Shown piece after piece: positions 1 to 64,000 of a DNA stretch of 64,000 bases. The stretch spans positions 372,001-436,000 of the forward strand of contig NZ_SNAQ03000001.1 in assembly GCF_004375085.3 (NCBI RefSeq), written 5' to 3'. The position numbers and the translations under genes are program-made. Position 1 is the stretch's first letter. Each line of letters begins with the position of its first letter. The notes beneath the pieces were generated by a model. The model worked only from the letters and a program-made list of their open reading frames with translations, was not told where the DNA came from and did not search any database. Source of the DNA: Lewinella sp. W8 (lineage in GTDB: Bacteria; Bacteroidota; Bacteroidia; Chitinophagales; Saprospiraceae).

Positions 1-16
1 CGGAAGTGTTGAATAC

Positions 17-59
17 ACCACCAGCAACCACCAACTAGTAACCAGCAACCCGTAACCAA
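17..59. repeat. Degenerate short tandem repeat at window edge
   Basis: The first bases repeat variants of a roughly 10-base unit related to ACCAGCAACC and ACTAGTAACC several times in a row, ending just before the stop codon of the superoxide dismutase gene. The array may continue to the left of the window. Its role is unknown; it may be a slipped-strand microsatellite-like tract. Confidence 0.4.
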
Positions 60-60
60 T

Positions 61-666
<606 letters not shown>

Positions 667-923
667 ATTTGCTGTTTAATTTTGGTTATGCATTAAAGGG
701 CTAATGGAGGTTGATTGCTAGAGTCAAATCAAGCTCCCAATGTCCCTTCGCCATACTAACGCGGAAAGGGCCAGCTGGTTGGCCCCGGTATCGCTTCGCC
801 GGTATTTATTTTCTGCGTGGCGCGGAAGTTTATTGTTGGGAGGGGAGTGGGGCGTTTTCTGCTCGTAATTAGGCGCACTTAAGGAGCAAAATATTAGGCG
901 TCCTCCGTCGTAACTTTGTCTTT
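667..923. other. Divergent intergenic region sod / GH57
   Basis: This gap separates two divergent genes and must carry both promoters. No convincing promoter for the dismutase was found. A near-consensus minus-7 box for the rightward gene lies at its right end. No repeat or additional coding frame was recognised. Confidence 0.5.
911..918 (+). promoter_or_regulatory. Candidate minus-7 box of the GH57 gene
   Basis: TAACTTTG matches the Bacteroidota minus-7 consensus TAnnTTTG perfectly and lies only five bases before the ATG at 924. A transcription start about seven bases downstream would put the first transcribed base at or next to the start codon. No good TTG minus-33 element is visible, so this is a candidate only. 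Confidence 0.4.
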
Positions 924-3362
924 ATGACCCCCTCGAAATTTATCTGTATTCATGGCCATTTCTACCAGCCTCCCCGGGAGAACGCCTGGTTGGAAACCAT
1001 CGAAATTCAGGATTCTGCGGCTCCTTACCACGACTGGAACGAACGCATCAACGAAGAATGCTACGCCCCGAACGCCACGGCCCGGGTACTGAACGACCAA
1101 AACCACATCAGCGCCATCCGGAACAACTACGCCCGGATGTCCTGGAACTTTGGCCCTACGCTTTTATCCTGGATGGAAGCCCACGATCCCAATACCTACG
1201 GGCGATTACTGGAAGCGGACCGGCAAAGCCTTGAGCGTTTCGGTGGCCACGGTAACGCCCTGGCCCAGGCGTACAACCACATCATTCTTCCCCTGGCGAA
1301 CGCACGCGATCAGCAAACGCAGATCAAGTGGGGCATCGCGGATTTTGCCCACCGCTTCGGCCGGATGCCGGAGGGCATGTGGCTGGCCGAAACGGCCGTG
1401 GACACCGATTGCCTGGAGGCACTGGTGGATAACGGGATCAAATTTACCGTTCTGGCCCCCCGCCAGTGTAAGGCCGTCCGCTTTCAGGAGGAAGAGCACT
1501 GGCACGAAGTGAACGGCGGCGTCGACAGCCGCCGGGCCTACCGCTGCCCCCTGCCCAGCGGTCGGAGTATCGACCTGTTCTTCTACGATGGGGAAGTCTC
1601 CAAAGCGGTAGCCTTTGAAGGGTTGCTGAACGACGGTCGGCTGCTGGCGGACCGGCTGATGAACAGCCTCGACGCCAACGATGACGTCCAGATTGCCCAG
1701 ATCGCGACGGACGGAGAAAGCTACGGACACCATCACAAGAAGGGCGAAATGGCCCTGGCCTTCTGCCTGAACCACATCGAGGAGAACGAGCACTTTACGC
1801 TCACCAACTACGGACAATTCCTGGAGCTGCACCCCCCGGTGTGGGAGGCCCGGATTCACGAGAACAGTTCCTGGTCTTGTGTGCACGGTGTGGAGCGGTG
1901 GCGGAGCGATTGTGGTTGCCACACCGGCGGTGGGCCGGGTTGGCACCAACGCTGGCGGCAACCCCTGCGCTTTGCCCTGGATGAGGTGCGGGATCAACTC
2001 ATCGAAGTCTTTGAGCGGGAAGGGAAGACCCTGTTCCGGGATGTATGGGAGGCCCGCAACGATTACATCCAACTTATTCTGGACCGCTCCCCCGGCAACA
2101 GCGAGGACTTCGTGAGCCGGCACGCAAAGCAGGAGGTTTTGGCGCCGGAAACGAAAATCCGCATGCTGCGGCTGCTCGAAATGCAGCGGCACGCGATGTT
2201 GATGTATACCAGTTGTGCTTGGTTCTTCAACGAAGTATCGGGTATTGAAACACTTCAGGTGCTGCAGTACGCTAACCGGGCGCTGCACCTTTGCCAGGTG
2301 ATTACGGGTAAGAATCATCACCCGGCCTTCGTGGCCAACCTGGAAAAGGTGGAAAGCAACGTATTTGAAAACGCCGCGGTGGCCTACCGCGAAAACGTCA
2401 TGCCCGCCCGGGTCGGACTGCAACGGGTGGGGATGCACTTCGCGGCGGCGAGCCTCTTTGAACCGGACATGGCCTCCGTGGAACTGTTCAACTACCGGGC
2501 CATGATCCACGATCTGCATCAACTGCGGGCGGGAACCTATCGGCTGGCCCTGGGACGGATGACCATCCTGTCTAACCTCACCCACAGTAACTCCACCTTC
2601 AGTTTTGCCGTACTTTACCTTGGCCAACAAACCATGATCGGAGAACTGCGGAGCGACATGGACGAAGAGATTTTCGCCGACCTCGTACCCCGGCTGCAGC
2701 AGGAATTCCGGGTGGGGCGGGTGGCCGAACTGATCCGCCTGATGAGTAACAACTTCGGCGGCGCTACCTTCTCCCTCTGGCACCTCTTCCGGGACGAAAA
2801 ACGGAAAATTCTGCTGGAATTGACGGGGCGGAACCTGAGCATTGCCGCCAAGAACTTCTCGGACGTCTACTACGACAATTACCAGCTCATGAGCACCATG
2901 CGGGATAGTGGACTGCCGCTCCCCGATGCCTACATGGCCGCCGTAAGGTTTACCCTCCACCGCCGACTCATGGAGTTCCTGACCGGAGAAGGCCCCCTCG
3001 ATCAGCCCCGCCTGGCGCGGATTGTGGCCGATTACCAGCACTGGAAACACGAATGGGAGGAGCAGGCGGATCTGGAAAGGGCCGCTGAATTTTTTGTGGG
3101 GAACCTCATCCTTCGGGCCTTCGGAGACAGCGAACTGTGGGGACAAACGCTGGAGTTGGTCCGTGCGCTGAAGCTCCTTAACCTGGACCCCAATTACTAC
3201 CGTACGCAAAATGCCTTCCTGGAGGGCTGGACGGACGAATACGCCGCCACCCTGGACGAAAATCACCTGGAACTGGGCCTGGCCCTGGCCCGGGAATTAG
3301 GCCTGGAGCTCGGGTTCACCCACCGGGACGCACCGGAAGCGGTACTGGAACCCGCTAGCTAA
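924..3362 (+). CDS. GH57-like glycoside hydrolase with DUF3536
   Basis: This 812-residue cytoplasmic protein starts with the hallmark of GH57 alpha-glucan hydrolases/branching enzymes (ICIHGHFYQPPRENAW, residues 8-23). It has the conserved catalytic-region segment GMWLAETAVD near 151 and a second conserved block QIATDGESYGHHH near 259, followed by a long helical C-terminal half of the DUF3536 type. GH57 enzymes act on alpha-1,4/1,6 glucans by a retaining mechanism; the substrate here is inferred. No signal peptide is seen. The GT4 glycosyltransferase gene begins six bases after the stop, so the two are probably co-transcribed and may act on the same intracellular glucan. The ATG is the first codon after a minus-7-like box, which suggests a very short or absent leader. 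Confidence 0.9.
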   Translation: MTPSKFICIHGHFYQPPRENAWLETIEIQDSAAPYHDWNERINEECYAPNATARVLNDQNHISAIRNNYARMSWNFGPTLLSWMEAHDPNTYGRLLEADRQSLERFGGHGNALAQAYNHIILPLANARDQQTQIKWGIADFAHRFGRMPEGMWLAETAVDTDCLEALVDNGIKFTVLAPRQCKAVRFQEEEHWHEVNGGVDSRRAYRCPLPSGRSIDLFFYDGEVSKAVAFEGLLNDGRLLADRLMNSLDANDDVQIAQIATDGESYGHHHKKGEMALAFCLNHIEENEHFTLTNYGQFLELHPPVWEARIHENSSWSCVHGVERWRSDCGCHTGGGPGWHQRWRQPLRFALDEVRDQLIEVFEREGKTLFRDVWEARNDYIQLILDRSPGNSEDFVSRHAKQEVLAPETKIRMLRLLEMQRHAMLMYTSCAWFFNEVSGIETLQVLQYANRALHLCQVITGKNHHPAFVANLEKVESNVFENAAVAYRENVMPARVGLQRVGMHFAAASLFEPDMASVELFNYRAMIHDLHQLRAGTYRLALGRMTILSNLTHSNSTFSFAVLYLGQQTMIGELRSDMDEEIFADLVPRLQQEFRVGRVAELIRLMSNNFGGATFSLWHLFRDEKRKILLELTGRNLSIAAKNFSDVYYDNYQLMSTMRDSGLPLPDAYMAAVRFTLHRRLMEFLTGEGPLDQPRLARIVADYQHWKHEWEEQADLERAAEFFVGNLILRAFGDSELWGQTLELVRALKLLNLDPNYYRTQNAFLEGWTDEYAATLDENHLELGLALARELGLELGFTHRDAPEAVLEPAS

Positions 3363-3367
3363 CGAGA

Positions 3368-4411
3368 ATGAGGATTGCCGTCATTGCCCCCCTCCGCTTT
3401 CCCATTCGGGAGCCCTTTCGGGGCGGATTGGAGATGTTTACCGACCTCCTGGTGCGGGCACTGATGGAACGCGGGCACGAAGTGCTGCTGCTCGCCCACC
3501 CGGATTCCAGTCCGGATCTTCCCCTCGTCCCGGTCCCCTTTCCGGAACGGGCGGGTTTCGGGGGCACCCTCCGGGCCCACGCCCGGATGTTGAGGATATT
3601 AGCCAAACTTGACGTGGACGTAATCCACGACAACAGCATTCACTTCCTTCCTCCCCTGTGGTCCCGGAAGACCGGCCGCCCCATGGTCACTACCCTGCAC
3701 ACCCCACCTTACCGGGCCTCCCGGCTGACGGGGTGGATGACGCGGGGCCGGCACCCGCACCGCTTCGTCAGCATCAGCGATCACCTGGGACGGCAGTGGG
3801 CGCCCTACGTCGGAGCGTACACCGTAGTGCATAACGGCATCGACCTGCAAAGCTGGCCGGCGGAGCTATCCGCTCCGGCAAGGCCCCTGGCCGTATGCTA
3901 CGGTCGGATCACGCCGGAAAAGGGCATTCACCACGCCATCCGGGCCGCCAAAGTGGCGGGCTTCCCCCTGTCCATCGCGGGGGCGGTGGCGGACCGGGAC
4001 TATTTCGAGCAACTGATCGCTCCCGAGGTGGGGGAGGACGTGCGCTACCTCGGCCACCTCAATCGCGCCCAGCTGGGTGAGTTGCTCGCCGGTGCCAGCG
4101 TGGGGGTTTTCCCGGCGGTGTGGGACGAACCCTTCGGCTTGGTCCTGGTGGAGATGCTGGCCTGCGGCACCCCGGTTGCCGCCTTCAACTCCGGAGCGAC
4201 GCCCGAAATCCTGACGTCGGAGGTGGGGGTAGTGGTGGAAAAGGGAGACGCGGAGGCTCTGGCCAGCGCCATTGGGGAAGCAGCCGGAAAAGATCGGGCC
4301 GATTGCCGGCGTAGGGCCGAGCAATTCAGTATTCAGAAAATGGTGGAGGCCTACGAAGCGGTGTACCGGTCAGTACTTGCGGTCAACGACGTAGTTGACC
4401 AGGGCCTCTAG
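3368..4411 (+). CDS. GT4 family glycosyltransferase
   Basis: This is a 347-residue GT-B fold glycosyltransferase. The N-terminus (MRIAVIAPLRFP, then GGLEMFTDLLVRAL) is the usual acceptor-side domain with its glycine-rich loop. VVHNGIDL near residue 156 and GRITPEKGIHHAI near 179 mark the start of the nucleotide-sugar domain, and the donor-binding EPFGLVLVEML (the E-x7-E motif) is near 253. Such enzymes transfer a sugar from a nucleotide donor; donor and acceptor cannot be told from sequence. It lies directly behind the GH57 gene with a five-base gap and probably shares its transcript. Its 3' end overlaps the convergent polyprenyl synthase gene by 42 bases, so the last 14 codons are read on both strands. 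Confidence 0.9.
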   Translation: MRIAVIAPLRFPIREPFRGGLEMFTDLLVRALMERGHEVLLLAHPDSSPDLPLVPVPFPERAGFGGTLRAHARMLRILAKLDVDVIHDNSIHFLPPLWSRKTGRPMVTTLHTPPYRASRLTGWMTRGRHPHRFVSISDHLGRQWAPYVGAYTVVHNGIDLQSWPAELSAPARPLAVCYGRITPEKGIHHAIRAAKVAGFPLSIAGAVADRDYFEQLIAPEVGEDVRYLGHLNRAQLGELLAGASVGVFPAVWDEPFGLVLVEMLACGTPVAAFNSGATPEILTSEVGVVVEKGDAEALASAIGEAAGKDRADCRRRAEQFSIQKMVEAYEAVYRSVLAVNDVVDQGL

Positions 4412-5374
4412 GGCGTCCCGGGCTTCACTGGCGGGGAGTTGGTGCAGTAGGGCAAAGGCCTCGTCGCGGTAGCGCAGCATGGCCCGCTCCGCGTAGGCAA
4501 TCCCCCCACTGTTTCTCACGAACTGGATGACCTCGGCGACCTTGTCGGCCTTATCGTGGTGTTTCTTGATCAGGCGAATGATGCGCCGCCGTTCCAGGTA
4601 GGAGGCTTCGTTGAGGGCGTGGATGAGGGGGAGGGTCATCTTCTTCTCCTTGATGTCAATGCCCCGGGGCTTGCCCACGTCGTCTACGCCGAAATCGAAG
4701 AGGTCGTCCTTGATCTGAAAGGCGATCCCAATCTTTTCGCCAAATTGATGCATCAGCTGCATTGTTTCCTCGTCCTTAGTGGTCGAGGCGGCTCCGGCCA
4801 TGCAGGAGGCGGCAATCAGGCTGGCGGTTTTCTGGCGGATCACGTCAAAATAAACCTGCTCGTCGATGTCCAGCCGGCGGGCTTTTTCCAGCTGCAGTAA
4901 TTCTCCCTCCGCCAGGGCCTGCACGGCATCGGAGGTGATTTCCAGCAGGCGGTACTCCTTGTTCTGCAGGGCAATCAGCATCCCCTTGGAGAAGAAATAG
5001 TCACCGACGATCACGGCGATCTTGTTTTTCCAGAGAGCGTTGATGGAAAACAAACCCCGCCGTTCGTAGGATTCGTCCACCACGTCGTCGTGTACCAGGC
5101 TGGCCGTATGCAGAATCTCAATCATGGAGGCGGCCACGTAGGTCGAATCGTTGATCTGCCCGCAGGCTTTGGCCACCAGGAAAAGGAACATGGGGCGCAT
5201 CTGCTTGCCCTTGCGGCGAACGATGTAGTAAGTCACCCGGTCCATCAGGGGCACCGGAGACCGGAGGGTCTCCCGGAATCGCCGTTCGAAGGCGGTCAGC
5301 TCCTCGGCGATTGGCTGCTTTATCTGGTCCAGGCTGGCGCCCATGCGTTTAGCGGTGGTTGTGGAATTGGTCAA
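4370..5374 (-). CDS. Polyprenyl diphosphate synthase
   Basis: This 334-residue protein is a trans-isoprenyl diphosphate synthase, which condenses isopentenyl diphosphate onto an allylic diphosphate to make a long prenyl chain. The first aspartate-rich motif DDVVDE lies near residue 94 in SLVHDDVVDESYERRG, and the second, KDDLFDF, near 222. The motif GKPRGIDIKEKKMTLPL that follows is typical of the chain-length-determining family. By analogy with other Bacteroidota the product is likely the side chain of menaquinone. The ATG used here is upstream of a possible alternative at MGASL, ten codons in. It is convergent with and overlaps the GT4 gene. No neighbour suggests an operon. Confidence 0.93.
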   Translation of the reverse strand: MTNSTTTAKRMGASLDQIKQPIAEELTAFERRFRETLRSPVPLMDRVTYYIVRRKGKQMRPMFLFLVAKACGQINDSTYVAASMIEILHTASLVHDDVVDESYERRGLFSINALWKNKIAVIVGDYFFSKGMLIALQNKEYRLLEITSDAVQALAEGELLQLEKARRLDIDEQVYFDVIRQKTASLIAASCMAGAASTTKDEETMQLMHQFGEKIGIAFQIKDDLFDFGVDDVGKPRGIDIKEKKMTLPLIHALNEASYLERRRIIRLIKKHHDKADKVAEVIQFVRNSGGIAYAERAMLRYRDEAFALLHQLPASEARDALEALVNYVVDRKY

Positions 5375-5485
5375 AGGTATGGGGTGGAAGGGTATCTTTC
5401 ACTTAAAAATGAAAATAAAGCCAGATGGTTGCCCCAGGGCCTTCTTTTTCCCGGAATGTCCGGGGGAAGTTGGCGGCAAAGTTGC

Positions 5486-5520
5486 TTTGGGGGGCGCGGC
5501 GCGCAGGATGCCGGGTATAC
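5486..5520 (+). repeat. Dispersed intergenic repeat, copy 1
   Basis: TTTGGGGGGCGCGG followed by CGCGCAGGATGCCGGG resembles the stretches at 41325-41349 and 58996-59020, which read TTTGGGGCGACGG or TTTAGGGCGACGG followed by AGCGCAGGTGCC or CGCGCAGGTGC. This is the most diverged copy of the group. Confidence 0.45.
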
Positions 5521-5562
5521 CTCCAGTGCCATCACCCGACGCTGAGACCTACGAGCAGCATA

Positions 5563-5661
5563 CCGGTCCTCCGGCCCAGTAAAGACAGCTCGGAGGACCG
5601 GCTATGCCACTTTCCCTAAAGCGCTCCTCCGAGCCGTCGAGTGTAACGAGCTGCTCGGAGG
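5563..5661 (+). promoter_or_regulatory. Mutually exclusive hairpins, attenuator-like
   Basis: Four segments can pair in alternative ways. CCGGTCCTCCG (5563-5573) is the exact complement of CGGAGGACCGG (5591-5601). GCTCGGAGGA (5588-5597) is the exact complement of TCCTCCGAGC (5625-5634). CCTCCGAGC (5626-5634) is the exact complement of GCTCGGAGG (5653-5661). Segment 2 can therefore pair with 1 or 3, and 3 with 2 or 4, the layout of a transcription attenuator or riboswitch. It is about 270 bases from the PIG-L start and no U-tract follows, so it may instead be a REP-like repeat cluster. Confidence 0.45.
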
Positions 5662-5927
5662 TGTCGCGAAATGAGTGCAAACTGAAAAGCCTAAGTAGGG
5701 GAAAAAGTGCTATTGGGCCGAGTAGCGGCCTGGGTTCCACCATCGCTCTGCCATACCCACCAGCGTGGCACCTGCTCCGCCATCATGCCCCTACACTTGT
5801 TGAAGCTGAGCCACCTCATCGGGGCGAACGAACGTCATTTCGTTAATTCTCCGGCAGAACGAAGGTGCCGTGTAAACATATCCCGCCGCTGTGGCGTCTT
5901 ATTGCCGGTAAAAAAATATCCAACCCC

Positions 5928-8435
5928 GTGAAGAAGACGTTACCCCTGATTGTTAGCCTGTTGGCGCTTTCCTTTTCGCTATTCGCCCAAATTCCGGCCC
6001 GACCCACTTCGGGCGAACTTCACGCCGATATTCAAAAGCTCCAGGTGCTCGGCGCTGCCCTCTACATGGCCGCTCACCCCGACGACGAAAACACGCGGCT
6101 CATTACCCACCTCTCCAAAGTCGACAAGGTGGAAACGGCCTACCTGAGCCTCACCCGCGGAGACGGCGGGCAGAACCTCATCGCTCCGGACATCCGCGAA
6201 CTGCTGGGCCTGACCCGAACCCAGGAACTCCTGGCCGCCCGCCGTACCGACGGGGGAACCCAATTCTTCAGCCGGGCCAATGATTTCGGCTACTCCAAAC
6301 ACCCGGACGAGACCTTTAACATCTGGGATAAGCAGGATGTCCTGGCCGATGCCGTCTGGGTGATCCGTCAGTGGCGGCCGGACGTGATCGTGCTCCGGTT
6401 TGATCCCCGCGCCCCTGGAACGACCCACGGCCACCACACGGCTTCGGCCATCATTGGCATGGAGGCCTTTGAGAAGGCCGGTGACCCCAACGCTTTCCCC
6501 GAGCAGCTCGAGTACGTAGAGCCCTGGCAGCCCCGTCGCATCTACTGGAATGCCTACACCTGGCGCGGGGTGCCCGAGCATATGCAGCAGGATAAGGTCA
6601 TCAAGGTGGATGCCGGTACTTACCTGCCGAAACTCGGAGAAAGCGTCTCGGAAATTGCGGCCCGCAGCCGCAGTCAGCACAAGAGCCAGGGTTTCGGGAG
6701 TTCCGGAAGCCGGGCCAGCTACGACGAACAACTCGAACTGCTCAAGGGCGACGATCGGGATGCCGACAACGATATTTTTGCCAACATCGACGTCTCCTGG
6801 AACCGGGTGAAGGGAGGTGCCCCCGTCGGACGGGCGCTGGCCGCCGTGGAAGCCAGTTTTGACTTCGATGATCCCTCGGCCTCCCTGCCCGATCTGCTCC
6901 GGGTACGTTCGATGATGGAGGCCCTGCCCGACGGCTACTGGAAGAAAAAGAAGATGGCCGAACTGGACGAAATCGTGGCCGGAATCCTCGGGCTGTACCT
7001 CTTTGCGGGAACGGATGACCCTACGGCCGCGGCCGGAGAGGAAATTACCGTCGAGCTGGAGGCCACCAACCGGACCGACCAGCCGGTCAACCTTCGGGGC
7101 TTCCGCGTGCGCGGACTGACCGAAACCACTACCCTGGACGCCAAGATGGAGCGGGCCCGCCCCGTTGAGCACGAGTTTACCCTCCAACTGCCCACAGACC
7201 TGGCCTCCAGTAGTCCCTATTGGTTACGGGATGCCTGGAAACTGGGTATGTACACCGTCAAAGACCAGTTGCTACGGGGGAAAGGAGAAAGCGATGATCC
7301 CATCATGATCGAGTTTGATCTCGACGTTGCCGGACAGCCACTGACCTTTGCCCGTCCGCTTCGCCACAGCTTCACGGACCCGGTCAAGGGAGAACAGGTG
7401 CAGCCCTTTGAGATCATGCAGCCGGTATTTGCCGAGCTGGGGGAAAGCTCCTACCTGTTCACGCAGTCTGCCCCCAGCCCCATTCGGGTAAAGGTGACCG
7501 CCGGAAAGGAAAATATCTCCGGTACGGTGGAGTTGTGCACCCCCGAAGGATGGAGCGTGGAACCCGAAAAAATGACCTTCACCATGGATCGCAAGGGACA
7601 GGAGCAAATCCTCACCTTTGACCTTACGCCCCCCGAAGGCCAGGCGCAGGGGATGATCGTGCCCCTCGTCCGACTGGACAGCGTGGAAGAAGGGTTTACC
7701 CGCAAATTGGTGAAGATCGACCACGACCACATCCCGACCCAGCTGGCGGAGCTGGACGCCAGCGTTCCCGTCGCCAAGCTGGACCTAAAAATTGCCGGAC
7801 GCAACATTGGTTACCTCCCCGGAGCGGGAGACGCCATTCCGGAGGCCCTGACCAACATCGGGTTCAACGTCACGACCCTGGAGGACGGCGATTTTACCAG
7901 CAACAGCCTGGACCGCTTCGATGCCATCGTGGTGGGCATCCGGGCGTACAACGTCCTGGACCGGATGCCGAATTATCATCCCCGCCTACTGGAATACGTC
8001 AAGCAGGGTGGCACGCTGGTCATCCAGTACAACACTAGCCGCGGACTCAAGCTCCCGCAGACGGAAATCGGTCCTTACCCCCTTCAGCTTTCCCGCGATC
8101 GGGTAACTGTGGAGGAAGCCGAAGTTCGGATGCTGGCTCCGGACCACCCCGTCCTGAACTATCCGAACAAGATCACGGAAGCCGACTTTGACGGCTGGGT
8201 GCAGGAGCGCGGTCTTTACTTCCCCAACAACTGGAGTGAAGAGTACACGGCGATCCTCAGCAGCAATGACCCCGGAGAACCCGCCCGGGATGGCGGACTG
8301 CTGGTGGCCGAATACGGTGAGGGGTACTTCGTGTATACGGGCTACAGTTTCTTCCGGGAACTCCCCGCCGGCGTCCCCGGGGCCTACCGCCTCTTTGCCA
8401 ACCTGGTTGGTTTGGGCAATGAGGTGCGGCCCTGA
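5928..8435 (+). CDS. Secreted PIG-L family deacetylase, multidomain
   Basis: From a GTG start that directly precedes a good signal peptide (KKTLPLIVSLLALSFSLFAQ) the protein has about 835 residues. An upstream ATG at 5865 would add 21 unlikely residues before the signal. The PIG-L/LmbE deacetylase domain follows, with the zinc-binding motif AAHPDDEN near residue 47 and the second metal histidine in THGHHTASAI near 167. This family removes acetyl groups from N-acetylglucosamine-containing or related substrates using zinc. A middle beta-rich region (about 350-600) and a C-terminal glutamine-amidotransferase-like domain (about 620-835, VVGIRAYNVLDRMP, QGGTLVIQYNTS) complete it. This long architecture is common in Bacteroidota, where the substrate is unknown. 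It is predicted to act in the periplasm or outside. Confidence 0.88.
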   Translation: MKKTLPLIVSLLALSFSLFAQIPARPTSGELHADIQKLQVLGAALYMAAHPDDENTRLITHLSKVDKVETAYLSLTRGDGGQNLIAPDIRELLGLTRTQELLAARRTDGGTQFFSRANDFGYSKHPDETFNIWDKQDVLADAVWVIRQWRPDVIVLRFDPRAPGTTHGHHTASAIIGMEAFEKAGDPNAFPEQLEYVEPWQPRRIYWNAYTWRGVPEHMQQDKVIKVDAGTYLPKLGESVSEIAARSRSQHKSQGFGSSGSRASYDEQLELLKGDDRDADNDIFANIDVSWNRVKGGAPVGRALAAVEASFDFDDPSASLPDLLRVRSMMEALPDGYWKKKKMAELDEIVAGILGLYLFAGTDDPTAAAGEEITVELEATNRTDQPVNLRGFRVRGLTETTTLDAKMERARPVEHEFTLQLPTDLASSSPYWLRDAWKLGMYTVKDQLLRGKGESDDPIMIEFDLDVAGQPLTFARPLRHSFTDPVKGEQVQPFEIMQPVFAELGESSYLFTQSAPSPIRVKVTAGKENISGTVELCTPEGWSVEPEKMTFTMDRKGQEQILTFDLTPPEGQAQGMIVPLVRLDSVEEGFTRKLVKIDHDHIPTQLAELDASVPVAKLDLKIAGRNIGYLPGAGDAIPEALTNIGFNVTTLEDGDFTSNSLDRFDAIVVGIRAYNVLDRMPNYHPRLLEYVKQGGTLVIQYNTSRGLKLPQTEIGPYPLQLSRDRVTVEEAEVRMLAPDHPVLNYPNKITEADFDGWVQERGLYFPNNWSEEYTAILSSNDPGEPARDGGLLVAEYGEGYFVYTGYSFFRELPAGVPGAYRLFANLVGLGNEVRP

Positions 8436-8483
8436 TCGATATCCTCCTTTTTAAGTAAAAGGACGCTTCCGGTAAAACCCGAG

Positions 8484-8527
8484 TCGCCAGTCTCCGTTAG
8501 ACGCCCATGCGAAACCGAGACTGGCGA
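8484..8527 (+). promoter_or_regulatory. Hairpin enclosing the start codon of the next gene
   Basis: TCGCCAGTCTC (8484-8494) is the exact reverse complement of GAGACTGGCGA (8517-8527). The 22-base loop contains the ATG at 8507, and the second arm lies inside the first codons of the gene. The stem can be lengthened with an A-U and flanking G-U pairs. Such a structure could limit translation initiation. The 11-base perfect match is seen directly; a regulatory role is inference. Confidence 0.5.
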
Positions 8528-8926
8528 TTTTACTGGTTGGCCGCCGCGGCCACGTACAACATTCTTTGGGGCGCCTGGGTGGTATTATTCCCCCGGCACG
8601 TCTTTGACCTGACGGGGATGGAACAACCGCTTTACCCCATGATCTGGCAATCCGTTGGCATGATCGTGGGGGTCTACGGCCTGGGCTACGGCATCGCCGC
8701 CCTGGCGCCGGACCGGCACTGGCCCATCGTGCTGGTGGGCTTCCTGGGAAAGGTTTTTGGTCCCATCGGTTTCGTGTACCACTACTGGTTGGGCAATTTC
8801 CCGGCTTCCTTCTGGTGGGTAACCCTGTTCAACGATCTGATCTGGATTGTTCCTTTTGGCCTGATGCTCTGGTCGGCCAGGCCCTGGAAGATCACGGAAG
8901 ACGTTTCGATCAGGCCCCTCGGTTAA
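8507..8926 (+). CDS. Small four-helix membrane protein, unknown function
   Basis: This 139-residue protein has about four hydrophobic segments: residues 7-27 (FYWLAAAATYNILWGAWVV), about 44-65, about 72-90 and about 100-121 (FWWVTLFNDLIWIVPFGL). It is rich in tryptophan and glycine. No catalytic motif is visible. Small membrane proteins of this size are scattered through Bacteroidota and other groups without known function. It may be co-transcribed with the PIG-L gene 70 bases upstream, but a hairpin surrounds its start codon and a short inverted repeat precedes it. Its stop overlaps the stop of the convergent beta-barrel gene by three bases. Confidence 0.75.
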   Translation: MRNRDWRFYWLAAAATYNILWGAWVVLFPRHVFDLTGMEQPLYPMIWQSVGMIVGVYGLGYGIAALAPDRHWPIVLVGFLGKVFGPIGFVYHYWLGNFPASFWWVTLFNDLIWIVPFGLMLWSARPWKITEDVSIRPLG

Positions 8927-9954
8927 TTCCCGCCAAAAAAGGCACGGATGCCCGCTCCTCCGTTGATGCGTTTTGTGACGCCGTCATAGCCGACGTTTAC
9001 GTCAAGTGCTAAGCGATCGTTGAGATGGTACAGGACCCCGGCCTTTCCGTAGTACGAGACCTGATTAACCTGAAGATCTAGGGAAAATTCCTGGGGGACA
9101 TTCCCTAGCTCGATGTCCACGCGCTGTTCCAGGTATTCGTAGGTAATTCCGGCCGCCAAATAGGGCTGAAGCCGCTTTCCGCTGCGGAACAGGTATCGAC
9201 CTCCCAGGGAAGCACTTAGGTTCAGGTAGTCGCCTACGTAGCTGGGGGACTCCCGGCCAAGATCGGAGTAGTAAGCACCCAGCCGGGCTTCCAGCAGAAA
9301 GTTATCGGTAAGAAAGGTGCTGGCCTCGAAGGTGAGGTTGACGTCCTTGTAGTCAAAGGAGCCCAGGCTGCCCCAGGTGGCGTTGCCGAACCCAAGGTTG
9401 AGCATGGTCGTTCCTCGGGCTTTGCGGTAGTTTTCCCCATCCTTTTGTTCGGGATCACCTTCCCGCCCGAGCAGAACCAGCGTATTTAGCTGAAGGCTGA
9501 GCGCTCGGGGAAATTCGTTCTCTGCCGCCGTGTAGCGGAGCCCGGCATTCAGAACAATTCCCCGGGCGATTTCGTATTCGAGGCCCAATCCCGGACGGAT
9601 ACTCAGCGCACTTCCCGAATTAAAACGAAGAAGTCCTCCGATTTCCGCAAAATACCGCAAGCGGCCATCCGATGATCCGGGGAGATAATACCGGAGGTAG
9701 GGATTAACGTAGTTGTCGTTGAATTCCCAGTCTCCCCCGTCAACTTCACCAAACTGGAGGCTGGCACCGAGTAGCAATCGATCAGAGAGGAAATATCCCG
9801 CTTCGGCGTTGCTCCCCAGGAGGTCCCGGATACCGGGAGCACCCTGGTTAGTCGTGAAGCCCGTATTGGTATTGATTAGCCATTGTCCCCGGCGTTCCTG
9901 GGCAATCAATAAGGCAGGGAGAATGGCAAGGAGAAAGAGTAAGGCTTTTTGCAT
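8923..9954 (-). CDS. Outer membrane beta-barrel protein
   Basis: The ATG at 9954 gives a clean signal peptide (MQKALLFLLAILPALLIAQ) and a mature protein of about 324 residues. The longer frame would add an implausible cysteine-rich 26 residues. The mature part alternates polar and hydrophobic residues in typical porin-like strands (for example YLSDRLLLGASLQFGE, and LEYEIARGIVLNAGLRY). It ends INGGAGIRAFFGGN, a beta-signal-like C-terminus. The neighbouring 350-residue protein has the same general organisation and is on the same strand 111 bases upstream, so the two may be distant paralogues. No ligand or pathway can be assigned. Confidence 0.75.
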   Translation of the reverse strand: MQKALLFLLAILPALLIAQERRGQWLINTNTGFTTNQGAPGIRDLLGSNAEAGYFLSDRLLLGASLQFGEVDGGDWEFNDNYVNPYLRYYLPGSSDGRLRYFAEIGGLLRFNSGSALSIRPGLGLEYEIARGIVLNAGLRYTAAENEFPRALSLQLNTLVLLGREGDPEQKDGENYRKARGTTMLNLGFGNATWGSLGSFDYKDVNLTFEASTFLTDNFLLEARLGAYYSDLGRESPSYVGDYLNLSASLGGRYLFRSGKRLQPYLAAGITYEYLEQRVDIELGNVPQEFSLDLQVNQVSYYGKAGVLYHLNDRLALDVNVGYDGVTKRINGGAGIRAFFGGN

Positions 9955-10065
9955 GAGTTCAGGCTTTAGGTTGATGGTGCGCAACGCTCCAAACCAGCAA
10001 TCAGGTGGAGAAGGGCAGCACTTTGAATTCAATCTAATGAGCCTCTTTTCTGCGGGGCCGGTTGG

Positions 10066-11118
10066 TTACTCCGCCTGGCCACGCCCTCCAAAAAAGAACT
10101 GTAGCCCAATGCCCGCCCGCAGCAGGGTGGTTTCAAAACTGTTTTCGCCTAGTGGAATATTCAGGGATACGGAGGGGTCAAGGGCCAGGTTGTTCAGCAG
10201 GAAAAAAAGAAATCCGGCTTCCGGCATGAAGGAGACGTTGTTGTCCGAGAATTCCGTCGGAGTGCCGATGTTACCACTGCTGTTGAAGGAAATACGTTGG
10301 TAGCTGAACTTGCCACCGGCAAAGAATTGCGTCATTCTGCTTGTGGGGAAATGATACCGCAGGCCCAGGTCTGCACCGAGGGAACTGTTGTTAAACTCAA
10401 AGAAATCGCTCTTGTTGCTCCCCAGGGAGAAATTTACGCCCCCCAGTAGCATAACGGATTCACTCAGAAGGTATCCACCCCGAACCCCAAAGTTTCCGCT
10501 GATTAGCCGGGACCCGGACCCGGAAGGTCGAATATAAATCAGGTTGCCAAACTGTGGGTCCAGCATCAGTTGCCCCTGGCGCACCGGAATGCCCCTGGCA
10601 CCTGCGTCCGCGCCCAATTGATTCAGCAGGGCGTTCAGACCAAAAGTTAGCTGGGCGAGGTTACTGTCGTCGGGGATTATCCCATACTGCAATTTAAGCG
10701 TACCAAAAATTTGGGGAGCAAAGGGGATTTCCAGTCCTGCGGCCGGCCGCACGTCTAGTTGACTAAACCCATTGGTACCCACGCTGCCTACCCCCAGCTC
10801 CGCGAAGGCCGTCGGGGCTTTCGGCGATTTATTTACGAAGTACACCCGAGCAAAGGGTCGAATAAAGGAGGTGCCATTTACGTTTCCCTGGGCCGTGCCT
10901 ACGCCCGCCACCACGTCGGCTCCCACCAGGAAGCGATCGGCAAGAAATACACCCGACCCGGAAACCTGAGACTGCAGGGCCATCCCAAAGGGCTCAAATT
11001 GGGCGGTTAGCCCCACGGAGGAGGTGCCCCCCAGGTAGATCTGTCCTTTGGTGAACTGGGCATTTACCAGGGCACTGCCGCAAAGTAGAAGAGCAAAAAG
11101 AAGGGGAAAGCGTAACAT
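10066..11118 (-). CDS. Outer membrane beta-barrel protein
   Basis: This is a 350-residue protein with a signal peptide (MLRFPLLFALLLCGSALVNAQ). The mature part consists of amphipathic beta-strands and ends in LRAGIGLQFFFGGRGQAE. The motif pattern (ADRFLVGADVVAG, SESVMLLGGVNFSLG, YHFPTSRMTQFFAGGKFSYQ) is that of small porin-like barrels of Bacteroidota. It sits between the DUF4837 lipoprotein gene and the other barrel gene, all on the same strand. A perfect TAnnTTTG minus-7 box and a strong palindrome lie within 31 bases upstream of the ATG, so it probably has its own, possibly regulated, promoter. Confidence 0.75.
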   Translation of the reverse strand: MLRFPLLFALLLCGSALVNAQFTKGQIYLGGTSSVGLTAQFEPFGMALQSQVSGSGVFLADRFLVGADVVAGVGTAQGNVNGTSFIRPFARVYFVNKSPKAPTAFAELGVGSVGTNGFSQLDVRPAAGLEIPFAPQIFGTLKLQYGIIPDDSNLAQLTFGLNALLNQLGADAGARGIPVRQGQLMLDPQFGNLIYIRPSGSGSRLISGNFGVRGGYLLSESVMLLGGVNFSLGSNKSDFFEFNNSSLGADLGLRYHFPTSRMTQFFAGGKFSYQRISFNSSGNIGTPTEFSDNNVSFMPEAGFLFFLLNNLALDPSVSLNIPLGENSFETTLLRAGIGLQFFFGGRGQAE

Positions 11119-11125
11119 AGCGGGG

Positions 11126-11149
11126 TTTTTGGGGTAGACCCCAAAAATA
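11126..11149 (-). promoter_or_regulatory. Minus-7 box overlapped by a palindrome
   Basis: TTTTTGGGGT (11126-11135) is mirrored by ACCCCAAAAA (11138-11147) with two bases between them. On the minus strand TATTTTTG (11149-11142) matches the TAnnTTTG minus-7 consensus and shares seven bases with the palindrome. The ATG at 11118 is a short distance downstream. A protein binding the palindrome would cover the promoter of the 350-residue barrel gene. No TTG minus-33 box is evident. Confidence 0.45.
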
Positions 11150-11186
11150 CCTTCGAATGTTGGTGGGAAACGGAAAAACTACGGGC

Positions 11187-12275
11187 TTACTGAACTTCCG
11201 TAGTCCGCAGTACCTGGACCAACTGTTCGACCAGCTCCCGCTTTTTACGGCCGGGGGCCAGGACAAAGCCATCGATGAAAACCAGCTCCCGTTCCGCCTC
11301 ATTGTTGATGAGGTAGGATACGAACGGGCCGCCCAGGTAATCATTTTCAATTTCCCAGATTCCCCGGCCCTCCAGGGCAAACTGCCCGTTGAGTTCCATG
11401 GATTCGGTGAAGAGCGGCAGGTCCACGTCGTTTACCTTCATGTAGGTATCTTCCAGGGTGGTACTGATGTACTGCTTGCCCAGTTGATCCCGGATTTCCT
11501 TCAGGCCCTCCTTGGTCAGCTGGCCCTGGCTCTCGTAGGGGACGCGGGTGCCCATGATGTTGAGGCTTCCTCCCTGGGTTTCTTTCCGGAGCCACACAAA
11601 GTTCGGCTCGTCGATGGGCACCAGGCTGTAGCTGCCGGGAACGTCAAGGCGCGCGCCGATTTTCTGTTGTACGGTATCTCCGAGACCCCGGTTGATGCCC
11701 TCAAAGTAGGTGGTGATCCGGACGCGCTCCCGTTCCGCATCGGCCAGTCGCTTGACGACCGAGGGGTAGATGTTACTCATGCCGGCCAGCAATTCGGTTT
11801 CGTCTCGGCCCATCAGGTAGATGAGCTGCTGCCCGGTGGCCCACTTGTTTTTGGCCACGGCGGTGCCGAAACCTTCTTCCTTGACCTGGGAGATTTTGGC
11901 GTCGTTGAGGTCGTTGAGGACCATCTTCGTCGTCGGACTGTCCGCATCACTCAGGTCGGCCAGTACGATGTAATTCCGAAGCTCCTGGAAGGTGGGCTCT
12001 TCGGCCAGCTTACGGGGCTCAATGTGCCGGATGTCGAAGATGGGCTCCGGTTGGGGCAGGATGATGTAGGGAGACTCAAAGAAGAAAGCTACCGAGTCAC
12101 GGGCCTGCGACAACCAGAGGCTACTGTCGGCAATGACCGTCACGCTGTTGATGCTGCCAAAAGCCGACGGGGTCGGCTGCAGGGTGCGCTGCATATCATC
12201 GCTACAGGAGAAGAGCGTGACGGCCAGCAACAGGGCAGCAAAGTAAAGGGAGAACCGTTGGATCATAATATTCAT
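11187..12275 (-). CDS. DUF4837 family lipoprotein
   Basis: The ATG at 12275 (or a second at 12266) gives a lipoprotein signal ending LLAVTLFSCSDD, with the cysteine as lipid attachment site. The SDD after it resembles signals that send Bacteroidota lipoproteins to the cell surface, which is inference. The mature part (about 340 residues) matches the DUF4837 pattern, including SVTVIADSSLW near the N-terminus, NKWATGQQLIYLMG in the middle and EIENDYLGGPFVSYLINN near the end. Function is unknown; the family is almost restricted to Bacteroidota. It lies 86 bases downstream of the moxR gene and may be in its operon. Confidence 0.82.
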   Translation of the reverse strand: MNIMIQRFSLYFAALLLAVTLFSCSDDMQRTLQPTPSAFGSINSVTVIADSSLWLSQARDSVAFFFESPYIILPQPEPIFDIRHIEPRKLAEEPTFQELRNYIVLADLSDADSPTTKMVLNDLNDAKISQVKEEGFGTAVAKNKWATGQQLIYLMGRDETELLAGMSNIYPSVVKRLADAERERVRITTYFEGINRGLGDTVQQKIGARLDVPGSYSLVPIDEPNFVWLRKETQGGSLNIMGTRVPYESQGQLTKEGLKEIRDQLGKQYISTTLEDTYMKVNDVDLPLFTESMELNGQFALEGRGIWEIENDYLGGPFVSYLINNEAERELVFIDGFVLAPGRKKRELVEQLVQVLRTTEVQ

Positions 12276-12361
12276 GCTATACCTATAATAGAACAGATGA
12301 TTACCTGCCGGGTTCTGGCGGGCACTCAACGGAAAAGAAGTAACAAATAATGCGGAATCGG

Positions 12362-13333
12362 TTAGAAGAGGGCTTCAATGACGTGCTCTTCGGTGATGCC
12401 CTCCGCTTCGGCCTTGTAATTCCTCACAATCCGGTGGCGTAGGACGTACTTGGCAATGGCGCGAACGTCTTCAATGTCCGGGCTGTACTTGCCCATGATG
12501 GCCGCGTGGCACTTGGCCCCGAGGACCAGGTACTGGCTGGCCCGGGGACCGGCGCCCCAGCTGATGTAATCGTTGACCTCGCTGGTGGCACGCTCGGTGT
12601 TCGGGCGCGTCTTACTCGTCAGGCTGACGGCGTATTCCAGTACGTTGTCACTGATGGGGATTTTGCGCACCAGCTGCTGGAAGAACATGATTTCTTCTCC
12701 GGAGAGGATGTGCTTCAACTCGCTGACGGAAATCCCCGTGGTGCCCTTTACTACCGCAATTTCTTCTTCGTAGCGGGGGTAGTCGAGGGGAATGTTGAAC
12801 ATGAAGCGGTCCAACTGGGCTTCGGGCAGCGGGTAGGTACCCTCCTGCTCGATGGGGTTCTGGGTGGCCAGCACGAAGAAGGGTGCGGGCAGGGCATGAC
12901 GGTGACCGCTGACGGTCACCGAACGTTCCTGCATGGCCTCCAGCAGGGCCGCCTGCGTTTTGGGGGGCGTACGGTTGATCTCGTCGGCCAGCACGATGTT
13001 GGCGAACAGCGGACCGGGGTTGAAGGCAAATTTGCGGTCGTCCCCCAGAATCTCGGAGCCGGTGATGTCCGTAGGCATCAGGTCCGGGGTGAACTGAATC
13101 CGCTTGAATTCCAGGTCAAGCACTTCGGCAATGGTGGAAACCAGCAGGGTCTTGGCCAGTCCGGGAACCCCCACCAGCAGAGAGTGTCCGTTAGAGAAGA
13201 GAGAAATCAAAACGGCCTTCACCACTTCCTCCTGGCCAACGATGATTTTCCCAATCTCAGCGCGTAAGTCCTGATAGGCTTGGGCGAGGGCGTCAACGGC
13301 TTCTACGTCGGATTTGAAGTTAGGTACTGCCAT
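12362..13333 (-). CDS. MoxR family AAA+ ATPase
   Basis: This 323-residue cytoplasmic ATPase has the MoxR Walker A motif GVPGLAKT near residue 57, Walker B ADEINRTPPKTQAALLEAMQER near 118, and ATQNPIEQEGTYPLPEAQLDRF near 155. MoxR ATPases act as chaperones that assemble or activate other complexes, usually with VWA and DUF58 proteins encoded next door. Here no such partner is adjacent: downstream is a DUF4837 lipoprotein and upstream a convergently unrelated transporter gene on the same strand. The partner is thus elsewhere or unrecognised. Length and motifs are complete. Confidence 0.93.
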   Translation of the reverse strand: MAVPNFKSDVEAVDALAQAYQDLRAEIGKIIVGQEEVVKAVLISLFSNGHSLLVGVPGLAKTLLVSTIAEVLDLEFKRIQFTPDLMPTDITGSEILGDDRKFAFNPGPLFANIVLADEINRTPPKTQAALLEAMQERSVTVSGHRHALPAPFFVLATQNPIEQEGTYPLPEAQLDRFMFNIPLDYPRYEEEIAVVKGTTGISVSELKHILSGEEIMFFQQLVRKIPISDNVLEYAVSLTSKTRPNTERATSEVNDYISWGAGPRASQYLVLGAKCHAAIMGKYSPDIEDVRAIAKYVLRHRIVRNYKAEAEGITEEHVIEALF

Positions 13334-13506
13334 GGGAGTCGGGGGAATAGTTTGGGGTGAAAATGCTGAAATGAAACTAACGATGGAAGCGGGGGAATAA
13401 TTGGCCTGCCATCTGCTTTGCCTCGTTTAAGGCCTCCAAAAGTCGTTAAAATGTATGACTTGACAACATTGTTGCCGACAGAGAATGATTTCTTTACCCA
13501 AATGGA
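13334..13506. other. Intergenic region between BCCT gene and moxR
   Basis: This 173-base stretch is downstream of the BCCT gene and upstream of moxR, and is more A+T rich than its neighbours. It should hold the moxR promoter, but no clear TAnnTTTG box was found on the minus strand. No repeat was recognised. Confidence 0.35.
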
Positions 13507-14988
13507 TCATTTCTCCCGCCCGGAAAAGCTCCGGAACGATAGCCGCAGCAGCCCCAGGCCGGCCAGTATGATCAACAACATCGCGGGAAAACCACCCAGG
13601 GTGGAGATGAGCCGGATGCCGTCAATTCCTGCGTAGGCGACCAACGTCCAGGCCGTTAAGCCGATAATTCCTCCCCACAGGAATTTGAGGAACAGCGGCG
13701 CCTCCGGTTGGTCGGGGCGAATGTCGTTGACGCACAGCGCACTCATGGCCGAAACGTTGGAGTCCGCCGCCGTAACGTAGGACAGGAAGATGAGCAGCAC
13801 GAAGAAGTGAGGGGTGTACGCGGCCAGGGGCAGTCGGCCCAGCAACTCATAAATGGCCGCTTCCGGCCCCAATTCGGTTACCGCCCGTACGATGGGACCA
13901 CTTCCCCCGTCGGTAACGATGGCGATGGCACCGAAGGCAATCATCCAGAAGGCGCCAAACAGCGAGGTGTACACCAGGTTTACCCGGATGAATTGCCGGA
14001 CGGTGTACCCCAGCCCCAGACGCCCCAGAAAAAGGGCCGTGATGGGCGCCCAGGCGTACCAGTTGGCCCAGTAGAAACTGGTCCAGTCGTGCATCCAGGG
14101 GCGATCAATTCCCGGGTCCAGCCCCAGGTTCCGCGGCAGGAAGTTCGCCGCGTAGTCGACGCTGGCGGTGCCCGCCAGCTCCAGTGCTCCGAGGGTCGGT
14201 CCGGAGAAGAATACGAAGAAGGCCAGCATGATGAAGCCGACCACGTTCCAGTTCGACAGGATGCGAATGCCCCGCTGCAGCCCGGAGGCCGCAGAAATGC
14301 AGAAGGCCCCCACGATGAAGACCATGATGGCCGCCAGGGTAAGTGGACTGGGGGGCAGCCCCGTCCCCCCGGCCAGCGACAGGGCGCCCGTGCCGAGGCT
14401 GGCCGACATGCCCGCCACCAGGGCGAACAGGCAAATGGCGTCGATGCCGATCCCCCCGTAGCCGGTTATCGCGCGACCGAAAAGCGGCTCGATCAGGGCA
14501 CTGAGGGCAAAGGGCTGTTTCCGGTTGTAGTAGGCAATGGCGAAGATCAGGCCCGCCAGGGTGTACATGGCGTAGGGCGTGATGGTCCAGTGCAGAAAAA
14601 GGGTGGACAGGGCAAAAACCTTGGGGGCATCCGCTCCCGCCGCGGGCGTGCCACTCAAATGATACATCGGCTCGGCGATACCCCAGAACAGGATGCCGGT
14701 AGCGACCGTCGTACACACCGTCACCGCAAACCAGCGCCAGGGAGAAAGCAGCGGCACGGCCCCCTTACCCCCAATGACCAGACGGCCGAGCGGACTGAAG
14801 TAGACCACCGTGACCACCACGACGCAACCGAAAATGGACCAGTTGAAGAGCCAGTCAAAGTGCTCCAGCACCCAGACACTCCACCCACGGGCCCGGGCCA
14901 CCAGGGCGGCCGGGTCGTCGAGGGCCAGCACGGCACAACAGACGAGGGGAATGATGGGCGTGAGGATGACCGGGAGGCGAAGTTTCAT
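13507..14988 (-). CDS. BCCT family osmolyte transporter
   Basis: This 493-residue inner membrane protein has about 12 hydrophobic segments. It carries the family signature HDWTSFYWANWYAWAP near residue 303 and the substrate-site region LHWTITPYAMYTL near 134. BCCT carriers take up betaine, choline, carnitine or related quaternary amines with sodium or protons. This fits a marine, salt-exposed organism, but the exact substrate cannot be read. The C-terminal tail is short, so the osmosensing tail known from BetP appears to be missing. It is transcribed alone or with moxR downstream, 173 bases away. Confidence 0.92.
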   Translation of the reverse strand: MKLRLPVILTPIIPLVCCAVLALDDPAALVARARGWSVWVLEHFDWLFNWSIFGCVVVVTVVYFSPLGRLVIGGKGAVPLLSPWRWFAVTVCTTVATGILFWGIAEPMYHLSGTPAAGADAPKVFALSTLFLHWTITPYAMYTLAGLIFAIAYYNRKQPFALSALIEPLFGRAITGYGGIGIDAICLFALVAGMSASLGTGALSLAGGTGLPPSPLTLAAIMVFIVGAFCISAASGLQRGIRILSNWNVVGFIMLAFFVFFSGPTLGALELAGTASVDYAANFLPRNLGLDPGIDRPWMHDWTSFYWANWYAWAPITALFLGRLGLGYTVRQFIRVNLVYTSLFGAFWMIAFGAIAIVTDGGSGPIVRAVTELGPEAAIYELLGRLPLAAYTPHFFVLLIFLSYVTAADSNVSAMSALCVNDIRPDQPEAPLFLKFLWGGIIGLTAWTLVAYAGIDGIRLISTLGGFPAMLLIILAGLGLLRLSFRSFSGREK

Positions 14989-15021
14989 GCCCCAAAGGTA
15001 GTGGGCGGGGCTACAGTTCCG

Positions 15022-15783
15022 TTACTCATCATTACTGCACGGCCAGACCCACTCACTCAGCGGGTAGCGCGGACCGGAGAAATTAAAGTGCCACCACTCG
15101 GTGCGGATGGTGAGGAAACCCTCGGCGATCATGGCCTCCTGGAAGAGCTTGCGGTTGGCCAGTACACTGTCCGGCAGCGCAGTGGTCGTCGTGTAGGCGG
15201 CTTCTCCGAAATAATCGTAGCCGGTGCCCATGTCCAGCTCACTACTGTCCGCCAGTCGCACCACCGTCAGGTCCGCCGCGGCTCCCCGGCTGTGGAGGCT
15301 GCCCCGGGCGGGATTGGCCACGTAGCGGGGGTCGGGCAGCACGTCCCACAACCGTTGCTGGTACGGACCGGGGCGGTAGCAGTCGAACATCTTCAGCCCC
15401 AGGCCCCTTTCCCGGAGCCGCTCCTGCACCCGCAGCAGGGCCTGACCCACCTTGGGGCGGTAGAAGCAGCGGCCGCAATCGTAGATTACCCGCTCCATGA
15501 AGTTGCTGTCCGTAGCGTAGCGCAGGTCGAGCAGGATCGTCGGGTCATGCCGCGTGATTTCCATCCATTCGGTGGTGTCGTAGTCAATCGGTGGGGGAGG
15601 TGCCGGGGCGGGCAGGGTGTCCATGGGAAAGCCCCGTTGAAGGCTTGGGGGCGAAGATTCCGGGTTGGGCAACTCGATGTTCTCGTCGGATTTTTCGGTG
15701 GGCGACGGTGCGCAGGTGCAGAGCAATCCGGTCAGTAGCAGCGTGATTACCGGAATGGCAGGCAGGAAAACGGAAGTATTCAT
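15022..15783 (-). CDS. VanX-type D-Ala-D-Ala dipeptidase, M15 lipoprotein
   Basis: From the ATG at 15783 the protein has 253 residues and starts with a lipoprotein signal (LLLTGLLCTCAP). The zinc dipeptidase signatures are present: the SxHxxGxAxD motif as SLHSRGAAAD and the second zinc-ligand motif ExWH as TEWWHFNF near the C-terminus. VanX/DdpX enzymes hydrolyse D-alanyl-D-alanine. In the envelope this fits peptidoglycan turnover and amino acid recovery rather than vancomycin resistance, as no vanH or vanA neighbour exists. The signal-peptide codons contain a near-perfect match to a dispersed intergenic repeat (15700-15720). It is divergent from the GH20 gene, which also concerns amino-sugar polymers. 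Confidence 0.9.
   Translation of the reverse strand: MNTSVFLPAIPVITLLLTGLLCTCAPSPTEKSDENIELPNPESSPPSLQRGFPMDTLPAPAPPPPIDYDTTEWMEITRHDPTILLDLRYATDSNFMERVIYDCGRCFYRPKVGQALLRVQERLRERGLGLKMFDCYRPGPYQQRLWDVLPDPRYVANPARGSLHSRGAAADLTVVRLADSSELDMGTGYDYFGEAAYTTTTALPDSVLANRKLFQEAMIAEGFLTIRTEWWHFNFSGPRYPLSEWVWPCSNDE
15700..15720 (+). repeat. Dispersed repeat copy inside a coding sequence
   Basis: GGGCGACGG-T-GCGCAGGTGCA lies on the plus strand within the lipoprotein-signal codons of the M15 peptidase gene. It differs at one base of 21 from the intergenic copy at 59000-59020 and at two from 41329-41349. On the coding strand it specifies the lipobox region CTCAPSP. Confidence 0.4.
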
Positions 15784-15912
15784 CCCTCGGGGGTATTTGA
15801 AATCGTTCCGGTAAGGTAAGCTGTCGGCCCGACTTGCGTACACTCCCCGTGGCCGGTATCTTGGCTGCCCGTGGGCCCGGCCATCGGCCGGGGTGGATCA
15901 AAACTAAAAGCT

Positions 15913-17415
15913 ATGTCGACTCCCAAGATTTTTCTGCTGCTGCTCGTTTGCGGCCTGTTTGTTGCCTGTGGCCAGGACGGACCACCACCGCCTCCGGCGA
16001 TGGCTCCCCTCTCCGATATGCCCCTGATTCCCCTGCCGGTGGAGATGGCCGACGCCGAGGGTGCCCTGTTCATTGACCTGGACGCCCCCTCGGAGTGGTC
16101 GGAAGAAACGATCGACGCCCGCGCCCTGGCCTACCTGCGGGAGAATTTGCCGGCCACGGGTTTCCCCCTCACCACCGAAATTGATGCAAGCCTGGAACTT
16201 CCCGCGGGCAGCTACCTGCTCAACGTTCGGCCCGATGGGGTGAGCATCAGTGCCGCCGACGCCGATGGCGTCCTCAACGGAGCCATCACCCTGGAACAGG
16301 TCATGGCCTTCGCCGGAGACTCCGAACGGGGCATCTTCCTACCCTGCGGTACGATCACGGACATGCCGCGCTTCGCTTATCGGGGCTTCATGCTGGACGT
16401 GGCCCGTCACTTCATGGGCATGGATACCCTCAAGGCTACCATTGACCGCATCGCCCGCTACAAGGTCAATTTCCTGCACCTGCACCTGACCGACGACCAG
16501 GGCTGGCGCATCGAAATCAAGAGCTGGCCCAAACTCACCGAAGTGGGCGGTCTTACGGAAGTCGACGGTACCCCCGGCGGGTTCTACACCCAGGAGGAAT
16601 ACCGGGAAATAATCGATTACGCGGCGGCCCGCGGGATGACCGTGGTGCCCGAAGTGGATATGCCGGGCCACACCAATGCGGCTATCGTTGCCTACCCCGA
16701 ACTCAACGGCACGGACAAGCCGGCCAAACCCCACTTTGGTACCGAAGTAGGTTTCAGCACTTTCAATACGGATAGTGACCTCACCTACCAGTTCATTGAC
16801 GACGTGGTGCGGGAAATCGCCGAGATGACCCCCGGACCCTACTTCCACATCGGGGGAGACGAGAGCCACGTAACGGACCACGAAGATTACGTCCGCTTCA
16901 TCAACGAAGTCCAGCAGATCGTTGAACGGCACAACAAGCAGAACGTGGGCTGGGACGAAGTGGCCTCTTCCAACCTGGCGAACGGAACCGTGGTGCAACT
17001 CTGGGCCCACCCGGAATACGCCCTCAGGGCCAAGCAGAACGGCAACCAGGTGCTGATGAGTCCCGCCAACCGGACGTACCTCGACATGCAATACGACAGC
17101 ACTTCCCGCATCGGACTGCACTGGGCCGCCTACATTGAAGTGGATTCGGCTTACCTCTGGGACCCGGCCGCCATCGCCGAGGGCGTGGAAGATGCCGATA
17201 TTCTCGGCGTGGAAGCTCCGCTGTGGTCCGAAACGGTACGCTCCCTGGAAGATATTGACTACCTGGTCTTCCCAAGACTTCCGGCGCTGGCGGAAGTTGC
17301 CTGGACGCCCCAGCGGCAGCGGGAGTGGGAAGACTTCAAGCGCCGACTGGCCGCCCACCAGGAATGGCTCAAGAGCATGGGTATTGGTACATACGATACC
17401 CGGGTGCTCAAATAA
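15913..17415 (+). CDS. GH20 beta-N-acetylhexosaminidase lipoprotein
   Basis: The ATG at 15913 gives a 500-residue protein with a lipoprotein signal (LLLLVCGLFVACGQD). An N-terminal GH20b-like domain is followed by the (beta/alpha)8 catalytic domain with YRGFMLDVARHFMG near 155, HLHLTDDQGWRIEIKSWPKL near 190, and the catalytic Asp-Glu pair in HIGGDES near 315. These enzymes release terminal N-acetylglucosamine or N-acetylgalactosamine by substrate-assisted catalysis. In the envelope it could act on chitin oligomers, glycans or peptidoglycan fragments. The presence of MurQ, a D-Ala-D-Ala dipeptidase and PIG-L deacetylase genes in the window is consistent with amino-sugar use, but they are not one operon. 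Confidence 0.95.
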   Translation: MSTPKIFLLLLVCGLFVACGQDGPPPPPAMAPLSDMPLIPLPVEMADAEGALFIDLDAPSEWSEETIDARALAYLRENLPATGFPLTTEIDASLELPAGSYLLNVRPDGVSISAADADGVLNGAITLEQVMAFAGDSERGIFLPCGTITDMPRFAYRGFMLDVARHFMGMDTLKATIDRIARYKVNFLHLHLTDDQGWRIEIKSWPKLTEVGGLTEVDGTPGGFYTQEEYREIIDYAAARGMTVVPEVDMPGHTNAAIVAYPELNGTDKPAKPHFGTEVGFSTFNTDSDLTYQFIDDVVREIAEMTPGPYFHIGGDESHVTDHEDYVRFINEVQQIVERHNKQNVGWDEVASSNLANGTVVQLWAHPEYALRAKQNGNQVLMSPANRTYLDMQYDSTSRIGLHWAAYIEVDSAYLWDPAAIAEGVEDADILGVEAPLWSETVRSLEDIDYLVFPRLPALAEVAWTPQRQREWEDFKRRLAAHQEWLKSMGIGTYDTRVLK

Positions 17416-17439
17416 GCGCACGGCCGCTGGGTACATCTT

Positions 17440-17473
17440 GGCACCTGCGGTAACGCCATAAGATTCTTCCGCC
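17440..17473 (-). repeat. Dispersed intergenic repeat, copy 2
   Basis: GGCACCTGCGGTAACGCC followed by ATAAGATTCTTCC resembles the copy at 23208-23236 (GGCACCTGCGGTGATCGC followed by AAAATTCTTTTC) and the core at 32465-32482. It lies in the 147-base gap between the GH20 and alpha/beta hydrolase genes. Both orientations of the core GCAGGTGCC are used in the window. Confidence 0.5.
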
Positions 17474-17562
17474 AGCTACGGGTATTTCCCGGGAAGGATT
17501 GTGACCCCCGTGCTTTCTTTTCCGTCCTACCCTCAGACTCATCAACCCTGAAACACATTTCG

Positions 17563-18990
17563 ATGCAACGGTTTTTCCTACTGCCCTTACTGCTCTTTTT
17601 CACTGTGTCCCTTCCCGCGCAAATTGCCGGGGAATGGTTTGCCATCCTTGACGCCATGGGGACTAAACTTCCCCTGAAAATTGAGGTGGTCGAAGGCGAA
17701 GGCAAGCGTTCGGGGACCTACCAATCTCCCAGCCAGGGCCCCACCAAACTACCGATGGATCGCCTGGAATTTGACGGGAAGCTGTTCCGGTTCGAGATTG
17801 AGGTGGTGAACGTCCAGTACGATGCGGTATACGACGGAAAGGTCATCAAGGGGGTGTACAATCAGGCCAACCAGGATTTTCCCCTCACCTTCACGCGGTA
17901 CCGGCCCAACGGCTATCCCATCGAGGAAGGACCGATGACCCTGCGGGCGAGACCCCAGGATCCTACCGATTTCCCCTACAAACGGGAGGCCGTACGCTTC
18001 GCTGGCGGAGCCGATGACGTAACGATTGCCGGGGAGCTGACCACGCCCGCTAACGGCAAGCCCCGGGCCATGGTCGTCTTGATTTCCGGCTCCGGTCCGC
18101 AGGACCGCAATTCCTACATCGGCGCTCAGATCAACCACAGCCCCTTCCTGGTGGTGAGTGATTTTCTGACCCGAAGAGGGTACGGGGTATTACGCTACGA
18201 CGACCGGGGAGTAAACGAAAGCACCGGAGACTTTGGGGCGGCCACCAGCGCCGATCTGGCGAAGGATGCCTGGGCTGCGGTCCGTTACCTGCGAACCCGC
18301 CCCGAACTGTCGTCCGTTCCCGTCGGACTGGCCGGTCATAGTGAGGGAGGCATGCTGGCCCCCATGGTGGCCGCGGCCGACGGTGACCTCGATTTTGTGA
18401 TCTTGCTGGCGGCTCCCGGCCTGCCCATCGATAGCCTGATGCTCGAGCAGCGCCGCCAGGTCAGCAAGGCGATGGGGGTGCCCGAAGTGATTACCAGTCG
18501 CGACGAACAGGCCCTGCGGGACGCCTACGCCTGGATCAAACAAAACACGGATCTTACCATGGAGGAATACGAGGAAGGGCTTTACGGAGTGTTTATCAAA
18601 GCCATCGACGATTTTCCCGAAGCCATGCGTAAAAGCATCGTAGACCGGCGAGCCTACAGCAAGCAGTACGTTGATGCGCTGAAGTCGCCCTGGATGCGTT
18701 ATTTCCTGGCCTTTGACCCCACGGAGTACCTTGAGCAGCTGACCGTGCCGGTGCTGGCCATGAACGGCCTCAAAGACACCCAGGTACCCGGACTGGAAAA
18801 CCTGAACGGTATCTCCGCGGCCCTGGCCCGGGCCGGCAATGAAGATTTAACGGTGGCTCCCTTCCTTAACCTCAACCACCTCTTTCAACCCGCAGATACG
18901 GGCTCCCCGACGGAATACGGCACCATCGAAGTCACCTTTGCCGAAGAAGCCCTGCAAACCATGGCGGATTGGCTGGATAAACGGTTCTAG
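17563..18990 (+). CDS. Secreted alpha/beta hydrolase
   Basis: This 475-residue protein has a signal peptide (MQRFFLLPLLLFFTVSLPAQ), an N-terminal beta-rich domain of about 110 residues, and an alpha/beta hydrolase domain. SGSGPQDRNSY near residue 170 is the oxyanion-hole region, RYDDRGVNESTG near 210 is conserved, GHSEGG near 254 holds the nucleophile serine, NGLKDTQVP near 401 the acid, and NLNHLF near 439 the histidine. It is probably an esterase or peptidase of the serine aminopeptidase-like group; the substrate is unknown. The N-terminal domain (GEWFAILDAMGTKLPL) is common in this Bacteroidota subgroup. The gene is convergent with the S41 gene, six bases away. Confidence 0.88.
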   Translation: MQRFFLLPLLLFFTVSLPAQIAGEWFAILDAMGTKLPLKIEVVEGEGKRSGTYQSPSQGPTKLPMDRLEFDGKLFRFEIEVVNVQYDAVYDGKVIKGVYNQANQDFPLTFTRYRPNGYPIEEGPMTLRARPQDPTDFPYKREAVRFAGGADDVTIAGELTTPANGKPRAMVVLISGSGPQDRNSYIGAQINHSPFLVVSDFLTRRGYGVLRYDDRGVNESTGDFGAATSADLAKDAWAAVRYLRTRPELSSVPVGLAGHSEGGMLAPMVAAADGDLDFVILLAAPGLPIDSLMLEQRRQVSKAMGVPEVITSRDEQALRDAYAWIKQNTDLTMEEYEEGLYGVFIKAIDDFPEAMRKSIVDRRAYSKQYVDALKSPWMRYFLAFDPTEYLEQLTVPVLAMNGLKDTQVPGLENLNGISAALARAGNEDLTVAPFLNLNHLFQPADTGSPTEYGTIEVTFAEEALQTMADWLDKRF

Positions 18991-18996
18991 GTTGCT

Positions 18997-20460
18997 CTAC
19001 GGCCGTTGCCCGATCAGGGCCTCGGCCTTTTCGAGGACCGGATCACGGTCGGCAAGCACGTCCGCTATGGTGGGCGTGACGGGGTAGTCCGGCCGCAGGC
19101 CGTGGCCTGCGTTGTCGTGGCGATTGTTGATCAGGTACCGTAGCAAGGGAATACGCATTTTGATCCCACTGTTGGGGAGGTGCAGGGTATTCGCAATCCC
19201 GGCGGTATTGACGTTGGGGCTTCCTCCCGTTTCCACTCCGATAAAGGTGGCCCGATCGTGGTGCTGCAGCACGCCGGAAAAGTCGCCGGCAGCGGAATAG
19301 GTGTATTCATTGATCAGGACGTAGAGCTTCCCGCGGAAATTGGGCTCGCGGGGAGCCGTGTTCTTCACGGAAGGATCGTTTACCTCGGCGAACCGATCAC
19401 CCCGGGGCGTCAGGGATTTACGGGCCGCTTTCTCGAGTTGGCGGAGGTTGTCTTCGGGGTAATACTGGTGCTCGGGGATACTGAGGGTCGCCACACTGAG
19501 TTCTTCGTACACCCGGAATTCCTGGTCGAGGAGGTAGCTCAGCAATGGCATGAAGTAGGCTTCGCTGCCGCCACCGTTATTCCGTAAATCCAGTACGAGG
19601 GTACTGACTCCTTGTTCCTCGAGGTCCGCAAAAACGGATTTGAAAAAACGTTTGGGTTTGCGCCCGGCCTGCTTCCAGTGCCGGGGCAGAAAACTTCCCA
19701 CCTTCAGGTAGCCGTACTGATCGCGCAGCTCAAAGGCAAAGCGTTTCGCCGGATCAAAGGGAGGGGATTTGGCGCGCTGGGCTTCCAGCCGAGCTTCCAG
19801 GGCGGGCCACCGCTCGCTGGGGATCGTCAGGGTGCGCAGCCCGCCGTCCGCACTCCTGATCTCAAGGGTAAACTGCTCGGGTTCCCCGAAGAGGAAGCCG
19901 TAATAGTCCATGAATAGGTTTGACATCTGCCTTTCCGCGCCCGGCAGACTCTTGCCGTCCCGCGACTGGTAGCGCAGACACTCCCGGAAGCACTCCCTGG
20001 CGGATTGACCGTTAATGGAAACCAGCTCCTCTCCGAGGGTGAATTGCTGCTCCGCGGACAGGTCCCGCATGATGAAGAGCTGACCGTCCATCCATCGGAC
20101 GCCTAGGGGAAGCAAGCGCATCTCCGTGTCCAGATACTCGTAAAAAGCGGCGGGAAGCTCCATCTTGGTGTGGGCATCCGATAACAGCTCGGCCAGTGGG
20201 CCGAGGATGCGGTAGAGCTCGAGCACCCGCAGGGAGTCGGGCAGTTTTCCCTTGGCGGCGGAGAAGAAGTTTTGGTAGTCGTCCGGGGTCGCGTAGGTGA
20301 AAACCCCACCGTGGGTTTCCAGCAGGTGGTGGTGCAGGACATCAATGTCCTGCCCGGCCTGGGCTCGGCTCAACATTTTGTTGGCCGGCAGGGAATTTAT
20401 GGTCTGTCCGGCCAGGGGGCCGGAGATCAGGAGGATAAAGAATAGGGAGCGTAGGATCAT
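18997..20460 (-). CDS. Secreted S41 family (C-terminal processing) peptidase
   Basis: From the ATG at 20460 the protein has 487 residues and a signal peptide (MILRSLFFILLISGPLAGQ). The C-terminal half is the S41 protease fold: STLVLDLRNNGGGSEAYF near 300 and YVLINEYTYSAAGDFSG near 390, where the serine of TYSAA is the expected nucleophile, then GVETGGSPNVNTAG. S41 enzymes use a Ser-Lys dyad and cut C-terminal tails of periplasmic proteins or act as tricorn-like peptidases. No PDZ domain is obvious. It follows the AraC gene after 37 bases on the same strand and is likely in that operon. Confidence 0.88.
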   Translation of the reverse strand: MILRSLFFILLISGPLAGQTINSLPANKMLSRAQAGQDIDVLHHHLLETHGGVFTYATPDDYQNFFSAAKGKLPDSLRVLELYRILGPLAELLSDAHTKMELPAAFYEYLDTEMRLLPLGVRWMDGQLFIMRDLSAEQQFTLGEELVSINGQSARECFRECLRYQSRDGKSLPGAERQMSNLFMDYYGFLFGEPEQFTLEIRSADGGLRTLTIPSERWPALEARLEAQRAKSPPFDPAKRFAFELRDQYGYLKVGSFLPRHWKQAGRKPKRFFKSVFADLEEQGVSTLVLDLRNNGGGSEAYFMPLLSYLLDQEFRVYEELSVATLSIPEHQYYPEDNLRQLEKAARKSLTPRGDRFAEVNDPSVKNTAPREPNFRGKLYVLINEYTYSAAGDFSGVLQHHDRATFIGVETGGSPNVNTAGIANTLHLPNSGIKMRIPLLRYLINNRHDNAGHGLRPDYPVTPTIADVLADRDPVLEKAEALIGQRP

Positions 20461-20497
20461 GGCATCAATTGGATTGACCACAAAGCTATTTCCCGCG

Positions 20498-21331
20498 CTA
20501 GTGGTGGTCTTGTACAAAATTGCTGCCCGCCAGAAATTGCCCGGGAGTGATGCCGGAAAACCGCAGGAAAAAGCGGTGAAAGTGACTCTGATCGTAGAAA
20601 CCGGCTTCGTGGGCTGCCCCGGTGATGGAATTTCCCCGCATCAAGGATTTTTTCGCCCGCTCGACGCGGCACAGGTTCACGTACTGCAGGGGCGTAACGC
20701 CTTTTTCCCGGCGAAAGCTTCTCAGGAAATGATACCGGCTCATTCCGGCGACGGTGGCCAGATCGTCCAGATAGACCCGATCCTCGAGGTTTTGGTTGAC
20801 GTATTCGGTCACGTTGGCCAGCCAGCTTTTTTCCGTGGCTGACGGAGAATCTTGTGCTGGGTAATTGCCGTTCAGGCTGGAGCGAAACAGTTGTTCCAGT
20901 AAGGCGATGAGTTCCCGTTCCGGGGCGTGGGGGCCGGCGGCCCACGCCGTGAGGGCCGCAAACAGGTGCGGCTCCTGCAGAACGACGGAGTCCTCGCGTA
21001 GCCTGGCGGTGGCTTTGGGCGAGAGGTAGTGCACGACATCCGGACTGAGGTACAGCGTAGTGAAGCCGTAGCTGGACCCGTTCCGGTTGGGGTTGGCGTG
21101 CAGGACGTTGGGTGGCGTCAGGGAGATGGAGCCGCTCAGGGCCGTCAGCTCCCGCTGGGGGGTGACGGTGGTTTCCCGCCCGGATTGTACGAGCGTCAGG
21201 CTGTACTCATCGTGGAGGTGGACCGGGAAGTCTTCGTGGTAGGCTGATGCCGTAAGTACCGAAAGGCCGTCAAGGAACGGGTGCCGTAGATAAGTGACCC
21301 GGTCCTTGGTAGGTTTAGAAGAACTGGTCAT
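20498..21331 (-). CDS. AraC family transcriptional regulator
   Basis: The ATG at 21331 gives 277 residues; an upstream start would add six. The N-terminal half is a cupin-type sensor domain (HLHDEYSLTLVQSG near residue 35, PPNVLHANPN near 68). The C-terminal half is the double helix-turn-helix: LDDLATVAGMSRYHFLRSF near 185 and ITGAAHEAGFYDQSHFHRFF near 233. It is a DNA-binding regulator whose ligand is unknown. Its start lies inside the last codons of the 346-residue coiled-coil gene (17-base overlap), implying translational coupling, and the S41 protease follows. It may therefore control this very operon. Confidence 0.92.
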   Translation of the reverse strand: MTSSSKPTKDRVTYLRHPFLDGLSVLTASAYHEDFPVHLHDEYSLTLVQSGRETTVTPQRELTALSGSISLTPPNVLHANPNRNGSSYGFTTLYLSPDVVHYLSPKATARLREDSVVLQEPHLFAALTAWAAGPHAPERELIALLEQLFRSSLNGNYPAQDSPSATEKSWLANVTEYVNQNLEDRVYLDDLATVAGMSRYHFLRSFRREKGVTPLQYVNLCRVERAKKSLMRGNSITGAAHEAGFYDQSHFHRFFLRFSGITPGQFLAGSNFVQDHH

Positions 21332-22355
21332 AGCCGGAAGATTCACCACCCCGCTTCAGGGCGTCCTTTTCCCGCTGCGGAAGGCTATCCAGGTCCAGCG
21401 TGCTGTCCCGCTGGCTGGTGGATTCCCCGGACGGTAACTCGATGTGGCCACCGGCCAGCATCAGGTCACTTTTACGCTCCCACTCTTCGAGCATTTTCAG
21501 TCCTTCCTCGGCAAACACACCGTTTTGCAGGTCTACCGAAGACATGAAGTCGTTGGACAATTCCATCATCCGCTCCATTTCTCCCACCTTGTTGGCCACG
21601 TCCTCGGTGATGTGCTCCATGGCCTGCTCGAACATGGCCCGCTGGTCCGGACTGCCATTGATGACCGACATAGCCGATTTCATCGCTCCGTGACTGGCCC
21701 GGATGGCCTTGCGTTCTTCAATTTTGATGGCGACCTGATCGCGGGTGTCTTCCAGCAGGATTTCGGAATTCTGGTGCATACGGTTCAGAACCCGGTTCAG
21801 CACGTCCATTTTGGTCAGCAACACCCGATACTTCTGATTGCTCTCCTTGAGACGAGCCGCCCGACGGGTACTCAGAATCATCTGCTGGTTTTTTCCCCGT
21901 TCTTTGGCGAGCGTGGCCAGCTTGAGTTGCTTTTTAATCTCCGTTTCGTTCGTTTGTACGAGCGTTTCGAGGTGTCGCTTTTGTCCGCGGAGCTTGCCAA
22001 TTTGCTTCCGCATATCCTGCAGTTTACCCTCCAGTTCTTCGATGTAGGTTTTGAGGATGCCGATCGGGTCAATGTTGACGAAGACACCCGTGATCGTCCG
22101 CATGGCACTTTTATACATGTAGCTCAGCAGGGTTCGGGTGCGGGGGTCGGCAATGGCAAAGACGATTACCCCCAGCACGGCGGCGGAGACCACCAGACCC
22201 AGGGTCGTCGACAGGAAAGCCAAAATGGCGGAAGTGAAGGCGGTGGCCACGTAGACTCCCCCGGCAATCAAAGCGATGAGGAACAACAGCCCCGTTACTC
22301 CCTCCGGGCGCTTCCAGAATGACTTCTTCGTTGGCGTATCAGTAAATGCAGCCAT
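21315..22355 (-). CDS. Membrane-anchored PspA-like coiled-coil protein, unknown
   Basis: This 346-residue protein has two adjacent membrane segments (about residues 20-41 and 45-67), then a long helical coiled coil (about 95-290) rich in Glu, Lys and Arg. A short acidic C-terminal tail ends SSGYDQFF. The spacing and charge pattern (IEELEGKLQDMRKQIGKL, then RRAARLKESNQKYRVLLTKM) recall PspA/IM30 helices that bind membranes, but PspA has no transmembrane anchor. The likeness is weak and by eye. It follows the 183-residue coiled-coil gene after 68 bases and overlaps the AraC gene. The function is unknown; a role in membrane stress is only a guess. Confidence 0.75.
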   Translation of the reverse strand: MAAFTDTPTKKSFWKRPEGVTGLLFLIALIAGGVYVATAFTSAILAFLSTTLGLVVSAAVLGVIVFAIADPRTRTLLSYMYKSAMRTITGVFVNIDPIGILKTYIEELEGKLQDMRKQIGKLRGQKRHLETLVQTNETEIKKQLKLATLAKERGKNQQMILSTRRAARLKESNQKYRVLLTKMDVLNRVLNRMHQNSEILLEDTRDQVAIKIEERKAIRASHGAMKSAMSVINGSPDQRAMFEQAMEHITEDVANKVGEMERMMELSNDFMSSVDLQNGVFAEEGLKMLEEWERKSDLMLAGGHIELPSGESTSQRDSTLDLDSLPQREKDALKRGGESSGYDQFF

Positions 22356-22423
22356 TTGGCTTGGATGTGTTTGGGGAGAAAAAATGGTGGACGATAGGGA
22401 AAGATAAGGGCTTCGGGGGGAAC

Positions 22424-22975
22424 TTAACCCAGCACCCTTTGGATATCCTGAATGTCCTTACGAATGGTGGAAGTAATCACGTCCAACGCTTCGTCAAAGC
22501 CCCGCTGGTTCAGGCTGGCCTTGCTCTTGGCGGCGTTGATCTCAGAATCCGCCGCCGCAATTTTGGCTTTCGCCCGGGCAACCTGCTCCTGCAACTGCTC
22601 AATTTTGGCCTCCCAGTTGGCAATTTTCTTCTTTAGTTCCCCGGTTTCTTTGGCCTTGCCCTCCACGTTGGACATGAGGTGCTTCTCCATGCTGTTCATG
22701 AACTTGGACTTCTCGTCCTCCAGCACCTCCGTATAGTAATTAGCGGTCTTGACCAGCTTTTCCAGGCTTAGACCCACGGTAGATCCCGTGGCAAAGGCCG
22801 ACCGGATGGCGGTTTCGTGGTCCATGCCGATTTCGGTAAGCTTGGCCACGGATTGCTTGAACTCCAGATAATCAAACCCTTCGAGGTTCTTGTCTTCCAG
22901 GGCTTTCATCAAAACATTGGCAAAACGTTCGTCATCTCCGGGCATGGGGGAAAAGGCTTGAGTAAGTTTGGACAT
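22424..22975 (-). CDS. Coiled-coil protein of unknown function
   Basis: This 183-residue soluble protein has an N-terminal helical region of about 85 residues (FDYLEFKQSVAKLTEIGMD and ETAIRSAFATGSTVGLSLEKL). A coiled coil follows (about 95-160, KKKIANWEAKIEQLQEQVAR), then a short helix ending IQRVLG. I recognise no domain. No signal peptide or membrane segment is present. A perfect TAnnTTTG promoter box lies 37 bases before its start, making it the first gene of a probable operon with the PspA-like membrane protein, the AraC regulator and the S41 protease. The pairing of two coiled-coil proteins, one anchored, suggests a complex. Confidence 0.75.
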   Translation of the reverse strand: MSKLTQAFSPMPGDDERFANVLMKALEDKNLEGFDYLEFKQSVAKLTEIGMDHETAIRSAFATGSTVGLSLEKLVKTANYYTEVLEDEKSKFMNSMEKHLMSNVEGKAKETGELKKKIANWEAKIEQLQEQVARAKAKIAAADSEINAAKSKASLNQRGFDEALDVITSTIRKDIQDIQRVLG

Positions 22976-23011
22976 TAATCTTGTGTCTTAATATTGAAGC
23001 TGTGTGGAAAA

Positions 23012-23019
23012 CAAATGTA
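23012..23019 (-). promoter_or_regulatory. Minus-7 box of the coiled-coil operon
   Basis: The minus strand reads TACATTTG, a perfect match to TAnnTTTG, 37 bases ahead of the ATG at 22975. A transcription start about seven bases downstream leaves a leader of roughly 30 bases. No TTG is seen at the expected minus-33 distance, so strength is uncertain. Confidence 0.5.
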
Positions 23020-23207
23020 GGGAATGCCGGGTTGTCTGTCACCCGAATTCCCCTCCTGGCCGATGGCTACCTGGGATAAACGGACGTATCCTAGGTTTTA
23101 CTCGACTTTAGCGGTCCTTTTTTTGCAATAACGGCCACGGAATTACCCTTGGCTATCCCAAAAACAGTCCCAAACACCCATTTACCCTGCTTTCACCCAG
23201 GTTGTCT

Positions 23208-23290
23208 GGCACCTGCGGTGATCGCAAAATTCTTTTCAAAGGCAGTGTGAAAGAACGGGCAACGGTGTGCAGGATGCCAGGTTTATACCG
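23208..23290. repeat. Dispersed intergenic repeat, copy 3, possibly two halves
   Basis: GGCACCTGCGGTGATCGC (23208-23225) is shared with 32465-32482 except for two positions and resembles 17440-17457. About 50 bases on, GTGCAGGATGCCAGG followed by TTTATACCGG resembles 5501-5518 (GCGCAGGATGCCGGG then TATACC). The two halves face each other as an imperfect inverted pair around the GCAGG(T/A)(T)GCC core. Confidence 0.45.
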
Positions 23291-23300
23291 GATGCAGTCA

Positions 23301-25265
23301 TTATGGGGCTTCCACCACCGTGCCCCGGAACCGGATGATGCCGTAAAGCACGGCCACCCCGACGACCAGCAGCAGGAAGCAAAGCAGCCACCCGCCACCC
23401 AGCAGGGTAGCGAGGAAGCCACAGAGCAGTGCCACCACGCCCACCGTCAGCGCGTAGGGCAGTTGGGTGCGCACGTGGTCGATGTGGTTACAGTCAGAGG
23501 CCAGGCTGGACAGAATCGTGGTGTCCGAAATGGGCGAGCAGTGGTCGCCCAGTACGCTGGCCGCCAGTACCGTGGAGATTACGTTGAAGAGCAGGCCCTG
23601 AGCGGCGGCGTCTTCCCAGCCCGCTCCCGTAGCTACCGCCCAGGTCAGGGGGATGGCGATGGGGTAGAGGATGGCCATCGTGCTCCAGCTGGATCCGGTA
23701 CTGAAGCTCACCAGGGCGGCCAGGATGAAGATGATGGGGGGAATGAAATAGGGGTTGAGGGCGTTGCCCAGTAAGTCCACCAGAAAATCGGCGGTGTGGA
23801 GTTCTTCGGTGGTCAGGGCCAGTGCCCAGGCCAGCGTCAGGATCATGATGGCCGAAAACATGGCCTTGAAGCCGGAAGTGAGGGCGCCCATCGTCTGGCC
23901 GAGGTTCATGATGCGCTGACTGACGGTCATGAGCAGGGCCACGAAAACCCCGCTGATGCTGGCCCAGAGCAGGGCTACGTAACTGTCTGCCGCACCGATC
24001 ACTTCCCCGAGCTTACCGAAGAATCCTCCCTCCATGGCACCCCAGGTGGCGCCCCAGCCGTCGGTGGCCGGCGGACTGGCGAGGTCTCCGTAAACGGAAG
24101 ACAAACCGGTGTCCAACAGGCCGATGATGGTCATGATGATTACCGTCAGCACGGGGATGACGGCGTTACGCGCCCGCAGGGGCGCGCCGGTGACGGGACT
24201 GAGGTCCTCGGTCTCTTCCGTTTCGTCGGTGCTGGTACTGGCGGCCTTTACCTCCCCGGTCGTACGGGCCCGGGTTTCGGCCCTCAGCATGGCCCCGTAA
24301 TCCCGCTTCATCCACACGAGCATGAAGATGAAAATGAGGGTCAGGACGGGATAGAAACTGTATTTGAGTGACTCGAGGAACACGGCGTAGGGGGTCAGGC
24401 CCTCCAGAGCCGCCACCTGACTGATGCCATCGTCAATGTAACCCAGTTCCGCGCCAATCCAGGTCGTGATGAAGGCCACCGAGGCCACCGGCGCGGCGGT
24501 GGCGTCTACGATGTAGGCCAGCTTTTCCCGACTGATCTTAAAACGATCGGTAACCGAGCGCATGGTGTTGCCCACGATCAGGGTGTTGGCGTAGTCGTCG
24601 AAGAAGATCGCGATCCCCAAAAACCAGGTGATGATCTGGGCGCTGCGGGGAGTCTTGGCGTATTTGGTCAGCCGTTCCACCACGCCGGCCATGCCGCCGT
24701 TCCGGCTGATGATGGCCACCATGCCGCCTACCATGAGGCTGAAGACGATCACGGACAGGTGCCCGCCGTCATTGAGTGCCTCGATGATGTAGTGATCGAT
24801 GGTCGCCAGCAGGGATTTGACGAGGCCCAACATGCCCTCAAACCGTAACCCTCCTGCCACGAAGGCACCCACCCAGATGCCCGCGAACAGGGAAATGAGC
24901 ACCTCCTTGAAGAGCAGGGCCAACCCGATGGCAATCAGCGGGGGAAGAATGGAGAGCCAGAGGGGAATTCGCCGCAGTCGGTCCGATCCGGTTCCACCCA
25001 GATGATACAACTGGCTGCTCTCACCGGCTTTGATGAACTGTAAGCCAGGTTCAAGTACCGCAATCCGTTTGCCGTCGATGGTTTCCAGGGTGATGGCTTC
25101 CCCGTTCACCTCAATGTCTCCCACACCCTCCGGAATGACGATCCCGGCGCTGGTCGCCTCCAGGTTGCTGAGCCAGTCCGCCGCGGGACTTTGGGCACGA
25201 AGCGGAGAAAAGGCGGTCAGCAGACTAAGAATCAATACCGAAACAATAAACTTTGGGGTAGCCAT
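23301..25265 (-). CDS. NhaC-type Na+/H+ antiporter with signal peptide
   Basis: This 654-residue protein differs from standard NhaC by starting with a cleavable-looking signal peptide (MATPKFIVSVLILSLLTAF then RAQ). About 75 residues of periplasmic beta-rich sequence follow before the first transport helix (PLWLSILPPLIAIGLALLF near 101). The core has about 11 helices with conserved blocks FFDDYANTLIVGNTMR near 224, STGSSWSTMAILYPIAIPL near 549 and LGDHCSPISDTTILSS near 590, all typical of NhaC. A charged loop near 340-360 (STSTDETEETEDL) is species-specific. It exports sodium in exchange for protons, suitable for a marine habitat. It is divergent from the FG-GAP gene, 47 bases away. Confidence 0.92.
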   Translation of the reverse strand: MATPKFIVSVLILSLLTAFSPLRAQSPAADWLSNLEATSAGIVIPEGVGDIEVNGEAITLETIDGKRIAVLEPGLQFIKAGESSQLYHLGGTGSDRLRRIPLWLSILPPLIAIGLALLFKEVLISLFAGIWVGAFVAGGLRFEGMLGLVKSLLATIDHYIIEALNDGGHLSVIVFSLMVGGMVAIISRNGGMAGVVERLTKYAKTPRSAQIITWFLGIAIFFDDYANTLIVGNTMRSVTDRFKISREKLAYIVDATAAPVASVAFITTWIGAELGYIDDGISQVAALEGLTPYAVFLESLKYSFYPVLTLIFIFMLVWMKRDYGAMLRAETRARTTGEVKAASTSTDETEETEDLSPVTGAPLRARNAVIPVLTVIIMTIIGLLDTGLSSVYGDLASPPATDGWGATWGAMEGGFFGKLGEVIGAADSYVALLWASISGVFVALLMTVSQRIMNLGQTMGALTSGFKAMFSAIMILTLAWALALTTEELHTADFLVDLLGNALNPYFIPPIIFILAALVSFSTGSSWSTMAILYPIAIPLTWAVATGAGWEDAAAQGLLFNVISTVLAASVLGDHCSPISDTTILSSLASDCNHIDHVRTQLPYALTVGVVALLCGFLATLLGGGWLLCFLLLVVGVAVLYGIIRFRGTVVEAP

Positions 25266-25312
25266 AGCGTAACATTAGTCACGCCAATATACTATTCCGA
25301 ATTTCTTTACTG

Positions 25313-27679
25313 ATGACCAATTCGCTTTGCACCCTCCCCAATTGCCGTCGGGGCACCCAAATCGGGGCCAAAAAGCATGACCACACTTCCCGGATTCCGG
25401 GGCCCGGGCTCCGCAACCCCCTGTTGGTAATTTTTGTCCTGCTTTCCGGATTAATGACCGCCCAGAGCCTGGAACTTAACCGGGCCTACCCGAGTGTACG
25501 TGACTTGGATGGTCGCTCTTTACCCCTGGCGTGGTTTGGCGGACTTAACGCCCCGCAGCCCCAGGCGGCGGACCTGGACGGAGACGGAACCCCGGACCTG
25601 TACATCTTTGATAAGGCGGGGCAAATTTCTCTCGGCTTGCGGAGCGAGGGCAGCGGCGATTATCGTATTGATCCGGCGCTGGTGGAGTTTTTTCCGGAAG
25701 ACCTTCAGGAATGGATTCTACTGCGAGACTACAACCAGGACGGGGCCATCGACCTGTTTACCTACGCCCCGGCGGTAGACGGCATCCGGGTGTACCGGGG
25801 AGCCCGGCGGGCGGACGGACGGCTGTCCTTCACCCTCGTAGACTTCGGGGATCAGCTTCCTCAGCTCTACGCCCCGACCGGAGGCAACGGTGATCGGGCG
25901 CCGATTTTCATCTCCCGGGACGATTACCCCGCCGTTGTCGACGAGGACCGCGACGGAGACCTTGACATTCTGACCTTCAACGTCGGCGGAGGGTACATCG
26001 AATACTACCAGAATCAGGCCGTGGAACGTGGCTTTGGACCGGACACCCTCATCTACCGGCTCGTCGACAATTGCTGGGGCGGCTTTTTTGAAAGTGGGCT
26101 GACGACGGCCCTGGATCTTTCGCCCGCTCCGGGAGAATGCTTCGATAACCTGCTGGAACCCGGCGGCGGTGGACGTCCCCGCCACTCGGGCTCGACCATC
26201 GCCGCCTTTGATTACGACGGAAACGGTTTGACGGACATCATGCTCGGCGACATTTCGTTCGATAAACTGGTCCTCGGCCTCAACAACGGTAGCCTGGACC
26301 TCGCCTGGATCGGCGACCAGGACGAAACCTGGCCTTCCGATGGGGTAGTGGCGGATATTCCCGCATTCCCGGCCGCCTTCCACCTGGACGCCGATCAGGA
26401 CGGCGCCAAGGACATCATCGGTGCACCCAGCGTTACGCTCAACGTGGAGGACGTCAACGTCATGTGGTATTACCGCAACGTGGGGACGGATGAAGCTCCG
26501 GATTTTGTCTTTCAGGATAGCCAGTACCTGGTGCGGGACATGATTGATTTTGGTACCTCCGCCTTCCCGGCCGTACTGGATTACGATGCCGATGGGCGCC
26601 CCGACCTCGTGGTGGGTAACAACGACGATTATACCGGGACCAATTTTTTGAGTAGCCAGCTACGGCTGTTCCGGAACATTACTCCGGTGGGTGGTCCGGT
26701 GGCGTTTGAACTGGTGGATGATGACTATCTCGGGCTTACGCGCTTTATGACCACCACCTGGGCCTTCGCCCCCAGTTTTGGCGATCTGGATAACGACGGG
26801 GACCTCGACGCGGTCATCGGCGAGCGCAGCGGCAAGCTGATCTTTATTGAGAACACGGGAGGTCCCGGGCAACCGGTCGCCTTCGGTCCCCCGCAGTTTG
26901 AATGGATGGACCTTGATGCCGGCCAGTTCGCCAAGCCCCACCTGGCGGACCTTGACCGGGACGGATTGATGGACCTCCTCGTGGGCGGCTTTGACGGTCG
27001 GATACGTTTTTACCGAAACGTAGGAACGCCCACTGAACCGATGTTTTCGGCGGACCTTCAGGCTCCGGGTAACCAGATTCAACTGGGGACCATCAACGTG
27101 AACACGCCGGGCGTGAGCACCGGCCACCCAACCCCCTGGGTGTTGCAAAACGATGATTACACGCTGGTCTTCAGCGGGAAGCGGGATGGTGCCCTGGCCA
27201 GCTACCGCTTTGGCATTGACTCGGTCTACTCCGAGCCCTTCACGCTGCTGACCAAAACGGTGGATGGCCTGGACGTAGGCGCCTTTTCCGCCCCCTGTTT
27301 CGCCGACTTCAACGGCGACGGCGTGACCGAACTGGTGGTGGGTAACGAGCGTGGTGGACTGACCTTCTTCGGCACCAACTTCACGACGGTGGGCACCGTG
27401 GGCCTGTTTGATCCCGTGCGACCCGCCTTCGAGTTCTCCGTATTCCCGAATCCGGCGAAGGAGGAGTTGCTCGTATCGGGCTGGTCGGCGCAGGACCGGG
27501 TCCGGGAAATTCAACTCGTTGACCTCCAGGGCCGAATCCTCCGTCGGTCAAACGCAGTGGGTAATTTTGGCCTGCGGCAGGTGCAATGGACCGGGTTGGA
27601 GCAGTATCCTGCGGGCGTCTACTTTATCCGGGCTATCGGGGAGAAGGGTGTCGCCACCCGCAAGCTGGTGCTGCGGTAA
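25313..27679 (+). CDS. FG-GAP/VCBS repeat protein with T9SS sorting domain
   Basis: This 788-residue secreted protein has a hydrophobic signal core at about residues 38-51 (LLVIFVLLSGLMTAQ) after an unusually long N-region, so the true start may be further in, although no better ATG or GTG precedes the core. At least nine calcium-binding D-x-D-x-D-G motifs follow (DLDGDGTPDLY, DYNQDGAIDLF, DEDRDGDLDIL, DYDGNGLTDIM, DADQDGAKDII, DYDADGRPDLV, DLDNDGDLDAV, DLDRDGLMDLL, DFNGDGVTELV), as in FG-GAP/VCBS beta-propellers. The last 80 residues are a type A T9SS sorting domain (SVFPNPAKEELLVSG, then YPAGVYFIRAIG and RKLVLR). It is expected on the cell surface, probably binding or adhering; the ligand is unknown. 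Confidence 0.92.
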   Translation: MTNSLCTLPNCRRGTQIGAKKHDHTSRIPGPGLRNPLLVIFVLLSGLMTAQSLELNRAYPSVRDLDGRSLPLAWFGGLNAPQPQAADLDGDGTPDLYIFDKAGQISLGLRSEGSGDYRIDPALVEFFPEDLQEWILLRDYNQDGAIDLFTYAPAVDGIRVYRGARRADGRLSFTLVDFGDQLPQLYAPTGGNGDRAPIFISRDDYPAVVDEDRDGDLDILTFNVGGGYIEYYQNQAVERGFGPDTLIYRLVDNCWGGFFESGLTTALDLSPAPGECFDNLLEPGGGGRPRHSGSTIAAFDYDGNGLTDIMLGDISFDKLVLGLNNGSLDLAWIGDQDETWPSDGVVADIPAFPAAFHLDADQDGAKDIIGAPSVTLNVEDVNVMWYYRNVGTDEAPDFVFQDSQYLVRDMIDFGTSAFPAVLDYDADGRPDLVVGNNDDYTGTNFLSSQLRLFRNITPVGGPVAFELVDDDYLGLTRFMTTTWAFAPSFGDLDNDGDLDAVIGERSGKLIFIENTGGPGQPVAFGPPQFEWMDLDAGQFAKPHLADLDRDGLMDLLVGGFDGRIRFYRNVGTPTEPMFSADLQAPGNQIQLGTINVNTPGVSTGHPTPWVLQNDDYTLVFSGKRDGALASYRFGIDSVYSEPFTLLTKTVDGLDVGAFSAPCFADFNGDGVTELVVGNERGGLTFFGTNFTTVGTVGLFDPVRPAFEFSVFPNPAKEELLVSGWSAQDRVREIQLVDLQGRILRRSNAVGNFGLRQVQWTGLEQYPAGVYFIRAIGEKGVATRKLVLR

Positions 27680-27686
27680 GTAGGGT

Positions 27687-28394
27687 CTACGACCCGCTGG
27701 GTGACCCCGCCCACGCCATCTCCGGATGCCAATAATTGCCGGGGTAATTACTCGGAGCACCCGCCAGACCGGCCCGCACCGGGTTGTGCAGCACTTCCCA
27801 GAAGATTTTGTTGAAGGTGCCGGGCCGCACGGCCCGCTCGAAGGCTTTGCCGGCCCAAACCCGCTGCCTTTTCCGGTGAAGTAAGTGATTAATACTTCGG
27901 GTGGTAGCTCGTTTATGTTTTTCGAGCAGGGGCAGCAAGCTCCGTCGCTCAAAGGGATCGGGGTGTGAGGCAAGCAGGTGAACGTGGTTGGGCATGACGC
28001 AGATGGCGTGTAAATGAACCTCTCCGGCCTGTTCCAGCAGTTTCCAGTGGTGCAGGAGTTGATCCCGAATGTCCGTCTCGGTCAGGTTGATCCCGGTGGG
28101 GGTGGTGTGGTCCAGCTCGGCGTCAAACCGCCGTTGGTGTAACTCTCGCAGCCTTGCCTTTTCCATGGAAAGGTAGGGGTGTTCCTCCACCCCGGGCACT
28201 TCTCCGAGTTTTCCGGTACTGATGCGTCGCCGTAGTTGGGCGAGGTCGGTTTCGTAAGCTTTCCGTAGCGCCGCTTCCCGCTCGGCGGGAAGGGAATCAT
28301 GGAGGTAATAGATGATGTGGACCGGTCCCTGGGTGAGCGGTTGGCTGCGGTGGGGCAGTTCAAGGACTGCGGGAGGTGGGGAAGGTAAACTCAT
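27687..28394 (-). CDS. RAYT-like HUH transposase, catalytic Tyr apparently lost
   Basis: From the ATG at 28394 the protein has 235 residues and belongs to the Y1/REP-associated tyrosine transposase superfamily. The metal-binding HUH motif is intact in AICVMPNHVHLLAS near residue 130, and the C-terminal NPVRAGLAG motif is present. In family members I recall, the nucleophilic tyrosine sits four residues before the Asn of NPV (as in E. coli RAYT, ...DYIYINPV). Here that position is Glu in FWEVLHNPV. The N-terminal extension (about 60 residues, ERRISTGKL-like helices) is longer than usual. It is a single gene without insertion-sequence ends, convergent with the FG-GAP gene by seven bases, and may act on REP-like palindromes found elsewhere in the window. 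Confidence 0.82.
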   Translation of the reverse strand: MSLPSPPPAVLELPHRSQPLTQGPVHIIYYLHDSLPAEREAALRKAYETDLAQLRRRISTGKLGEVPGVEEHPYLSMEKARLRELHQRRFDAELDHTTPTGINLTETDIRDQLLHHWKLLEQAGEVHLHAICVMPNHVHLLASHPDPFERRSLLPLLEKHKRATTRSINHLLHRKRQRVWAGKAFERAVRPGTFNKIFWEVLHNPVRAGLAGAPSNYPGNYWHPEMAWAGSPSGS

Positions 28395-28399
28395 CTCGC

Positions 28400-28439
28400 T
28401 ACAATTTGTGTAAAAATACGAATTATGAAACAAATTGTA
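28400..28439. promoter_or_regulatory. Inverted repeat between RAYT and murQ
   Basis: TACAATTTGT (28400-28409) and ACAAATTGTA (28430-28439) are perfect 10-base inverted copies separated by 20 bases of A+T-rich sequence. They sit in the 99-base divergent region, six bases ahead of the RAYT start codon. They could be a two-half-site operator or a hairpin in the RAYT leader. No element terminus is evident. Confidence 0.45.
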
Positions 28440-28466
28440 AAATAATATTTCTAATCCAACAAAGTT

Positions 28467-28474
28467 TACCTTGC
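28467..28474 (+). promoter_or_regulatory. Candidate minus-7 box of murQ
   Basis: TACCTTGC fits TAnnTTTG at all but two positions and ends 19 bases before the ATG at 28494. No TTG is found at the expected upstream distance. It is the best promoter candidate in this gap. Confidence 0.3.
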
Positions 28475-28493
28475 GGAGGATATCGCACATGCC

Positions 28494-29297
28494 ATGGAAA
28501 AAATCACGGAACAACCCGGGCTATACCGCCATCTGGAGCGGCAGTCAACAGCCGAATTACTGACCAACATCAACCGGGAAGACCAGAAAGTGGCCCTTGC
28601 GGTGGAGGCCTGCATTCCCGCCCTGACGGCTCTGGTGGACGAGATCGTTCCCCGGATGCAGCGAGGGGGCAGAATCTTTTACATTGGTGCGGGTACCAGC
28701 GGACGACTGGGCGTCCTGGACGCCAGTGAGTGCCCCCCGACCTTCGGCGTGCCGCCGGATTGGGTAGTCGGCTTGATTGCCGGTGGCGACCACGCCCTCC
28801 GCCATCCGGTAGAATCCGCCGAAGACGCTATGGATCAAGCCTGGCGTGACCTTTCCGAACACGACATCAACGATAAAGATACCCTCATCGGGATCGCCGC
28901 TTCGGGCACCACGCCCTACGTGGTGGGCGGCCTGCGGGATGCCCGGGCACACGGCATATTGACCGCCAGCGTTACTTGCAATCCGGGAGCGCCCGTCTCC
29001 GAACACGCAGATCACCCCATCGTGGCGGTGGTCGGCCCGGAGGTGGTCACGGGAAGTACCCGAATGAAGTCCGGCACGGCCCAGAAGCTGATCCTCAACA
29101 TGATCACCACCACCACCATGATTCGCCTGGGGAGGGTAAAGGATAACCGCATGGTCGACATGCAACTGTCCAACGCCAAACTGGTGGACCGTGGCACCAA
29201 GATGATCGTAGAGCAACTGGGGCTGGAGTACGAGGAAGCCAAGCGGCGCCTGCTGCTCGAGGGTAGCGTCCGGAAGGTTATCGAAGGGCAGCCGTAG
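28494..29297 (+). CDS. murQ: N-acetylmuramic acid 6-phosphate etherase
   Basis: This 267-residue cytoplasmic enzyme cleaves the lactyl ether of N-acetylmuramic acid 6-phosphate to give N-acetylglucosamine 6-phosphate and lactate, a step of peptidoglycan recycling. The SIS-domain sugar-phosphate site is seen as IFYIGAGTSGRLGVLDASECPPTFG near residue 60, and EsAED-type catalytic region SAEDAMDQAW near 107. Further conserved blocks are GIAASGTTPYVVGGL near 130 and GSTRMKSGTAQKLILNM near 183. The length is typical for the shorter MurQ forms lacking the C-terminal UBA-like extension. It precedes the truncated haemoglobin gene by 24 bases and may share a transcript. No MurNAc kinase or transporter is adjacent. 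Confidence 0.95.
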   Translation: MEKITEQPGLYRHLERQSTAELLTNINREDQKVALAVEACIPALTALVDEIVPRMQRGGRIFYIGAGTSGRLGVLDASECPPTFGVPPDWVVGLIAGGDHALRHPVESAEDAMDQAWRDLSEHDINDKDTLIGIAASGTTPYVVGGLRDARAHGILTASVTCNPGAPVSEHADHPIVAVVGPEVVTGSTRMKSGTAQKLILNMITTTTMIRLGRVKDNRMVDMQLSNAKLVDRGTKMIVEQLGLEYEEAKRRLLLEGSVRKVIEGQP

Positions 29298-29321
29298 CGG
29301 ACGAAAAGTATCGAGCAGAAA

Positions 29322-29708
29322 ATGGCCGACCAAGCAGACATCACCACCCGCGCCGACCTGGAGCTGATCGTCGAGCGCTTCTACGCCCGGGCAATGACCG
29401 ATGCGCACATCGGTCACTTTTTTACCGAGGTGGTATCCCTCGATCTGAGGGAGCATCTGCCGGTGATCGTCAACTTTTGGGAAAGTGTTTTGCTGGGCCA
29501 TCCGGTCTACCGGGGCAATCCCATGCTGAAGCACCTCCACCTCGATGATTTATCCCCCCTGGAGCCGGAGCATTTTCGGCGGTGGTTGGCGCTGTGGCGC
29601 GCCACCGTGGAGGAGCACTTCTCGGGCGAACGGGCGGACCTGGCCGTTCGGCGGGCAACGGATATCGCCCGCCTGATGGAGCACAAAATCAACATGAAGA
29701 GGAGTTGA
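29322..29708 (+). CDS. Group III truncated haemoglobin
   Basis: This 128-residue protein has the 2-over-2 globin pattern of group III truncated haemoglobins: LELIVERFYARAMTD near residue 11 (helices B and C), HIGHFFTEV near 30, LPVIVNFWESVLLG near 47, and the proximal histidine region NPMLKHLHLDDLSPLEPEHFRRWL near 66. Such proteins bind haem and oxygen or nitric oxide in the cytoplasm; a role in nitrosative stress or oxygen handling is inferred. It follows murQ closely. Its 3' end is followed by a 161-base foldback element that separates it from the convergent TonB receptor gene. Confidence 0.88.
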   Translation: MADQADITTRADLELIVERFYARAMTDAHIGHFFTEVVSLDLREHLPVIVNFWESVLLGHPVYRGNPMLKHLHLDDLSPLEPEHFRRWLALWRATVEEHFSGERADLAVRRATDIARLMEHKINMKRS

Positions 29709-29750
29709 ATGCGCTGCGCGCATCCCCCTCCTCTATCTTGATCGGATTTA

Positions 29751-29911
29751 GAGCTTGTTTGGAATTTAGTAATCGACCTCCATTTGGCCTTTTTTGGCGC
29801 TAGCTTCGTTGGGAAAATCCTCATTTAGCGCTGCTATACTCCGATTTTCCCGCCTTGCTACCACCAAAAAATTCTCAAATTCGGCCAGACGACCAAAATC
29901 CAAACAAACTC
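29751..29911. mobile_element. Foldback MITE-like element, complete copy
   Basis: The ends GAGCTTGTTTGG (29751-29762) and CCAAACAAACTC (29900-29911) are inverted copies with one mismatch in 12. TTA flanks both sides (29748-29750 and 29912-29914), consistent with a 3-base target duplication. The right TTA is the stop codon of the TonB receptor gene. The inverted similarity continues through the whole element (for example TTTTTTGGCGCTAGC against TTTTTTGGTGGTAGC, GGGAAAATC twice) to a TAGC-GCT-GCTA centre, so the whole element folds back on itself. It has no coding capacity. A second, decayed copy is at 34501-34655. Confidence 0.75.
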
Positions 29912-32284
29912 TTAATCGTTTAGGCGTCCTCGTTCTTCACTGGCGGAACTTCTCCGGCCCTCCCGCTTATTCAGGAAGCGGTTGCCGAACTTGTAGGTAA
30001 CCTTCGCAGAAAACACCGGAGCTTCCCAGGTGGAAACGATGTCAATGTCCTGATCCTGAAAGCGGATTTCTCCGGTGAAGAACTGCTGAATGATGCCATC
30101 TCCGGAGAGGATGAGGTTCAGGCGGTCATCCAGAAAATCTTTCTCGAGGCCGACGGAGACGCCGTACATCGGATTATAGCGGATGATTCCATCCAGTCCG
30201 CGTCCCTGGTACCAGCCGGAGACTTCTCCCTTCCATCCCATGGGCAGTTTGGCGTTCACCTGCAGGAAGGCCGTGAAGTTCCACTGGTCCTGGTCCAGCG
30301 TACCCCCCAGATAGTTGGAGGTATAATCGTTGTAGTAGAGCATGAACCCTCCGTAGCCACTGATGGGTTTGGCGATGAAGTCCAGGGGAAAGAAAAGGCT
30401 ACCGCCGTAGCGGATAAACCGGTCCAGGTTCACCGTGGTCTGGAAGGCGGCTCCCGAAATCGGATCCTGTTCCGTGACGTCGGCAATTACGTCGGTGGTG
30501 TAATCGTAGCTCAGGTTGAAGAAGGGCTGTTTTTCGTAGGTGAGCGACAGCTGCCCACTGTGAATCAGCTCGGGCTGGAGGAAGGGGTTCCCCTTTTCGA
30601 AGGTCAGCGGGTCCAGGTAGGAAACGAAGGGATTCAGGTCGTAGTAGCTGGGGCGCTCAATGCGATAACTGTAGGCCAGACTTACCCCGATGGGGCCGAA
30701 TGCGGGGGCCGAGACACTGAAGCTGGGGAAGAGCTGGTTGAAGTTCCGGAGGTTGACGCTGTCCAGGGTAACGTTATAGCCTTCCATGCGCGTGTCTTCG
30801 AACCGAAGTCCCAGATTGGCGCTGAAGTCTCCTTTCTCGTATCCGAAACTCGCGTACGCCGCCTTGATTTCCTCGTCGTAGAGAAAACGGTTGCTCAGGT
30901 TTTCGTCCAGCTGCATTTCGCCGTTGACGTCAATTCTGCTGAGCAGCTCGTTGTCCAGTTCCGCCCGGCTGGCCTTCGCGCCGGCGCTCAACAGCAAACC
31001 TTTACTCAGGGGCTTCTTGTAATCCACCTGGGCGCTGATGATGTCTGCCGTGGAAGGCTCGAGGTTGACGCGGAAGGGAAATTCATCCGTACCACGGGTT
31101 TCGAGGTTGACGACGGCGTCGCGGGTGAACTGGTTAAAGCTGGCGTCGAAGTTGAGTTCCTGTCCGGAGGTGTCCAGTTTAATGCGGTAGAAGGCATCGA
31201 GGTTGAGGCTGTTCCAGTCCCGTTCCCGCTGGATGTTGGTGACGAAGCTTGACAGTTGTTCCTGGTCGTCGGGAGAAAGGATGTTGGTGACGTTGGTGGC
31301 CGTGCGGGGGCTCATTCCCCAGTTGTAGCGGCCATTGATGCCGATGCGCTGGCGGTCGGTGAGGTCATAGTCGACGCCGGCGCGGACGGAATAGGAATTC
31401 GGGGTGCCGAAATCCCGGTTCTGCTGTTCGAAGACCCGGTCATCGAAGCGACGGATGAGGTCCAGGCCTTCCACCCATTCCTGGCGGTTCCAGGAGACCC
31501 CTCCGGTGAGGTTGACCTTGCCGGCCCGGTGGCTGACCGATCCGCCAGCCCGGTACTTGGGACGCTCACCGTAACCACCGCCCAGGAAAACCTGGCCGTT
31601 GGTGCCCAGGAGGCTGTTCTTTTTTAGTACGAGGTTGATGACGCCTCCGGCGCCTTCCGCGTCAAAGGCAGCTCCGGGTTGGGAAATCACCTCGATGCTT
31701 TTGATGTTGTCCGCGGGCATGTCCCGCAGGAGACTCTGGATGTCCATGTACTTGGTGGGGCGGCCGTCAATGAGGATCGTCAGGCCGGATTTCCCGGCCA
31801 TGCTGATCCGGTTTCCGGCCACAATGACTCCGGGAACCTTCCGGAGTACATCCACGACGGTTCCTCCCTGGCCGGTGATGCTCTGGTCGACGTTGACCAC
31901 CAGCATGCCCGCCTTTTGCTCCAGAAAGGGCTTGCGGGCAACGACCTCTACGGTCTCCAGGGTGGTGCCCGATCCCTTGATCTGGTAGGTTGGTAGCGTA
32001 AGTTCCTGCCCCTCTCCGAGGGAGAAAACCGGGTGATTCACCTCCGCGTATCCGATACCGGTAGTCCTGATGAAGTAGTCTGCGGGGGGAATGTCGGTAA
32101 AGACGAACTGTCCGGCCTCGTCCGCCAATTCCAGTTTAATTACCGCAGAATCCGCAACGGCAAGCAACAGAATATTGGTGAATTCTGCTGGGGTGTCTCC
32201 GTCGGCCACCCGGCCGGTAATTTTTGTTTGTGCGGAAAGAGAAACGGAAAACAGGAGTAAAGCTAATAGTGATAAGTGGCGCAT
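29912..32284 (-). CDS. TonB-dependent receptor, outer membrane beta-barrel family
   Basis: This 790-residue outer membrane protein has a signal peptide (MRHLSLLALLLFSVSLSAQ), a carboxypeptidase-regulatory-like domain (about 22-95), a plug domain with VDVLRKVPGVIVAGN near 140 and IEVISQPGAAFDAEGAGGVINLVLKK near 196, and a C-terminal 22-strand-type barrel (OMP_b-brl_3 pattern). Receptors of this type take up bulky ligands such as metal chelates or oligosaccharides with energy from TonB. There is no SusD partner, so it is not a classic polysaccharide locus. No ligand can be named. The stop codon TAA coincides with the TTA duplication of a foldback element, leaving the reading frame intact. Confidence 0.92.
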   Translation of the reverse strand: MRHLSLLALLLFSVSLSAQTKITGRVADGDTPAEFTNILLLAVADSAVIKLELADEAGQFVFTDIPPADYFIRTTGIGYAEVNHPVFSLGEGQELTLPTYQIKGSGTTLETVEVVARKPFLEQKAGMLVVNVDQSITGQGGTVVDVLRKVPGVIVAGNRISMAGKSGLTILIDGRPTKYMDIQSLLRDMPADNIKSIEVISQPGAAFDAEGAGGVINLVLKKNSLLGTNGQVFLGGGYGERPKYRAGGSVSHRAGKVNLTGGVSWNRQEWVEGLDLIRRFDDRVFEQQNRDFGTPNSYSVRAGVDYDLTDRQRIGINGRYNWGMSPRTATNVTNILSPDDQEQLSSFVTNIQRERDWNSLNLDAFYRIKLDTSGQELNFDASFNQFTRDAVVNLETRGTDEFPFRVNLEPSTADIISAQVDYKKPLSKGLLLSAGAKASRAELDNELLSRIDVNGEMQLDENLSNRFLYDEEIKAAYASFGYEKGDFSANLGLRFEDTRMEGYNVTLDSVNLRNFNQLFPSFSVSAPAFGPIGVSLAYSYRIERPSYYDLNPFVSYLDPLTFEKGNPFLQPELIHSGQLSLTYEKQPFFNLSYDYTTDVIADVTEQDPISGAAFQTTVNLDRFIRYGGSLFFPLDFIAKPISGYGGFMLYYNDYTSNYLGGTLDQDQWNFTAFLQVNAKLPMGWKGEVSGWYQGRGLDGIIRYNPMYGVSVGLEKDFLDDRLNLILSGDGIIQQFFTGEIRFQDQDIDIVSTWEAPVFSAKVTYKFGNRFLNKREGRRSSASEERGRLND

Positions 32285-32464
32285 TGTGGGTTGTTGAGCG
32301 ATAAGGTAGTCGGAAAAGAAAGCGTTGCCCCGAAGGGCAAAAACGGGTTATTGGTCTCTAAAAAATTCTACCCGCGTCATTAAGTCTTCGTTGGAAAAGG
32401 ACGATGCGCTTTTTCGGGGGTTGCAATGAACAGCGCTTGAGTAGCCGGCACCCGGATGGATCAT

Positions 32465-32482
32465 GGCACCTGCGGTGAGCGC
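32465..32482 (-). repeat. Dispersed intergenic repeat, copy 4
   Basis: GGCACCTGCGGTGAGCGC matches the copy at 23208-23225 in 16 of 18 positions and the start of the copy at 17440. The next 25 bases hold CATCCCGG and AAACCGG, which loosely recall the second half of the copy at 23271. Confidence 0.5.
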
Positions 32483-32544
32483 CAGCAGCGTGCATCCCGG
32501 AATAAACCGGCTGGGTGGTGGGGTTCAAATATTTTATGAAATTT

Positions 32545-32575
32545 TTTGTTTTAAAAATTTAAAACGCTATACTTG
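32545..32575 (+). promoter_or_regulatory. Bacteroidota promoter of the DUF2851 gene
   Basis: TTTG (32545-32548) and TATACTTG (32568-32575) are 19 bases apart, the ideal spacing for the phylum-specific sigma factor (TTTG-N19-TAnnTTTG); one base of the minus-7 box differs. A transcript starting near 32583 would have a leader of about 35 bases to the ATG at 32618. Confidence 0.7.
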
Positions 32576-32617
32576 TGTGGCAAAATGTTCCTTCCCACTG
32601 CTCGCAATACGAAAATT

Positions 32618-33973
32618 ATGCGGGAAGCATTTTTGCATTTCATCTGGCGCACGGGGCGTTTTGACCTGCGCCAATTACGGTCGACCACCGGTCAGGATAT
32701 TCAGATTCACCAATTTGGCGCACCCAATGAAGACGGTGGCCCGGATTTTCTGGCGGCACAGGTATCCATCGATGGCCTGCAGTGGGCCGGGCAGGTGGAA
32801 ATGCACCTCAACAGTAGCGAATGGTACGACCACGGGCACGAGCGTGACCCGGCTTACGACAACGTGATCCTGCACGTGGTGCTGCGGGAGGATCGTCCTG
32901 TCTTCCGCGCCGATGGCTCCAGAATACCCTGCCTCGAATTGCGTGGCCGGATTCCGCCCGGCATTTTGCGATCCTACTGGCGACTGATGCACAACGAAAA
33001 CTGGATTCCCTGCCAACATCAATTGCATTACGTGGGGGAGGATGTCCGGGAAGGCTGGCTCGGCTTTCTGGTGCGGGAGCGGCTAAATGCTAAGGGGGAA
33101 TACTTTCTGGGTACCGTCCATCGCGGCCGCCGAGATTGGGAGGCCTGCTTCTTTCGCGCGCTGGCCCGCAGTATGGGTGGGCGGGTAAACGGGGAGGCCA
33201 TGGAAATGCTCACCCAGGCCCTGCCGCTGCGTATCCTGCAAAAGCACCAGCACAGCTTGCTGCAACTGGAAGCCTTGTTGTTCGGCCAGTCGGGTTTACT
33301 ACCGTCCGCTGATGGAGAACAAGAGGAATACACTATCCTCCTGAAGCGGGAATACGCCCTACTACGTACCAAATACGGACTAACGCCCCTGCCTGCTGCC
33401 GCCTGGCGGTTTCTTCGGATGCGACCAAATGGCTTCCCGACCGTCCGGATTGCTCAGTTGGCGGCTCTACTGCACCGGACCGGACAGCTATTCAGTAAGG
33501 CCCTGGCTGCGACCGATCAGCGGGAACTGATGAACATGTTTGACGTGAAGCTCAGCAATTACTGGCGCTCCCACTACCGCTTTGGGGTGGCGACCGAAAC
33601 CAAAGATCGGCGGTTAGGGGACGATATGGTACGATCCATCCTCATCAATGCGGTGGCGCCTGCGCTGGAAGCATATGGCCGGGCGCGAAAGGAGGGAAAG
33701 TACCGGAACCGCGCCGTTAGTTTGCTGCGGGCACTCCCGGCGGAGGACAATTCGGTCATCCGGCGATGGCGCGCACTGGGGTGGACGGCCGGCAACGCCG
33801 CGGATTCCCAGGCCCTGCTTTCCCTCAAGAAGGAGTATTGTTCCCGCAGCCGGTGCCTGGAATGCCCGGTCGGACAAGAAGTTTTGGGACAGACCTACCG
33901 AAAAGACGGGGATGGCCCCATCCTGAGCCTGAACGAGCGGGCCGTGCTGTACCGGATTGCGGGGGTAGGATAA
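32618..33973 (+). CDS. DUF2851 family protein
   Basis: The ATG at 32618, which follows a strong promoter, gives 451 residues. The N-terminus (MREAFLHFIWRTGRFD) and the block GGPDFLAAQVSIDG, WAGQVEMHLNSSEWYDHGHERDPAYDNVILHVVL (residues about 45-95) are characteristic of DUF2851, a family mainly found in Bacteroidota and of unknown function. A PD-(D/E)xK nuclease-like arrangement (D, then QVE-H, then D) is suggestive but unproven. The C-terminus has a cysteine cluster (CSRSRCLECPVGQEVL), which may bind a metal. The gene is convergent with the DHFR gene, six bases away. Confidence 0.85.
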   Translation: MREAFLHFIWRTGRFDLRQLRSTTGQDIQIHQFGAPNEDGGPDFLAAQVSIDGLQWAGQVEMHLNSSEWYDHGHERDPAYDNVILHVVLREDRPVFRADGSRIPCLELRGRIPPGILRSYWRLMHNENWIPCQHQLHYVGEDVREGWLGFLVRERLNAKGEYFLGTVHRGRRDWEACFFRALARSMGGRVNGEAMEMLTQALPLRILQKHQHSLLQLEALLFGQSGLLPSADGEQEEYTILLKREYALLRTKYGLTPLPAAAWRFLRMRPNGFPTVRIAQLAALLHRTGQLFSKALAATDQRELMNMFDVKLSNYWRSHYRFGVATETKDRRLGDDMVRSILINAVAPALEAYGRARKEGKYRNRAVSLLRALPAEDNSVIRRWRALGWTAGNAADSQALLSLKKEYCSRSRCLECPVGQEVLGQTYRKDGDGPILSLNERAVLYRIAGVG

Positions 33974-33979
33974 GGGGGA

Positions 33980-34483
33980 TTACTGAGTTTGCTTGCGCTC
34001 CCAGCGGGAGAAGCGGTAGGCCAATTCGTTCTTCTCGTCGGGACGATGTGCTTCGCTCCAGACTTCCTGCCAGTAGGTCGGGTCCAGTTTGGGGAAGAAA
34101 GCGTCTCCGTCCGGGATGTCGGCGTCAACGATGGTGAGGTAAACGGTGTCCACCAGGTCCATGCTGGCGGCGTACAACTCCCCGCCACCAATGATGAAGG
34201 CCTCTTCTGCCTCCGTTACGGCCGGATGAGCAAGTGCTTCCCGCAGGGAATGGGTGACCACGGCGCCGGTGGCCATGAAAAAGGCATCCCGGGTGAGGAC
34301 AATATTCGTCCTCTTCGGGAGTGGTCGACCGATGCTCACGAAGGTCTTCCGACCCATAATTACCGGATGCCCCAGGGTGGTCCGCTTGAAGAATTTCAGG
34401 TCGGCCGGCAGATACCAGGGTATTTGTCCGTCCTTACCGATGGTCCCCCGGCGATCGGTGGCCACAATTGCTGAGAGTTTCAT
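33980..34483 (-). CDS. folA: Dihydrofolate reductase
   Basis: This 167-residue enzyme reduces dihydrofolate to tetrahydrofolate with NADPH. The family motifs are in order: SAIVATDRRGTIGKDGQIPWYLPADLKFFK (residues 4-33, split here only by position), MGRKTFVSIGRPLPKRTNIVLTR near 43, IIGGGELYAASMDLVDTVYLT near 95. The catalytic acidic residue is D28 in PADLKFF. Length and motif order are normal. No thyA gene is next to it; it stands alone between convergent DUF2851 and a decayed foldback element 17 bases upstream of its start codon. Confidence 0.95.
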   Translation of the reverse strand: MKLSAIVATDRRGTIGKDGQIPWYLPADLKFFKRTTLGHPVIMGRKTFVSIGRPLPKRTNIVLTRDAFFMATGAVVTHSLREALAHPAVTEAEEAFIIGGGELYAASMDLVDTVYLTIVDADIPDGDAFFPKLDPTYWQEVWSEAHRPDEKNELAYRFSRWERKQTQ

Positions 34484-34500
34484 GCGGCAAAGGTAATTAA

Positions 34501-34655
34501 GAGCTTGTTTGAACTTTAGCTATCGACCTCCATTTGGCCTTTTTTGGCGCTGGCAGCGTTGGAATTATCTTCATTCTGTGCTGCTAGACTCCGGTATTCC
34601 CACCTGATCAGCACCAATAAATGTTCAAATCCGGCCAAAAGACCAAAACCCAAAT
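34501..34655. mobile_element. Foldback MITE-like element, decayed copy
   Basis: The left end GAGCTTGTTTG is identical to that of the copy at 29751, and a block beginning ATCGACCTCCATTTGGCC and running through CTTTTTTGGCGCT is the same in both, with about three quarters identity elsewhere. Similarity runs to GACCAAAACCCAAA (34640-34653); the right terminal repeat is replaced by unrelated sequence. TTA precedes the left end. It fills most of the space between folA and priA. Confidence 0.7.
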
Positions 34656-34709
34656 TGGCGCTAAGTAATCCTCGAAATAAGATTGCCCCCACGGACGGCA
34701 AGACTTTCT

Positions 34710-34717
34710 TACCTTCG
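34710..34717 (+). promoter_or_regulatory. Candidate minus-7 box of priA
   Basis: TACCTTCG matches TAnnTTTG at all but one position. A TTG at 34684-34686, about 23 bases upstream, could serve as the minus-33 element. Transcription from here would leave a leader of about 67 bases if translation starts at TTG 34791. Confidence 0.4.
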
Positions 34718-34790
34718 CAACAATTCATTGCATTCTTTTTGCTTCGGCACAAATCTGTGGTATTTGCCCAACTCGTCGACTTCTTCCGAT

Positions 34791-37244
34791 TTGATCCACG
34801 CCGGCACCGTTTTTGCGGATGTGGTACTTCCGTTGGCGGTGGCCCGGTCGTACACCTTTTCCGTGCCCGAGCATCTGGTGCCCCAGTTGCGGCCGGGCTT
34901 ACGGGTGGAGGTGCAATTCGGCAAAAAGCGGCACTATACCGGCATTGTACGCCGGCTACACGGAGACCATCCGGGACATAAGACCAAGGATATCCTGAGC
35001 GTCATCGACCTGGAGCCCCTGATCACCGAAAAACAGCTTCAGCTGTGGGAATGGATGGCGGACTATTACGCCTGCACGGTCGGAGAAGTAATGGCGGCCG
35101 GCCTTCCCAGCCACCTGAAGCTGACCAGCGAAACCATCGTCACCCTGGGGCCCCTCTTCAGCGACGACGCCACGCAGATGGACGATCAGGAATACATGAT
35201 CGTGGAGGCCCTGACCCTTCAGCAGGAACTGAGCCTCAAGGACGTCCGGGACATCCTCCAGAAAAAGACCGTGTACCCCGTCATTCGCCGCCTACTGGAC
35301 CGCCGGATAATCTTTTTGAAGGAGGAACTCCAGGAGCGCTACCGCCCACGGGTGGTCCGCTGCGTGCGGTTTTCGCCGGAGTTTCAAACGGAAACCGAAC
35401 AAATCGCGGCCTTCGATCTGGTGAAGCGGTCGGAGAAGCAAACGGCCGTTTTGCTGGAGTACCTCCAGCTCTTTCGCCAGCAACCTTACGTCCGGCGGAC
35501 GGACCTCACCAAAAGAACCGGCGCCAGCGATGCGGTCATCAAGGCCATGGTCAATAAGGGGATTTTCGAATTCTTTGAGCAGGAAGTCAGCCGGATCGGT
35601 AGCGTGGAGGAGGATCCCATCGATGCCTTGCCCCTGAGCGACCAGCAAAAAGGGGCGTTGACGCAGGTGCAAAGCTTTCATCGGGAGGGCAAGCCCGTCT
35701 TGATTCACGGCGTAACGGGTAGCGGTAAAACGCGGGTGTATCTGGAAAAAATGCAGGCTTCCATCGAGGCGGGCAAGCAGGTGCTGTATCTGCTACCCGA
35801 AATTGCGCTTACCGGCCAGATCGTAAAACGTCTCCAACGCGTACTGGGGGACAAGATCACGGTTTACCACAGCCGCCTGAATAATATGGAGCGGGTGGAA
35901 ATCTGGAAGGCCATCCTGGCCGGGACGACCTCCGTGGTCGGACCACGGTCCGCCCTCTTTTTACCCTTCACCCGTTTGGACATGGTGGTGGTAGACGAAG
36001 AACACGATCCCAGTTATAAACAACAGGAACCCAACCCGCGGTACAACGGCCGTGACGTGGCGGTTTTTCTGGCCCATCAGCACGGGGCTAACGTCCTCTT
36101 GGGCACGGCAACGCCCAGCCTGGAAAGCTGGCACAACGCCCAATCTGGCAAGTACGGCTTAGTGTCCATGCCCGAACGCTTCGGTGGGCTGGAACTCCCC
36201 GAGGTGGTCATCGTCAGTGCGCGGGAGCAGGACGAAAAAGGCAACCAGCACCCCTTCTTTACTCCAACCTTGCTGCGGGAAATGTGGGAAACCCTCGAGC
36301 GGGGAGAACAGGTGATCCTTTTTCAGAATCGCCGGGGTTTTGCTCCGGTGTATTTTTGCCCCACCTGCGACTATACGGTGGAATGCGTCAACTGCGACGT
36401 AAGTCTGACCTACCACAAGTACCAGCATCGCCTGCGCTGCCATTGCTGCGGCTACGTTACCTCTCCTCCCGATAGCTGCCCGGCCTGTGGCCATCCGGAA
36501 CTTAAACTGGGAGGGACGGGCACCGAAAAGATTGAGGATGAACTAAAAATCTTTTTGCCGGATGCCCGCGTGGGCCGGATGGACCTGGACACGGTCCGGG
36601 GTAAAAACGCCCTGGCCGGACTGATCGGCCGCTTCGAAGCCGGACAGCTTGACGTACTGGTGGGAACGCAGATGGTCACCAAGGGGCTGGATTTTGAACG
36701 GGTCGGACTCGTCGGGATCATCAGCGCGGATCAGTTGCTGCGCTTCCCGGATTTTCGGGCCGATGAGCGGGCCTTTCAGCTGATGTTACAGGTGGCCGGC
36801 CGTGCCGGCCGGCGGCACCGGCGGGGCAAGGTGGTTATTCAGGCCTACGATCAGACCCACCCGGTACTGCGGGACGTGTTCTCCGGCGATTTCGCCAACT
36901 TTATCGAACGGGAGGCCAATAACCGGCAAACCCTCCATTTTCCTCCCTTTGTCCGGATGATTCACCTCCAGCTACGCCATCCGCGCCGGCATACCGTGGA
37001 GGAAGCCGCCAAACTCATGGGCGGCTGGCTCAAACATCATTTAGGGGACACCCTGGATGGCCCCTTTGAGCCCAGTGTCGCCCGGCTGCGCACGTATTAC
37101 CTGCAGGACATGGTTGTACGCATTAAGCCTTCCGCCGCAGAGCTAAGTCGGGTGAAAAAAATTATCCGGGCTTCCGTAGATAAACTTTCGGTTACGGAGG
37201 GGCTGACGGGCGTGCGGGTCGCCGTGGACGTGGATCCCTACTGA
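34791..37244 (+). CDS. priA: Primosomal replication protein N', PriA helicase
   Basis: This 817-residue 3'-5' helicase reloads the replisome at collapsed forks. Conserved positions: N-terminal 3'BD domain (FADVVLPLAVARSYTFSVP), Walker A GVTGSGKTRVYLEK near 308, DEEH box in VVVDEEHDPSYKQQ near 398, and the zinc-binding cysteines CPTC...CVNC...CHCC...CPAC near 520-560. Helicase motifs V and VI follow (GTQMVTKGLDFERVGLVGI and LMLQVAGRAGRRHRRGKV). No in-frame ATG or GTG precedes the conserved start; TTG codons at 34791, 34764 and 34728 are possible starts, and 34791 fits the family start best. The terminal part of the upstream frame is foldback-derived sequence. Confidence 0.93.
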   Translation: MIHAGTVFADVVLPLAVARSYTFSVPEHLVPQLRPGLRVEVQFGKKRHYTGIVRRLHGDHPGHKTKDILSVIDLEPLITEKQLQLWEWMADYYACTVGEVMAAGLPSHLKLTSETIVTLGPLFSDDATQMDDQEYMIVEALTLQQELSLKDVRDILQKKTVYPVIRRLLDRRIIFLKEELQERYRPRVVRCVRFSPEFQTETEQIAAFDLVKRSEKQTAVLLEYLQLFRQQPYVRRTDLTKRTGASDAVIKAMVNKGIFEFFEQEVSRIGSVEEDPIDALPLSDQQKGALTQVQSFHREGKPVLIHGVTGSGKTRVYLEKMQASIEAGKQVLYLLPEIALTGQIVKRLQRVLGDKITVYHSRLNNMERVEIWKAILAGTTSVVGPRSALFLPFTRLDMVVVDEEHDPSYKQQEPNPRYNGRDVAVFLAHQHGANVLLGTATPSLESWHNAQSGKYGLVSMPERFGGLELPEVVIVSAREQDEKGNQHPFFTPTLLREMWETLERGEQVILFQNRRGFAPVYFCPTCDYTVECVNCDVSLTYHKYQHRLRCHCCGYVTSPPDSCPACGHPELKLGGTGTEKIEDELKIFLPDARVGRMDLDTVRGKNALAGLIGRFEAGQLDVLVGTQMVTKGLDFERVGLVGIISADQLLRFPDFRADERAFQLMLQVAGRAGRRHRRGKVVIQAYDQTHPVLRDVFSGDFANFIEREANNRQTLHFPPFVRMIHLQLRHPRRHTVEEAAKLMGGWLKHHLGDTLDGPFEPSVARLRTYYLQDMVVRIKPSAAELSRVKKIIRASVDKLSVTEGLTGVRVAVDVDPY

Positions 37245-37321
37245 TTTCCGGGCTGCATAATGCAGCGGGATTGACTTCAAAAAGCCCCGCCAAGGTCGGG
37301 AGGAAAAGTGGGATACGCCAA

Positions 37322-37357
37322 ATAAAAAAAGCCCGGCCTTTAAAGGAGGCCGGGCTT
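37322..37357 (-). terminator. Rho-independent terminator of the head-GIN gene
   Basis: AAGCCCGGCCT (37329-37339) pairs perfectly with AGGCCGGGCTT (37347-37357) around a seven-base loop. On the minus strand the stem is followed by TTTTTTTATT, so it terminates transcription coming from the head-GIN gene. It may act weakly in the plus direction after priA. Confidence 0.8.
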
Positions 37358-37479
37358 CTAAAGTCATCCCTATGATACTCTAAACGAGTAATTATGCTAC
37401 AATATAGGGGGACTTGTACCCGCTTTCCGCCTTCCGGGAGGATGCTTTAGGAAGCGGTAAAGGATTCTGCGGGAACGGA

Positions 37480-38223
37480 TTAGTTACCGCTGCGGACGCT
37501 GCCGCCGGAGCTGGTATCCGAATCCACTGCGCCGGGATTACCCCGGTAACGCACCGATCCGCCAGAACTGGCCTCGGCGTCTACTTCCTCGGAGGCGTAC
37601 ACCGTAACTCCGGCGCCGCTGCTCACGTCAGCCCGGGCGCGTTTGGCCTTGCAGTCTCCGGCATGAATCTTGGAACCGCTGCTGGCGTCGCAGTCCATGA
37701 AACTCACCGATCCGCTCACTTCAATTTTCCCGCCACTGCTGGCATCGGCTTCAATCTCGTCGCCGCTAAAGTCCAGGTAGATGGCACCGCTACTGCTGAC
37801 GTCCAGTTCCAGGTCATCGCCGCGGAAGCTGGATTTACCCGTCATCTTGGCGCTGCTGGAAGCACCAACGTACTCCAAATCCGGCAGGGTCACGTAAACG
37901 GTAATGGGTTTGGTAGTCTTGATGTTGGTGTTACGTTCAAAGCCGATTTCAAGGGTGCGGCCACGGCGCTCGACCTTGATGTACTCCTGCAGGTTACTTT
38001 CCGCTTCGACCTCAACGGAGTAGCTACCCTGGCGGAGTTCCACGTTGAGGCTACAGCAGGCCTTTACACCCGTGAAGTCATCGATGTTGCGCTCTTGCTT
38101 AACGAGCTCACCGTTTCCCTTCACCTTACTGCGGAAGACGCCACCCCACCCGTTGTTGTACTCGCGCTGGGCGAACAGGGAACCGGCAACTAAAAATAGG
38201 ATTAATGCAAATACTGGTCTCAT
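37480..38223 (-). CDS. Secreted head-GIN domain (DUF2807) protein
   Basis: The ATG at 38223 gives a 247-residue protein with a signal peptide (MRPVFALILFLVAGSLFAQ). The rest is the putative auto-transporter adhesin head-GIN domain: FTGVKACCSLNVELRQGSY near 52, then repeated beta-helix turns marked by DASSGG or VSSSGA motifs (about seven between residues 125 and 245). These surface or periplasmic beta-helix proteins are widespread in Bacteroidota and their role is unknown. A tight terminator follows the gene and another lies just upstream, so it is a single-gene unit. Confidence 0.85.
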   Translation of the reverse strand: MRPVFALILFLVAGSLFAQREYNNGWGGVFRSKVKGNGELVKQERNIDDFTGVKACCSLNVELRQGSYSVEVEAESNLQEYIKVERRGRTLEIGFERNTNIKTTKPITVYVTLPDLEYVGASSSAKMTGKSSFRGDDLELDVSSSGAIYLDFSGDEIEADASSGGKIEVSGSVSFMDCDASSGSKIHAGDCKAKRARADVSSGAGVTVYASEEVDAEASSGGSVRYRGNPGAVDSDTSSGGSVRSGN

Positions 38224-38250
38224 AGCTTGTTTTTCTTTCAAAGACGCACT

Positions 38251-38298
38251 AAAAATAAGCGGGTTGCACGTATTCCGCTACGTGCAACCCGCTATTTT
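38251..38298 (-). terminator. Terminator of the 2-oxoglutarate dehydrogenase gene
   Basis: AGCGGGTTGCACGTA (38258-38272) and TACGTGCAACCCGCT (38279-38293) are perfect 15-base arms around a six-base loop. On the minus strand TTATTTTTAG follows, and on the plus strand ATTTT follows. It lies 25 bases after the sucA stop codon and can also block readthrough in the opposite direction. Confidence 0.85.
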
Positions 38299-38317
38299 GG
38301 ACGAATCGGTCCGACTT

Positions 38318-41113
38318 TTAGGCGAAAGCCTGCTCGATCAGCTCCCGCTGTTCCTGCTCGTGAACGGGCTTGTATCCCGTGGCGGGAGAGGCCGTTGGCT
38401 TACGACCAACGTACTTCAGGGTCAGGTGCAGCCCCAGGGCTTCGTTGAACTGGAACTGGTCACTGATGTACGTCCAGGCTCCGGAGTTTCTGCTTTCTTC
38501 CTGCACCCAGACGACTTCGGCGTCGCCGTATCGCTTGATGATTTTCTGTAGCTGATCAACGGGCAACGGGAAGAGCTGCTCCAAGCGGACAATCGCCACG
38601 TCATCGCGTTGGTTCTTCTCCTTCTCCTGGGCAAGATCAAAGTATACCTTGCCGGAACAGAGCAGCAGGCGCTTGACCTTCTTGTTGCCGCGGGCGGAAA
38701 CCGTCGGGTCATCCAGCACCTCCTGGAAGCGCGTACCGGTCACGAAGTCCGCTACTGGACTTACGGCCATCGGATGACGGAGACCGGATTTCGGCGACAT
38801 GACGATCAGGGGCTTACGGAAGTCCCACGCCAGCTGGCGCCGGAGCAGGTGGAAGAAGTTGGCTGGTAAAGTCACGTTGGTGACGATCATGTTGTACTGG
38901 GCGCAGAGTTGGAGGAAGCGCTCCAGGCGTGCGCTGGAGTGCTCCGGTCCCTGACCCTCGTAGCCGTGCGGCAGCAGTACCGTCAGACCGGACATCCGTG
39001 ACCATTTACTTTCCCCGGAGGAAATAAACTGGTCGAAGACCGTCATCGCGCCGTTGGCAAAATCACCGAACTGAGCTTCCCAGATGACGAGGTTGTCGGG
39101 GCTGGCCGTACTGTAACCGTATTCAAAACCGAGCACGGCAAATTCAGAAAGGTGAGAGTTGTAAATGAGCATTTTACCCTGCTCTTCAGAAAGGCCGTCC
39201 AGGCGGTTATAGAAACCTTCCCCATTCTCGGCGTTGAGGATGGCGTGGCGGTGGCTGAAGGTGCCACGGCGGACGTCCTGTCCGCTCATGCGAACGTTAT
39301 GCCCGTCTTCCAGTAGGGTGGCGTAGGCCGTTAATTCGCCCAGGGCCCAGTCCAGTTTGTCCTCGTCAATGGATTTCTGGTAGCCCTTGTATAGCCGGTT
39401 TACCTTCTTGACCGGTTTGAAGTTCTTGGGCAGCGTGACCAGGTGTTTCAGAATACGCTTGATTTCCTTTTCGGGCACCCCGGTTTCCGGAGACTCGGCA
39501 AAGTACTTCTCCTCCCAGTGATCGCGGTTCAGGGCACGCCAGGCCATTTCCGGCTCCTGGTAACGGTAGGTCAGATCGTCGTGGTTCTTCACCCGGCTGT
39601 GGATCGTCTGAAGCTGCTCCTTGAACTCCTCGGCCAGCTCGCGGGCCATTTTCTCCTCTACGTCCTTACGGGCCACCAGCCGCTCGGTGTAAACCTCGCG
39701 CACATCGGGGTGCTTCTTCACCCGCTGATACATCCCCGGCTGGGTGTAGCCCGGGTCATCTCCCTCGTTGTGGCCGTGCTTGCGGAAGCACAGCATATCG
39801 ATGAAGACGTCGGAGTTGAACTCATTGCGGTATTCAACGGCCAGCTTGGAAACGAACAGCACGGCCTCGGGGTCGTCTCCGTTGACGTGGAAAACGGGAG
39901 CCTGCACCACGCTGGCTACGCCACTGGCGTAAATGCTGGAACGGGCGTCTTTGTAATCGGTGGTAAATCCAATCTGGTTATTGATGATGAAGTGAATTGT
40001 CCCGCCAGTTTTGTAGGCGGTCAGTTCACTCATCTGGGCGGTCTCAAAGACCACTCCCTGTCCGGCAACCGCGGCATCCCCGTGAATGAGGATGGGCAGA
40101 ATCTTGTCGTAATCGTTGCCGTAGAGCATATCGGCCTTGGCCCGGGCAAAACCCTCCACTACGGGGCCGACGGCCTCCAGATGGCTGGGGTTGGGGGCCA
40201 GCTTCACGTTCACCTCCTTGTCGGACTGGGTCTTGATGATGCTGCTGTAGCCCATGTGGTACTTTACGTCACCGTCTCCCTTGGCGTTTTCCGGGGTGAA
40301 GCCCTCAAACTCCTGAAAGATGCTTTCGTAGCTCTTTCCCATAATGTTGGCCAGCACGTTGAGCCGTCCCCGGTGAGCCATGCCGATCACCACTTCTTCA
40401 ACCCCCTCAACGGCGGCTTCGTTGATGATGGCGTCAATGCCCACGATGGCCGCTTCTCCGCCCTCCAGGCCAAATCGCTTCTGAGCGTTATACTTCACTT
40501 TGAGGAAATCCTCGAACCCTACCGCGTCGTTTAGCCGGGTGAGGATATGCCGTTTTTCTTCCAGGCTCAGGTTGAAGGCATTCTGGGGCTCGGTATTTTC
40601 GATCCGCGTCCGCAGCCAACGCCGCTTATCCCGCTGGAAAATATGGTCAAACTCGTAGCCGATGCTGCCGAGATAAACTTTGTTAAGCTGCTGAATGATT
40701 TCCCGCAGGGTGCTGGTGGGGAGGAAGAGCTGCTGGGCCGCCCGGAAGGGAACGTCCAGGTCGGCATCCGACAAGCCAAAATCAGAAAGGTTCAGGACGG
40801 CATCGGGATCATCAAATTCGTTGATGGGGTCAATGGCCGCATCCATGTGTCCGCGAACCCGGTAGGCTTTGATCAGTGCGAAAACCCTGAGTTCCTTTTC
40901 CACGTGCTCCCAATCCACCTCGCCGCTGCCGGTTGTGGGCAGGGCCGCACCGTTGGTCGCTACCTCACCGTTGGCGTTCTCCGTGGCGTAATCAAAACCG
41001 AGAAAGAAATCTCTCCAGCTTTGATCCACCGAATCCGGAGCGTCGGTGAACTGCTTATAAAGATTTTCAATAAAGCCCGGATGGGCGTTGGCTAGATGTG
41101 AATAATTGCTCAT
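38318..41113 (-). CDS. sucA: 2-oxoglutarate dehydrogenase E1 component
   Basis: From the ATG at 41113 the protein has 931 residues. It is the thiamine-diphosphate-dependent E1 of the 2-oxoglutarate dehydrogenase complex of the citric acid cycle. Markers: N-terminal FIENLYKQFTDAPDSVDQSW, IGMAHRGRLNVLANI near 252, HGDAAVAGQGVVFET near 340, HFIINNQIGFTTDYKDARSS near 370, RKHGHNEGDDPGYTQP near 445, and the transketolase-like second half with LPHGYEGQGPEHSSARLERFLQ near 710. The length fits OdhA/SucA of the long type. The E2 gene sucB is not next to it, so the complex is encoded at split loci. A strong terminator follows. Confidence 0.97.
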   Translation of the reverse strand: MSNYSHLANAHPGFIENLYKQFTDAPDSVDQSWRDFFLGFDYATENANGEVATNGAALPTTGSGEVDWEHVEKELRVFALIKAYRVRGHMDAAIDPINEFDDPDAVLNLSDFGLSDADLDVPFRAAQQLFLPTSTLREIIQQLNKVYLGSIGYEFDHIFQRDKRRWLRTRIENTEPQNAFNLSLEEKRHILTRLNDAVGFEDFLKVKYNAQKRFGLEGGEAAIVGIDAIINEAAVEGVEEVVIGMAHRGRLNVLANIMGKSYESIFQEFEGFTPENAKGDGDVKYHMGYSSIIKTQSDKEVNVKLAPNPSHLEAVGPVVEGFARAKADMLYGNDYDKILPILIHGDAAVAGQGVVFETAQMSELTAYKTGGTIHFIINNQIGFTTDYKDARSSIYASGVASVVQAPVFHVNGDDPEAVLFVSKLAVEYRNEFNSDVFIDMLCFRKHGHNEGDDPGYTQPGMYQRVKKHPDVREVYTERLVARKDVEEKMARELAEEFKEQLQTIHSRVKNHDDLTYRYQEPEMAWRALNRDHWEEKYFAESPETGVPEKEIKRILKHLVTLPKNFKPVKKVNRLYKGYQKSIDEDKLDWALGELTAYATLLEDGHNVRMSGQDVRRGTFSHRHAILNAENGEGFYNRLDGLSEEQGKMLIYNSHLSEFAVLGFEYGYSTASPDNLVIWEAQFGDFANGAMTVFDQFISSGESKWSRMSGLTVLLPHGYEGQGPEHSSARLERFLQLCAQYNMIVTNVTLPANFFHLLRRQLAWDFRKPLIVMSPKSGLRHPMAVSPVADFVTGTRFQEVLDDPTVSARGNKKVKRLLLCSGKVYFDLAQEKEKNQRDDVAIVRLEQLFPLPVDQLQKIIKRYGDAEVVWVQEESRNSGAWTYISDQFQFNEALGLHLTLKYVGRKPTASPATGYKPVHEQEQRELIEQAFA

Positions 41114-41429
41114 GATGATGGCTGCTGGGCGGTACTCCGGCAAGACCGGAATGCAGGGGCATAAATTGCTGTTCCTACCTTAGTTTACACGCCCGATAGT
41201 ACAATGTTCTAATCGGGAATAATGCCGGGGCATATTCCTGCAAATTTGAGGAAAAATGATGGGCTAACTGGTATGAATCGCCGCTATTTTTCCCGTAGGT
41301 CGTAAGTCAGGCGTAAAATTTTGGTTTGGGGCGACGGAGCGCAGGTGCCCACGATACCAGTATGGCAGGGGCTTCACGGAATTGGAGGGGGTAAAGAGCG
41401 CTTTGCGGGTACTATTTGCCCGTCAGGGG
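41114..41429. other. Intergenic region sucA / rsmD
   Basis: These 316 bases lie upstream of sucA and downstream of rsmD, both on the minus strand. They hold a copy of the dispersed repeat at 41325-41349 and must hold the sucA promoter, which I could not identify. No gene is seen. Confidence 0.5.
41325..41349 (+). repeat. Dispersed intergenic repeat, copy 5
   Basis: TTTGGGGCGACGG followed by AGCGCAGGTGCC is shared with 58996-59019 (TTTAGGGCGACGG then CGCGCAGGTGC) and, less well, with 5486-5513. It lies about 210 bases upstream of the sucA start and 80 bases downstream of rsmD. Confidence 0.5.
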
Positions 41430-41990
41430 TTATTCCTCCTCCTTCGCCGGATGCTCAAAGAACCAAAAAATGGTTTTGCCGTAATTCCGGACTTCCGTGC
41501 AGCGGGGGTCCGTACTGAAGTCATGGTGGGGGTTGGTCTCGAGCACGAAAAGTCCGTCGGGGGCCAGAATACCCGCGGCAAAAACCAGGTCCGGGATCTG
41601 CGGGATGTTCGGCAGGGGATAGGGAGGGCCGGCAAAGATGTAGTTGAAGGGCTCGGCGGGAGGTCTTTGCAGGAAGCGAAAAACGTCCATCCGCATGATC
41701 CGGATGCAGTCTTCTACCCCCAGCGTGGCGACCGTCTTCTTTACGAAATTCACCGCCGGACCGTGCTTGTCCACGTAGGTAACGTCACAGCAGCCCCGAC
41801 TAATGAATTCATAATCGTGGCTCCCCGTTCCGCCGAAGAGGTCCAGTACCCGCAGGTCGGCAAAGTCCAGGCGATTATTGAGTACGTTGAACAGGCCTTC
41901 CTTGGCGTAGTCGGTAGTGGGGCGAGTTGGCCAGTTGTCGGCGGGAGGATGAAACCTCCGGCCCTTAAATTTTCCGGAGATAATGCGCAT
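41430..41990 (-). CDS. rsmD: RsmD-like 16S rRNA (guanine-N2)-methyltransferase, altered motif IV
   Basis: This 186-residue protein has the RsmD layout: N-terminal MRIISGKFKGRRFHPP, RPTTDYAKEGLFNVL near 27, and the S-adenosylmethionine-binding motif I LDLFGGTGSHDYEFISRG near 48. The enzyme methylates G966 of 16S rRNA (E. coli numbering) in the small ribosomal subunit. The catalytic motif IV, normally (D/N)PPY, reads GPPY in YIFAGPPYPLP near 119; the codon is GGC, so an aspartate has become glycine. Whether it is active is uncertain. The gene is 21 bases downstream of the DUF3822 gene, a pairing known from other Bacteroidota. Confidence 0.85.
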   Translation of the reverse strand: MRIISGKFKGRRFHPPADNWPTRPTTDYAKEGLFNVLNNRLDFADLRVLDLFGGTGSHDYEFISRGCCDVTYVDKHGPAVNFVKKTVATLGVEDCIRIMRMDVFRFLQRPPAEPFNYIFAGPPYPLPNIPQIPDLVFAAGILAPDGLFVLETNPHHDFSTDPRCTEVRNYGKTIFWFFEHPAKEEE

Positions 41991-42011
41991 AGTACAATTC
42001 GTTTCGGCTGG

Positions 42012-42860
42012 CTAGCCCAGACAGAGAAGCTCAAAGAAGACATGACCGGGAAGGGAAGTCATTTCCGGCGGGTTAGCCGGAGGAGCTCCGTAGGCCGAAA
42101 ACCGGATGTCTTCGACGTAACGGTAAAACTGGCGGAACAATTCTGATTGATCCGTAATCTCGCCGGACAGGTACAGCGGAACCCGTTTGGGGGTCCAGCC
42201 GCACTGCTGGTAAGCCAGCAGGAGGTAATAGACGGCATCGGGCGCCTTGCGGAAAGTAAAGGTGTTAAAGTATAAAAGGTTGCCGTTCTGGTGGGCGGCC
42301 AGGAAAAGACGTCCGCCCCGCACGGAAGCGCTGACGGCCTGGTGCCGTAGACGTCGGGAACGGTTGCCCCAGGCGGTGAGTAGTCCACCCGCCATGTGGG
42401 TCGTTCGCAACGGACTCAGGCGCCGTTCGACGGCGTCAAGGCGGTTTTTGGAGGCACCAAAAATCAACTGGGCCTCCAGGTCGTTGATTCGTTCACTCCG
42501 GACGAGGTCTTCCAGCCCGATCAGGGTGAGTTGCTCGAGGTACTGACGGTTTTGGTGTTCCTGGTACAGGGCATCAGGAACCAGCGTCATGCGCGGACTT
42601 TCCCAGCCGAGCACGGAACTACCGTAGCGCAGGGATCGCAATTTATCGTCGGCCTTGATGAGGCGGTAGATGCTTTCTCCCCAGCTCTTTTGCTCCTCTG
42701 GGGTCAGCGACAGGCTGCGGTAGGCCAGGAGCTGGTTTTTGATGCGATCACGAATGATATACGCAAAACTGTCCATCCCCGTAAGGATGGACAGTTCGTA
42801 GTTATGTGCCTTACCGGGTTGGAAGGCCGCGGCGGTTATATCGTAACTGCTTATTGCCAA
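42012..42860 (-). CDS. DUF3822 family protein
   Basis: This 282-residue protein fits the DUF3822 pattern: AHNYELSILTGMDSFAYIIRD near residue 18, VPDALYQEHQNRQYLEQLTLIG near 95, and a C-terminal half with the ASKR-like ATPase-fold remnants (GGRLFLAAHQNGNLLYFNTF near 183). The family has an actin/hexokinase-like fold predicted by others and no known function; it usually lies next to rsmD in Bacteroidota, as here. Its start overlaps the stop of the upstream 193-residue gene by ten bases, so the three genes form one operon. Confidence 0.82.
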   Translation of the reverse strand: MAISSYDITAAAFQPGKAHNYELSILTGMDSFAYIIRDRIKNQLLAYRSLSLTPEEQKSWGESIYRLIKADDKLRSLRYGSSVLGWESPRMTLVPDALYQEHQNRQYLEQLTLIGLEDLVRSERINDLEAQLIFGASKNRLDAVERRLSPLRTTHMAGGLLTAWGNRSRRLRHQAVSASVRGGRLFLAAHQNGNLLYFNTFTFRKAPDAVYYLLLAYQQCGWTPKRVPLYLSGEITDQSELFRQFYRYVEDIRFSAYGAPPANPPEMTSLPGHVFFELLCLG

Positions 42861-43432
42861 GTCCCGGCCAGAGACGGTTTAGTAAGGTCTCCGAATTTCA
42901 TCGCAGAATTGGGGTCGTAGTTCTGGTCGTAGCGACTGAAGCGAGCGTCCGCAAAACGTCCCATGTATTTCTTTTTCTGAACACCAACCTGAACGACCGG
43001 TACGGAAGTAGACTGGTAATCGATGACGTTGGCGGTAATGTCAAACTTGGCTCCTTCACCGTAGGGGACTTCATCCAAAGTAGCCAGGTCAATGCCCATG
43101 GCCCGGATAGAGTCGATGGCGGGTAGGCGGGTGGTATCGTAGGTGATCTCTCCGGTGAAGTCGGGATCATCGGGGTCACCCACTACGGCGATCTCCAGGA
43201 GGTCTCCGGTTTCCAGCACCTGGCGGAGGGTGTCAAAGTCCGGGGCGAATTCTCCGGTGATGTCCCGGTAAAGCTCTTGAGTGGTACGGATCTTTCCTAG
43301 CTGCTCAGCTACGGCGCGATCCCGTTTGACCCGTTCGGCGCTAAAGTTGATGGGTTCTTCGATGCTCTTGTACAGCAAGAAGCCTAGGAAAAAGGCAAGA
43401 ACCAGAAAGAGTAGACTGAAAATTTTACGCAT
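42851..43432 (-). CDS. Membrane-anchored protein of unknown function
   Basis: This 193-residue protein has one N-terminal membrane segment (MRKIFSLLFLVLAFFLGFLLY). A pilin-like region follows (VKRDRAVAEQLGKIRTTQELYRDITGEFAPDFDTL, residues about 36-70; shown only to give the helical spacing), and then a beta-rich domain with DPDDPDFTGEITYD. Similar proteins precede DUF3822-rsmD in Bacteroidota genomes. The N-terminal half recalls pseudopilins of type II secretion, without a prepilin peptidase site. It faces the periplasm. It is the first gene of the operon and divergent from tsaD. Confidence 0.7.
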   Translation of the reverse strand: MRKIFSLLFLVLAFFLGFLLYKSIEEPINFSAERVKRDRAVAEQLGKIRTTQELYRDITGEFAPDFDTLRQVLETGDLLEIAVVGDPDDPDFTGEITYDTTRLPAIDSIRAMGIDLATLDEVPYGEGAKFDITANVIDYQSTSVPVVQVGVQKKKYMGRFADARFSRYDQNYDPNSAMKFGDLTKPSLAGTWQ

Positions 43433-43550
43433 CTGTGCCGATTAGTTTCCGCAATTATAAAACATTATTCGCACCTAGTTGATGCAGAAATCGTAGAATG
43501 TGGTGCAACGTCTGGGTTTTTCGTTTGTTTGCAGGGAAAAAGCGGACAAA

Positions 43551-44543
43551 ATGCCCATTATTCTTGCCATCGAGTCCAGTTGTGATGACACTTCAGCGGC
43601 TTTGCTGAAGGACGGACGGGTGCTCAGCAACGTTACGGCCGGCCAGGCGGTACACGAAGAATATGGTGGTGTGGTGCCCGAACACGCCAGTCGGGCCCAC
43701 CAACGGAACATCGTTCCCACGGTGGCCGTAGCCCTGAAACGGGCCGGTGTTACGGAGCAGGAAGTAGAGGCCGTGGCCTTTACCCGCGGACCGGGCCTGA
43801 TCGGCTCCCTGATGGTGGGGGTAAGCTTCGCCAAGGCCTTTGCGCTGGCCCGCAATCTGCCCCTGATTGAGGTAGACCACATGCAGGCACACGTGCTGGC
43901 TCACTTCGCCGAAAATCCGAAACCGGAAGGCCCGTTTCTCTGCCTGACCGTCTCCGGCGGGCACACCCAACTTGTGGTGGTAAAGGATCCCCTCGACCAG
44001 GAAATCATCGGCCGCACGATCGATGACGCCGCCGGGGAAGCCTTCGATAAGTCCGGAAAATTACTGGGGCTGCCCTATCCGGCCGGACCGGTGATCGACC
44101 GGTTGGCCAGTCAGGGCCAGCCGGTCCTCGAATTTGCCAAACCCGATCCCGGTGATCTGAACTTCAGTTTCAGCGGACTAAAAACCAGTATCCTCTACAC
44201 CCTGCAGAAAAAGGTTAAGGAAGATCCCGATTACGTAAAGGATAACCTGAACGACATCTGTGCTTCCATTCAGGATACCATCTTATCGATTCTACTCCGG
44301 AAGCTGAGCCTGGCGGCCGAGCAGACGGGCCTGCGCCAGGTCGCACTGGCCGGTGGGGTTTCCGCGAACAGCGCTCTGCGACGGGGACTGGAAGAATTGG
44401 GTAGGGAAAAAGGATGGACGACCTTCATCCCCCGCTTTGAATACTGTACGGATAACGCGGCCATGATTGGCGTAACCGCCGGATTCAAGTTCGAGCGGGG
44501 AGAGTTTGCCGATCAGTCCGTAGCTCCGGCCGCCCGACTTTAG
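43551..44543 (+). CDS. tsaD: tRNA N6-threonylcarbamoyladenosine transferase
   Basis: From the ATG at 43551 the protein has 330 residues, starting [19 protein letters not shown], the classic family start; an upstream alternative start would add 17 unlikely residues. The metal-binding histidines are in [11 protein letters not shown] near 107. Other conserved parts are [12 protein letters not shown] near 133, [22 protein letters not shown]-like region near 155 and [12 protein letters not shown] near 298. TsaD with TsaB and TsaE attaches the threonylcarbamoyl group to A37 of tRNAs reading ANN codons. It is a single gene divergent from the DUF3822 operon. Confidence 0.97.
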   Translation: [330 protein letters not shown]

Positions 44544-44824
44544 CGTGGTTAAACGCCGGTTTTCCACCTGGGCAGCGCCAGCAAGCGCTCCATCCGACCA
44601 GGCGACCAAACGCCAAAAAGCACATAGGGCCCGGTTATTCTCAACCGTTTTGTCCCCGGTGATGGGATTCTTCGTTGCGGGGAGGAGACGGAACGGGGCG
44701 CCTAATGCCCGAAAATCAGGAACCCCTGCCGTCGTTCATCCATGAAAGAGGGCTCTTTATCGAATTTCCCCGGCACCCGCGCACCGCGCCCATAACTTCA
44801 TATCATCTGACACGTTAAAACCAT
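44544..44824. other. Intergenic region tsaD / DUF697 gene
   Basis: These 281 bases are G+C rich and hold no recognised gene. AAAGAG and CTCTTT form a small palindrome near 44750. A segment with CCGGCACCCGCGC near 44770 weakly recalls the dispersed repeat. No promoter of the expected form was identified for the DUF697 gene. Confidence 0.35.
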
Positions 44825-45583
44825 ATGCGTAAGAAGATTGAAAAGTTCGCCAAAAAGAAATTGAAAGATTCCATTATGAATCCAAAAGGAAACTCCGATA
44901 AAGACCGTCACGCAGAAACGATCATTCGTAACCACGTGATTTGGAGCATGGGGGCCAGTTACATCATCCCGCTTCCCGTAGCCGACGTTTTCGCCGTTTC
45001 CGCCCTACAGCTGGACATGATCCGGCAAATGTGCCGGGTGTACGATATTGATTTCGCCGAAACCCAGGGTAAGGCCATCGTGTCTGCCCTGACGACCAGT
45101 ACCATGGCCCGGGCCGGCGCCCGGAGCCTCCTGAAGGTTATCCCCGTAGTGGGCACCGTGGTGGGCGGCATTACGGTCGCGGTCGTCAACGGCGCCAGTA
45201 CGTACGCACTGGGGGAGGTGTTTAAAAAGCACTTCAGTAACGGTGGGACCTTCCTGGATTTCGACACGGACCGGCTCAAGAAGCTTTACCAGGAAAAATT
45301 CGAGAAGGGCAAAAAGGTAGCCCAGGAATGGAAACAGGAGGCGGACCAGGAAGCTCCCGAAGCGGCACCGGAGCCGACCGCAGAACCCGCACCAACCCCC
45401 AAGGCCAAGTCCTCCAAGAAGAAGGCCAAAACCGTAGCGGAAGAAGTCCCCGTAGCGGCGGCGGTGGTGGAAGAAAATGACGCCGCCATTCGCAAGATCA
45501 AGGAATTGGCGGAGATGAAGGCCCAGAACATCATCACCGAAGAGGAATTTGAGGCGATGAAAAAGAAGATCATCGGCGGCTAA
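44825..45583 (+). CDS. DUF697 protein with C-terminal SHOCT domain
   Basis: This 252-residue protein has a DUF697 core (residues about 35-140): ETIIRNHVIWSMGASYIIPLPVADVFAVSALQLDMI region, then ARSLLKVIPVVGTVVGGITVAVVNG forming one or two membrane helices. A Pro-Ala-Lys-rich linker (about 180-215) and a SHOCT-type C-terminus follow (IRKIKELAEMKAQNIITEEEFEAMKKKII). DUF697 usually occurs with a GTPase domain; none is fused or adjacent here. SHOCT domains bind nucleic acid or mediate oligomerisation in membrane proteins. Function is unknown. A perfect hairpin terminator follows the stop. Confidence 0.8.
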   Translation: MRKKIEKFAKKKLKDSIMNPKGNSDKDRHAETIIRNHVIWSMGASYIIPLPVADVFAVSALQLDMIRQMCRVYDIDFAETQGKAIVSALTTSTMARAGARSLLKVIPVVGTVVGGITVAVVNGASTYALGEVFKKHFSNGGTFLDFDTDRLKKLYQEKFEKGKKVAQEWKQEADQEAPEAAPEPTAEPAPTPKAKSSKKKAKTVAEEVPVAAAVVEENDAAIRKIKELAEMKAQNIITEEEFEAMKKKIIGG

Positions 45584-45614
45584 TCGCCGCAAATTCTTGC
45601 TGAGAATTACGGGA

Positions 45615-45647
45615 GAACGCGCAGTTAATTACTGCGCGTTCTTTTTT
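45615..45647 (+). terminator. Terminator embedded in the 3' end of the convergent gene
   Basis: GAACGCGCAGT (45615-45625) and ACTGCGCGTTC (45631-45641) form an 11-base perfect stem with a TAATT loop, followed by six T residues on the plus strand. It terminates the DUF697 transcript. The stop codon (45625-45627) and last four codons of the convergent adhesin-like gene lie in the same hairpin; on the minus strand no U-tract follows. Confidence 0.85.
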
Positions 45648-46590
45648 CCAGCTCCCGCTGCTGCTTCGCCAGGTAAAGGTCGCCGAAGGTGACGCTGGCG
45701 GTGATGGTGCCCAGTCGTTCCCGGTTCGGGCGGATGGCCACCCGACGCAGTTCGGTGGTCCTTTCCAGCTCCACGATGCTCCGATCACTGGGTAATTTTA
45801 CTTCTCCGTTGTTCAGCGCCAGTTCGTAGGCGAGGCCCTCTCCGCCAATGGGTTCGTAGATGTACACGTCACTCTTATCGGCGTTGATCCTCAGGTCCCG
45901 CATCTGCAGGTTCGGGCTGAGCCGTAGCTCACCGTACTGGGCGTTGATGGTGAAGGTGCCACCGACGTCCAGCAGGTTGATGTCAGAACGCCGGGAATTG
46001 ATGACAACGTTACCGTCGATGCGCTCCCCCGTGATGTCGCCAAAGCGGGTCCGGATGTCCAGCAGGCCCTGCACATTATCGATGTTGATGGCCGAGTAGG
46101 CCCCGTTGATGCGGAGTTGATTGCGCAAATTGGAAATGGTCGCACCACCGAAATAGCTTTTCAGGTACACGGGACAGGCTTCGGGGAGGGTAATGAAGTA
46201 CTCTACGCTCAATTCACTTTCCGGCTCCACCTTGGTGTCGGTGCGCTTATTCTTGATGAAAATTTTCTGTCCGGCTACCTCACTGATGTACTGAAGGTTT
46301 TCCAGGTCGGCCTGTGCCTGCTCCAGTTTAGGGTGGCGGGCAGTCAGTACTACCTTGATCCGGATTTGGTTTTTGTCCCAGGTCTCAACGAAAATCTCCG
46401 CTTTCTCTCCCTCTACGGCCAGCTCGTTGCCCGCCCGGTAGGGGTAGGTATCTTCGATGGTCTTGGTAACCACTTCGCGGGTATTCTGGCTCCGGAGGTT
46501 ACCGGAATGGCCGAGAAAGAGTAGCAAGGGTAGTAAAACTACCCAGGTGGGGAAAACCCGACCGGAAATGTTTGCGGACAACTTATTCAT
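45625..46590 (-). CDS. Secreted DUF4097-like beta-helix protein
   Basis: This 321-residue protein has a signal-like N-terminus (TWVVLLPLLLFLGHSG). The body is made of repeated beta-strands (KSYFGGATISNLRNQLRING, INIDNVQGLLDIRTRFGD, GNVVINSRRSDINLLDVGG), the pattern of DUF4097 or head-GIN adhesin-like proteins. It is periplasmic or surface located. It is the third gene of a probable operon with an ECF sigma factor and a small membrane protein, so it may be an envelope sensor or the target of the system. A strong hairpin at its 3' end belongs to the opposite strand. Confidence 0.78.
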   Translation of the reverse strand: MNKLSANISGRVFPTWVVLLPLLLFLGHSGNLRSQNTREVVTKTIEDTYPYRAGNELAVEGEKAEIFVETWDKNQIRIKVVLTARHPKLEQAQADLENLQYISEVAGQKIFIKNKRTDTKVEPESELSVEYFITLPEACPVYLKSYFGGATISNLRNQLRINGAYSAINIDNVQGLLDIRTRFGDITGERIDGNVVINSRRSDINLLDVGGTFTINAQYGELRLSPNLQMRDLRINADKSDVYIYEPIGGEGLAYELALNNGEVKLPSDRSIVELERTTELRRVAIRPNRERLGTITASVTFGDLYLAKQQRELEKRTRSN

Positions 46591-46611
46591 GGGGATGGGA
46601 TGCCGGATGGC

Positions 46612-47199
46612 CTATAATTCTACGATGATGCGCCGGTAAAGGTCGGAGCGATCGCGTTCAATTTCGGCGAGCTGGCGGACGACCGTGGGGTCGTCGCCGT
46701 AGGCGACGAGCATGGCCTGGATTTCTTCCTTGGCGGACGTCAGCTCGTCCAGCTCATAGCGGAGGTTGTTGAGGGTGGGTTCGTCCCGGCGATCAATTTC
46801 CTCAATGATCTCGGTGAAGCTTTGTTCTTCATCATCCCAGTCTTTAACCAGTGTGGCGGTGGGCATGGGCTCACTGCTGATGGCCACGGTAACGGTCGGC
46901 CCGGCATTCCGTTGGGCCCACCAGTTACCCGCCAGGGCGAGCACGAGCAGGAAACTTGCCGCTACGGCAACCCACCGCAGGCTCCGACGCCGGGCGCGGT
47001 GGATGCTTTGTGGAATACCCTGGTCCAGTTCCTGATTGAGGTGATTCCAGACGCTGGCCGGCGGTCGGTAGCTGGGCAGCCGGTCACCGAGGGAACCTAC
47101 CAGTTCCCGCTCGATCCCCCGCCAGCAATCGGCTGGTGGCTGGTGGTCGGGCAGTTGATCCAGTGCCCGTCGAAGCTTGTCGTAGTTACGTTCTTTCAT
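46612..47199 (-). CDS. Putative anti-sigma factor, single-pass membrane protein
   Basis: This 195-residue protein has a cytoplasmic N-terminus (about 70 residues, KLRRALDQLPDHQPPADCWRG), one membrane segment (VAVAASFLLVLALAGNWW, residues about 73-90), and an acidic periplasmic C-terminal coil (LRYELDELTSAKEEIQAML). Its start codon overlaps the stop of the sigma factor gene in an ATGA, a layout typical of sigma/anti-sigma pairs. The N-terminus lacks an obvious zinc HxxxCxxC motif, so it may be a non-canonical anti-sigma factor or another membrane regulator. The DUF4097-like gene follows after 21 bases. Confidence 0.72.
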   Translation of the reverse strand: MKERNYDKLRRALDQLPDHQPPADCWRGIERELVGSLGDRLPSYRPPASVWNHLNQELDQGIPQSIHRARRRSLRWVAVAASFLLVLALAGNWWAQRNAGPTVTVAISSEPMPTATLVKDWDDEEQSFTEIIEEIDRRDEPTLNNLRYELDELTSAKEEIQAMLVAYGDDPTVVRQLAEIERDRSDLYRRIIVEL

Positions 47200-47762
47200 A
47201 CGTAGTGCTGCAGAAACTCACGCAGCTTTTTCTTGGCGTAAAATAATTGACTCTTGCTGGTGCCCACCGTGATGTTGAGCATGTCGGCCACTTCCTGATG
47301 CTTGTAGCCTTCAACCTCGATCAGTACGAACACGGCCCGGTAACCGTCGGGCAGCTTATTGATGGCCCGTTCCAGGTATTCGACGTCCAGGGAGGTGTTG
47401 TCCCAGTCGACTTCCTGATCGGCGTAATTTAGCGGCAGTTCCTCGGTGATTTTGCGGCGGCGCAATTTATTGAGGGCCGTGCGTACGATCACCACTTTCA
47501 TCCAGGCCCCAACGGTACTGTCCCCGCGGTAAGTGTCCAGCTTTTGAAACACCTTGAGGAAACCTTCCTGAAGGGCGTCGTTGGCCAGTTCAAAGTCGCC
47601 GCAGATGCGATAGCAGGCGGTATACATCGCCCGGCTGTAGCGGTCGTAAAGTTCTTTTTGGGCGCGACGGTCCTGCCGGCGGCAGGCCGCCACCAGTTCC
47701 GATTCGGTCATCCGTGCTGGGGTAGTGAAAAGAGTATCGGCCTTAATCGTATTCTTCAACAT
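47196..47762 (-). CDS. ECF RNA polymerase sigma factor
   Basis: This 188-residue protein is a sigma-70 family ECF sigma factor. Region 2 is seen in LYDRYSRAMYTACYRICGD and ANDALQEGFLKVFQKLDTYRGDSTVGAWMKVV (residues about 37-90). Region 4 is seen in LPDGYRAVFVLIEVEGYKHQEVADMLNITVGTSKSQLFYAKKKL near 137-180. A second ATG 17 codons in is possible (47711). It directs RNA polymerase to its target promoters and is likely held by the membrane protein encoded next, with which it shares an ATGA overlap. Confidence 0.92.
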   Translation of the reverse strand: MLKNTIKADTLFTTPARMTESELVAACRRQDRRAQKELYDRYSRAMYTACYRICGDFELANDALQEGFLKVFQKLDTYRGDSTVGAWMKVVIVRTALNKLRRRKITEELPLNYADQEVDWDNTSLDVEYLERAINKLPDGYRAVFVLIEVEGYKHQEVADMLNITVGTSKSQLFYAKKKLREFLQHYV

Positions 47763-47829
47763 CTTTCTGGTGAGCTCAATCCGTCATTATACTATGGTGA
47801 TCAATCCACAGGAGTAGGTTATTCTATCA

Positions 47830-47858
47830 TAAAGAAACCCCGAGGGATGCCCGGGGTT
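47830..47858 (-). terminator. Terminator downstream of the porin-like gene
   Basis: AACCCCG (47836-47842) pairs with CGGGGTT (47852-47858) around a nine-base loop. On the minus strand TTTCTTTA follows, which ends the transcript of the 211-residue porin-like gene. It stands between that gene and the start of the sigma factor gene on the same strand. Confidence 0.65.
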
Positions 47859-47879
47859 GGTTGGGGGAGGATATAATTA

Positions 47880-47953
47880 ATGATTGAAGGACGGAAGGAG
47901 AGAGGGATTGAATTAACGAATACGTTCCTTCAATCCCTCTCTCCTTCAATCAT
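47880..47953. repeat. Long inverted repeat with 8-base bulge
   Basis: ATGATTGAAGG (47880-47890) plus AGAGAGGGATTGAA (47899-47912) is the exact reverse complement of the 25 bases 47929-47953, with ACGGAAGG bulging from the left arm. The 16-base loop contains AACG and CGTT. It lies seven bases after the porin-like gene. It may help termination or protect the 3' end; on neither strand does a T-tract follow directly. Confidence 0.6.
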
Positions 47954-47960
47954 TCTACCC

Positions 47961-48596
47961 TTAGAACCGGTAGGCGATCGAGCCGATCCAGCGTTTGGGG
48001 GCCTGATCGACGCGAATGTTGCCGCCGCCGATCATGATGTCTTCTCCGTAGCGGGAAAAGTTGCCGTCGTAGCGGACGTCCACGGTGACGGGGCCGATGT
48101 CGATGGCTCCGCCGAGGGCGTAACCGAGGTTAAAGGAATCGAAGGCCCGGTCGATACCCCCTTCGTCCATCAGGTCACTGACGCTGGAGACGTAGATGTG
48201 GCCTACGGGACCGGCCTGGAGACGCAGGAAAGCCAGTTTCCAGCTGGCAAGTAAGGGGATGTTGATGTCGTTGTACCGTTCGCTGAAGACCTGAAGGCCT
48301 TCTCCGGATTCGGGGTCATTAACGCTGAAGTCGGTCTTGGCGCTGTTAAAGGTCAGTTCCGTTTGCAGATCGAAGCGATCGGAAAGGGGGATGCGGAGCA
48401 GTGCGCCAAACTGGAAGCCGTAATCGGCATCGGCGATGGCAAAGAGGAGGTCTTCGCGGCCTTCGCGGTCCAGGCGGAATTCCTCGCCCTGGAGGCTTTC
48501 GGTGGCCAGTCCGGCCTTGAGGCCGAATTCGACCTGGGCGTACGCGCCGGCCGACAGGAGGCAGCAAACGAGCAGCGGTATGAAGCGGTTTTTCAT
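47961..48596 (-). CDS. Porin-family outer membrane protein
   Basis: This 211-residue protein has a signal peptide (MKNRFIPLLVCCLLSAGAYAQ) and a small barrel with typical start VEFGLKAGLATESL. Strands such as GFQFGALLRIPLSDRFDLQTELTFN and ALGGAIDIGPVTVDVRYDGNF follow, and it ends IGSIAYRF, a good beta-signal. It is similar to the PorT-like family of 8-stranded barrels in Bacteroidota. The ligand is unknown. It stands alone with a hairpin and a terminator behind it. Confidence 0.82.
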   Translation of the reverse strand: MKNRFIPLLVCCLLSAGAYAQVEFGLKAGLATESLQGEEFRLDREGREDLLFAIADADYGFQFGALLRIPLSDRFDLQTELTFNSAKTDFSVNDPESGEGLQVFSERYNDINIPLLASWKLAFLRLQAGPVGHIYVSSVSDLMDEGGIDRAFDSFNLGYALGGAIDIGPVTVDVRYDGNFSRYGEDIMIGGGNIRVDQAPKRWIGSIAYRF

Positions 48597-48776
48597 GTCT
48601 TCTTGTGTTGGTTTGGGTCTTAAAGCGACAAAGTTCGGGGAGGAATTGCCCGGGTTTGGTTAAAGAGAACTTAAGAGGCTAAGCTCAAGGGGTTAAAGTC
48701 TACCCGTTCACGGCCCCGGTAATGGTTTCTCGTCCGAATTAACGGTCCGTTACGGGAAAAGGAGTTGTGATGAAAA

Positions 48777-48797
48777 CCCGCTATTTTTGGCGGGTCT
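48777..48797 (+). other. Small hairpin upstream of the PQQ dehydrogenase gene
   Basis: ACCCGC and GCGGGT form a six-base stem with an eight-base T-rich loop, 59 bases before the ATG at 48856. Forty bases upstream TAACGG-T-CCGTTA (48740-48752) forms a perfect 13-base palindrome. Either could be regulatory; there is no direct evidence. Confidence 0.3.
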
Positions 48798-48855
48798 GCG
48801 AACTTATCGGGGCTTTCAACGTCTTTTTTGCTGACCTCAACATCCATATTCTACT

Positions 48856-50025
48856 ATGTCAAGATTCTTTTCTCTTCTCTTCCTGGGGGCGCTGCTGGCT
48901 TCCTGTAACGGTGCGATGGAAACGACCTCCAGTACCAGCGAGGCGCCCGACCGGGCTTCCGCGGCGGCGGACGGTTCGATGCGATTAACGCCTTCGGCCA
49001 TTACCACCGAGGTGGTGTTCGCCTACGAAGACATTTTGTGGGGCTTTACCTTCCTGCCCGACGACCGGATCATCGCCACCGATAAGGGCGGCAAGGTGCT
49101 CATCGTGGACGCGGAAGGAAACGGAAAAGAAGTTGGGGGAATTCCGGAAGTAAAGGACGTAGGTCAGGGAGGACTGCTGGACATTCTGCTTGACCGGGAC
49201 TTTGCAAACACCCGCCTGGTGTATTTAACCTGGAGCAAGCCCGACGAGGACGACAACGCCAGTACGGCCGTAGGCCGGGGACGTTTGAGCGACGACGAAA
49301 GCATGTTGGAGAATTTCACCGTGCTCTATGACGCTGAGAATAAAACGGACCGGCCCTTCCACTACGGCAGCCGGATGGTATGGGGCCCGAAAGATGGCCA
49401 CCTGTACTTCACCATCGGCGACCGGGGTAACCGGGACGTCAACCCTCAGGACAGCACCCGGGACGCCGGTAAGGTGTACCGCATCGCTGCGGACGGATCC
49501 ATCCCCGATGATAACCCCTTCGTGGAATACGAAAACGCCAATAAGGCCATTTACTCCTACGGCCACCGTAACCCGCAGGGCCTGGCCGTACACCCCGAAA
49601 CCGGAGAGATCTGGGAGACGGAGCACGGTCCGCGGGGAGGAGATGAGCTGAACCGCATTGAGGCGGGCAAGAACTACGGTTGGCCGGTGATCTCCTACGG
49701 GATCAACTACAACGGAACGCAGTTTACCCAGGAGGTAGCCAAAAAGGGCATGGAACAGCCGGTTCACTACTGGGTGCCCAGCATTGCTCCGAGCGGAACG
49801 GCCTTCATCAGCGGTGACCGCTACCCGGGATGGGAGGGAGACCTGCTGGTCGGCAGCCTGAAGTTCATGCGGCTACAGCACGTGATGATGGACGGTGATA
49901 AGGTCATCGGAGAGCAGCGCCTCCTCAATAACTTCGGCCGGGTACGGGACGTGCGCATGGGCCCCGATGATTACATCTACGTCAGCGTGGAAGGAGAGGG
50001 GATTGTACGGCTGGAGGTGGAGTAA
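48856..50025 (+). CDS. PQQ-dependent sugar dehydrogenase-like lipoprotein
   Basis: This 389-residue protein has a lipoprotein signal (FFSLLFLGALLASCNG) and a six-bladed propeller of the soluble glucose/sorbosone dehydrogenase family. Key parts are DILWGFTFLPDDRIIATDKGG near 55, GQGGLLDILLDRDF near 99 and YSYGHRNPQGLAVHPETG near 234, which holds the arginine/asparagine of the cofactor site. It continues with TEHGPRGGDELNRIEAGKNYGWPVISYG near 255. Members oxidise aldose sugars at the outer face using PQQ. No PQQ synthesis genes are seen in the window. A strong hairpin follows the stop. Confidence 0.92.
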   Translation: MSRFFSLLFLGALLASCNGAMETTSSTSEAPDRASAAADGSMRLTPSAITTEVVFAYEDILWGFTFLPDDRIIATDKGGKVLIVDAEGNGKEVGGIPEVKDVGQGGLLDILLDRDFANTRLVYLTWSKPDEDDNASTAVGRGRLSDDESMLENFTVLYDAENKTDRPFHYGSRMVWGPKDGHLYFTIGDRGNRDVNPQDSTRDAGKVYRIAADGSIPDDNPFVEYENANKAIYSYGHRNPQGLAVHPETGEIWETEHGPRGGDELNRIEAGKNYGWPVISYGINYNGTQFTQEVAKKGMEQPVHYWVPSIAPSGTAFISGDRYPGWEGDLLVGSLKFMRLQHVMMDGDKVIGEQRLLNNFGRVRDVRMGPDDYIYVSVEGEGIVRLEVE

Positions 50026-50047
50026 CCGCCCCCTAATTCTAACGCAG

Positions 50048-50079
50048 AGCGGCCCGGCGGAATGTTCCGCCGGGCCGCT
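50048..50079 (+). terminator. Strong hairpin after the PQQ dehydrogenase gene
   Basis: AGCGGCCCGGCGGAA (50048-50062) and TTCCGCCGGGCCGCT (50065-50079) are perfect 15-base arms with a two-base loop. The stem is G+C rich, but the tract after it (TTGGGTTGG) is poor in T, so it may need Rho or act as an RNA-end stabiliser. Confidence 0.6.
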
Positions 50080-50133
50080 TTGGGTTGGGGCTATCGCAAC
50101 GTAGGAATTGCTCCGATTATACTTCGCCTGCCC

Positions 50134-50505
50134 CTACAACATACTTCCCAGCAACCACACCAGCATGACGGCCGCCACGCTGGCGGCGGCGATGAGGCGG
50201 AGGCGTTCCGTTTTGGCTTCTTCTTCCCGGTACTGGCGCCGCTTCTCGTTAAGGGGGGTCTTGGCGTCGTGATTGATGCGGCAATTGTACTCGTAATGAT
50301 CGTTGCCGGTATGGTCAATGGTCAGCTCACACAACTCCTGGTCGAGAAAAAGAGAATAGGTCTTGGACTCCTTGACGGAAAAGTCAATGGCAATGACGCG
50401 ATTGTTACAGTGCACGACGACGTGGTGCGTCTTTTCTCCGTGGAAAAGCCCCAGCTTGTAGGTATTTCCCTGGTGACCCGTGATGTTCCAGGCATGTTGT
50501 GCCAT
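50134..50505 (-). CDS. Small C-terminally anchored protein, unknown function
   Basis: From the ATG at 50505 it has 123 residues; a start nine bases earlier is possible. The body (about 80 residues) is beta-rich with repeated hydrophobic alternation (HAWNITGHQGNTYKLGLFHG, VVVHCNNRVIAIDF). A charged helix (NEKRRQYREEEAKTERLR) and a single C-terminal membrane segment follow (LIAAASVAAVMLVWLLGSM). It is a tail-anchored type protein with the body in the cytoplasm. I recognise no family. It is convergent with the PQQ dehydrogenase gene. Confidence 0.65.
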   Translation of the reverse strand: MAQHAWNITGHQGNTYKLGLFHGEKTHHVVVHCNNRVIAIDFSVKESKTYSLFLDQELCELTIDHTGNDHYEYNCRINHDAKTPLNEKRRQYREEEAKTERLRLIAAASVAAVMLVWLLGSML

Positions 50506-50617
50506 CCTGAGCAATTAGTGGGGCAAGAACATTAAGGGTGCGGGTTGAGGTTGCCAACAACTAACGCACACATTTACAAAGGATAAGGTAGGTATTTTTG
50601 TTGGAGTGGCCGAAATT

Positions 50618-51322
50618 TTAACAGAGCTCGGTCGCCAGTTGGCCATTCCATTTCCCGCGGGCTTCCAGGAGGGAAAAGCGCGTGAACATCTCTTCTTTGT
50701 ACCACTTACGATCCCGGGTCAGGCGGACGACCTGTTTATGGTGCTTACTCCGGTAGGCAAAATCCTGCATGGATTTGCCGCTCCGCCAGATGCTGAAGGT
50801 GGCCTGCATGAAAATCGGATACTCCCCGATACCCACACTCAGTACACGATCCGCGTGTTCTTCCACCGAGGCACTCGTCTGGGGCACGTACCGCCAGAAG
50901 TCGGGCAACTTTCGGGTTCGAATCGTGGCCCGCGTGATGACCGCCACGGGACTGGCCGGGTCATAAGCTTCCGGATCGGGGGTGAAGGGACGCTCTCCGC
51001 CCCAGACGCCGTGGGTCATGGTGGGTAACATGAAAAAAGTAGCCGATTCGTCCTGCCGTTGCCGGACTTCCTGCCACCAGTCATGATGAGCAAAAAAGTC
51101 CTCGGCGGCGTCCCGGTCTTCCCAGTGTCCCAGCCAGGCGTAGACGCCGAAGTTCGGGGCAAGGCTGAAGCCGTTGCCTCCTCCGCTGCCCATCAGACGA
51201 CCGAACGATAACCCCGAAACCTTACTCAGTAGGGTGGGGGCCAGCCCCATCTGGGCGAAAGCCCAGCTTTTTTGACGCAACCCGGTATAGCGAATGAGCG
51301 ATAGTGTAGTAACGTGACGCAT
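50618..51322 (-). CDS. CrtA-like carotenoid (spheroidene) monooxygenase
   Basis: This 234-residue cytoplasmic protein resembles the spheroidene monooxygenase CrtA family: VTTLSLIRYTG at the start, FQMGLAP-like AFAQMGLAP near 21, FGVYAWLGHWEDRDAAEDFF near 57, and PVAVITRATIRTRKLPDFWRYVP near 118. It continues with GIGEYPIFMQATFSIWRSGKSMQDFAY near 165 and HKQVVRLTRDRKWYKEEMFTRF near 195. CrtA hydroxylates or oxidises carotenoids; in coloured Bacteroidota it produces keto or hydroxy carotenoids. No other carotenoid gene is nearby. It is divergent from the cyclase gene. Confidence 0.82.
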   Translation of the reverse strand: MRHVTTLSLIRYTGLRQKSWAFAQMGLAPTLLSKVSGLSFGRLMGSGGGNGFSLAPNFGVYAWLGHWEDRDAAEDFFAHHDWWQEVRQRQDESATFFMLPTMTHGVWGGERPFTPDPEAYDPASPVAVITRATIRTRKLPDFWRYVPQTSASVEEHADRVLSVGIGEYPIFMQATFSIWRSGKSMQDFAYRSKHHKQVVRLTRDRKWYKEEMFTRFSLLEARGKWNGQLATELC

Positions 51323-51392
51323 GCTTCGGGGTAACGCCGGAGGATAATTTAGGTTTTGCGATGGTCGCGGGAGGAAACAAATTTTGAATTTT

Positions 51393-51400
51393 TACCTTTG
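51393..51400 (+). promoter_or_regulatory. Minus-7 box upstream of the cyclase gene
   Basis: TACCTTTG is a perfect TAnnTTTG match. No TTG sits at the ideal distance. A transcript starting near 51407 would have a leader of about 137 bases that contains a hairpin (51441-51471). Confidence 0.5.
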
Positions 51401-51440
51401 AGCACTAGAAGATTACTTTGGGGCGTTGCCTTGAGGTAGA

Positions 51441-51471
51441 CCCAGCCTTACCCGGATGGTGCCGGGCTGGG
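51441..51471 (+). promoter_or_regulatory. Hairpin in the cyclase gene leader
   Basis: CCCAGCC (51441-51447) can pair with GGCTGGG (51465-51471) with a 17-base interior that also has CCCGG and CCGGG segments. It lies in the putative untranslated leader. A terminator or attenuation role is possible, but no T-run follows. Confidence 0.3.
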
Positions 51472-51543
51472 TGTTGAATTGAAACTTCGGGATTACTTTT
51501 GAAAGACGCCCTCACCATTTGGACTGGTCCAAAGGCCATAATC

Positions 51544-53247
51544 ATGAACGGCATGGATTTTAGAACCGGATTTCCGGTCCACTATATTTTCTTGGCCCTG
51601 CTGGCCTGCTTCTGTTCCACCGTGCTGCTCGCACAATCCAACGAAGAACTCGTTGAGGCACTTGATGGCGCCGAGAATAATCGGGAACGCTACGGTATCC
51701 TGTACCAACTCACGGAGAACTACACCAAGTCGAGCCGACACTCCGATAAGGATCTGGCCATCCGCTTCGGGGAGCAACTGGTGCGGACGGCCAGAAGTAT
51801 CCGGGACCCCAAGTTGCTGGCTCCGGCGACCTACGCGCTCGGGCAGGCTTACTACCGGGACCGCAATTACGGCAAAACCGAAAGCCTGCTGAAGCAATCG
51901 GTGGGCTACGCCATGCAAACGGGTGATGCGGATCTGATTCTCCGGGCTACCGCCCAGCGGACGCGCATCGCCAGTCGTCGCCAGCGCTACCGTGATGCCG
52001 TCATCTTTAACCAGGAGGCCCTGGATTATTTTACCGAAAACGGGGAGGATAACAACATCGAAGCCCTGCGCGCGCAACTGGAACGGGAACAGGCGGCCCT
52101 GCAGCGCCGTCGCCAGGAAATTGACCAGGAACGGCAGGCCCTGGCCGGCGAGGTAGACCGGTTACGGGGCGAAAAGGACGAACTGGAAGACGTTAACGCC
52201 TCCCTGGCCCAACGCAATCAGGTCACCTCAGAGCAACTGGAGGCGAGTACGGAAGAACTGCAGGCCCGCTCCGAGGAGCTGGATGAAGCCCAACGGCAAC
52301 GGGAAGTTGTGGAAGCCCGGGTGGCGGCGAGTAAGCGGGAAATCAAGAACCTGAGCCGGGAAGCTCTGGAGCAGAAAACCCTGGCTACGGAGGCCCGGGA
52401 GCAACTGGCCCAGGAGGCCCTCATCCGCCAAACGGCCGAGATGGAGGCCGAGCGACAGGCGACGCAACGCAATATTGCCCTGGGGGCAGGTGCCGGACTT
52501 TTCCTGTTGGCGCTCACCTTTTTCTCCCGCTTCCGGGTAAAGCAGCGGTCGGCGGCAAAACTGGCGAAGGCCAACACGGCCCTCGACGAAGCGCGCCAGC
52601 AATCCGATGACCTGCTGGAGAACATTCTTCCCGCAGACATTGCCAAAGAACTCAAGACGACCGGAAAGGCCAAGGCCCGGCGGTTCACGGAGGTGACGGT
52701 ACTGTTCTGCGATTTTGTCAATTTTACCCAAACGGCCGAACGCCTGGGCGCCGAAGCGCTGGTACAGGAGCTGGATACCTGTTTTAAGGCCTTCGACGCC
52801 ATCGTAGACCGCTACGAGGGCGTCGAAAAAATCAAGACCATCGGTGACGCCTATATGGTCGCCAGTGGGCTCAGCGCCCGCAAGTCCCTGCCGAATGATA
52901 TCGTACGGACGGCGCTGGAAATGCAGCGTTTCCTGAACGAGGAAGGAGAAAAACGCCGCCAATTGGGACTGCCCTACTTTACGGGACGGATCGGGCTCCA
53001 TACCGGTCCGGTAGTGGCTGGTGTCGTGGGCGCCCGGAAATTCGCCTACGATATCTGGGGCGATACGGTAAACGTAGCCAGTCGCATGGAAAGCAAGAGT
53101 GAAGCTGGCCGGGTGAACATCAGCGAAGACACCTACCACCTGATCAAGTATCGTTTCCAGTGTACTTACCGGGGTAAGGTCGAAGCAAAGAACAAAGGCA
53201 TGATCGATATGTATTTTGTAGAAAGAGAACTGACGGAAAATCGGTGA
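51544..53247 (+). CDS. Class III adenylate/guanylate cyclase with coiled-coil sensor region
   Basis: From the ATG at 51544 it has 567 residues: a signal or anchor segment (YIFLALLACFCSTVLLAQ near 15-32), TPR-like helices (about 35-160), a long coiled coil (about 180-310), a second membrane segment (IALGAGAGLFLLALTFF near 315), a linker DDLLENILPADIAKELK near 362, and the cyclase domain. The metal aspartates are in VTVLFCDFVNFTQTAERLG near 390, with GDAYMVASGLS near 434 and DIWGDTVNVASRMESK near 506. It makes cAMP or cGMP; the sequence does not decide. The sensor part lies in the periplasm and the cyclase in the cytoplasm, so a periplasmic input is likely. The cyclic nucleotide receptor is not encoded nearby. 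Confidence 0.93.
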   Translation: MNGMDFRTGFPVHYIFLALLACFCSTVLLAQSNEELVEALDGAENNRERYGILYQLTENYTKSSRHSDKDLAIRFGEQLVRTARSIRDPKLLAPATYALGQAYYRDRNYGKTESLLKQSVGYAMQTGDADLILRATAQRTRIASRRQRYRDAVIFNQEALDYFTENGEDNNIEALRAQLEREQAALQRRRQEIDQERQALAGEVDRLRGEKDELEDVNASLAQRNQVTSEQLEASTEELQARSEELDEAQRQREVVEARVAASKREIKNLSREALEQKTLATEAREQLAQEALIRQTAEMEAERQATQRNIALGAGAGLFLLALTFFSRFRVKQRSAAKLAKANTALDEARQQSDDLLENILPADIAKELKTTGKAKARRFTEVTVLFCDFVNFTQTAERLGAEALVQELDTCFKAFDAIVDRYEGVEKIKTIGDAYMVASGLSARKSLPNDIVRTALEMQRFLNEEGEKRRQLGLPYFTGRIGLHTGPVVAGVVGARKFAYDIWGDTVNVASRMESKSEAGRVNISEDTYHLIKYRFQCTYRGKVEAKNKGMIDMYFVERELTENR

Positions 53248-53341
53248 TTCCCGGGGCGGTTTGTCGAACAAGGCCGTGCATCCCACAAATTTTTCCGTTT
53301 CTTTACCCCTCGATCATCAACCATTCGCGAAACTCGCGCTC

Positions 53342-54118
53342 ATGACGCCAAAATTGAAGCAAGAAGGCAAGTTCGAATACCTGGAGACGGGCGGACCGGG
53401 GGAGCCACTGATGCTGCTACACGGGCTGTTTGGTGGGCTCAGCAATTTCGGAGCCCAGATTGACCACTTCAAAAAGGACTTTAACGTCATCGTTCCCACC
53501 CTGCCCATGTTTACCCTTCCCCTGCGAAAGGTATCACTGGCGGGTCTGGTTGACCACCTCAAAGACTTCGTAGAATACAAGGGGCTCTCCAATATTCACC
53601 TGATGGGCAACAGCCTCGGGGGGCACGTGGCGATTCTCTATGTCATGGCCCAACCCCAGAAAATTGCCACGGTTACCCTGACCGGCAGTAGCGGCCTTTT
53701 TGAAAGCGCCATGGGCAATACCTTTCCGAAGCGGGGTGATTACGAATTCATCAAAAAGAAGGTAGAAACTACCTTCTACGATCCGGCGACATCCAGCAAA
53801 GAACTCGTGGATGAGGTGTTTGACTCCGTGAACGACCGAAACAAGGGGCTACGGATCATCATGACGGCCAAAAGCGCCGTCCGCCATAATCTCGCGCATA
53901 AGCTTGACCTCATCAAGGTGCCCACCCTCCTCATCTGGGGGAAACAGGACACCATTACGCCTCCCTTCGTCGGGGAACAGTTCAACGAACTGATCGAGGA
54001 CTCAGAGCTGCACATGATCGATAAGTGTGCCCACGCTCCCATGATGGAGCGTCCTGAAGAGTTTAATCAGATTCTCGGGGACTTCCTGAAAAGGGTAGGA
54101 GCCACGGCGGGCGCATAA
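53342..54118 (+). CDS. Alpha/beta hydrolase
   Basis: The ATG at 53342 gives 258 residues; an in-frame start upstream would add 27 residues without family likeness. The catalytic triad is visible: nucleophile in LMGNSLGGHVAI near 95, acid in LLIWGKQDTITPP near 202, and histidine in MIDKCAHAPMMERPEEF near 229. The oxyanion loop is LLHGLFGGLSNFG near 26. It has no signal peptide and is probably a cytoplasmic esterase or lyase-like hydrolase of unknown substrate. It is 94 bases downstream of the cyclase gene on the same strand. A small inverted-repeat element begins 23 bases after its stop. Confidence 0.88.
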   Translation: MTPKLKQEGKFEYLETGGPGEPLMLLHGLFGGLSNFGAQIDHFKKDFNVIVPTLPMFTLPLRKVSLAGLVDHLKDFVEYKGLSNIHLMGNSLGGHVAILYVMAQPQKIATVTLTGSSGLFESAMGNTFPKRGDYEFIKKKVETTFYDPATSSKELVDEVFDSVNDRNKGLRIIMTAKSAVRHNLAHKLDLIKVPTLLIWGKQDTITPPFVGEQFNELIEDSELHMIDKCAHAPMMERPEEFNQILGDFLKRVGATAGA

Positions 54119-54141
54119 TCAGGTTCTTTCTCCTAAAAATA

Positions 54142-54281
54142 GGGTGTTCCGTGAGGTTTCATCAGCGATTCCTGCGGAATCGCGGCAGTTCAGAGGGGCA
54201 AACGGTAGCGGCAAGGCATGCCTTGCCGCTACTGGTGAATTTAAGGACTTGATGGCCAAAGGATTAATTCACGGAACAGCC
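54142..54281. mobile_element. Small inverted-repeat element with target duplication
   Basis: GGGTGTTCCGTGA (54142-54154) and TCACGGAACAGCC (54269-54281) are inverted ends with one mismatch in 13. CTCCTAAAAATA occurs immediately to the left (54130-54141) and again two bases beyond the right end (54284-54295), a perfect 12-base direct duplication; the right copy contains the stop codon of the Omp85-like gene (54287-54289). Inside are two hairpins of the REP-like type (54165-54183 and 54205-54232). It has no coding capacity, so it looks like a non-autonomous mobile element. Confidence 0.65.
54165..54232. repeat. REP-like double hairpin, copy A
   Basis: Hairpin 1 is GCGATTCC, a 3-base loop and GGAATCGC. 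After 21 bases hairpin 2 follows: GTAGCGGCAAGGC, AT, GCCTTGCCGCTAC. The copy at 60937-61005 has the same order, spacing and GTAG...CTAC ends but different stem bases that keep pairing. GTAG-headed palindromes are typical substrates of RAYT transposases. Confidence 0.65.
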
Positions 54282-54286
54282 TACTC

Positions 54287-55600
54287 CTAAAAATACTGCC
54301 CAAAACCCGCCACGAAGCCCCGCTGCCGGCCGTCGAATACGTCCCGTCCGAAATCCAGCCGGATGACGGTGTCGTTGGATTGGTGGGAAATCAAGCGGAG
54401 GCCGACCCCCACGAAGTGGCGGATATTGTCCCTCTCGATGAGGTCGCGAAAGTCTCCGCCCGGATTGCGCCAGGTGCCCAGGTCACTGAAGCCGACCAGC
54501 TGGGCCGAAAAACGTTGCTGGCGGTCCGCCCACACCAAATGGCGATATTCGAGGTTGAGGATGAGCTGGGCGGTACCGCGATCAATCCGGTTGCCGCTTC
54601 CCCGGATGTTGATCTGGCTGTCCAACACGAAGGGAGCAAAGGGACTGTCGTTGTTGGAGGACAGGCCGGTTCTTAACCTGGCGGCGAGATTTCCTCGCTG
54701 TCCCAGCAGACGGAACCACCGGAAATCGTGCCAGCCAATCAGGAAGGCGGGTTGCCCGCCAGGATTGAAGACCAATTGGCCGATGCTCTGGTGGTTGGAG
54801 CCGGAAAGCCGGGCACCGTGGTAGTCTAGCTGGTCAATCCGGTGGTGAAACCTTACCAAATACTTTCGTTGCCGGAGGCGGTCCGGGCCGAGCGGACTTT
54901 GGGTCGTTTTGAGGAAATCTTCGGTGAAGGTGCTCAGACCTACCGTCAGGCGTTGCCGTGGCCGGAAGGTGTAACTAAGGTCAAGCCCCAGGCTGAGGTT
55001 CGCGTAGCGGTAGTTTACCTGGCCCTCGGGAAAGTATAGGGGCTCAATGGCGGCGTAGCGGCGAAATTCAATTCCGTACCCCCAGCGGCTGCCGCGGTAG
55101 GCGGAATTGCGCAGCGAGAAGTAGAAATTATGCTCCCCGTCATTATTCTGGTAATTGGCGGCTAATTCCTGTCCCAGTCCGCGCCAGTGACTGTCGCGGA
55201 ATCCGAGCTGGTAGTAGAAATTGCCCTGGATGCCGCCGAGGTTGACCACGGGGAAGAGGGTTCTGCTTTCGGTGAAATCCCAGTGGACGGTGGTGTCCTT
55301 TCCGTTGGTCTCCAGCCGATAGGTGGCCCGCTGGAGGGCGGGAAGGTTCACCAGGTCTTGCCGCAGGCGCTCCAATTGCGCGGGAAGGGCCGTGCCGAAG
55401 CCAGATTGATACTGCAGGATACTATCCTGGCCTTCCCCGGCCGTCAGGCCGGGAATACGAGCGGTCAGGTATTGCACCTGCGTCCGCGCCAATCCCGAAA
55501 ATCTCATCCTGACCTGCGCCCCGAGAAAGGAGGAAGAAAAGGTCAGGAAAAACAAGACTAAGCCGAACGAAAATCTACGGAAGGGAAGGGTAGAAAACAC
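54287..55600 (-). CDS. Omp85-like outer membrane beta-barrel protein
   Basis: This 437-residue protein has a signal peptide (FGLVLFFLTFSSSFLGAQ), a short N-terminal periplasmic region resembling one POTRA repeat (about 30-115, LARTQVQYLTARIPGLTAGE, then LERLRQDLVNLPALQ), and a barrel of about 320 residues. IRGSGNRIDRGTAQLILNLEYRHL near 340 resembles the conserved RG(F/Y) lid-loop region of Omp85 proteins. The C-terminal VAGFGQYF is a plausible beta-signal. It could insert or transport proteins or lipids in the outer membrane. It may be co-transcribed with the DUF547-barrel fusion 28 bases upstream. Its stop codon lies in a 12-base element duplication. Confidence 0.75.
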   Translation of the reverse strand: MFSTLPFRRFSFGLVLFFLTFSSSFLGAQVRMRFSGLARTQVQYLTARIPGLTAGEGQDSILQYQSGFGTALPAQLERLRQDLVNLPALQRATYRLETNGKDTTVHWDFTESRTLFPVVNLGGIQGNFYYQLGFRDSHWRGLGQELAANYQNNDGEHNFYFSLRNSAYRGSRWGYGIEFRRYAAIEPLYFPEGQVNYRYANLSLGLDLSYTFRPRQRLTVGLSTFTEDFLKTTQSPLGPDRLRQRKYLVRFHHRIDQLDYHGARLSGSNHQSIGQLVFNPGGQPAFLIGWHDFRWFRLLGQRGNLAARLRTGLSSNNDSPFAPFVLDSQINIRGSGNRIDRGTAQLILNLEYRHLVWADRQQRFSAQLVGFSDLGTWRNPGGDFRDLIERDNIRHFVGVGLRLISHQSNDTVIRLDFGRDVFDGRQRGFVAGFGQYF

Positions 55601-55628
55601 GATGTGGTACTAAACGAGAAGGGCGGGT

Positions 55629-57194
55629 TTAGAGGTTGAACCTCAGGCCCAGGTTTACGGTGCCGGCGTTGCCGTCCACGCTGCTGATGAATTCATTATC
55701 GAAGGCCGTCAACAAGACTTCCAGCTCAAACTTTGGCGTAAACTGGTACTTGGCTCCACTGCCGACCTGGTAGAAGTAGTCAAAGTCTTCCTGCCAGTAA
55801 GGACTGTAGCTGGCCAGGGCGTACAGTGTGGTTTTGGGGTTGGGGAAATAGCTTACGATCCCCGTCAACGGCGTGGAGAAACGGTTGATGTGGCCCTCCA
55901 GGTCGGGGCCAATGTCTTCCAGCAGTACGTCCACCTCCGCAAATACGCTGAAGTTGTTGCCGACGGGGAAATCGTTGAAAAACTGGGTGAACCAGGTAGG
56001 TCCATCGAAGTCGATAAAGCGCTGTCCGGTCTCCGCGCCGCTCGGATCATCGGCGATGGGTAGCCATAGGGCCGACTGCACGGAAAAGTTGGGCAGCTGG
56101 GTAAAGGGGGCAATCCGCACCTTGGGGCCGAAGCCGGTTACGCCCTGGCGGAAAGCTCCGGCATCATCTGAGCTGAATACGTCGAAATTGCTGGCGCTAC
56201 CCTCTTCGTCGTAACGTACCCGCCGGTACCGCAGGTCGAAACCCACGTTTATCCGGTTGGTGAGTCCGTACAGGGCACTGGTCGTGGACGTAAAAAAGGA
56301 GGCCCGCTCTCCGGCGGCCTCCTGACTGTAAAGGTTGTTGAAAATCTTGATTTCGTAGGTGCCCTGCGGAATGGCGGCCGAGACGACGTAGCGTGCGGCG
56401 TTGTTGCCTCCTCCGGTGGGCGGTGCGCCGCCGCCGGAAACTTCGGCGTCTTCCGGGGTGGCTCCGGCCCGACCAGCGGGCACATTCAGGCTCCAGTCGT
56501 ACTCGTAATAACTCACCTTGGCGTCGGTGGCGAGGGGCTGGCTGCGGTACCGGTTGATGAAGTCGAGTACGGCAGTTTTAGCGCCGCCAAAATCCTTGGC
56601 GTACCAGTTGAAAATCTGAGAGAGCGCTACGGATTGGCCCCCGTTTTCGACCCGGATAAATTTTCCGTCGTTCAGTGCCTTGCGCGTCTGGCGGTTCAGC
56701 TGATTTTCCAGGTCCTGGGGCTGGTAGGCAAAACTGGTAATGGGCGGGCAGCCCAGCGCCCCACAGACGAGCACAAAGTGGAGGCGCGCGTCGGGGAATT
56801 GCTTCAGCAGAATATCCTTTTCCAGCTGGTTCAGGGTGACCGAACGACCGCCAACCTGCTGTTTCCTGCCGTCGAAGAACCCGTTCACGTCCAGAACGGA
56901 TTTCAGGGGGTAGTGGGCGAGGGCTTCCTTAATGACCAGTAAATTATAGGCATTGATCAGAAAGGCCTTCCGTTCGTTGCCCCCGAGAGAAGCAAGATCA
57001 ACTTCGGCAATCTCTTTGATCAGGGGCTGAAGGGCACCGGAGGCTTTCAGGCTGGCGTAGTCGACCCGTCCGTGGTTGACGTAGCGCATTAGGAGGTCAT
57101 CCGTGCTTTCAAAGAATGCCGCCGTTGAGGTACGGGCACTCAGGGCGGAAACGCTCAGCAGCAGGAGTGCGAAGAAGGTGAATGGCTTAAACAT
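55629..57194 (-). CDS. DUF547-beta-barrel fusion protein
   Basis: This 521-residue protein has a signal peptide (MFKPFTFFALLLLSVSALSA). Residues about 25-230 form a DUF547 domain with YVNHGRVDYASL, NERKAFLINAYNLLVIK near 75 and the conserved ARLHFVLVCGALGCPPIT near 137. A Gly/Pro-rich linker (SGGGAPPTGGGNN near 255) leads to an outer membrane barrel-like region (about 275-521) with LTNRINVGFDLRYRRVR and the C-terminal GTVNLGLRFNL. The barrel part resembles transporters or porins with an amphipathic pattern. DUF547 alone is widespread and uncharacterised; the fused barrel suggests that the DUF547 domain acts in the periplasm, attached to the outer membrane. The Omp85-like gene follows by 28 bases. 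Confidence 0.78.
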   Translation of the reverse strand: MFKPFTFFALLLLSVSALSARTSTAAFFESTDDLLMRYVNHGRVDYASLKASGALQPLIKEIAEVDLASLGGNERKAFLINAYNLLVIKEALAHYPLKSVLDVNGFFDGRKQQVGGRSVTLNQLEKDILLKQFPDARLHFVLVCGALGCPPITSFAYQPQDLENQLNRQTRKALNDGKFIRVENGGQSVALSQIFNWYAKDFGGAKTAVLDFINRYRSQPLATDAKVSYYEYDWSLNVPAGRAGATPEDAEVSGGGAPPTGGGNNAARYVVSAAIPQGTYEIKIFNNLYSQEAAGERASFFTSTTSALYGLTNRINVGFDLRYRRVRYDEEGSASNFDVFSSDDAGAFRQGVTGFGPKVRIAPFTQLPNFSVQSALWLPIADDPSGAETGQRFIDFDGPTWFTQFFNDFPVGNNFSVFAEVDVLLEDIGPDLEGHINRFSTPLTGIVSYFPNPKTTLYALASYSPYWQEDFDYFYQVGSGAKYQFTPKFELEVLLTAFDNEFISSVDGNAGTVNLGLRFNL

Positions 57195-57343
57195 GATAAA
57201 ATTTTTGTGATGTGGTTATTGATCCTTACACCACAAAATTGCCGGAGGCTGCGTGCGGGTGACTTAAAGAATCTTCCCGGAGGCTGACCGATATTTCCCG
57301 AATGGGGCTGCTTCGGGTTGAATCCGTCGGGGTACGGGTACCC

Positions 57344-57382
57344 GAAAAACAAGAGCGCCACCCGGTAATCCGGATGGCGCTC
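57344..57382 (-). terminator. Terminator of the subtilisin gene
   Basis: On the minus strand GAGCGCCATCCGG pairs with CCGGGTGGCGCTC (57382-57353), with one G-U pair and an ATTA loop, followed by TTGTTTTTC. It lies 29 bases after the stop of the subtilisin gene and separates it from the DUF547 fusion gene. Confidence 0.75.
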
Positions 57383-57410
57383 GGTGGCTTCTGACGTATG
57401 AATTTGTGGG

Positions 57411-58934
57411 CTACTGAACCGCCTGGTTGGCGTCCACGATGCCCCAGCCGAAGCTTCCGTTACGGCTGGGATAGAAGGAAGCGGCCTGCTTCATGCGGTT
57501 GAGGACCTGACTGCGACTCTGGCTCGGGTTGGTGGCCCAGACCAGGGCGGCAATGCCGGCCGTGGTGGCCGTGGCGGCGCTGGACCCGCCGACGTATCCC
57601 GGGGTGTTATTGTAGCGGGACAGCGTCAGGCTGGTGCGGTCGGTATTGCTGCGGCGCTGCATGACGGCCACGAAGTCTACCTTGCTGCCGTCGTGGCAGG
57701 TATTGCACCGCTGCATGGGGCTACCGTCCCGGATGCCCGTCACGGCGGTCGTTTCGTTCATGCTGGCGGGGAAGATCACGCCCACCCAGCTGGTCCAGGT
57801 GAGGGAAGTTCCGGCGGCGGCCACCATCAGTTTGCCGCGGTTGTAGGCGTAGTAAACACCATCCTTAACCGTACCGCTGCTGAACACGTCTCCGATGGAC
57901 ATGCTGATTACCTTAACGTCCGAGCGGTTGCCGGCACCAATCAGGGCGTTCTTCACCCCTTTCTTTTCCTTGCTGCCGTTAATGACCACGTCGCTCGTGG
58001 CCCGGTAGCTGATCAGGTTGGCCTTGTAGGCTACACCAACCGTAGCTCCGCCGGAAGTAAGGGGCGCCGCGGCCAGACCGGCCATCTGGGTGCCGTGTCC
58101 ACAACGATCGTTGGGGCCGTCCGTGCGGCTGCTCCACCAGCTGGGCTCGTAAGTGCCGTACTTCTGCACGAAACGTCCGGTGCTGGAACCGCTGGAGAAC
58201 GAGCTGCCCAGTTTGCTTTGTTCGGGGTAGACACCGGTGTCGATAACGCAGATGGTGATGTTGTCGCCCTGGCTGCGGGTCCAGGCCTGCTGGATGTTCA
58301 TGTAGCTGTAGTTCCAGGGCACCTTGGCACCGTAGGAAGTCGTGGTGAAATCTCCGGAATTGACGTTGCTACTGGGGGCGCCGCCACAGCCGGAGTCAGA
58401 CCGCAAATCGATTTCCGCGGCGTCGTAGTTGGTGGGTTCCAGGTAGCGGACCTCGGGCCGGTCACGGAATTCCGTAAGAACGTCTTTGTGGAGGATTCTG
58501 ATGTCCAGAATGGGGAGCACACCATCTTCCTCGTAGACGAAAAGTTCTTCTTCGGTGATCGGATTGCCGGTGAGGCGCTCGGTGGCTTCCAGCAGGTCAC
58601 TGACCAGCTCGTCACGGGTCACTTTCCATTCCCCTTCGTTTACGTTGATCTCGTGGATCGTTTCCTTGAGATTTTCGTAGCCCGCGGGCTGGTAGCCCAG
58701 TGCCGCGTGGTTTTCACTGAGTTCCAGCGCGGACCAGACGACGTTGACGTCCGCATCGTTCCAGTCGAATACCTCGTTGGTGCTGAAGAGGTGTTCCTCC
58801 ACGATGGCGTTGATTTCTGCTTTGGTGAGTGAGACCGGAGCTTCGGTTTCGGGCGTAGCATTGGTGGTGAGGACTTCATCCTGGCAGGAGAATACGGTGA
58901 ACGCCAGGACGCAGATAATGAGAATTCTTTGCAT
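57411..58934 (-). CDS. S8 family subtilisin-like serine protease, lipoprotein
   Basis: This 507-residue protein has a lipoprotein signal (LIICVLAFTVFSCQDE) and a propeptide-like region of about 150 residues. The catalytic triad is visible: Asp in ITICVIDTGVYPEQ near 227, His in DRCGHGTQMAGLAAAP near 278, and Ser in GYVGGSSAATATTAGIAALVWA near 453. The oxyanion Asn region is near LMVAAAGTSLTWTS. It is a surface or periplasmic peptidase, probably digesting proteins for nutrition or processing. CSC-like CNTCHDGS near 405 is a feature of this subgroup. It has its own terminator and no T9SS domain. Confidence 0.93.
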   Translation of the reverse strand: MQRILIICVLAFTVFSCQDEVLTTNATPETEAPVSLTKAEINAIVEEHLFSTNEVFDWNDADVNVVWSALELSENHAALGYQPAGYENLKETIHEINVNEGEWKVTRDELVSDLLEATERLTGNPITEEELFVYEEDGVLPILDIRILHKDVLTEFRDRPEVRYLEPTNYDAAEIDLRSDSGCGGAPSSNVNSGDFTTTSYGAKVPWNYSYMNIQQAWTRSQGDNITICVIDTGVYPEQSKLGSSFSSGSSTGRFVQKYGTYEPSWWSSRTDGPNDRCGHGTQMAGLAAAPLTSGGATVGVAYKANLISYRATSDVVINGSKEKKGVKNALIGAGNRSDVKVISMSIGDVFSSGTVKDGVYYAYNRGKLMVAAAGTSLTWTSWVGVIFPASMNETTAVTGIRDGSPMQRCNTCHDGSKVDFVAVMQRRSNTDRTSLTLSRYNNTPGYVGGSSAATATTAGIAALVWATNPSQSRSQVLNRMKQAASFYPSRNGSFGWGIVDANQAVQ

Positions 58935-59367
58935 GATAAGTTAAATGGCTTGAGATGATGCTGAAGACCACCAGGTTGCTTGGAGAATTACGGTGTTTAG
59001 GGCGACGGCGCGCAGGTGCAGTGAAAATCCCGTACTTAGCCGGGTGTCAGGTAACACCGAGGTGGCCGCGATCAGGTAATCCCGTAACTACGTCAGCAAT
59101 GTGATATGCTTTCCAAGAACCCCGATCCCGGATAGTGGTGTTTGGGATCGTGTGGTGTTTTCAGAATATTATTAAGTGCGTGGTTTTTAAGTAAAAGGTT
59201 ATGTGGTGAAGGTAGGCAATAGCGGAATTATAGCGAAATTTCGCTTGTGTTAAATTATCTATTGGTAATCGTACTATATTTAAGGCGTGTTATCATCCCA
59301 GCGGAAGGAGCGGGCCCGGTAATGGCCGTGCCCGGTTGACTTCCATATTTTCAGAAAGCAACATCCC
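58935..59367. other. Intergenic region subtilisin / OmpA gene
   Basis: These 433 bases separate divergent genes. They contain a dispersed repeat copy (58996-59020), an imperfect pair CGATCCC/GGGATCG near 59127-59155, an A+T-rich tract with the 14-base palindrome AGCGAAATTTCGCT (59232-59245), and no coding frame. A TATATTTA box near 59274 may be the OmpA gene promoter. Confidence 0.5.
58996..59020 (+). repeat. Dispersed intergenic repeat, copy 6
   Basis: TTTAGGGCGACGG followed by CGCGCAGGTGCA is nearly the same as 41325-41349 and differs by one base in 21 from the copy inside the M15 peptidase gene (15700-15720). It lies about 60 bases upstream of the subtilisin start. Confidence 0.5.
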
Positions 59368-60906
59368 ATGATACGTGTACTTCTCAGCGGCCTATTGCTG
59401 CTGTGCGCTGCCTGGCTCCCAGGGCAGCTTAATCGACCTGATCACTACAATGCACTTTCCGCCCGGGTCCTGGCGGTTGACCATAACCTGCCCAACGAGA
59501 CCTTTGACGGACTTTCCACCACCTTCGCCCTGGAGCTGGGGTACCGCCGACAACTGGGTAAAATACTTGCCCTGAAGGTGCCGCTGAAGATTGGGGTAAT
59601 TGACGTGGGAGAACTGGAAAACCCCACCATCGTTGGCATTGATTTGCTGGCGCAGATTTACCCACTGGGGACCAACGGGGGGGTAAGCCCCTTCCTCCAC
59701 GGTGGATACGGCGTCGTTAGTGAGGGATTTGAAGCGGGAAATGCCCAGATTCCCCTCGGCGCCGGCTTTAATTTCAATCTGGGGGGTAATTCCTGGTTCA
59801 ACGTGCAGGGAGAATACCGGATGTCCAATCAGGAATTACGGGACAACGTCATGGTTGGCCTGGGGTACGTATACCGACTCACCAAGCTGGATACCGACGG
59901 CGATGGCATCCTTAACCGGGATGACCTTTGCCCGGATATGCCCGGCCCCGCCGGGGCCCAGGGCTGCCCCGATACCGACCAGGACGGCATTACCGACGCC
60001 GACGATCAGTGCCCCACCCAGGCGGGGCCGGCGAGCCTCAATGGTTGTCCGGACACCGACGGGGATGGCTTAACGGACGCGGAAGATGCCTGTCCCGAGG
60101 CGGCCGGGCCGGCCCTGACCAAAGGTTGCCCGGACCGCGACGGAGACGGGGTGCCCGACGCTGGGGATGCCTGTCCGGACAAACCCGGCCCGGCCAACTT
60201 CTCCGGTTGCCCGGACACGGACGGTGACGGGACGGCGGACCACCTGGATGAATGCCGGAGTACTCCGGGGCCGGCGGACCACGCCGGCTGCCCCGATACC
60301 GACGGAGACGGGAAATACGATAACGTAGACAATTGCCCGGAGCAGGCGGCCAGTACGCCGGATGGCTGTCCGGTGCCCGACCGTGACGGTGACGGAGTGC
60401 CCGATGAGGTGGATGCCTGCCCGGGGCAGGCCGGGCCCGTTGGGGGCTGTCCGGACACGGACGGTGACGGCATTGCCGACCAGAATGATCCCTGTCCTAC
60501 CCAGGCCGGAGCACCCAACGGTGACGGTTGCCCGGAGATTGAGCAGGAGGTACAGGAGCGATTGGAATACGCCGCCCGCGCCGTGGAGTTTGAGTCCGGT
60601 TCAGCCAGACTCAAGGAAAAAAGCTACGTCATCCTCTCGGAGATTGCCCTCATTATGGGGCGGTACCCGGACTATAACCTCGTCATCTCCGGGCACACCG
60701 ATGATCGGGGCGAGCAGTTGACTAACCTGAACCTGAGTCGCCGACGGGCCCTGGCCTGCGAGGAGTTTTTGCTGGCTACGGGCATCAGGCCCCGGCGCAT
60801 CAGTTCGGCCGGCTTCGGGGAAAGTCAGCCCAAGGCCAGCAATGATACCGCCGAGGGGCGGCGGATGAACCGCCGCGTGGAGTTCGCCCTGGTGCCGGGG
60901 AATTAG
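59368..60906 (+). CDS. OmpA family protein with eight thrombospondin type 3 repeats
   Basis: This 512-residue protein has a signal peptide (IRVLLSGLLLLCAAWLPGQ), an N-terminal barrel (about 20-168), eight TSP3 calcium-binding repeats (residues about 171-390), and a C-terminal OmpA peptidoglycan-binding domain. The repeat unit is about 27 residues, of the form D-T-D-G-D-G-x-x-D-x-x-D-x-C-P followed by 7-9 residues and GCP. The OmpA part has AARAVEFESGSARLK near 398, NLVISGHTDDRGEQLTNLNLSRRRA near 430 and GFGESQPKASNDTAEGRRMNRRVEF near 473. It links the outer membrane to the wall. The DNA is a tandem array with an 81-base unit. It is followed by a REP-like double hairpin. Confidence 0.92.
   Translation: MIRVLLSGLLLLCAAWLPGQLNRPDHYNALSARVLAVDHNLPNETFDGLSTTFALELGYRRQLGKILALKVPLKIGVIDVGELENPTIVGIDLLAQIYPLGTNGGVSPFLHGGYGVVSEGFEAGNAQIPLGAGFNFNLGGNSWFNVQGEYRMSNQELRDNVMVGLGYVYRLTKLDTDGDGILNRDDLCPDMPGPAGAQGCPDTDQDGITDADDQCPTQAGPASLNGCPDTDGDGLTDAEDACPEAAGPALTKGCPDRDGDGVPDAGDACPDKPGPANFSGCPDTDGDGTADHLDECRSTPGPADHAGCPDTDGDGKYDNVDNCPEQAASTPDGCPVPDRDGDGVPDEVDACPGQAGPVGGCPDTDGDGIADQNDPCPTQAGAPNGDGCPEIEQEVQERLEYAARAVEFESGSARLKEKSYVILSEIALIMGRYPDYNLVISGHTDDRGEQLTNLNLSRRRALACEEFLLATGIRPRRISSAGFGESQPKASNDTAEGRRMNRRVEFALVPGN
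59887..60534 (+). repeat. Intragenic 81-base tandem repeat (TSP3 coding)
   Basis: The eight TSP3 repeats of the OmpA protein are encoded by a tandem array with a unit of about 81 bases; repeats 6 and 7 are shorter. Copies differ mostly in the seven to nine residues between the CP and GCP motifs. The array could change copy number by recombination. Confidence 0.75.
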
Positions 60907-60936
60907 TGCCAGGGGGTATTAAGTAATTTGTATAGC

Positions 60937-61005
60937 GCGATTCCCGGGGAATCGCAGCCCGGTAGAAAGACGCTCAGTAGGTGCGGGGCATGCCCCGCAC
61001 CTACT
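60937..61005. repeat. REP-like double hairpin, copy B
   Basis: Hairpin 1 is GCGATTCCC, a G loop and GGGAATCGC (60937-60955). After 20 bases hairpin 2 follows: AGTAGGTGCGGGGC, AT, GCCCCGCACCTACT (60976-61005). Order, spacing and the GTAG...GGC-AT-GCC...CTAC frame match copy A at 54165-54232, while stem bases between differ but remain complementary. It lies between the convergent OmpA and purE genes and may also act as a terminator. Confidence 0.7.
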
Positions 61006-61050
61006 GATCTTGTTGCGGGGCCTTGAATGAAAAATCGTCAGTCTTTAACG

Positions 61051-61545
61051 TTACTCCCGCCACCCATCACGCTCCACGCGTTCGTACTTCGCCTGGACCG
61101 CCGCCCGGAGGCTCTCCTGGTAGTCGGCCATCTTCTGGCGGATGGTCTCGTCCTGGGCGCCGAGGATGCGGGCGGCCAGGAGGCCCGCGTTTTTGCCGCC
61201 GTCCAGGGCTACCGTGGCCACGGGGATCCCGCCGGGCATCTGGAGAATGGACAGCACGGAATCCCATCCGTCGATACTGTTACGGCTCTTCACGGGAACG
61301 CCGATGACGGGTAGGGGAGTGAGGCTGGCCACCATGCCGGGCAGGTGAGCGGCGCCTCCGGCGCCGGCAATGATGACTTCAACGCCGCGATCAGCGGCCT
61401 CCCGCGCAAAGCTGAACAGGCGGTCCGGCGTACGGTGGGCCGAGACAATGGTTACTTCCACTTCGATCCCAAATTCAGTAAGGATCTCGGCGGCAGGACG
61501 CATAACGGGCAGGTCGGAATCCGACCCCATGATGATGGAAACCAT
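61051..61545 (-). CDS. purE: 5-(carboxyamino)imidazole ribonucleotide mutase
   Basis: This 164-residue protein is class I PurE, which moves the carboxyl group of N5-CAIR to give CAIR in purine synthesis. Conserved parts are [12 protein letters not shown] near residue 4, [14 protein letters not shown] near 34, [26 protein letters not shown] near 60, and [27 protein letters not shown] near 103. Length is typical. The catalytic partner purK is not adjacent. It is the third gene of a minus-strand run behind pncB and the Nudix gene; the 40-base gap is compatible with one operon. Confidence 0.97.
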
Positions 61546-61585
61546 GTGGGGATGTTTCTTTTTTTAGCGCGACAAAGGTAGGCTG

Positions 61586-62299
61586 CTAAAGTTCAAAATC
61601 GAGCGCGCGCCGGAGGACACCCGTATCGCGTTGGCTGGCCAGCCGCTGGTAGGTTTCCTCGTTGAAGCTGTACAGGACGGCCGGCCGGTGCGCCACGTTC
61701 TGCTGGCGGCCGACTTCTTCGAGGATGCCGGTGCGTAAAATCCGCGTGCGGAAGTTCCGTTTGTTGAATTCTTCCACGTTCAGGACCGTCTCGTACAAAG
61801 ACTGTAGCTGACCGAGGGTGAATTTCTCCGGCAGGAGCTCGAAGCCGATTGGCTGGTAGCGCACTTTGGCCCGGAGTCGATTGGTGGCCATTTCGATGAT
61901 GTCGGCGTGGTCAAAGGCCAGCTCCGGCAATTCTTCCAGGGAGTACCAGCCCACTTCATCGGCGTCGGAAGCCGCTACCGCGGGGTGATCCTGCAGGTTG
62001 ACGAGGGCGAAGTAGGCGACACTGATTACCCTTCCCCGCGGGTCACGACCGGGATCACCGAAGGTGAACAGCTGCTCCACGAAGAGGTCCTTAACGCCGG
62101 TTTCTTCCTCCAGTTCCCGCAGGGCGGCCGTTTCGAGGTCTTCGTCCAGGTCAACGAAGCCGCCCGGCAATGCCCACTGCCCCTTAAAGGGAGGAGCACC
62201 CCGTTGAATGAGGAGCAGCTTCAATTGCCGGCCACCATCGTAGCCAAAGACAACAATGTCTACCGTGACCGATGGGCGTGGATATTCGTAGGTGTACAT
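61586..62299 (-). CDS. Nudix protein of the NrtR-like type
   Basis: This 237-residue protein joins a Nudix domain and a C-terminal winged-helix region. The Nudix box is complete ([23 protein letters not shown] near 47-70, written here as G-x5-E-x7-REL-x-EE-x-GV). C-terminal [14 protein letters not shown] and [15 protein letters not shown] near 162-194 are typical of NrtR regulators of NAD metabolism. NrtR proteins bind ADP-ribose and repress NAD genes, and usually have a degenerate Nudix box; here it is intact, so it may be an active ADP-ribose or NADH pyrophosphatase as well. It follows pncB by 30 bases, and a perfect palindrome lies at the head of that operon. Confidence 0.85.
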
Positions 62300-62329
62300 A
62301 GGTTCAGTTACTTTATCGGGTCACTTAAT

Positions 62330-63778
62330 TCAACGCATTAGGCGTTGCTGCTCGGCGAGCAAGGCCGGGGCGGGGCCGAAAGATAGCGGGTGCCCGGCAT
62401 TACCAACCGCTGAATACTTCTTCCAGTTGCGCATTCCCCGCTCCCGGACCTCGTGGAGGTCCGGAAAATCCATCACCAGTTCCCCGCTTCGGTAGACGGG
62501 TTGCAGCAGGGAGGAAGAGTTGTCTGCATAGCGGGACAAGTCGAGGGTTTTCTCCCCGGAAAGGACGATCTGATGCGCTTCGGGACCGTTCAATTCGTTG
62601 TAGAGCTTACTCCCGGCCAGTTGCCCCTCCGGCGTAAAGTACCGCCGCACGTTGAGCTTGCCGGGATTGGAGGTTTTGACGGCCGTCTCGGACTGTTTGA
62701 TCCGGGGTTCGTATTCGCCGGCTTCGTTTTCCACGGCGGCAAGTTTGTACACGCCGCCGAGGGCGGGCTGGTCGTGGGCAGTAACCAGGCGGGTACCGAT
62801 GCCCCAGATGTCAATGCGGGCGCCCTGGGCCTTCAGTTTGGCAATGGCGTACTCGTCCAGGGAGTCACTGGCCACAATCTTGACTTCGGGGAACCCCGCT
62901 TCGTCCAGCAACCGACGGGCGTCGATGGACAGCCGCGCCATATCTCCGCTGTCCAGGCGGATGCCGAGCATGTGATGCCCGCGTTCCCGCAGGTGTTTGG
63001 CCACCTGGATGGCCTTCTGGACCCCTTCGAGGGTGTCGTAGGTGTCCACCAGTAAGATGGCGTTATTGGGCATAGCCGCGGCGTAGGCTTCGAAGGCCTC
63101 GAGTTCCTCCCGGAAGATCATCACCCAACTGTGGGCGTGGGTGCCCTTGACGGGAATTCCGTAGTAGCGTCCGCCCCAAACGTTGCTGGTGGCGTCGCAG
63201 CCCCCGAGGTAGGCGGAGCGGGTGGCGGTGAGCCCGCCGTCAATACCCTGGGACCGCCGCAGTCCGAATTCCAGTACGGAATCTTCTCCGGCCGCTTCGC
63301 GGATGCGGGCGGCCTTGGTGGCCACGAGGGTGCTGAAGTTGATTATCGTCAGCAGGGCCGTTTCCAGGAGTTGCGCTTCGGCCAGGGTGGCTTCGATGCG
63401 GAGAATCGGCTCGTGGGGCATTACGATCTCTCCCTCCGGAATGGCATCGATATTACCCCCGAAGCGGAGGCGCTGCAGGTAGTTCAGAAAATTCTCCCGA
63501 AAAATGGGCTTCCCGTCATTGCCCTTCAGGCGACCGAGGTAGTGCACATCTTCCGTACCGTACCGAAAGTTTTCGATTAAATCCACCGCCAGGGGAAGCC
63601 CCGCCGACAGGGCAAACTGCCCGCCAAAGGGCGGTTTGCGGTAAAAAAGGTGGAAAATTGCTTTTCTTTGATGGATGCGGTGCCGATGATAGCCTGCGGC
63701 CATGGTAAGCTGGTACAGGTCGGTCAACAAGCCAAACTGAGGTTGGTAAAGGGTTGACAGGTGGGAGGGAATTGCCAT
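62330..63778 (-). CDS. pncB: Nicotinate phosphoribosyltransferase
   Basis: This 482-residue enzyme makes nicotinate mononucleotide from nicotinate and phosphoribosyl diphosphate in the NAD salvage (Preiss-Handler) pathway. Conserved parts are LLTDLYQLTMAAGYHRH near residue 17, LEFGLRRSQGIDGG near 170, the active-site region GTHAHSWVMIFREELEAFEAYA near 212, LLVDTYDTLEGVQKAI near 244, and IRLDSGDMARLSIDARRLLDEAGFP near 272. Length fits the long family form. It is followed by a Nudix/NrtR-like gene, and a palindrome overlaps its promoter and almost touches its start codon, so it is probably repressed when NAD is plentiful. Confidence 0.96.
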   Translation of the reverse strand: MAIPSHLSTLYQPQFGLLTDLYQLTMAAGYHRHRIHQRKAIFHLFYRKPPFGGQFALSAGLPLAVDLIENFRYGTEDVHYLGRLKGNDGKPIFRENFLNYLQRLRFGGNIDAIPEGEIVMPHEPILRIEATLAEAQLLETALLTIINFSTLVATKAARIREAAGEDSVLEFGLRRSQGIDGGLTATRSAYLGGCDATSNVWGGRYYGIPVKGTHAHSWVMIFREELEAFEAYAAAMPNNAILLVDTYDTLEGVQKAIQVAKHLRERGHHMLGIRLDSGDMARLSIDARRLLDEAGFPEVKIVASDSLDEYAIAKLKAQGARIDIWGIGTRLVTAHDQPALGGVYKLAAVENEAGEYEPRIKQSETAVKTSNPGKLNVRRYFTPEGQLAGSKLYNELNGPEAHQIVLSGEKTLDLSRYADNSSSLLQPVYRSGELVMDFPDLHEVRERGMRNWKKYSAVGNAGHPLSFGPAPALLAEQQRLMR

Positions 63779-63779
63779 C

Positions 63780-63800
63780 TTAGTTTAAAATTTAAACTAA
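63780..63800 (-). promoter_or_regulatory. Perfect 21-base palindrome, probable operator of pncB
   Basis: TTAGTTTAAA (63780-63789), a central A, and TTTAAACTAA (63791-63800) form a perfect palindrome. It begins two bases upstream of the pncB start codon and overlaps the last four bases of the minus-7 box. Its place at the head of a pncB-Nudix operon makes the NrtR-like protein the obvious candidate ligand. The exact binding sequence of Bacteroidota NrtR-like proteins was not checked. Confidence 0.65.
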
Positions 63801-63827
63801 GGTAGGGTCTTTCTATGAGCCCCACAA
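63797..63827 (-). promoter_or_regulatory. Promoter of the pncB operon
   Basis: On the minus strand TTG (63827-63825) and TACCTTAG (63804-63797) are 20 bases apart, close to the TTTG-N19-TAnnTTTG consensus. A start near 63790 lies within the palindrome, leaving a leader of only about a dozen bases before the ATG at 63778. Confidence 0.5.
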
Positions 63828-63950
63828 GTTTTGCCACATTATTTCTGCTTTTTGACCAGTTAGTGCGGCCGTCCGGACGACCTCCGGCACCCGTACCGGC
63901 TTAGCCGAGTATTACGCTTCGCTCCACACTCCGGTGCCCAGCTATACCGC

Positions 63951-64000
63951 ATGAGGAGCCTGTTCTACGGATCTGCTTTCTTCCTCACCTGTTGTGCTGC
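63951..64000 (+). CDS. Partial lipoprotein gene, cut by window end
   Basis: ATG at 63951 opens a frame MRSLFYGSAFFLTCCA that runs to the window end. A positive residue, a hydrophobic stretch and cysteines after LTC are what a lipoprotein signal would look like. Only 16 codons are visible, so the product is unknown and the call is tentative. Confidence 0.4.
   Translation, partial: MRSLFYGSAFFLTCCA

What the first reader, a model, noticed from the sequence alone, without database searches (positions are those of the whole stretch)
54165..61005. Two REP-like double hairpins with covarying stems
At 54165-54232 and 60937-61005 the same architecture occurs: a GCGATTCC/GGAATCGC hairpin, a 20-21-base spacer, and a longer palindrome with GTAG and CTAC ends and a GGC-AT-GCC centre. 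The stem bases between differ completely (CGGCAAGG versus GTGCGGGG) yet stay perfectly complementary. That is compensatory change, which implies selection or a mechanism acting on the structure. GTAG-headed palindromes are the hallmark of REP sequences mobilised by RAYTs, and a RAYT-like gene is at 27687-28394.
Basis: partly seen in the sequence, partly recalled or inferred. Interest (0 to 1): 0.72.

Follow-up and report, generated by a model that had tools for sequence, protein, structure and literature searches.

The report
REP-like hairpin pair; one copy in MITE
The two hairpin pairs are real members of a family of about 70 copies in this Bacteroidota genome: one rides inside a 144-bp miniature transposon with its own 10-bp target duplication, the other is a free-standing REP-like unit, and the palindrome in both kinds is the landing site of an RNA-guided IS110-type insertion sequence.

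Summary
The genome holds about 70 such sites; none of 69 examined lies inside a gene. Stem changes are mostly two-sided while the spacer drifts freely.

The two copies are different things. Copy 1 is the core of a 144-bp MITE (54140-54283): 15-bp terminal inverted repeats and a perfect 10-bp target duplication. 29 copies show such duplications, so a DDE-type transposase spread it, not a RAYT. Copy 2 is one of about 20 solo units whose conservation stops at the two hairpins.

The palindrome belongs to the published "double-foot REP" class of RAYT subclass 2.4. In other Bacteroidota I find it inside or beside RAYT genes. In this genome it lies near none of the seven Y1 genes. The RAYT-like gene at 27687 has Glu at the catalytic Tyr position and no dispersed repeats in its flanks; three other RAYT-like genes have their own.

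Of 20 IS110-type end matches, 17 sit at the exact centre of such a palindrome.

Verdict: RAYT ancestry partly supported; wrong for copy 1 and the named gene.

The parts
54130..54139 (.). left 10-bp target site duplication CTCCTAAAAA
   Evidence: identical to 54284-54293
54140..54155 (+). left terminal inverted repeat of the MITE, TAGGGTGTTCCGTGAG (15-bp core TAGGSTGTTCCGTGA)
54165..54183 (+). hairpin 1, GCGATTCC TGC GGAATCGC
54184..54204 (+). 21-nt spacer
54205..54232 (.). 28-bp palindrome GTAGCGGCAAGGCATGCCTTGCCGCTAC (double-foot REP type; IS110 target type)
54268..54283 (-). right terminal inverted repeat of the MITE, TTCACGGAACAGCCTA
54284..54293 (.). right 10-bp target site duplication CTCCTAAAAA
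60937..60955 (+). hairpin 1 of the solo copy, GCGATTCC CGG GGAATCGC
60956..60976 (+). 21-nt spacer of the solo copy
60977..61004 (.). 28-bp palindrome GTAGGTGCGGGGCATGCCCCGCACCTAC; arms extend to 60974-61007
27687..28514 (-).

Best explanation
The unit is a 68-bp pair of hairpins (GCGATTCC hairpin, rigid 21-23-nt spacer, 28-bp GTAG...CTAC palindrome) of the REP kind. Solo copies such as 60937-61004 most likely spread as single-stranded hairpin DNA by a RAYT (TnpA_REP) of the double-foot kind that is no longer identifiable in this genome (inferred). One lineage of the pair became the interior of a TIR-bearing miniature transposon and was amplified to about 45 copies by a trans-acting DDE-type transposase that makes 10-bp duplications at CTAG-centred sites; 54140-54283 is such a copy (TIRs and duplications shown; transposase not found). 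The palindromes are also the preferred insertion sites of an IS110-type RNA-guided element, which enters exactly at their centre (shown). Stem pairing is retained either because mobility or another function needs the hairpin or because the arms correct each other as a quasi-palindrome; the data do not separate these.
For: MITE: left and right flank identity peaks only at 10 nt (0.60 against 0.22-0.31 at other lengths; 29 copies with at least 8/10 identical, against 0.35% of mismatched pairs); 47+56 TIR matches against 8+2 in the control; congeners G002 and G010 have the same architecture with a third hairpin, and other congener MITEs share the TIR and the 10-bp duplication with different hairpin cargo. 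Solo units: column conservation is confined to the hairpins and spacer, with flanks near 0 bits; palindrome centre offset 34-36 nt in 15 of 16; no duplication at the unit's edges. REP kind: 28-bp GTAG-palindrome-CTAC repeats with variable stems in 40 of 296 genomes of the phylum, with few matches to the reversed-pattern control, found in or beside RAYT genes in L231, L237, L255, as published for subclass 2.4 (PMC6006769). IS110: NF033542, 230 bits against a cutoff of 140; 17 of 20 end matches at palindrome centres. Intergenic: 0 of 69 inside genes.
Against: No RAYT with this repeat beside it was found in the genome or in the two congeners that carry the repeat, so RAYT spread of the solo units is by analogy only. 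No autonomous copy with the MITE's TIRs was found, so the DDE transposase is inferred from TIR plus duplication. Many loci were fetched with an exact match to hairpin 1, so conservation of that hairpin is partly by selection of the sample. The phylum sample includes genomes with palindromes and no Y1 gene found (G338, G310).
Confidence: 0.72

Rival explanations
1. One reading: both copies are REPs moved by the RAYT-like gene at 27687-28394.
For: GTAG-headed palindromes; a Y1_Tnp gene in the same window; the repeat class is RAYT-linked in other genomes.
Against: Copy 1 has TIRs and a 10-bp duplication; the gene lacks the catalytic Tyr, has no dispersed repeats around it, and no GTAG palindrome within about 1.5 kb.
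Confidence: 0.05
2. All copies are MITEs of one family; solo units are old copies whose TIRs have eroded while the hairpins were kept by arm-to-arm correction or by selection.
For: The spacing and hairpin 1 are the same in MITE and solo copies; solo copies are more diverged; several of the congener hits examined carry TIRs and 143-147-bp spacing.
Against: No conservation outside the hairpins in 20 solo copies (about 0.05 bits upstream), although the spacer between the hairpins keeps several columns at 0.7-1.3 bits; no residual target duplication.
Confidence: 0.2
3. The hairpins are kept for a job in RNA: bidirectional transcription terminators or mRNA 3' stabilisers between convergent genes, and mobility is past history.
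For: Both window copies lie between convergent genes; solo units are convergent in 11 of 22 against 42 of 179 gaps (Fisher p 0.018); none inside genes; copy 2 scores as terminator-like.
Against: MITE copies show little orientation bias (13 of 45 with known context); no T-run follows the palindrome of copy 1, and terminator-like sites in the region do not exceed shuffles (9 against 9.8); hairpin 1 plus fixed spacer is not needed for a terminator.
Confidence: 0.15

Closest known systems
Double-foot REP sequences of TnpA_REP subclass 2.4 (Bertels RAYT group 4), Quentin et al. 2018 (PMC6006769)
   Same: Palindrome with GTAG at one end and its complement CTAC at the other; subclass abundant in Bacteroidetes; inserted in and beside RAYT genes in other genomes (L231, L237, L255).
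   Different: Here the palindrome is coupled to a second, conserved hairpin at fixed spacing and has no RAYT beside it; most copies ride in a TIR-bearing MITE.
Bacterial MITEs (e.g. RUP, NEMIS, Nezha; listed in PMC3733652)
   Same: 144 bp, no coding capacity, 15-bp TIRs, target duplication, dozens of copies.
   Different: The interior is a REP-type double hairpin, and congener MITEs with the same TIRs carry other hairpins; the parent transposase is unknown.
IS110/IS1111-type insertion into REPs (IS621, ISPpu10; PMC1525189, PMC11208160, PMC11187229)
   Same: DEDD transposase of the IS110 family; insertion at one exact point of a REP-type palindrome.
   Different: Most copies are about 450-bp non-autonomous elements that themselves contain hairpins of another RAYT-linked repeat; the target is the centre of a palindrome that often lies inside a MITE.
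REPINs / BIMEs
   Same: Two hairpins at fixed spacing forming one dispersed intergenic unit.
   Different: The two hairpins are different sequences, not two inverted REPs of one type.

Membership tests
RAYT-associated REP (GTAG class) | GTAG tetranucleotide at the foot of a 20-40-bp palindrome, many intergenic copies | tested here: met
   28-bp palindrome, about 70 sites, 0 of 69 inside genes
RAYT-associated REP (GTAG class) | GTAG unpaired and present at one end only (canonical REP) | tested here: not met
   GTAG pairs with CTAC at the other end in both copies; it fits the published double-foot subtype instead
RAYT-associated REP (GTAG class) | RAYT gene flanked by the repeat in the same genome | tested here: not met
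   7 Y1_Tnp genes in the genome, none with a GTAG palindrome within about 1.5 kb; met in other genomes (L231, L237, L255)
MITE | terminal inverted repeats | tested here: met
   TAGGSTGTTCCGTGA at both ends of 54140-54283 and dozens of copies
MITE | target site duplication of fixed length | tested here: met
   10 bp, 29 copies with at least 8/10 identical; applies to copy 1, not to the solo unit at 60937
MITE | autonomous parent with the same ends | tested here: inconclusive
   none found in the genome or in congeners by TIR search or near PF01609 transposases
REPIN | two copies of one REP in inverted orientation | tested here: not met
   hairpin 1 and the palindrome are different sequences
Intrinsic terminator | GC-rich hairpin followed by a T-run | tested here: inconclusive
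   copy 2 passes a loose scan, copy 1 does not; the count equals shuffles
IS110 insertion target | insertions at one exact point, shared core duplicated | tested here: met
   17 of 20 end matches at the palindrome centre; junctions consistent with an AT core

The most novel reading that the evidence does not exclude
One hairpin unit has used three unrelated mobility chemistries: single-stranded RAYT transposition as a solo unit, DDE transposition as MITE cargo, and service as the landing pad of an RNA-guided IS110 element, whose small non-autonomous derivatives carry the hairpins of a second RAYT system, so that REP families travel nested inside one another. If so, REP copy number in this genus is set by hitch-hiking rather than by RAYT dose.
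Probability: 0.4. Interest if true: 0.6.

Novelty: new variant of a known kind. Interest (0 to 1): 0.42.

Why it matters
REPs are usually thought to spread through their RAYT. Here most copies of a REP-type hairpin pair were spread by a quite different transposon, which would mislead any count-based link between REPs and RAYTs. The family also gives a natural series of near-perfect palindromes, with spacers as a yardstick and IS110 insertions, in which the causes of palindrome upkeep (selection against arm-to-arm correction) and target choice by small IS110 elements can be tested.

Tried and rejected
Rfam: no family in the window. Hairpins as chance: rejected. RAYT at 27687 as mover: rejected. 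Integron attC-like sites and CRISPR repeats: considered from the sequence only, no matching features seen, not tested. The 450-bp inserts as seekRNA/bridge RNA carriers: strongly structured (z -3.9), but no run of more than 6 nt matching the target was found in them, so left open. Search for the MITE's parent among PF01609 transposases of three genomes and by TIR in 21 genomes of the genus gave none. The search for related loci with the RAYT-like protein gave only distant relatives (26-42% identity in the best segment).

Full report
What is there. At 54165-54232 and 60937-61004 the window has the same anatomy: an 8-bp hairpin GCGATTCC-NNN-GGAATCGC, a 21-nt spacer and a 28-bp palindrome starting GTAG and ending CTAC with CATG at its centre. 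The two palindromes differ at 4 of 14 arm positions and all four are compensated; the spacers are 8/21 identical. Both fold far better than shuffles as single strands.

How many. The hairpin-1 pattern occurs 59 times in the 6.18-Mb genome and never in the reversed control. A covariance model built from 25 double hairpins finds about 70 distinct sites. The sequences for that model were chosen for having a palindrome, so its pairing percentages are biased; the covariation was therefore recounted on MITE copies recognised by their end and hairpin 1. There the spacer differs from consensus at 12.5% of sites, and palindrome changes are 48 two-sided and paired against 12 one-sided, where drift at the spacer rate would give about 113 one-sided. 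These are counts of copies, not of events: a single old split into CATG- and AATT-centred subfamilies contributes many. Within the AATT subfamily alone it is 9 two-sided paired against 12 one-sided (expected 2 and 61). Pairing is thus kept, by selection or by arm-to-arm correction.

Two kinds of copy. About 45 copies, 54140-54283 among them, lie in a 144-bp element with 15-bp inverted ends TAGGSTGTTCCGTGA. Flank identity peaks sharply at exactly 10 nt (0.60 against 0.22-0.31), 29 copies match at 8 or more of 10 positions, and the duplicated site prefers a CTAG centre. The window copy has CTCCTAAAAA on both sides. By established knowledge of transposons, inverted ends plus a fixed-length duplication mean a MITE moved by a DDE-type transposase. 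Two congeners have the same element with a third hairpin, and other congener MITEs share the ends and the 10-bp duplication but carry other hairpins. About 20 copies, 60937-61004 among them, have no such ends: in an alignment of 20, information outside the hairpins is near zero, the palindrome centre sits 34-36 nt after hairpin 1 in 15 of 16 measured, and there is no duplication at the edges.

Setting. By a home-made gene caller trained on the window, none of 69 copies is inside a gene; solo units lie between convergent genes in 11 of 22 cases against 42 of 179 gaps (p 0.018), MITE copies in 13 of 45 with known context. Both window copies lie between convergent genes.

Kinship of the palindrome. 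A pattern for GTAG...GGCATGCC...CTAC, free in arm length, hits 40 of 296 genomes of the phylum, against a handful for the reversed control; most of the listed hits are 28-bp palindromes, perfect or nearly so, with many different stems. In G275 (L231) three flank and interrupt a RAYT gene, in G106 (L237) one lies inside a RAYT gene, and in G084 (L255) the flanking sequence reads as a RAYT-type MPNHIHG motif followed by the palindrome. This is what Quentin et al. describe for TnpA_REP subclass 2.4: double-foot REPs, and REPs inserted in frame in the tnpA_REP gene (PMC6006769).

RAYTs of this genome. Seven Y1_Tnp genes are found. None has a GTAG palindrome within about 1.5 kb. L051 lies inside an array of another double hairpin (GGTTTCC and GGTCGCC types); the genome has 32 copies of the GTCGCC hairpin. 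L052 and L054 also have their own dispersed repeats nearby. The window's gene, 27687-28514, has none, and Glu stands where its paralogs have Tyr in the Y-x-x-N-P motif. It is therefore an unlikely mover of anything, on sequence alone.

IS110. An IS110-family transposase gene (NF033542) lies in an element inserted in a palindrome (L203), and 20 matches to one end of this element type include 17 at the exact centre of a GTAG palindrome, most of them about 450 bp long and non-autonomous. Junctions fit a duplicated AT core. IS110 insertion in REPs is known (PMC1525189, PMC11187229).

Reading. Shown: a covarying two-hairpin family, its carriage in a MITE with 10-bp duplications, solo units with sharp edges, and use of the palindrome as an IS110 target. 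Inferred: that solo units were spread by a RAYT of the double-foot kind now absent or unrecognised; that a DDE transposase, not found, moves the MITE.

Noticed in passing
L203:2510-3583 (G000:C11:562500-568500) and loci L261-L278: IS110-family element and about 450-bp non-autonomous relatives with ends TGTGGG...CCCACA; 17 of 20 end matches lie at the centre of GTAG palindromes.
   Followed up: partly
L051 (G000:C1:167472-170711): A RAYT-like gene with catalytic Tyr present inside an array of GGTTTCC/GGTCGCC double hairpins; the same hairpins occur inside the 450-bp IS110-type elements.
   Followed up: partly
window 27687-28514: RAYT-like gene with Glu at the catalytic Tyr position; probably inactive.
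   Followed up: partly
L292, L315, L320 (G002), L319 (G010): MITEs of 165-208 bp with the same TAGGGTGTTCCGTC ends and, in L292, L315 and L319, 10-bp duplications, but other hairpin cargo.
   Followed up: partly
window 47878-47963: 41-nt inverted repeat with 80% complementary arms, the longest in the window; not examined.
   Followed up: no
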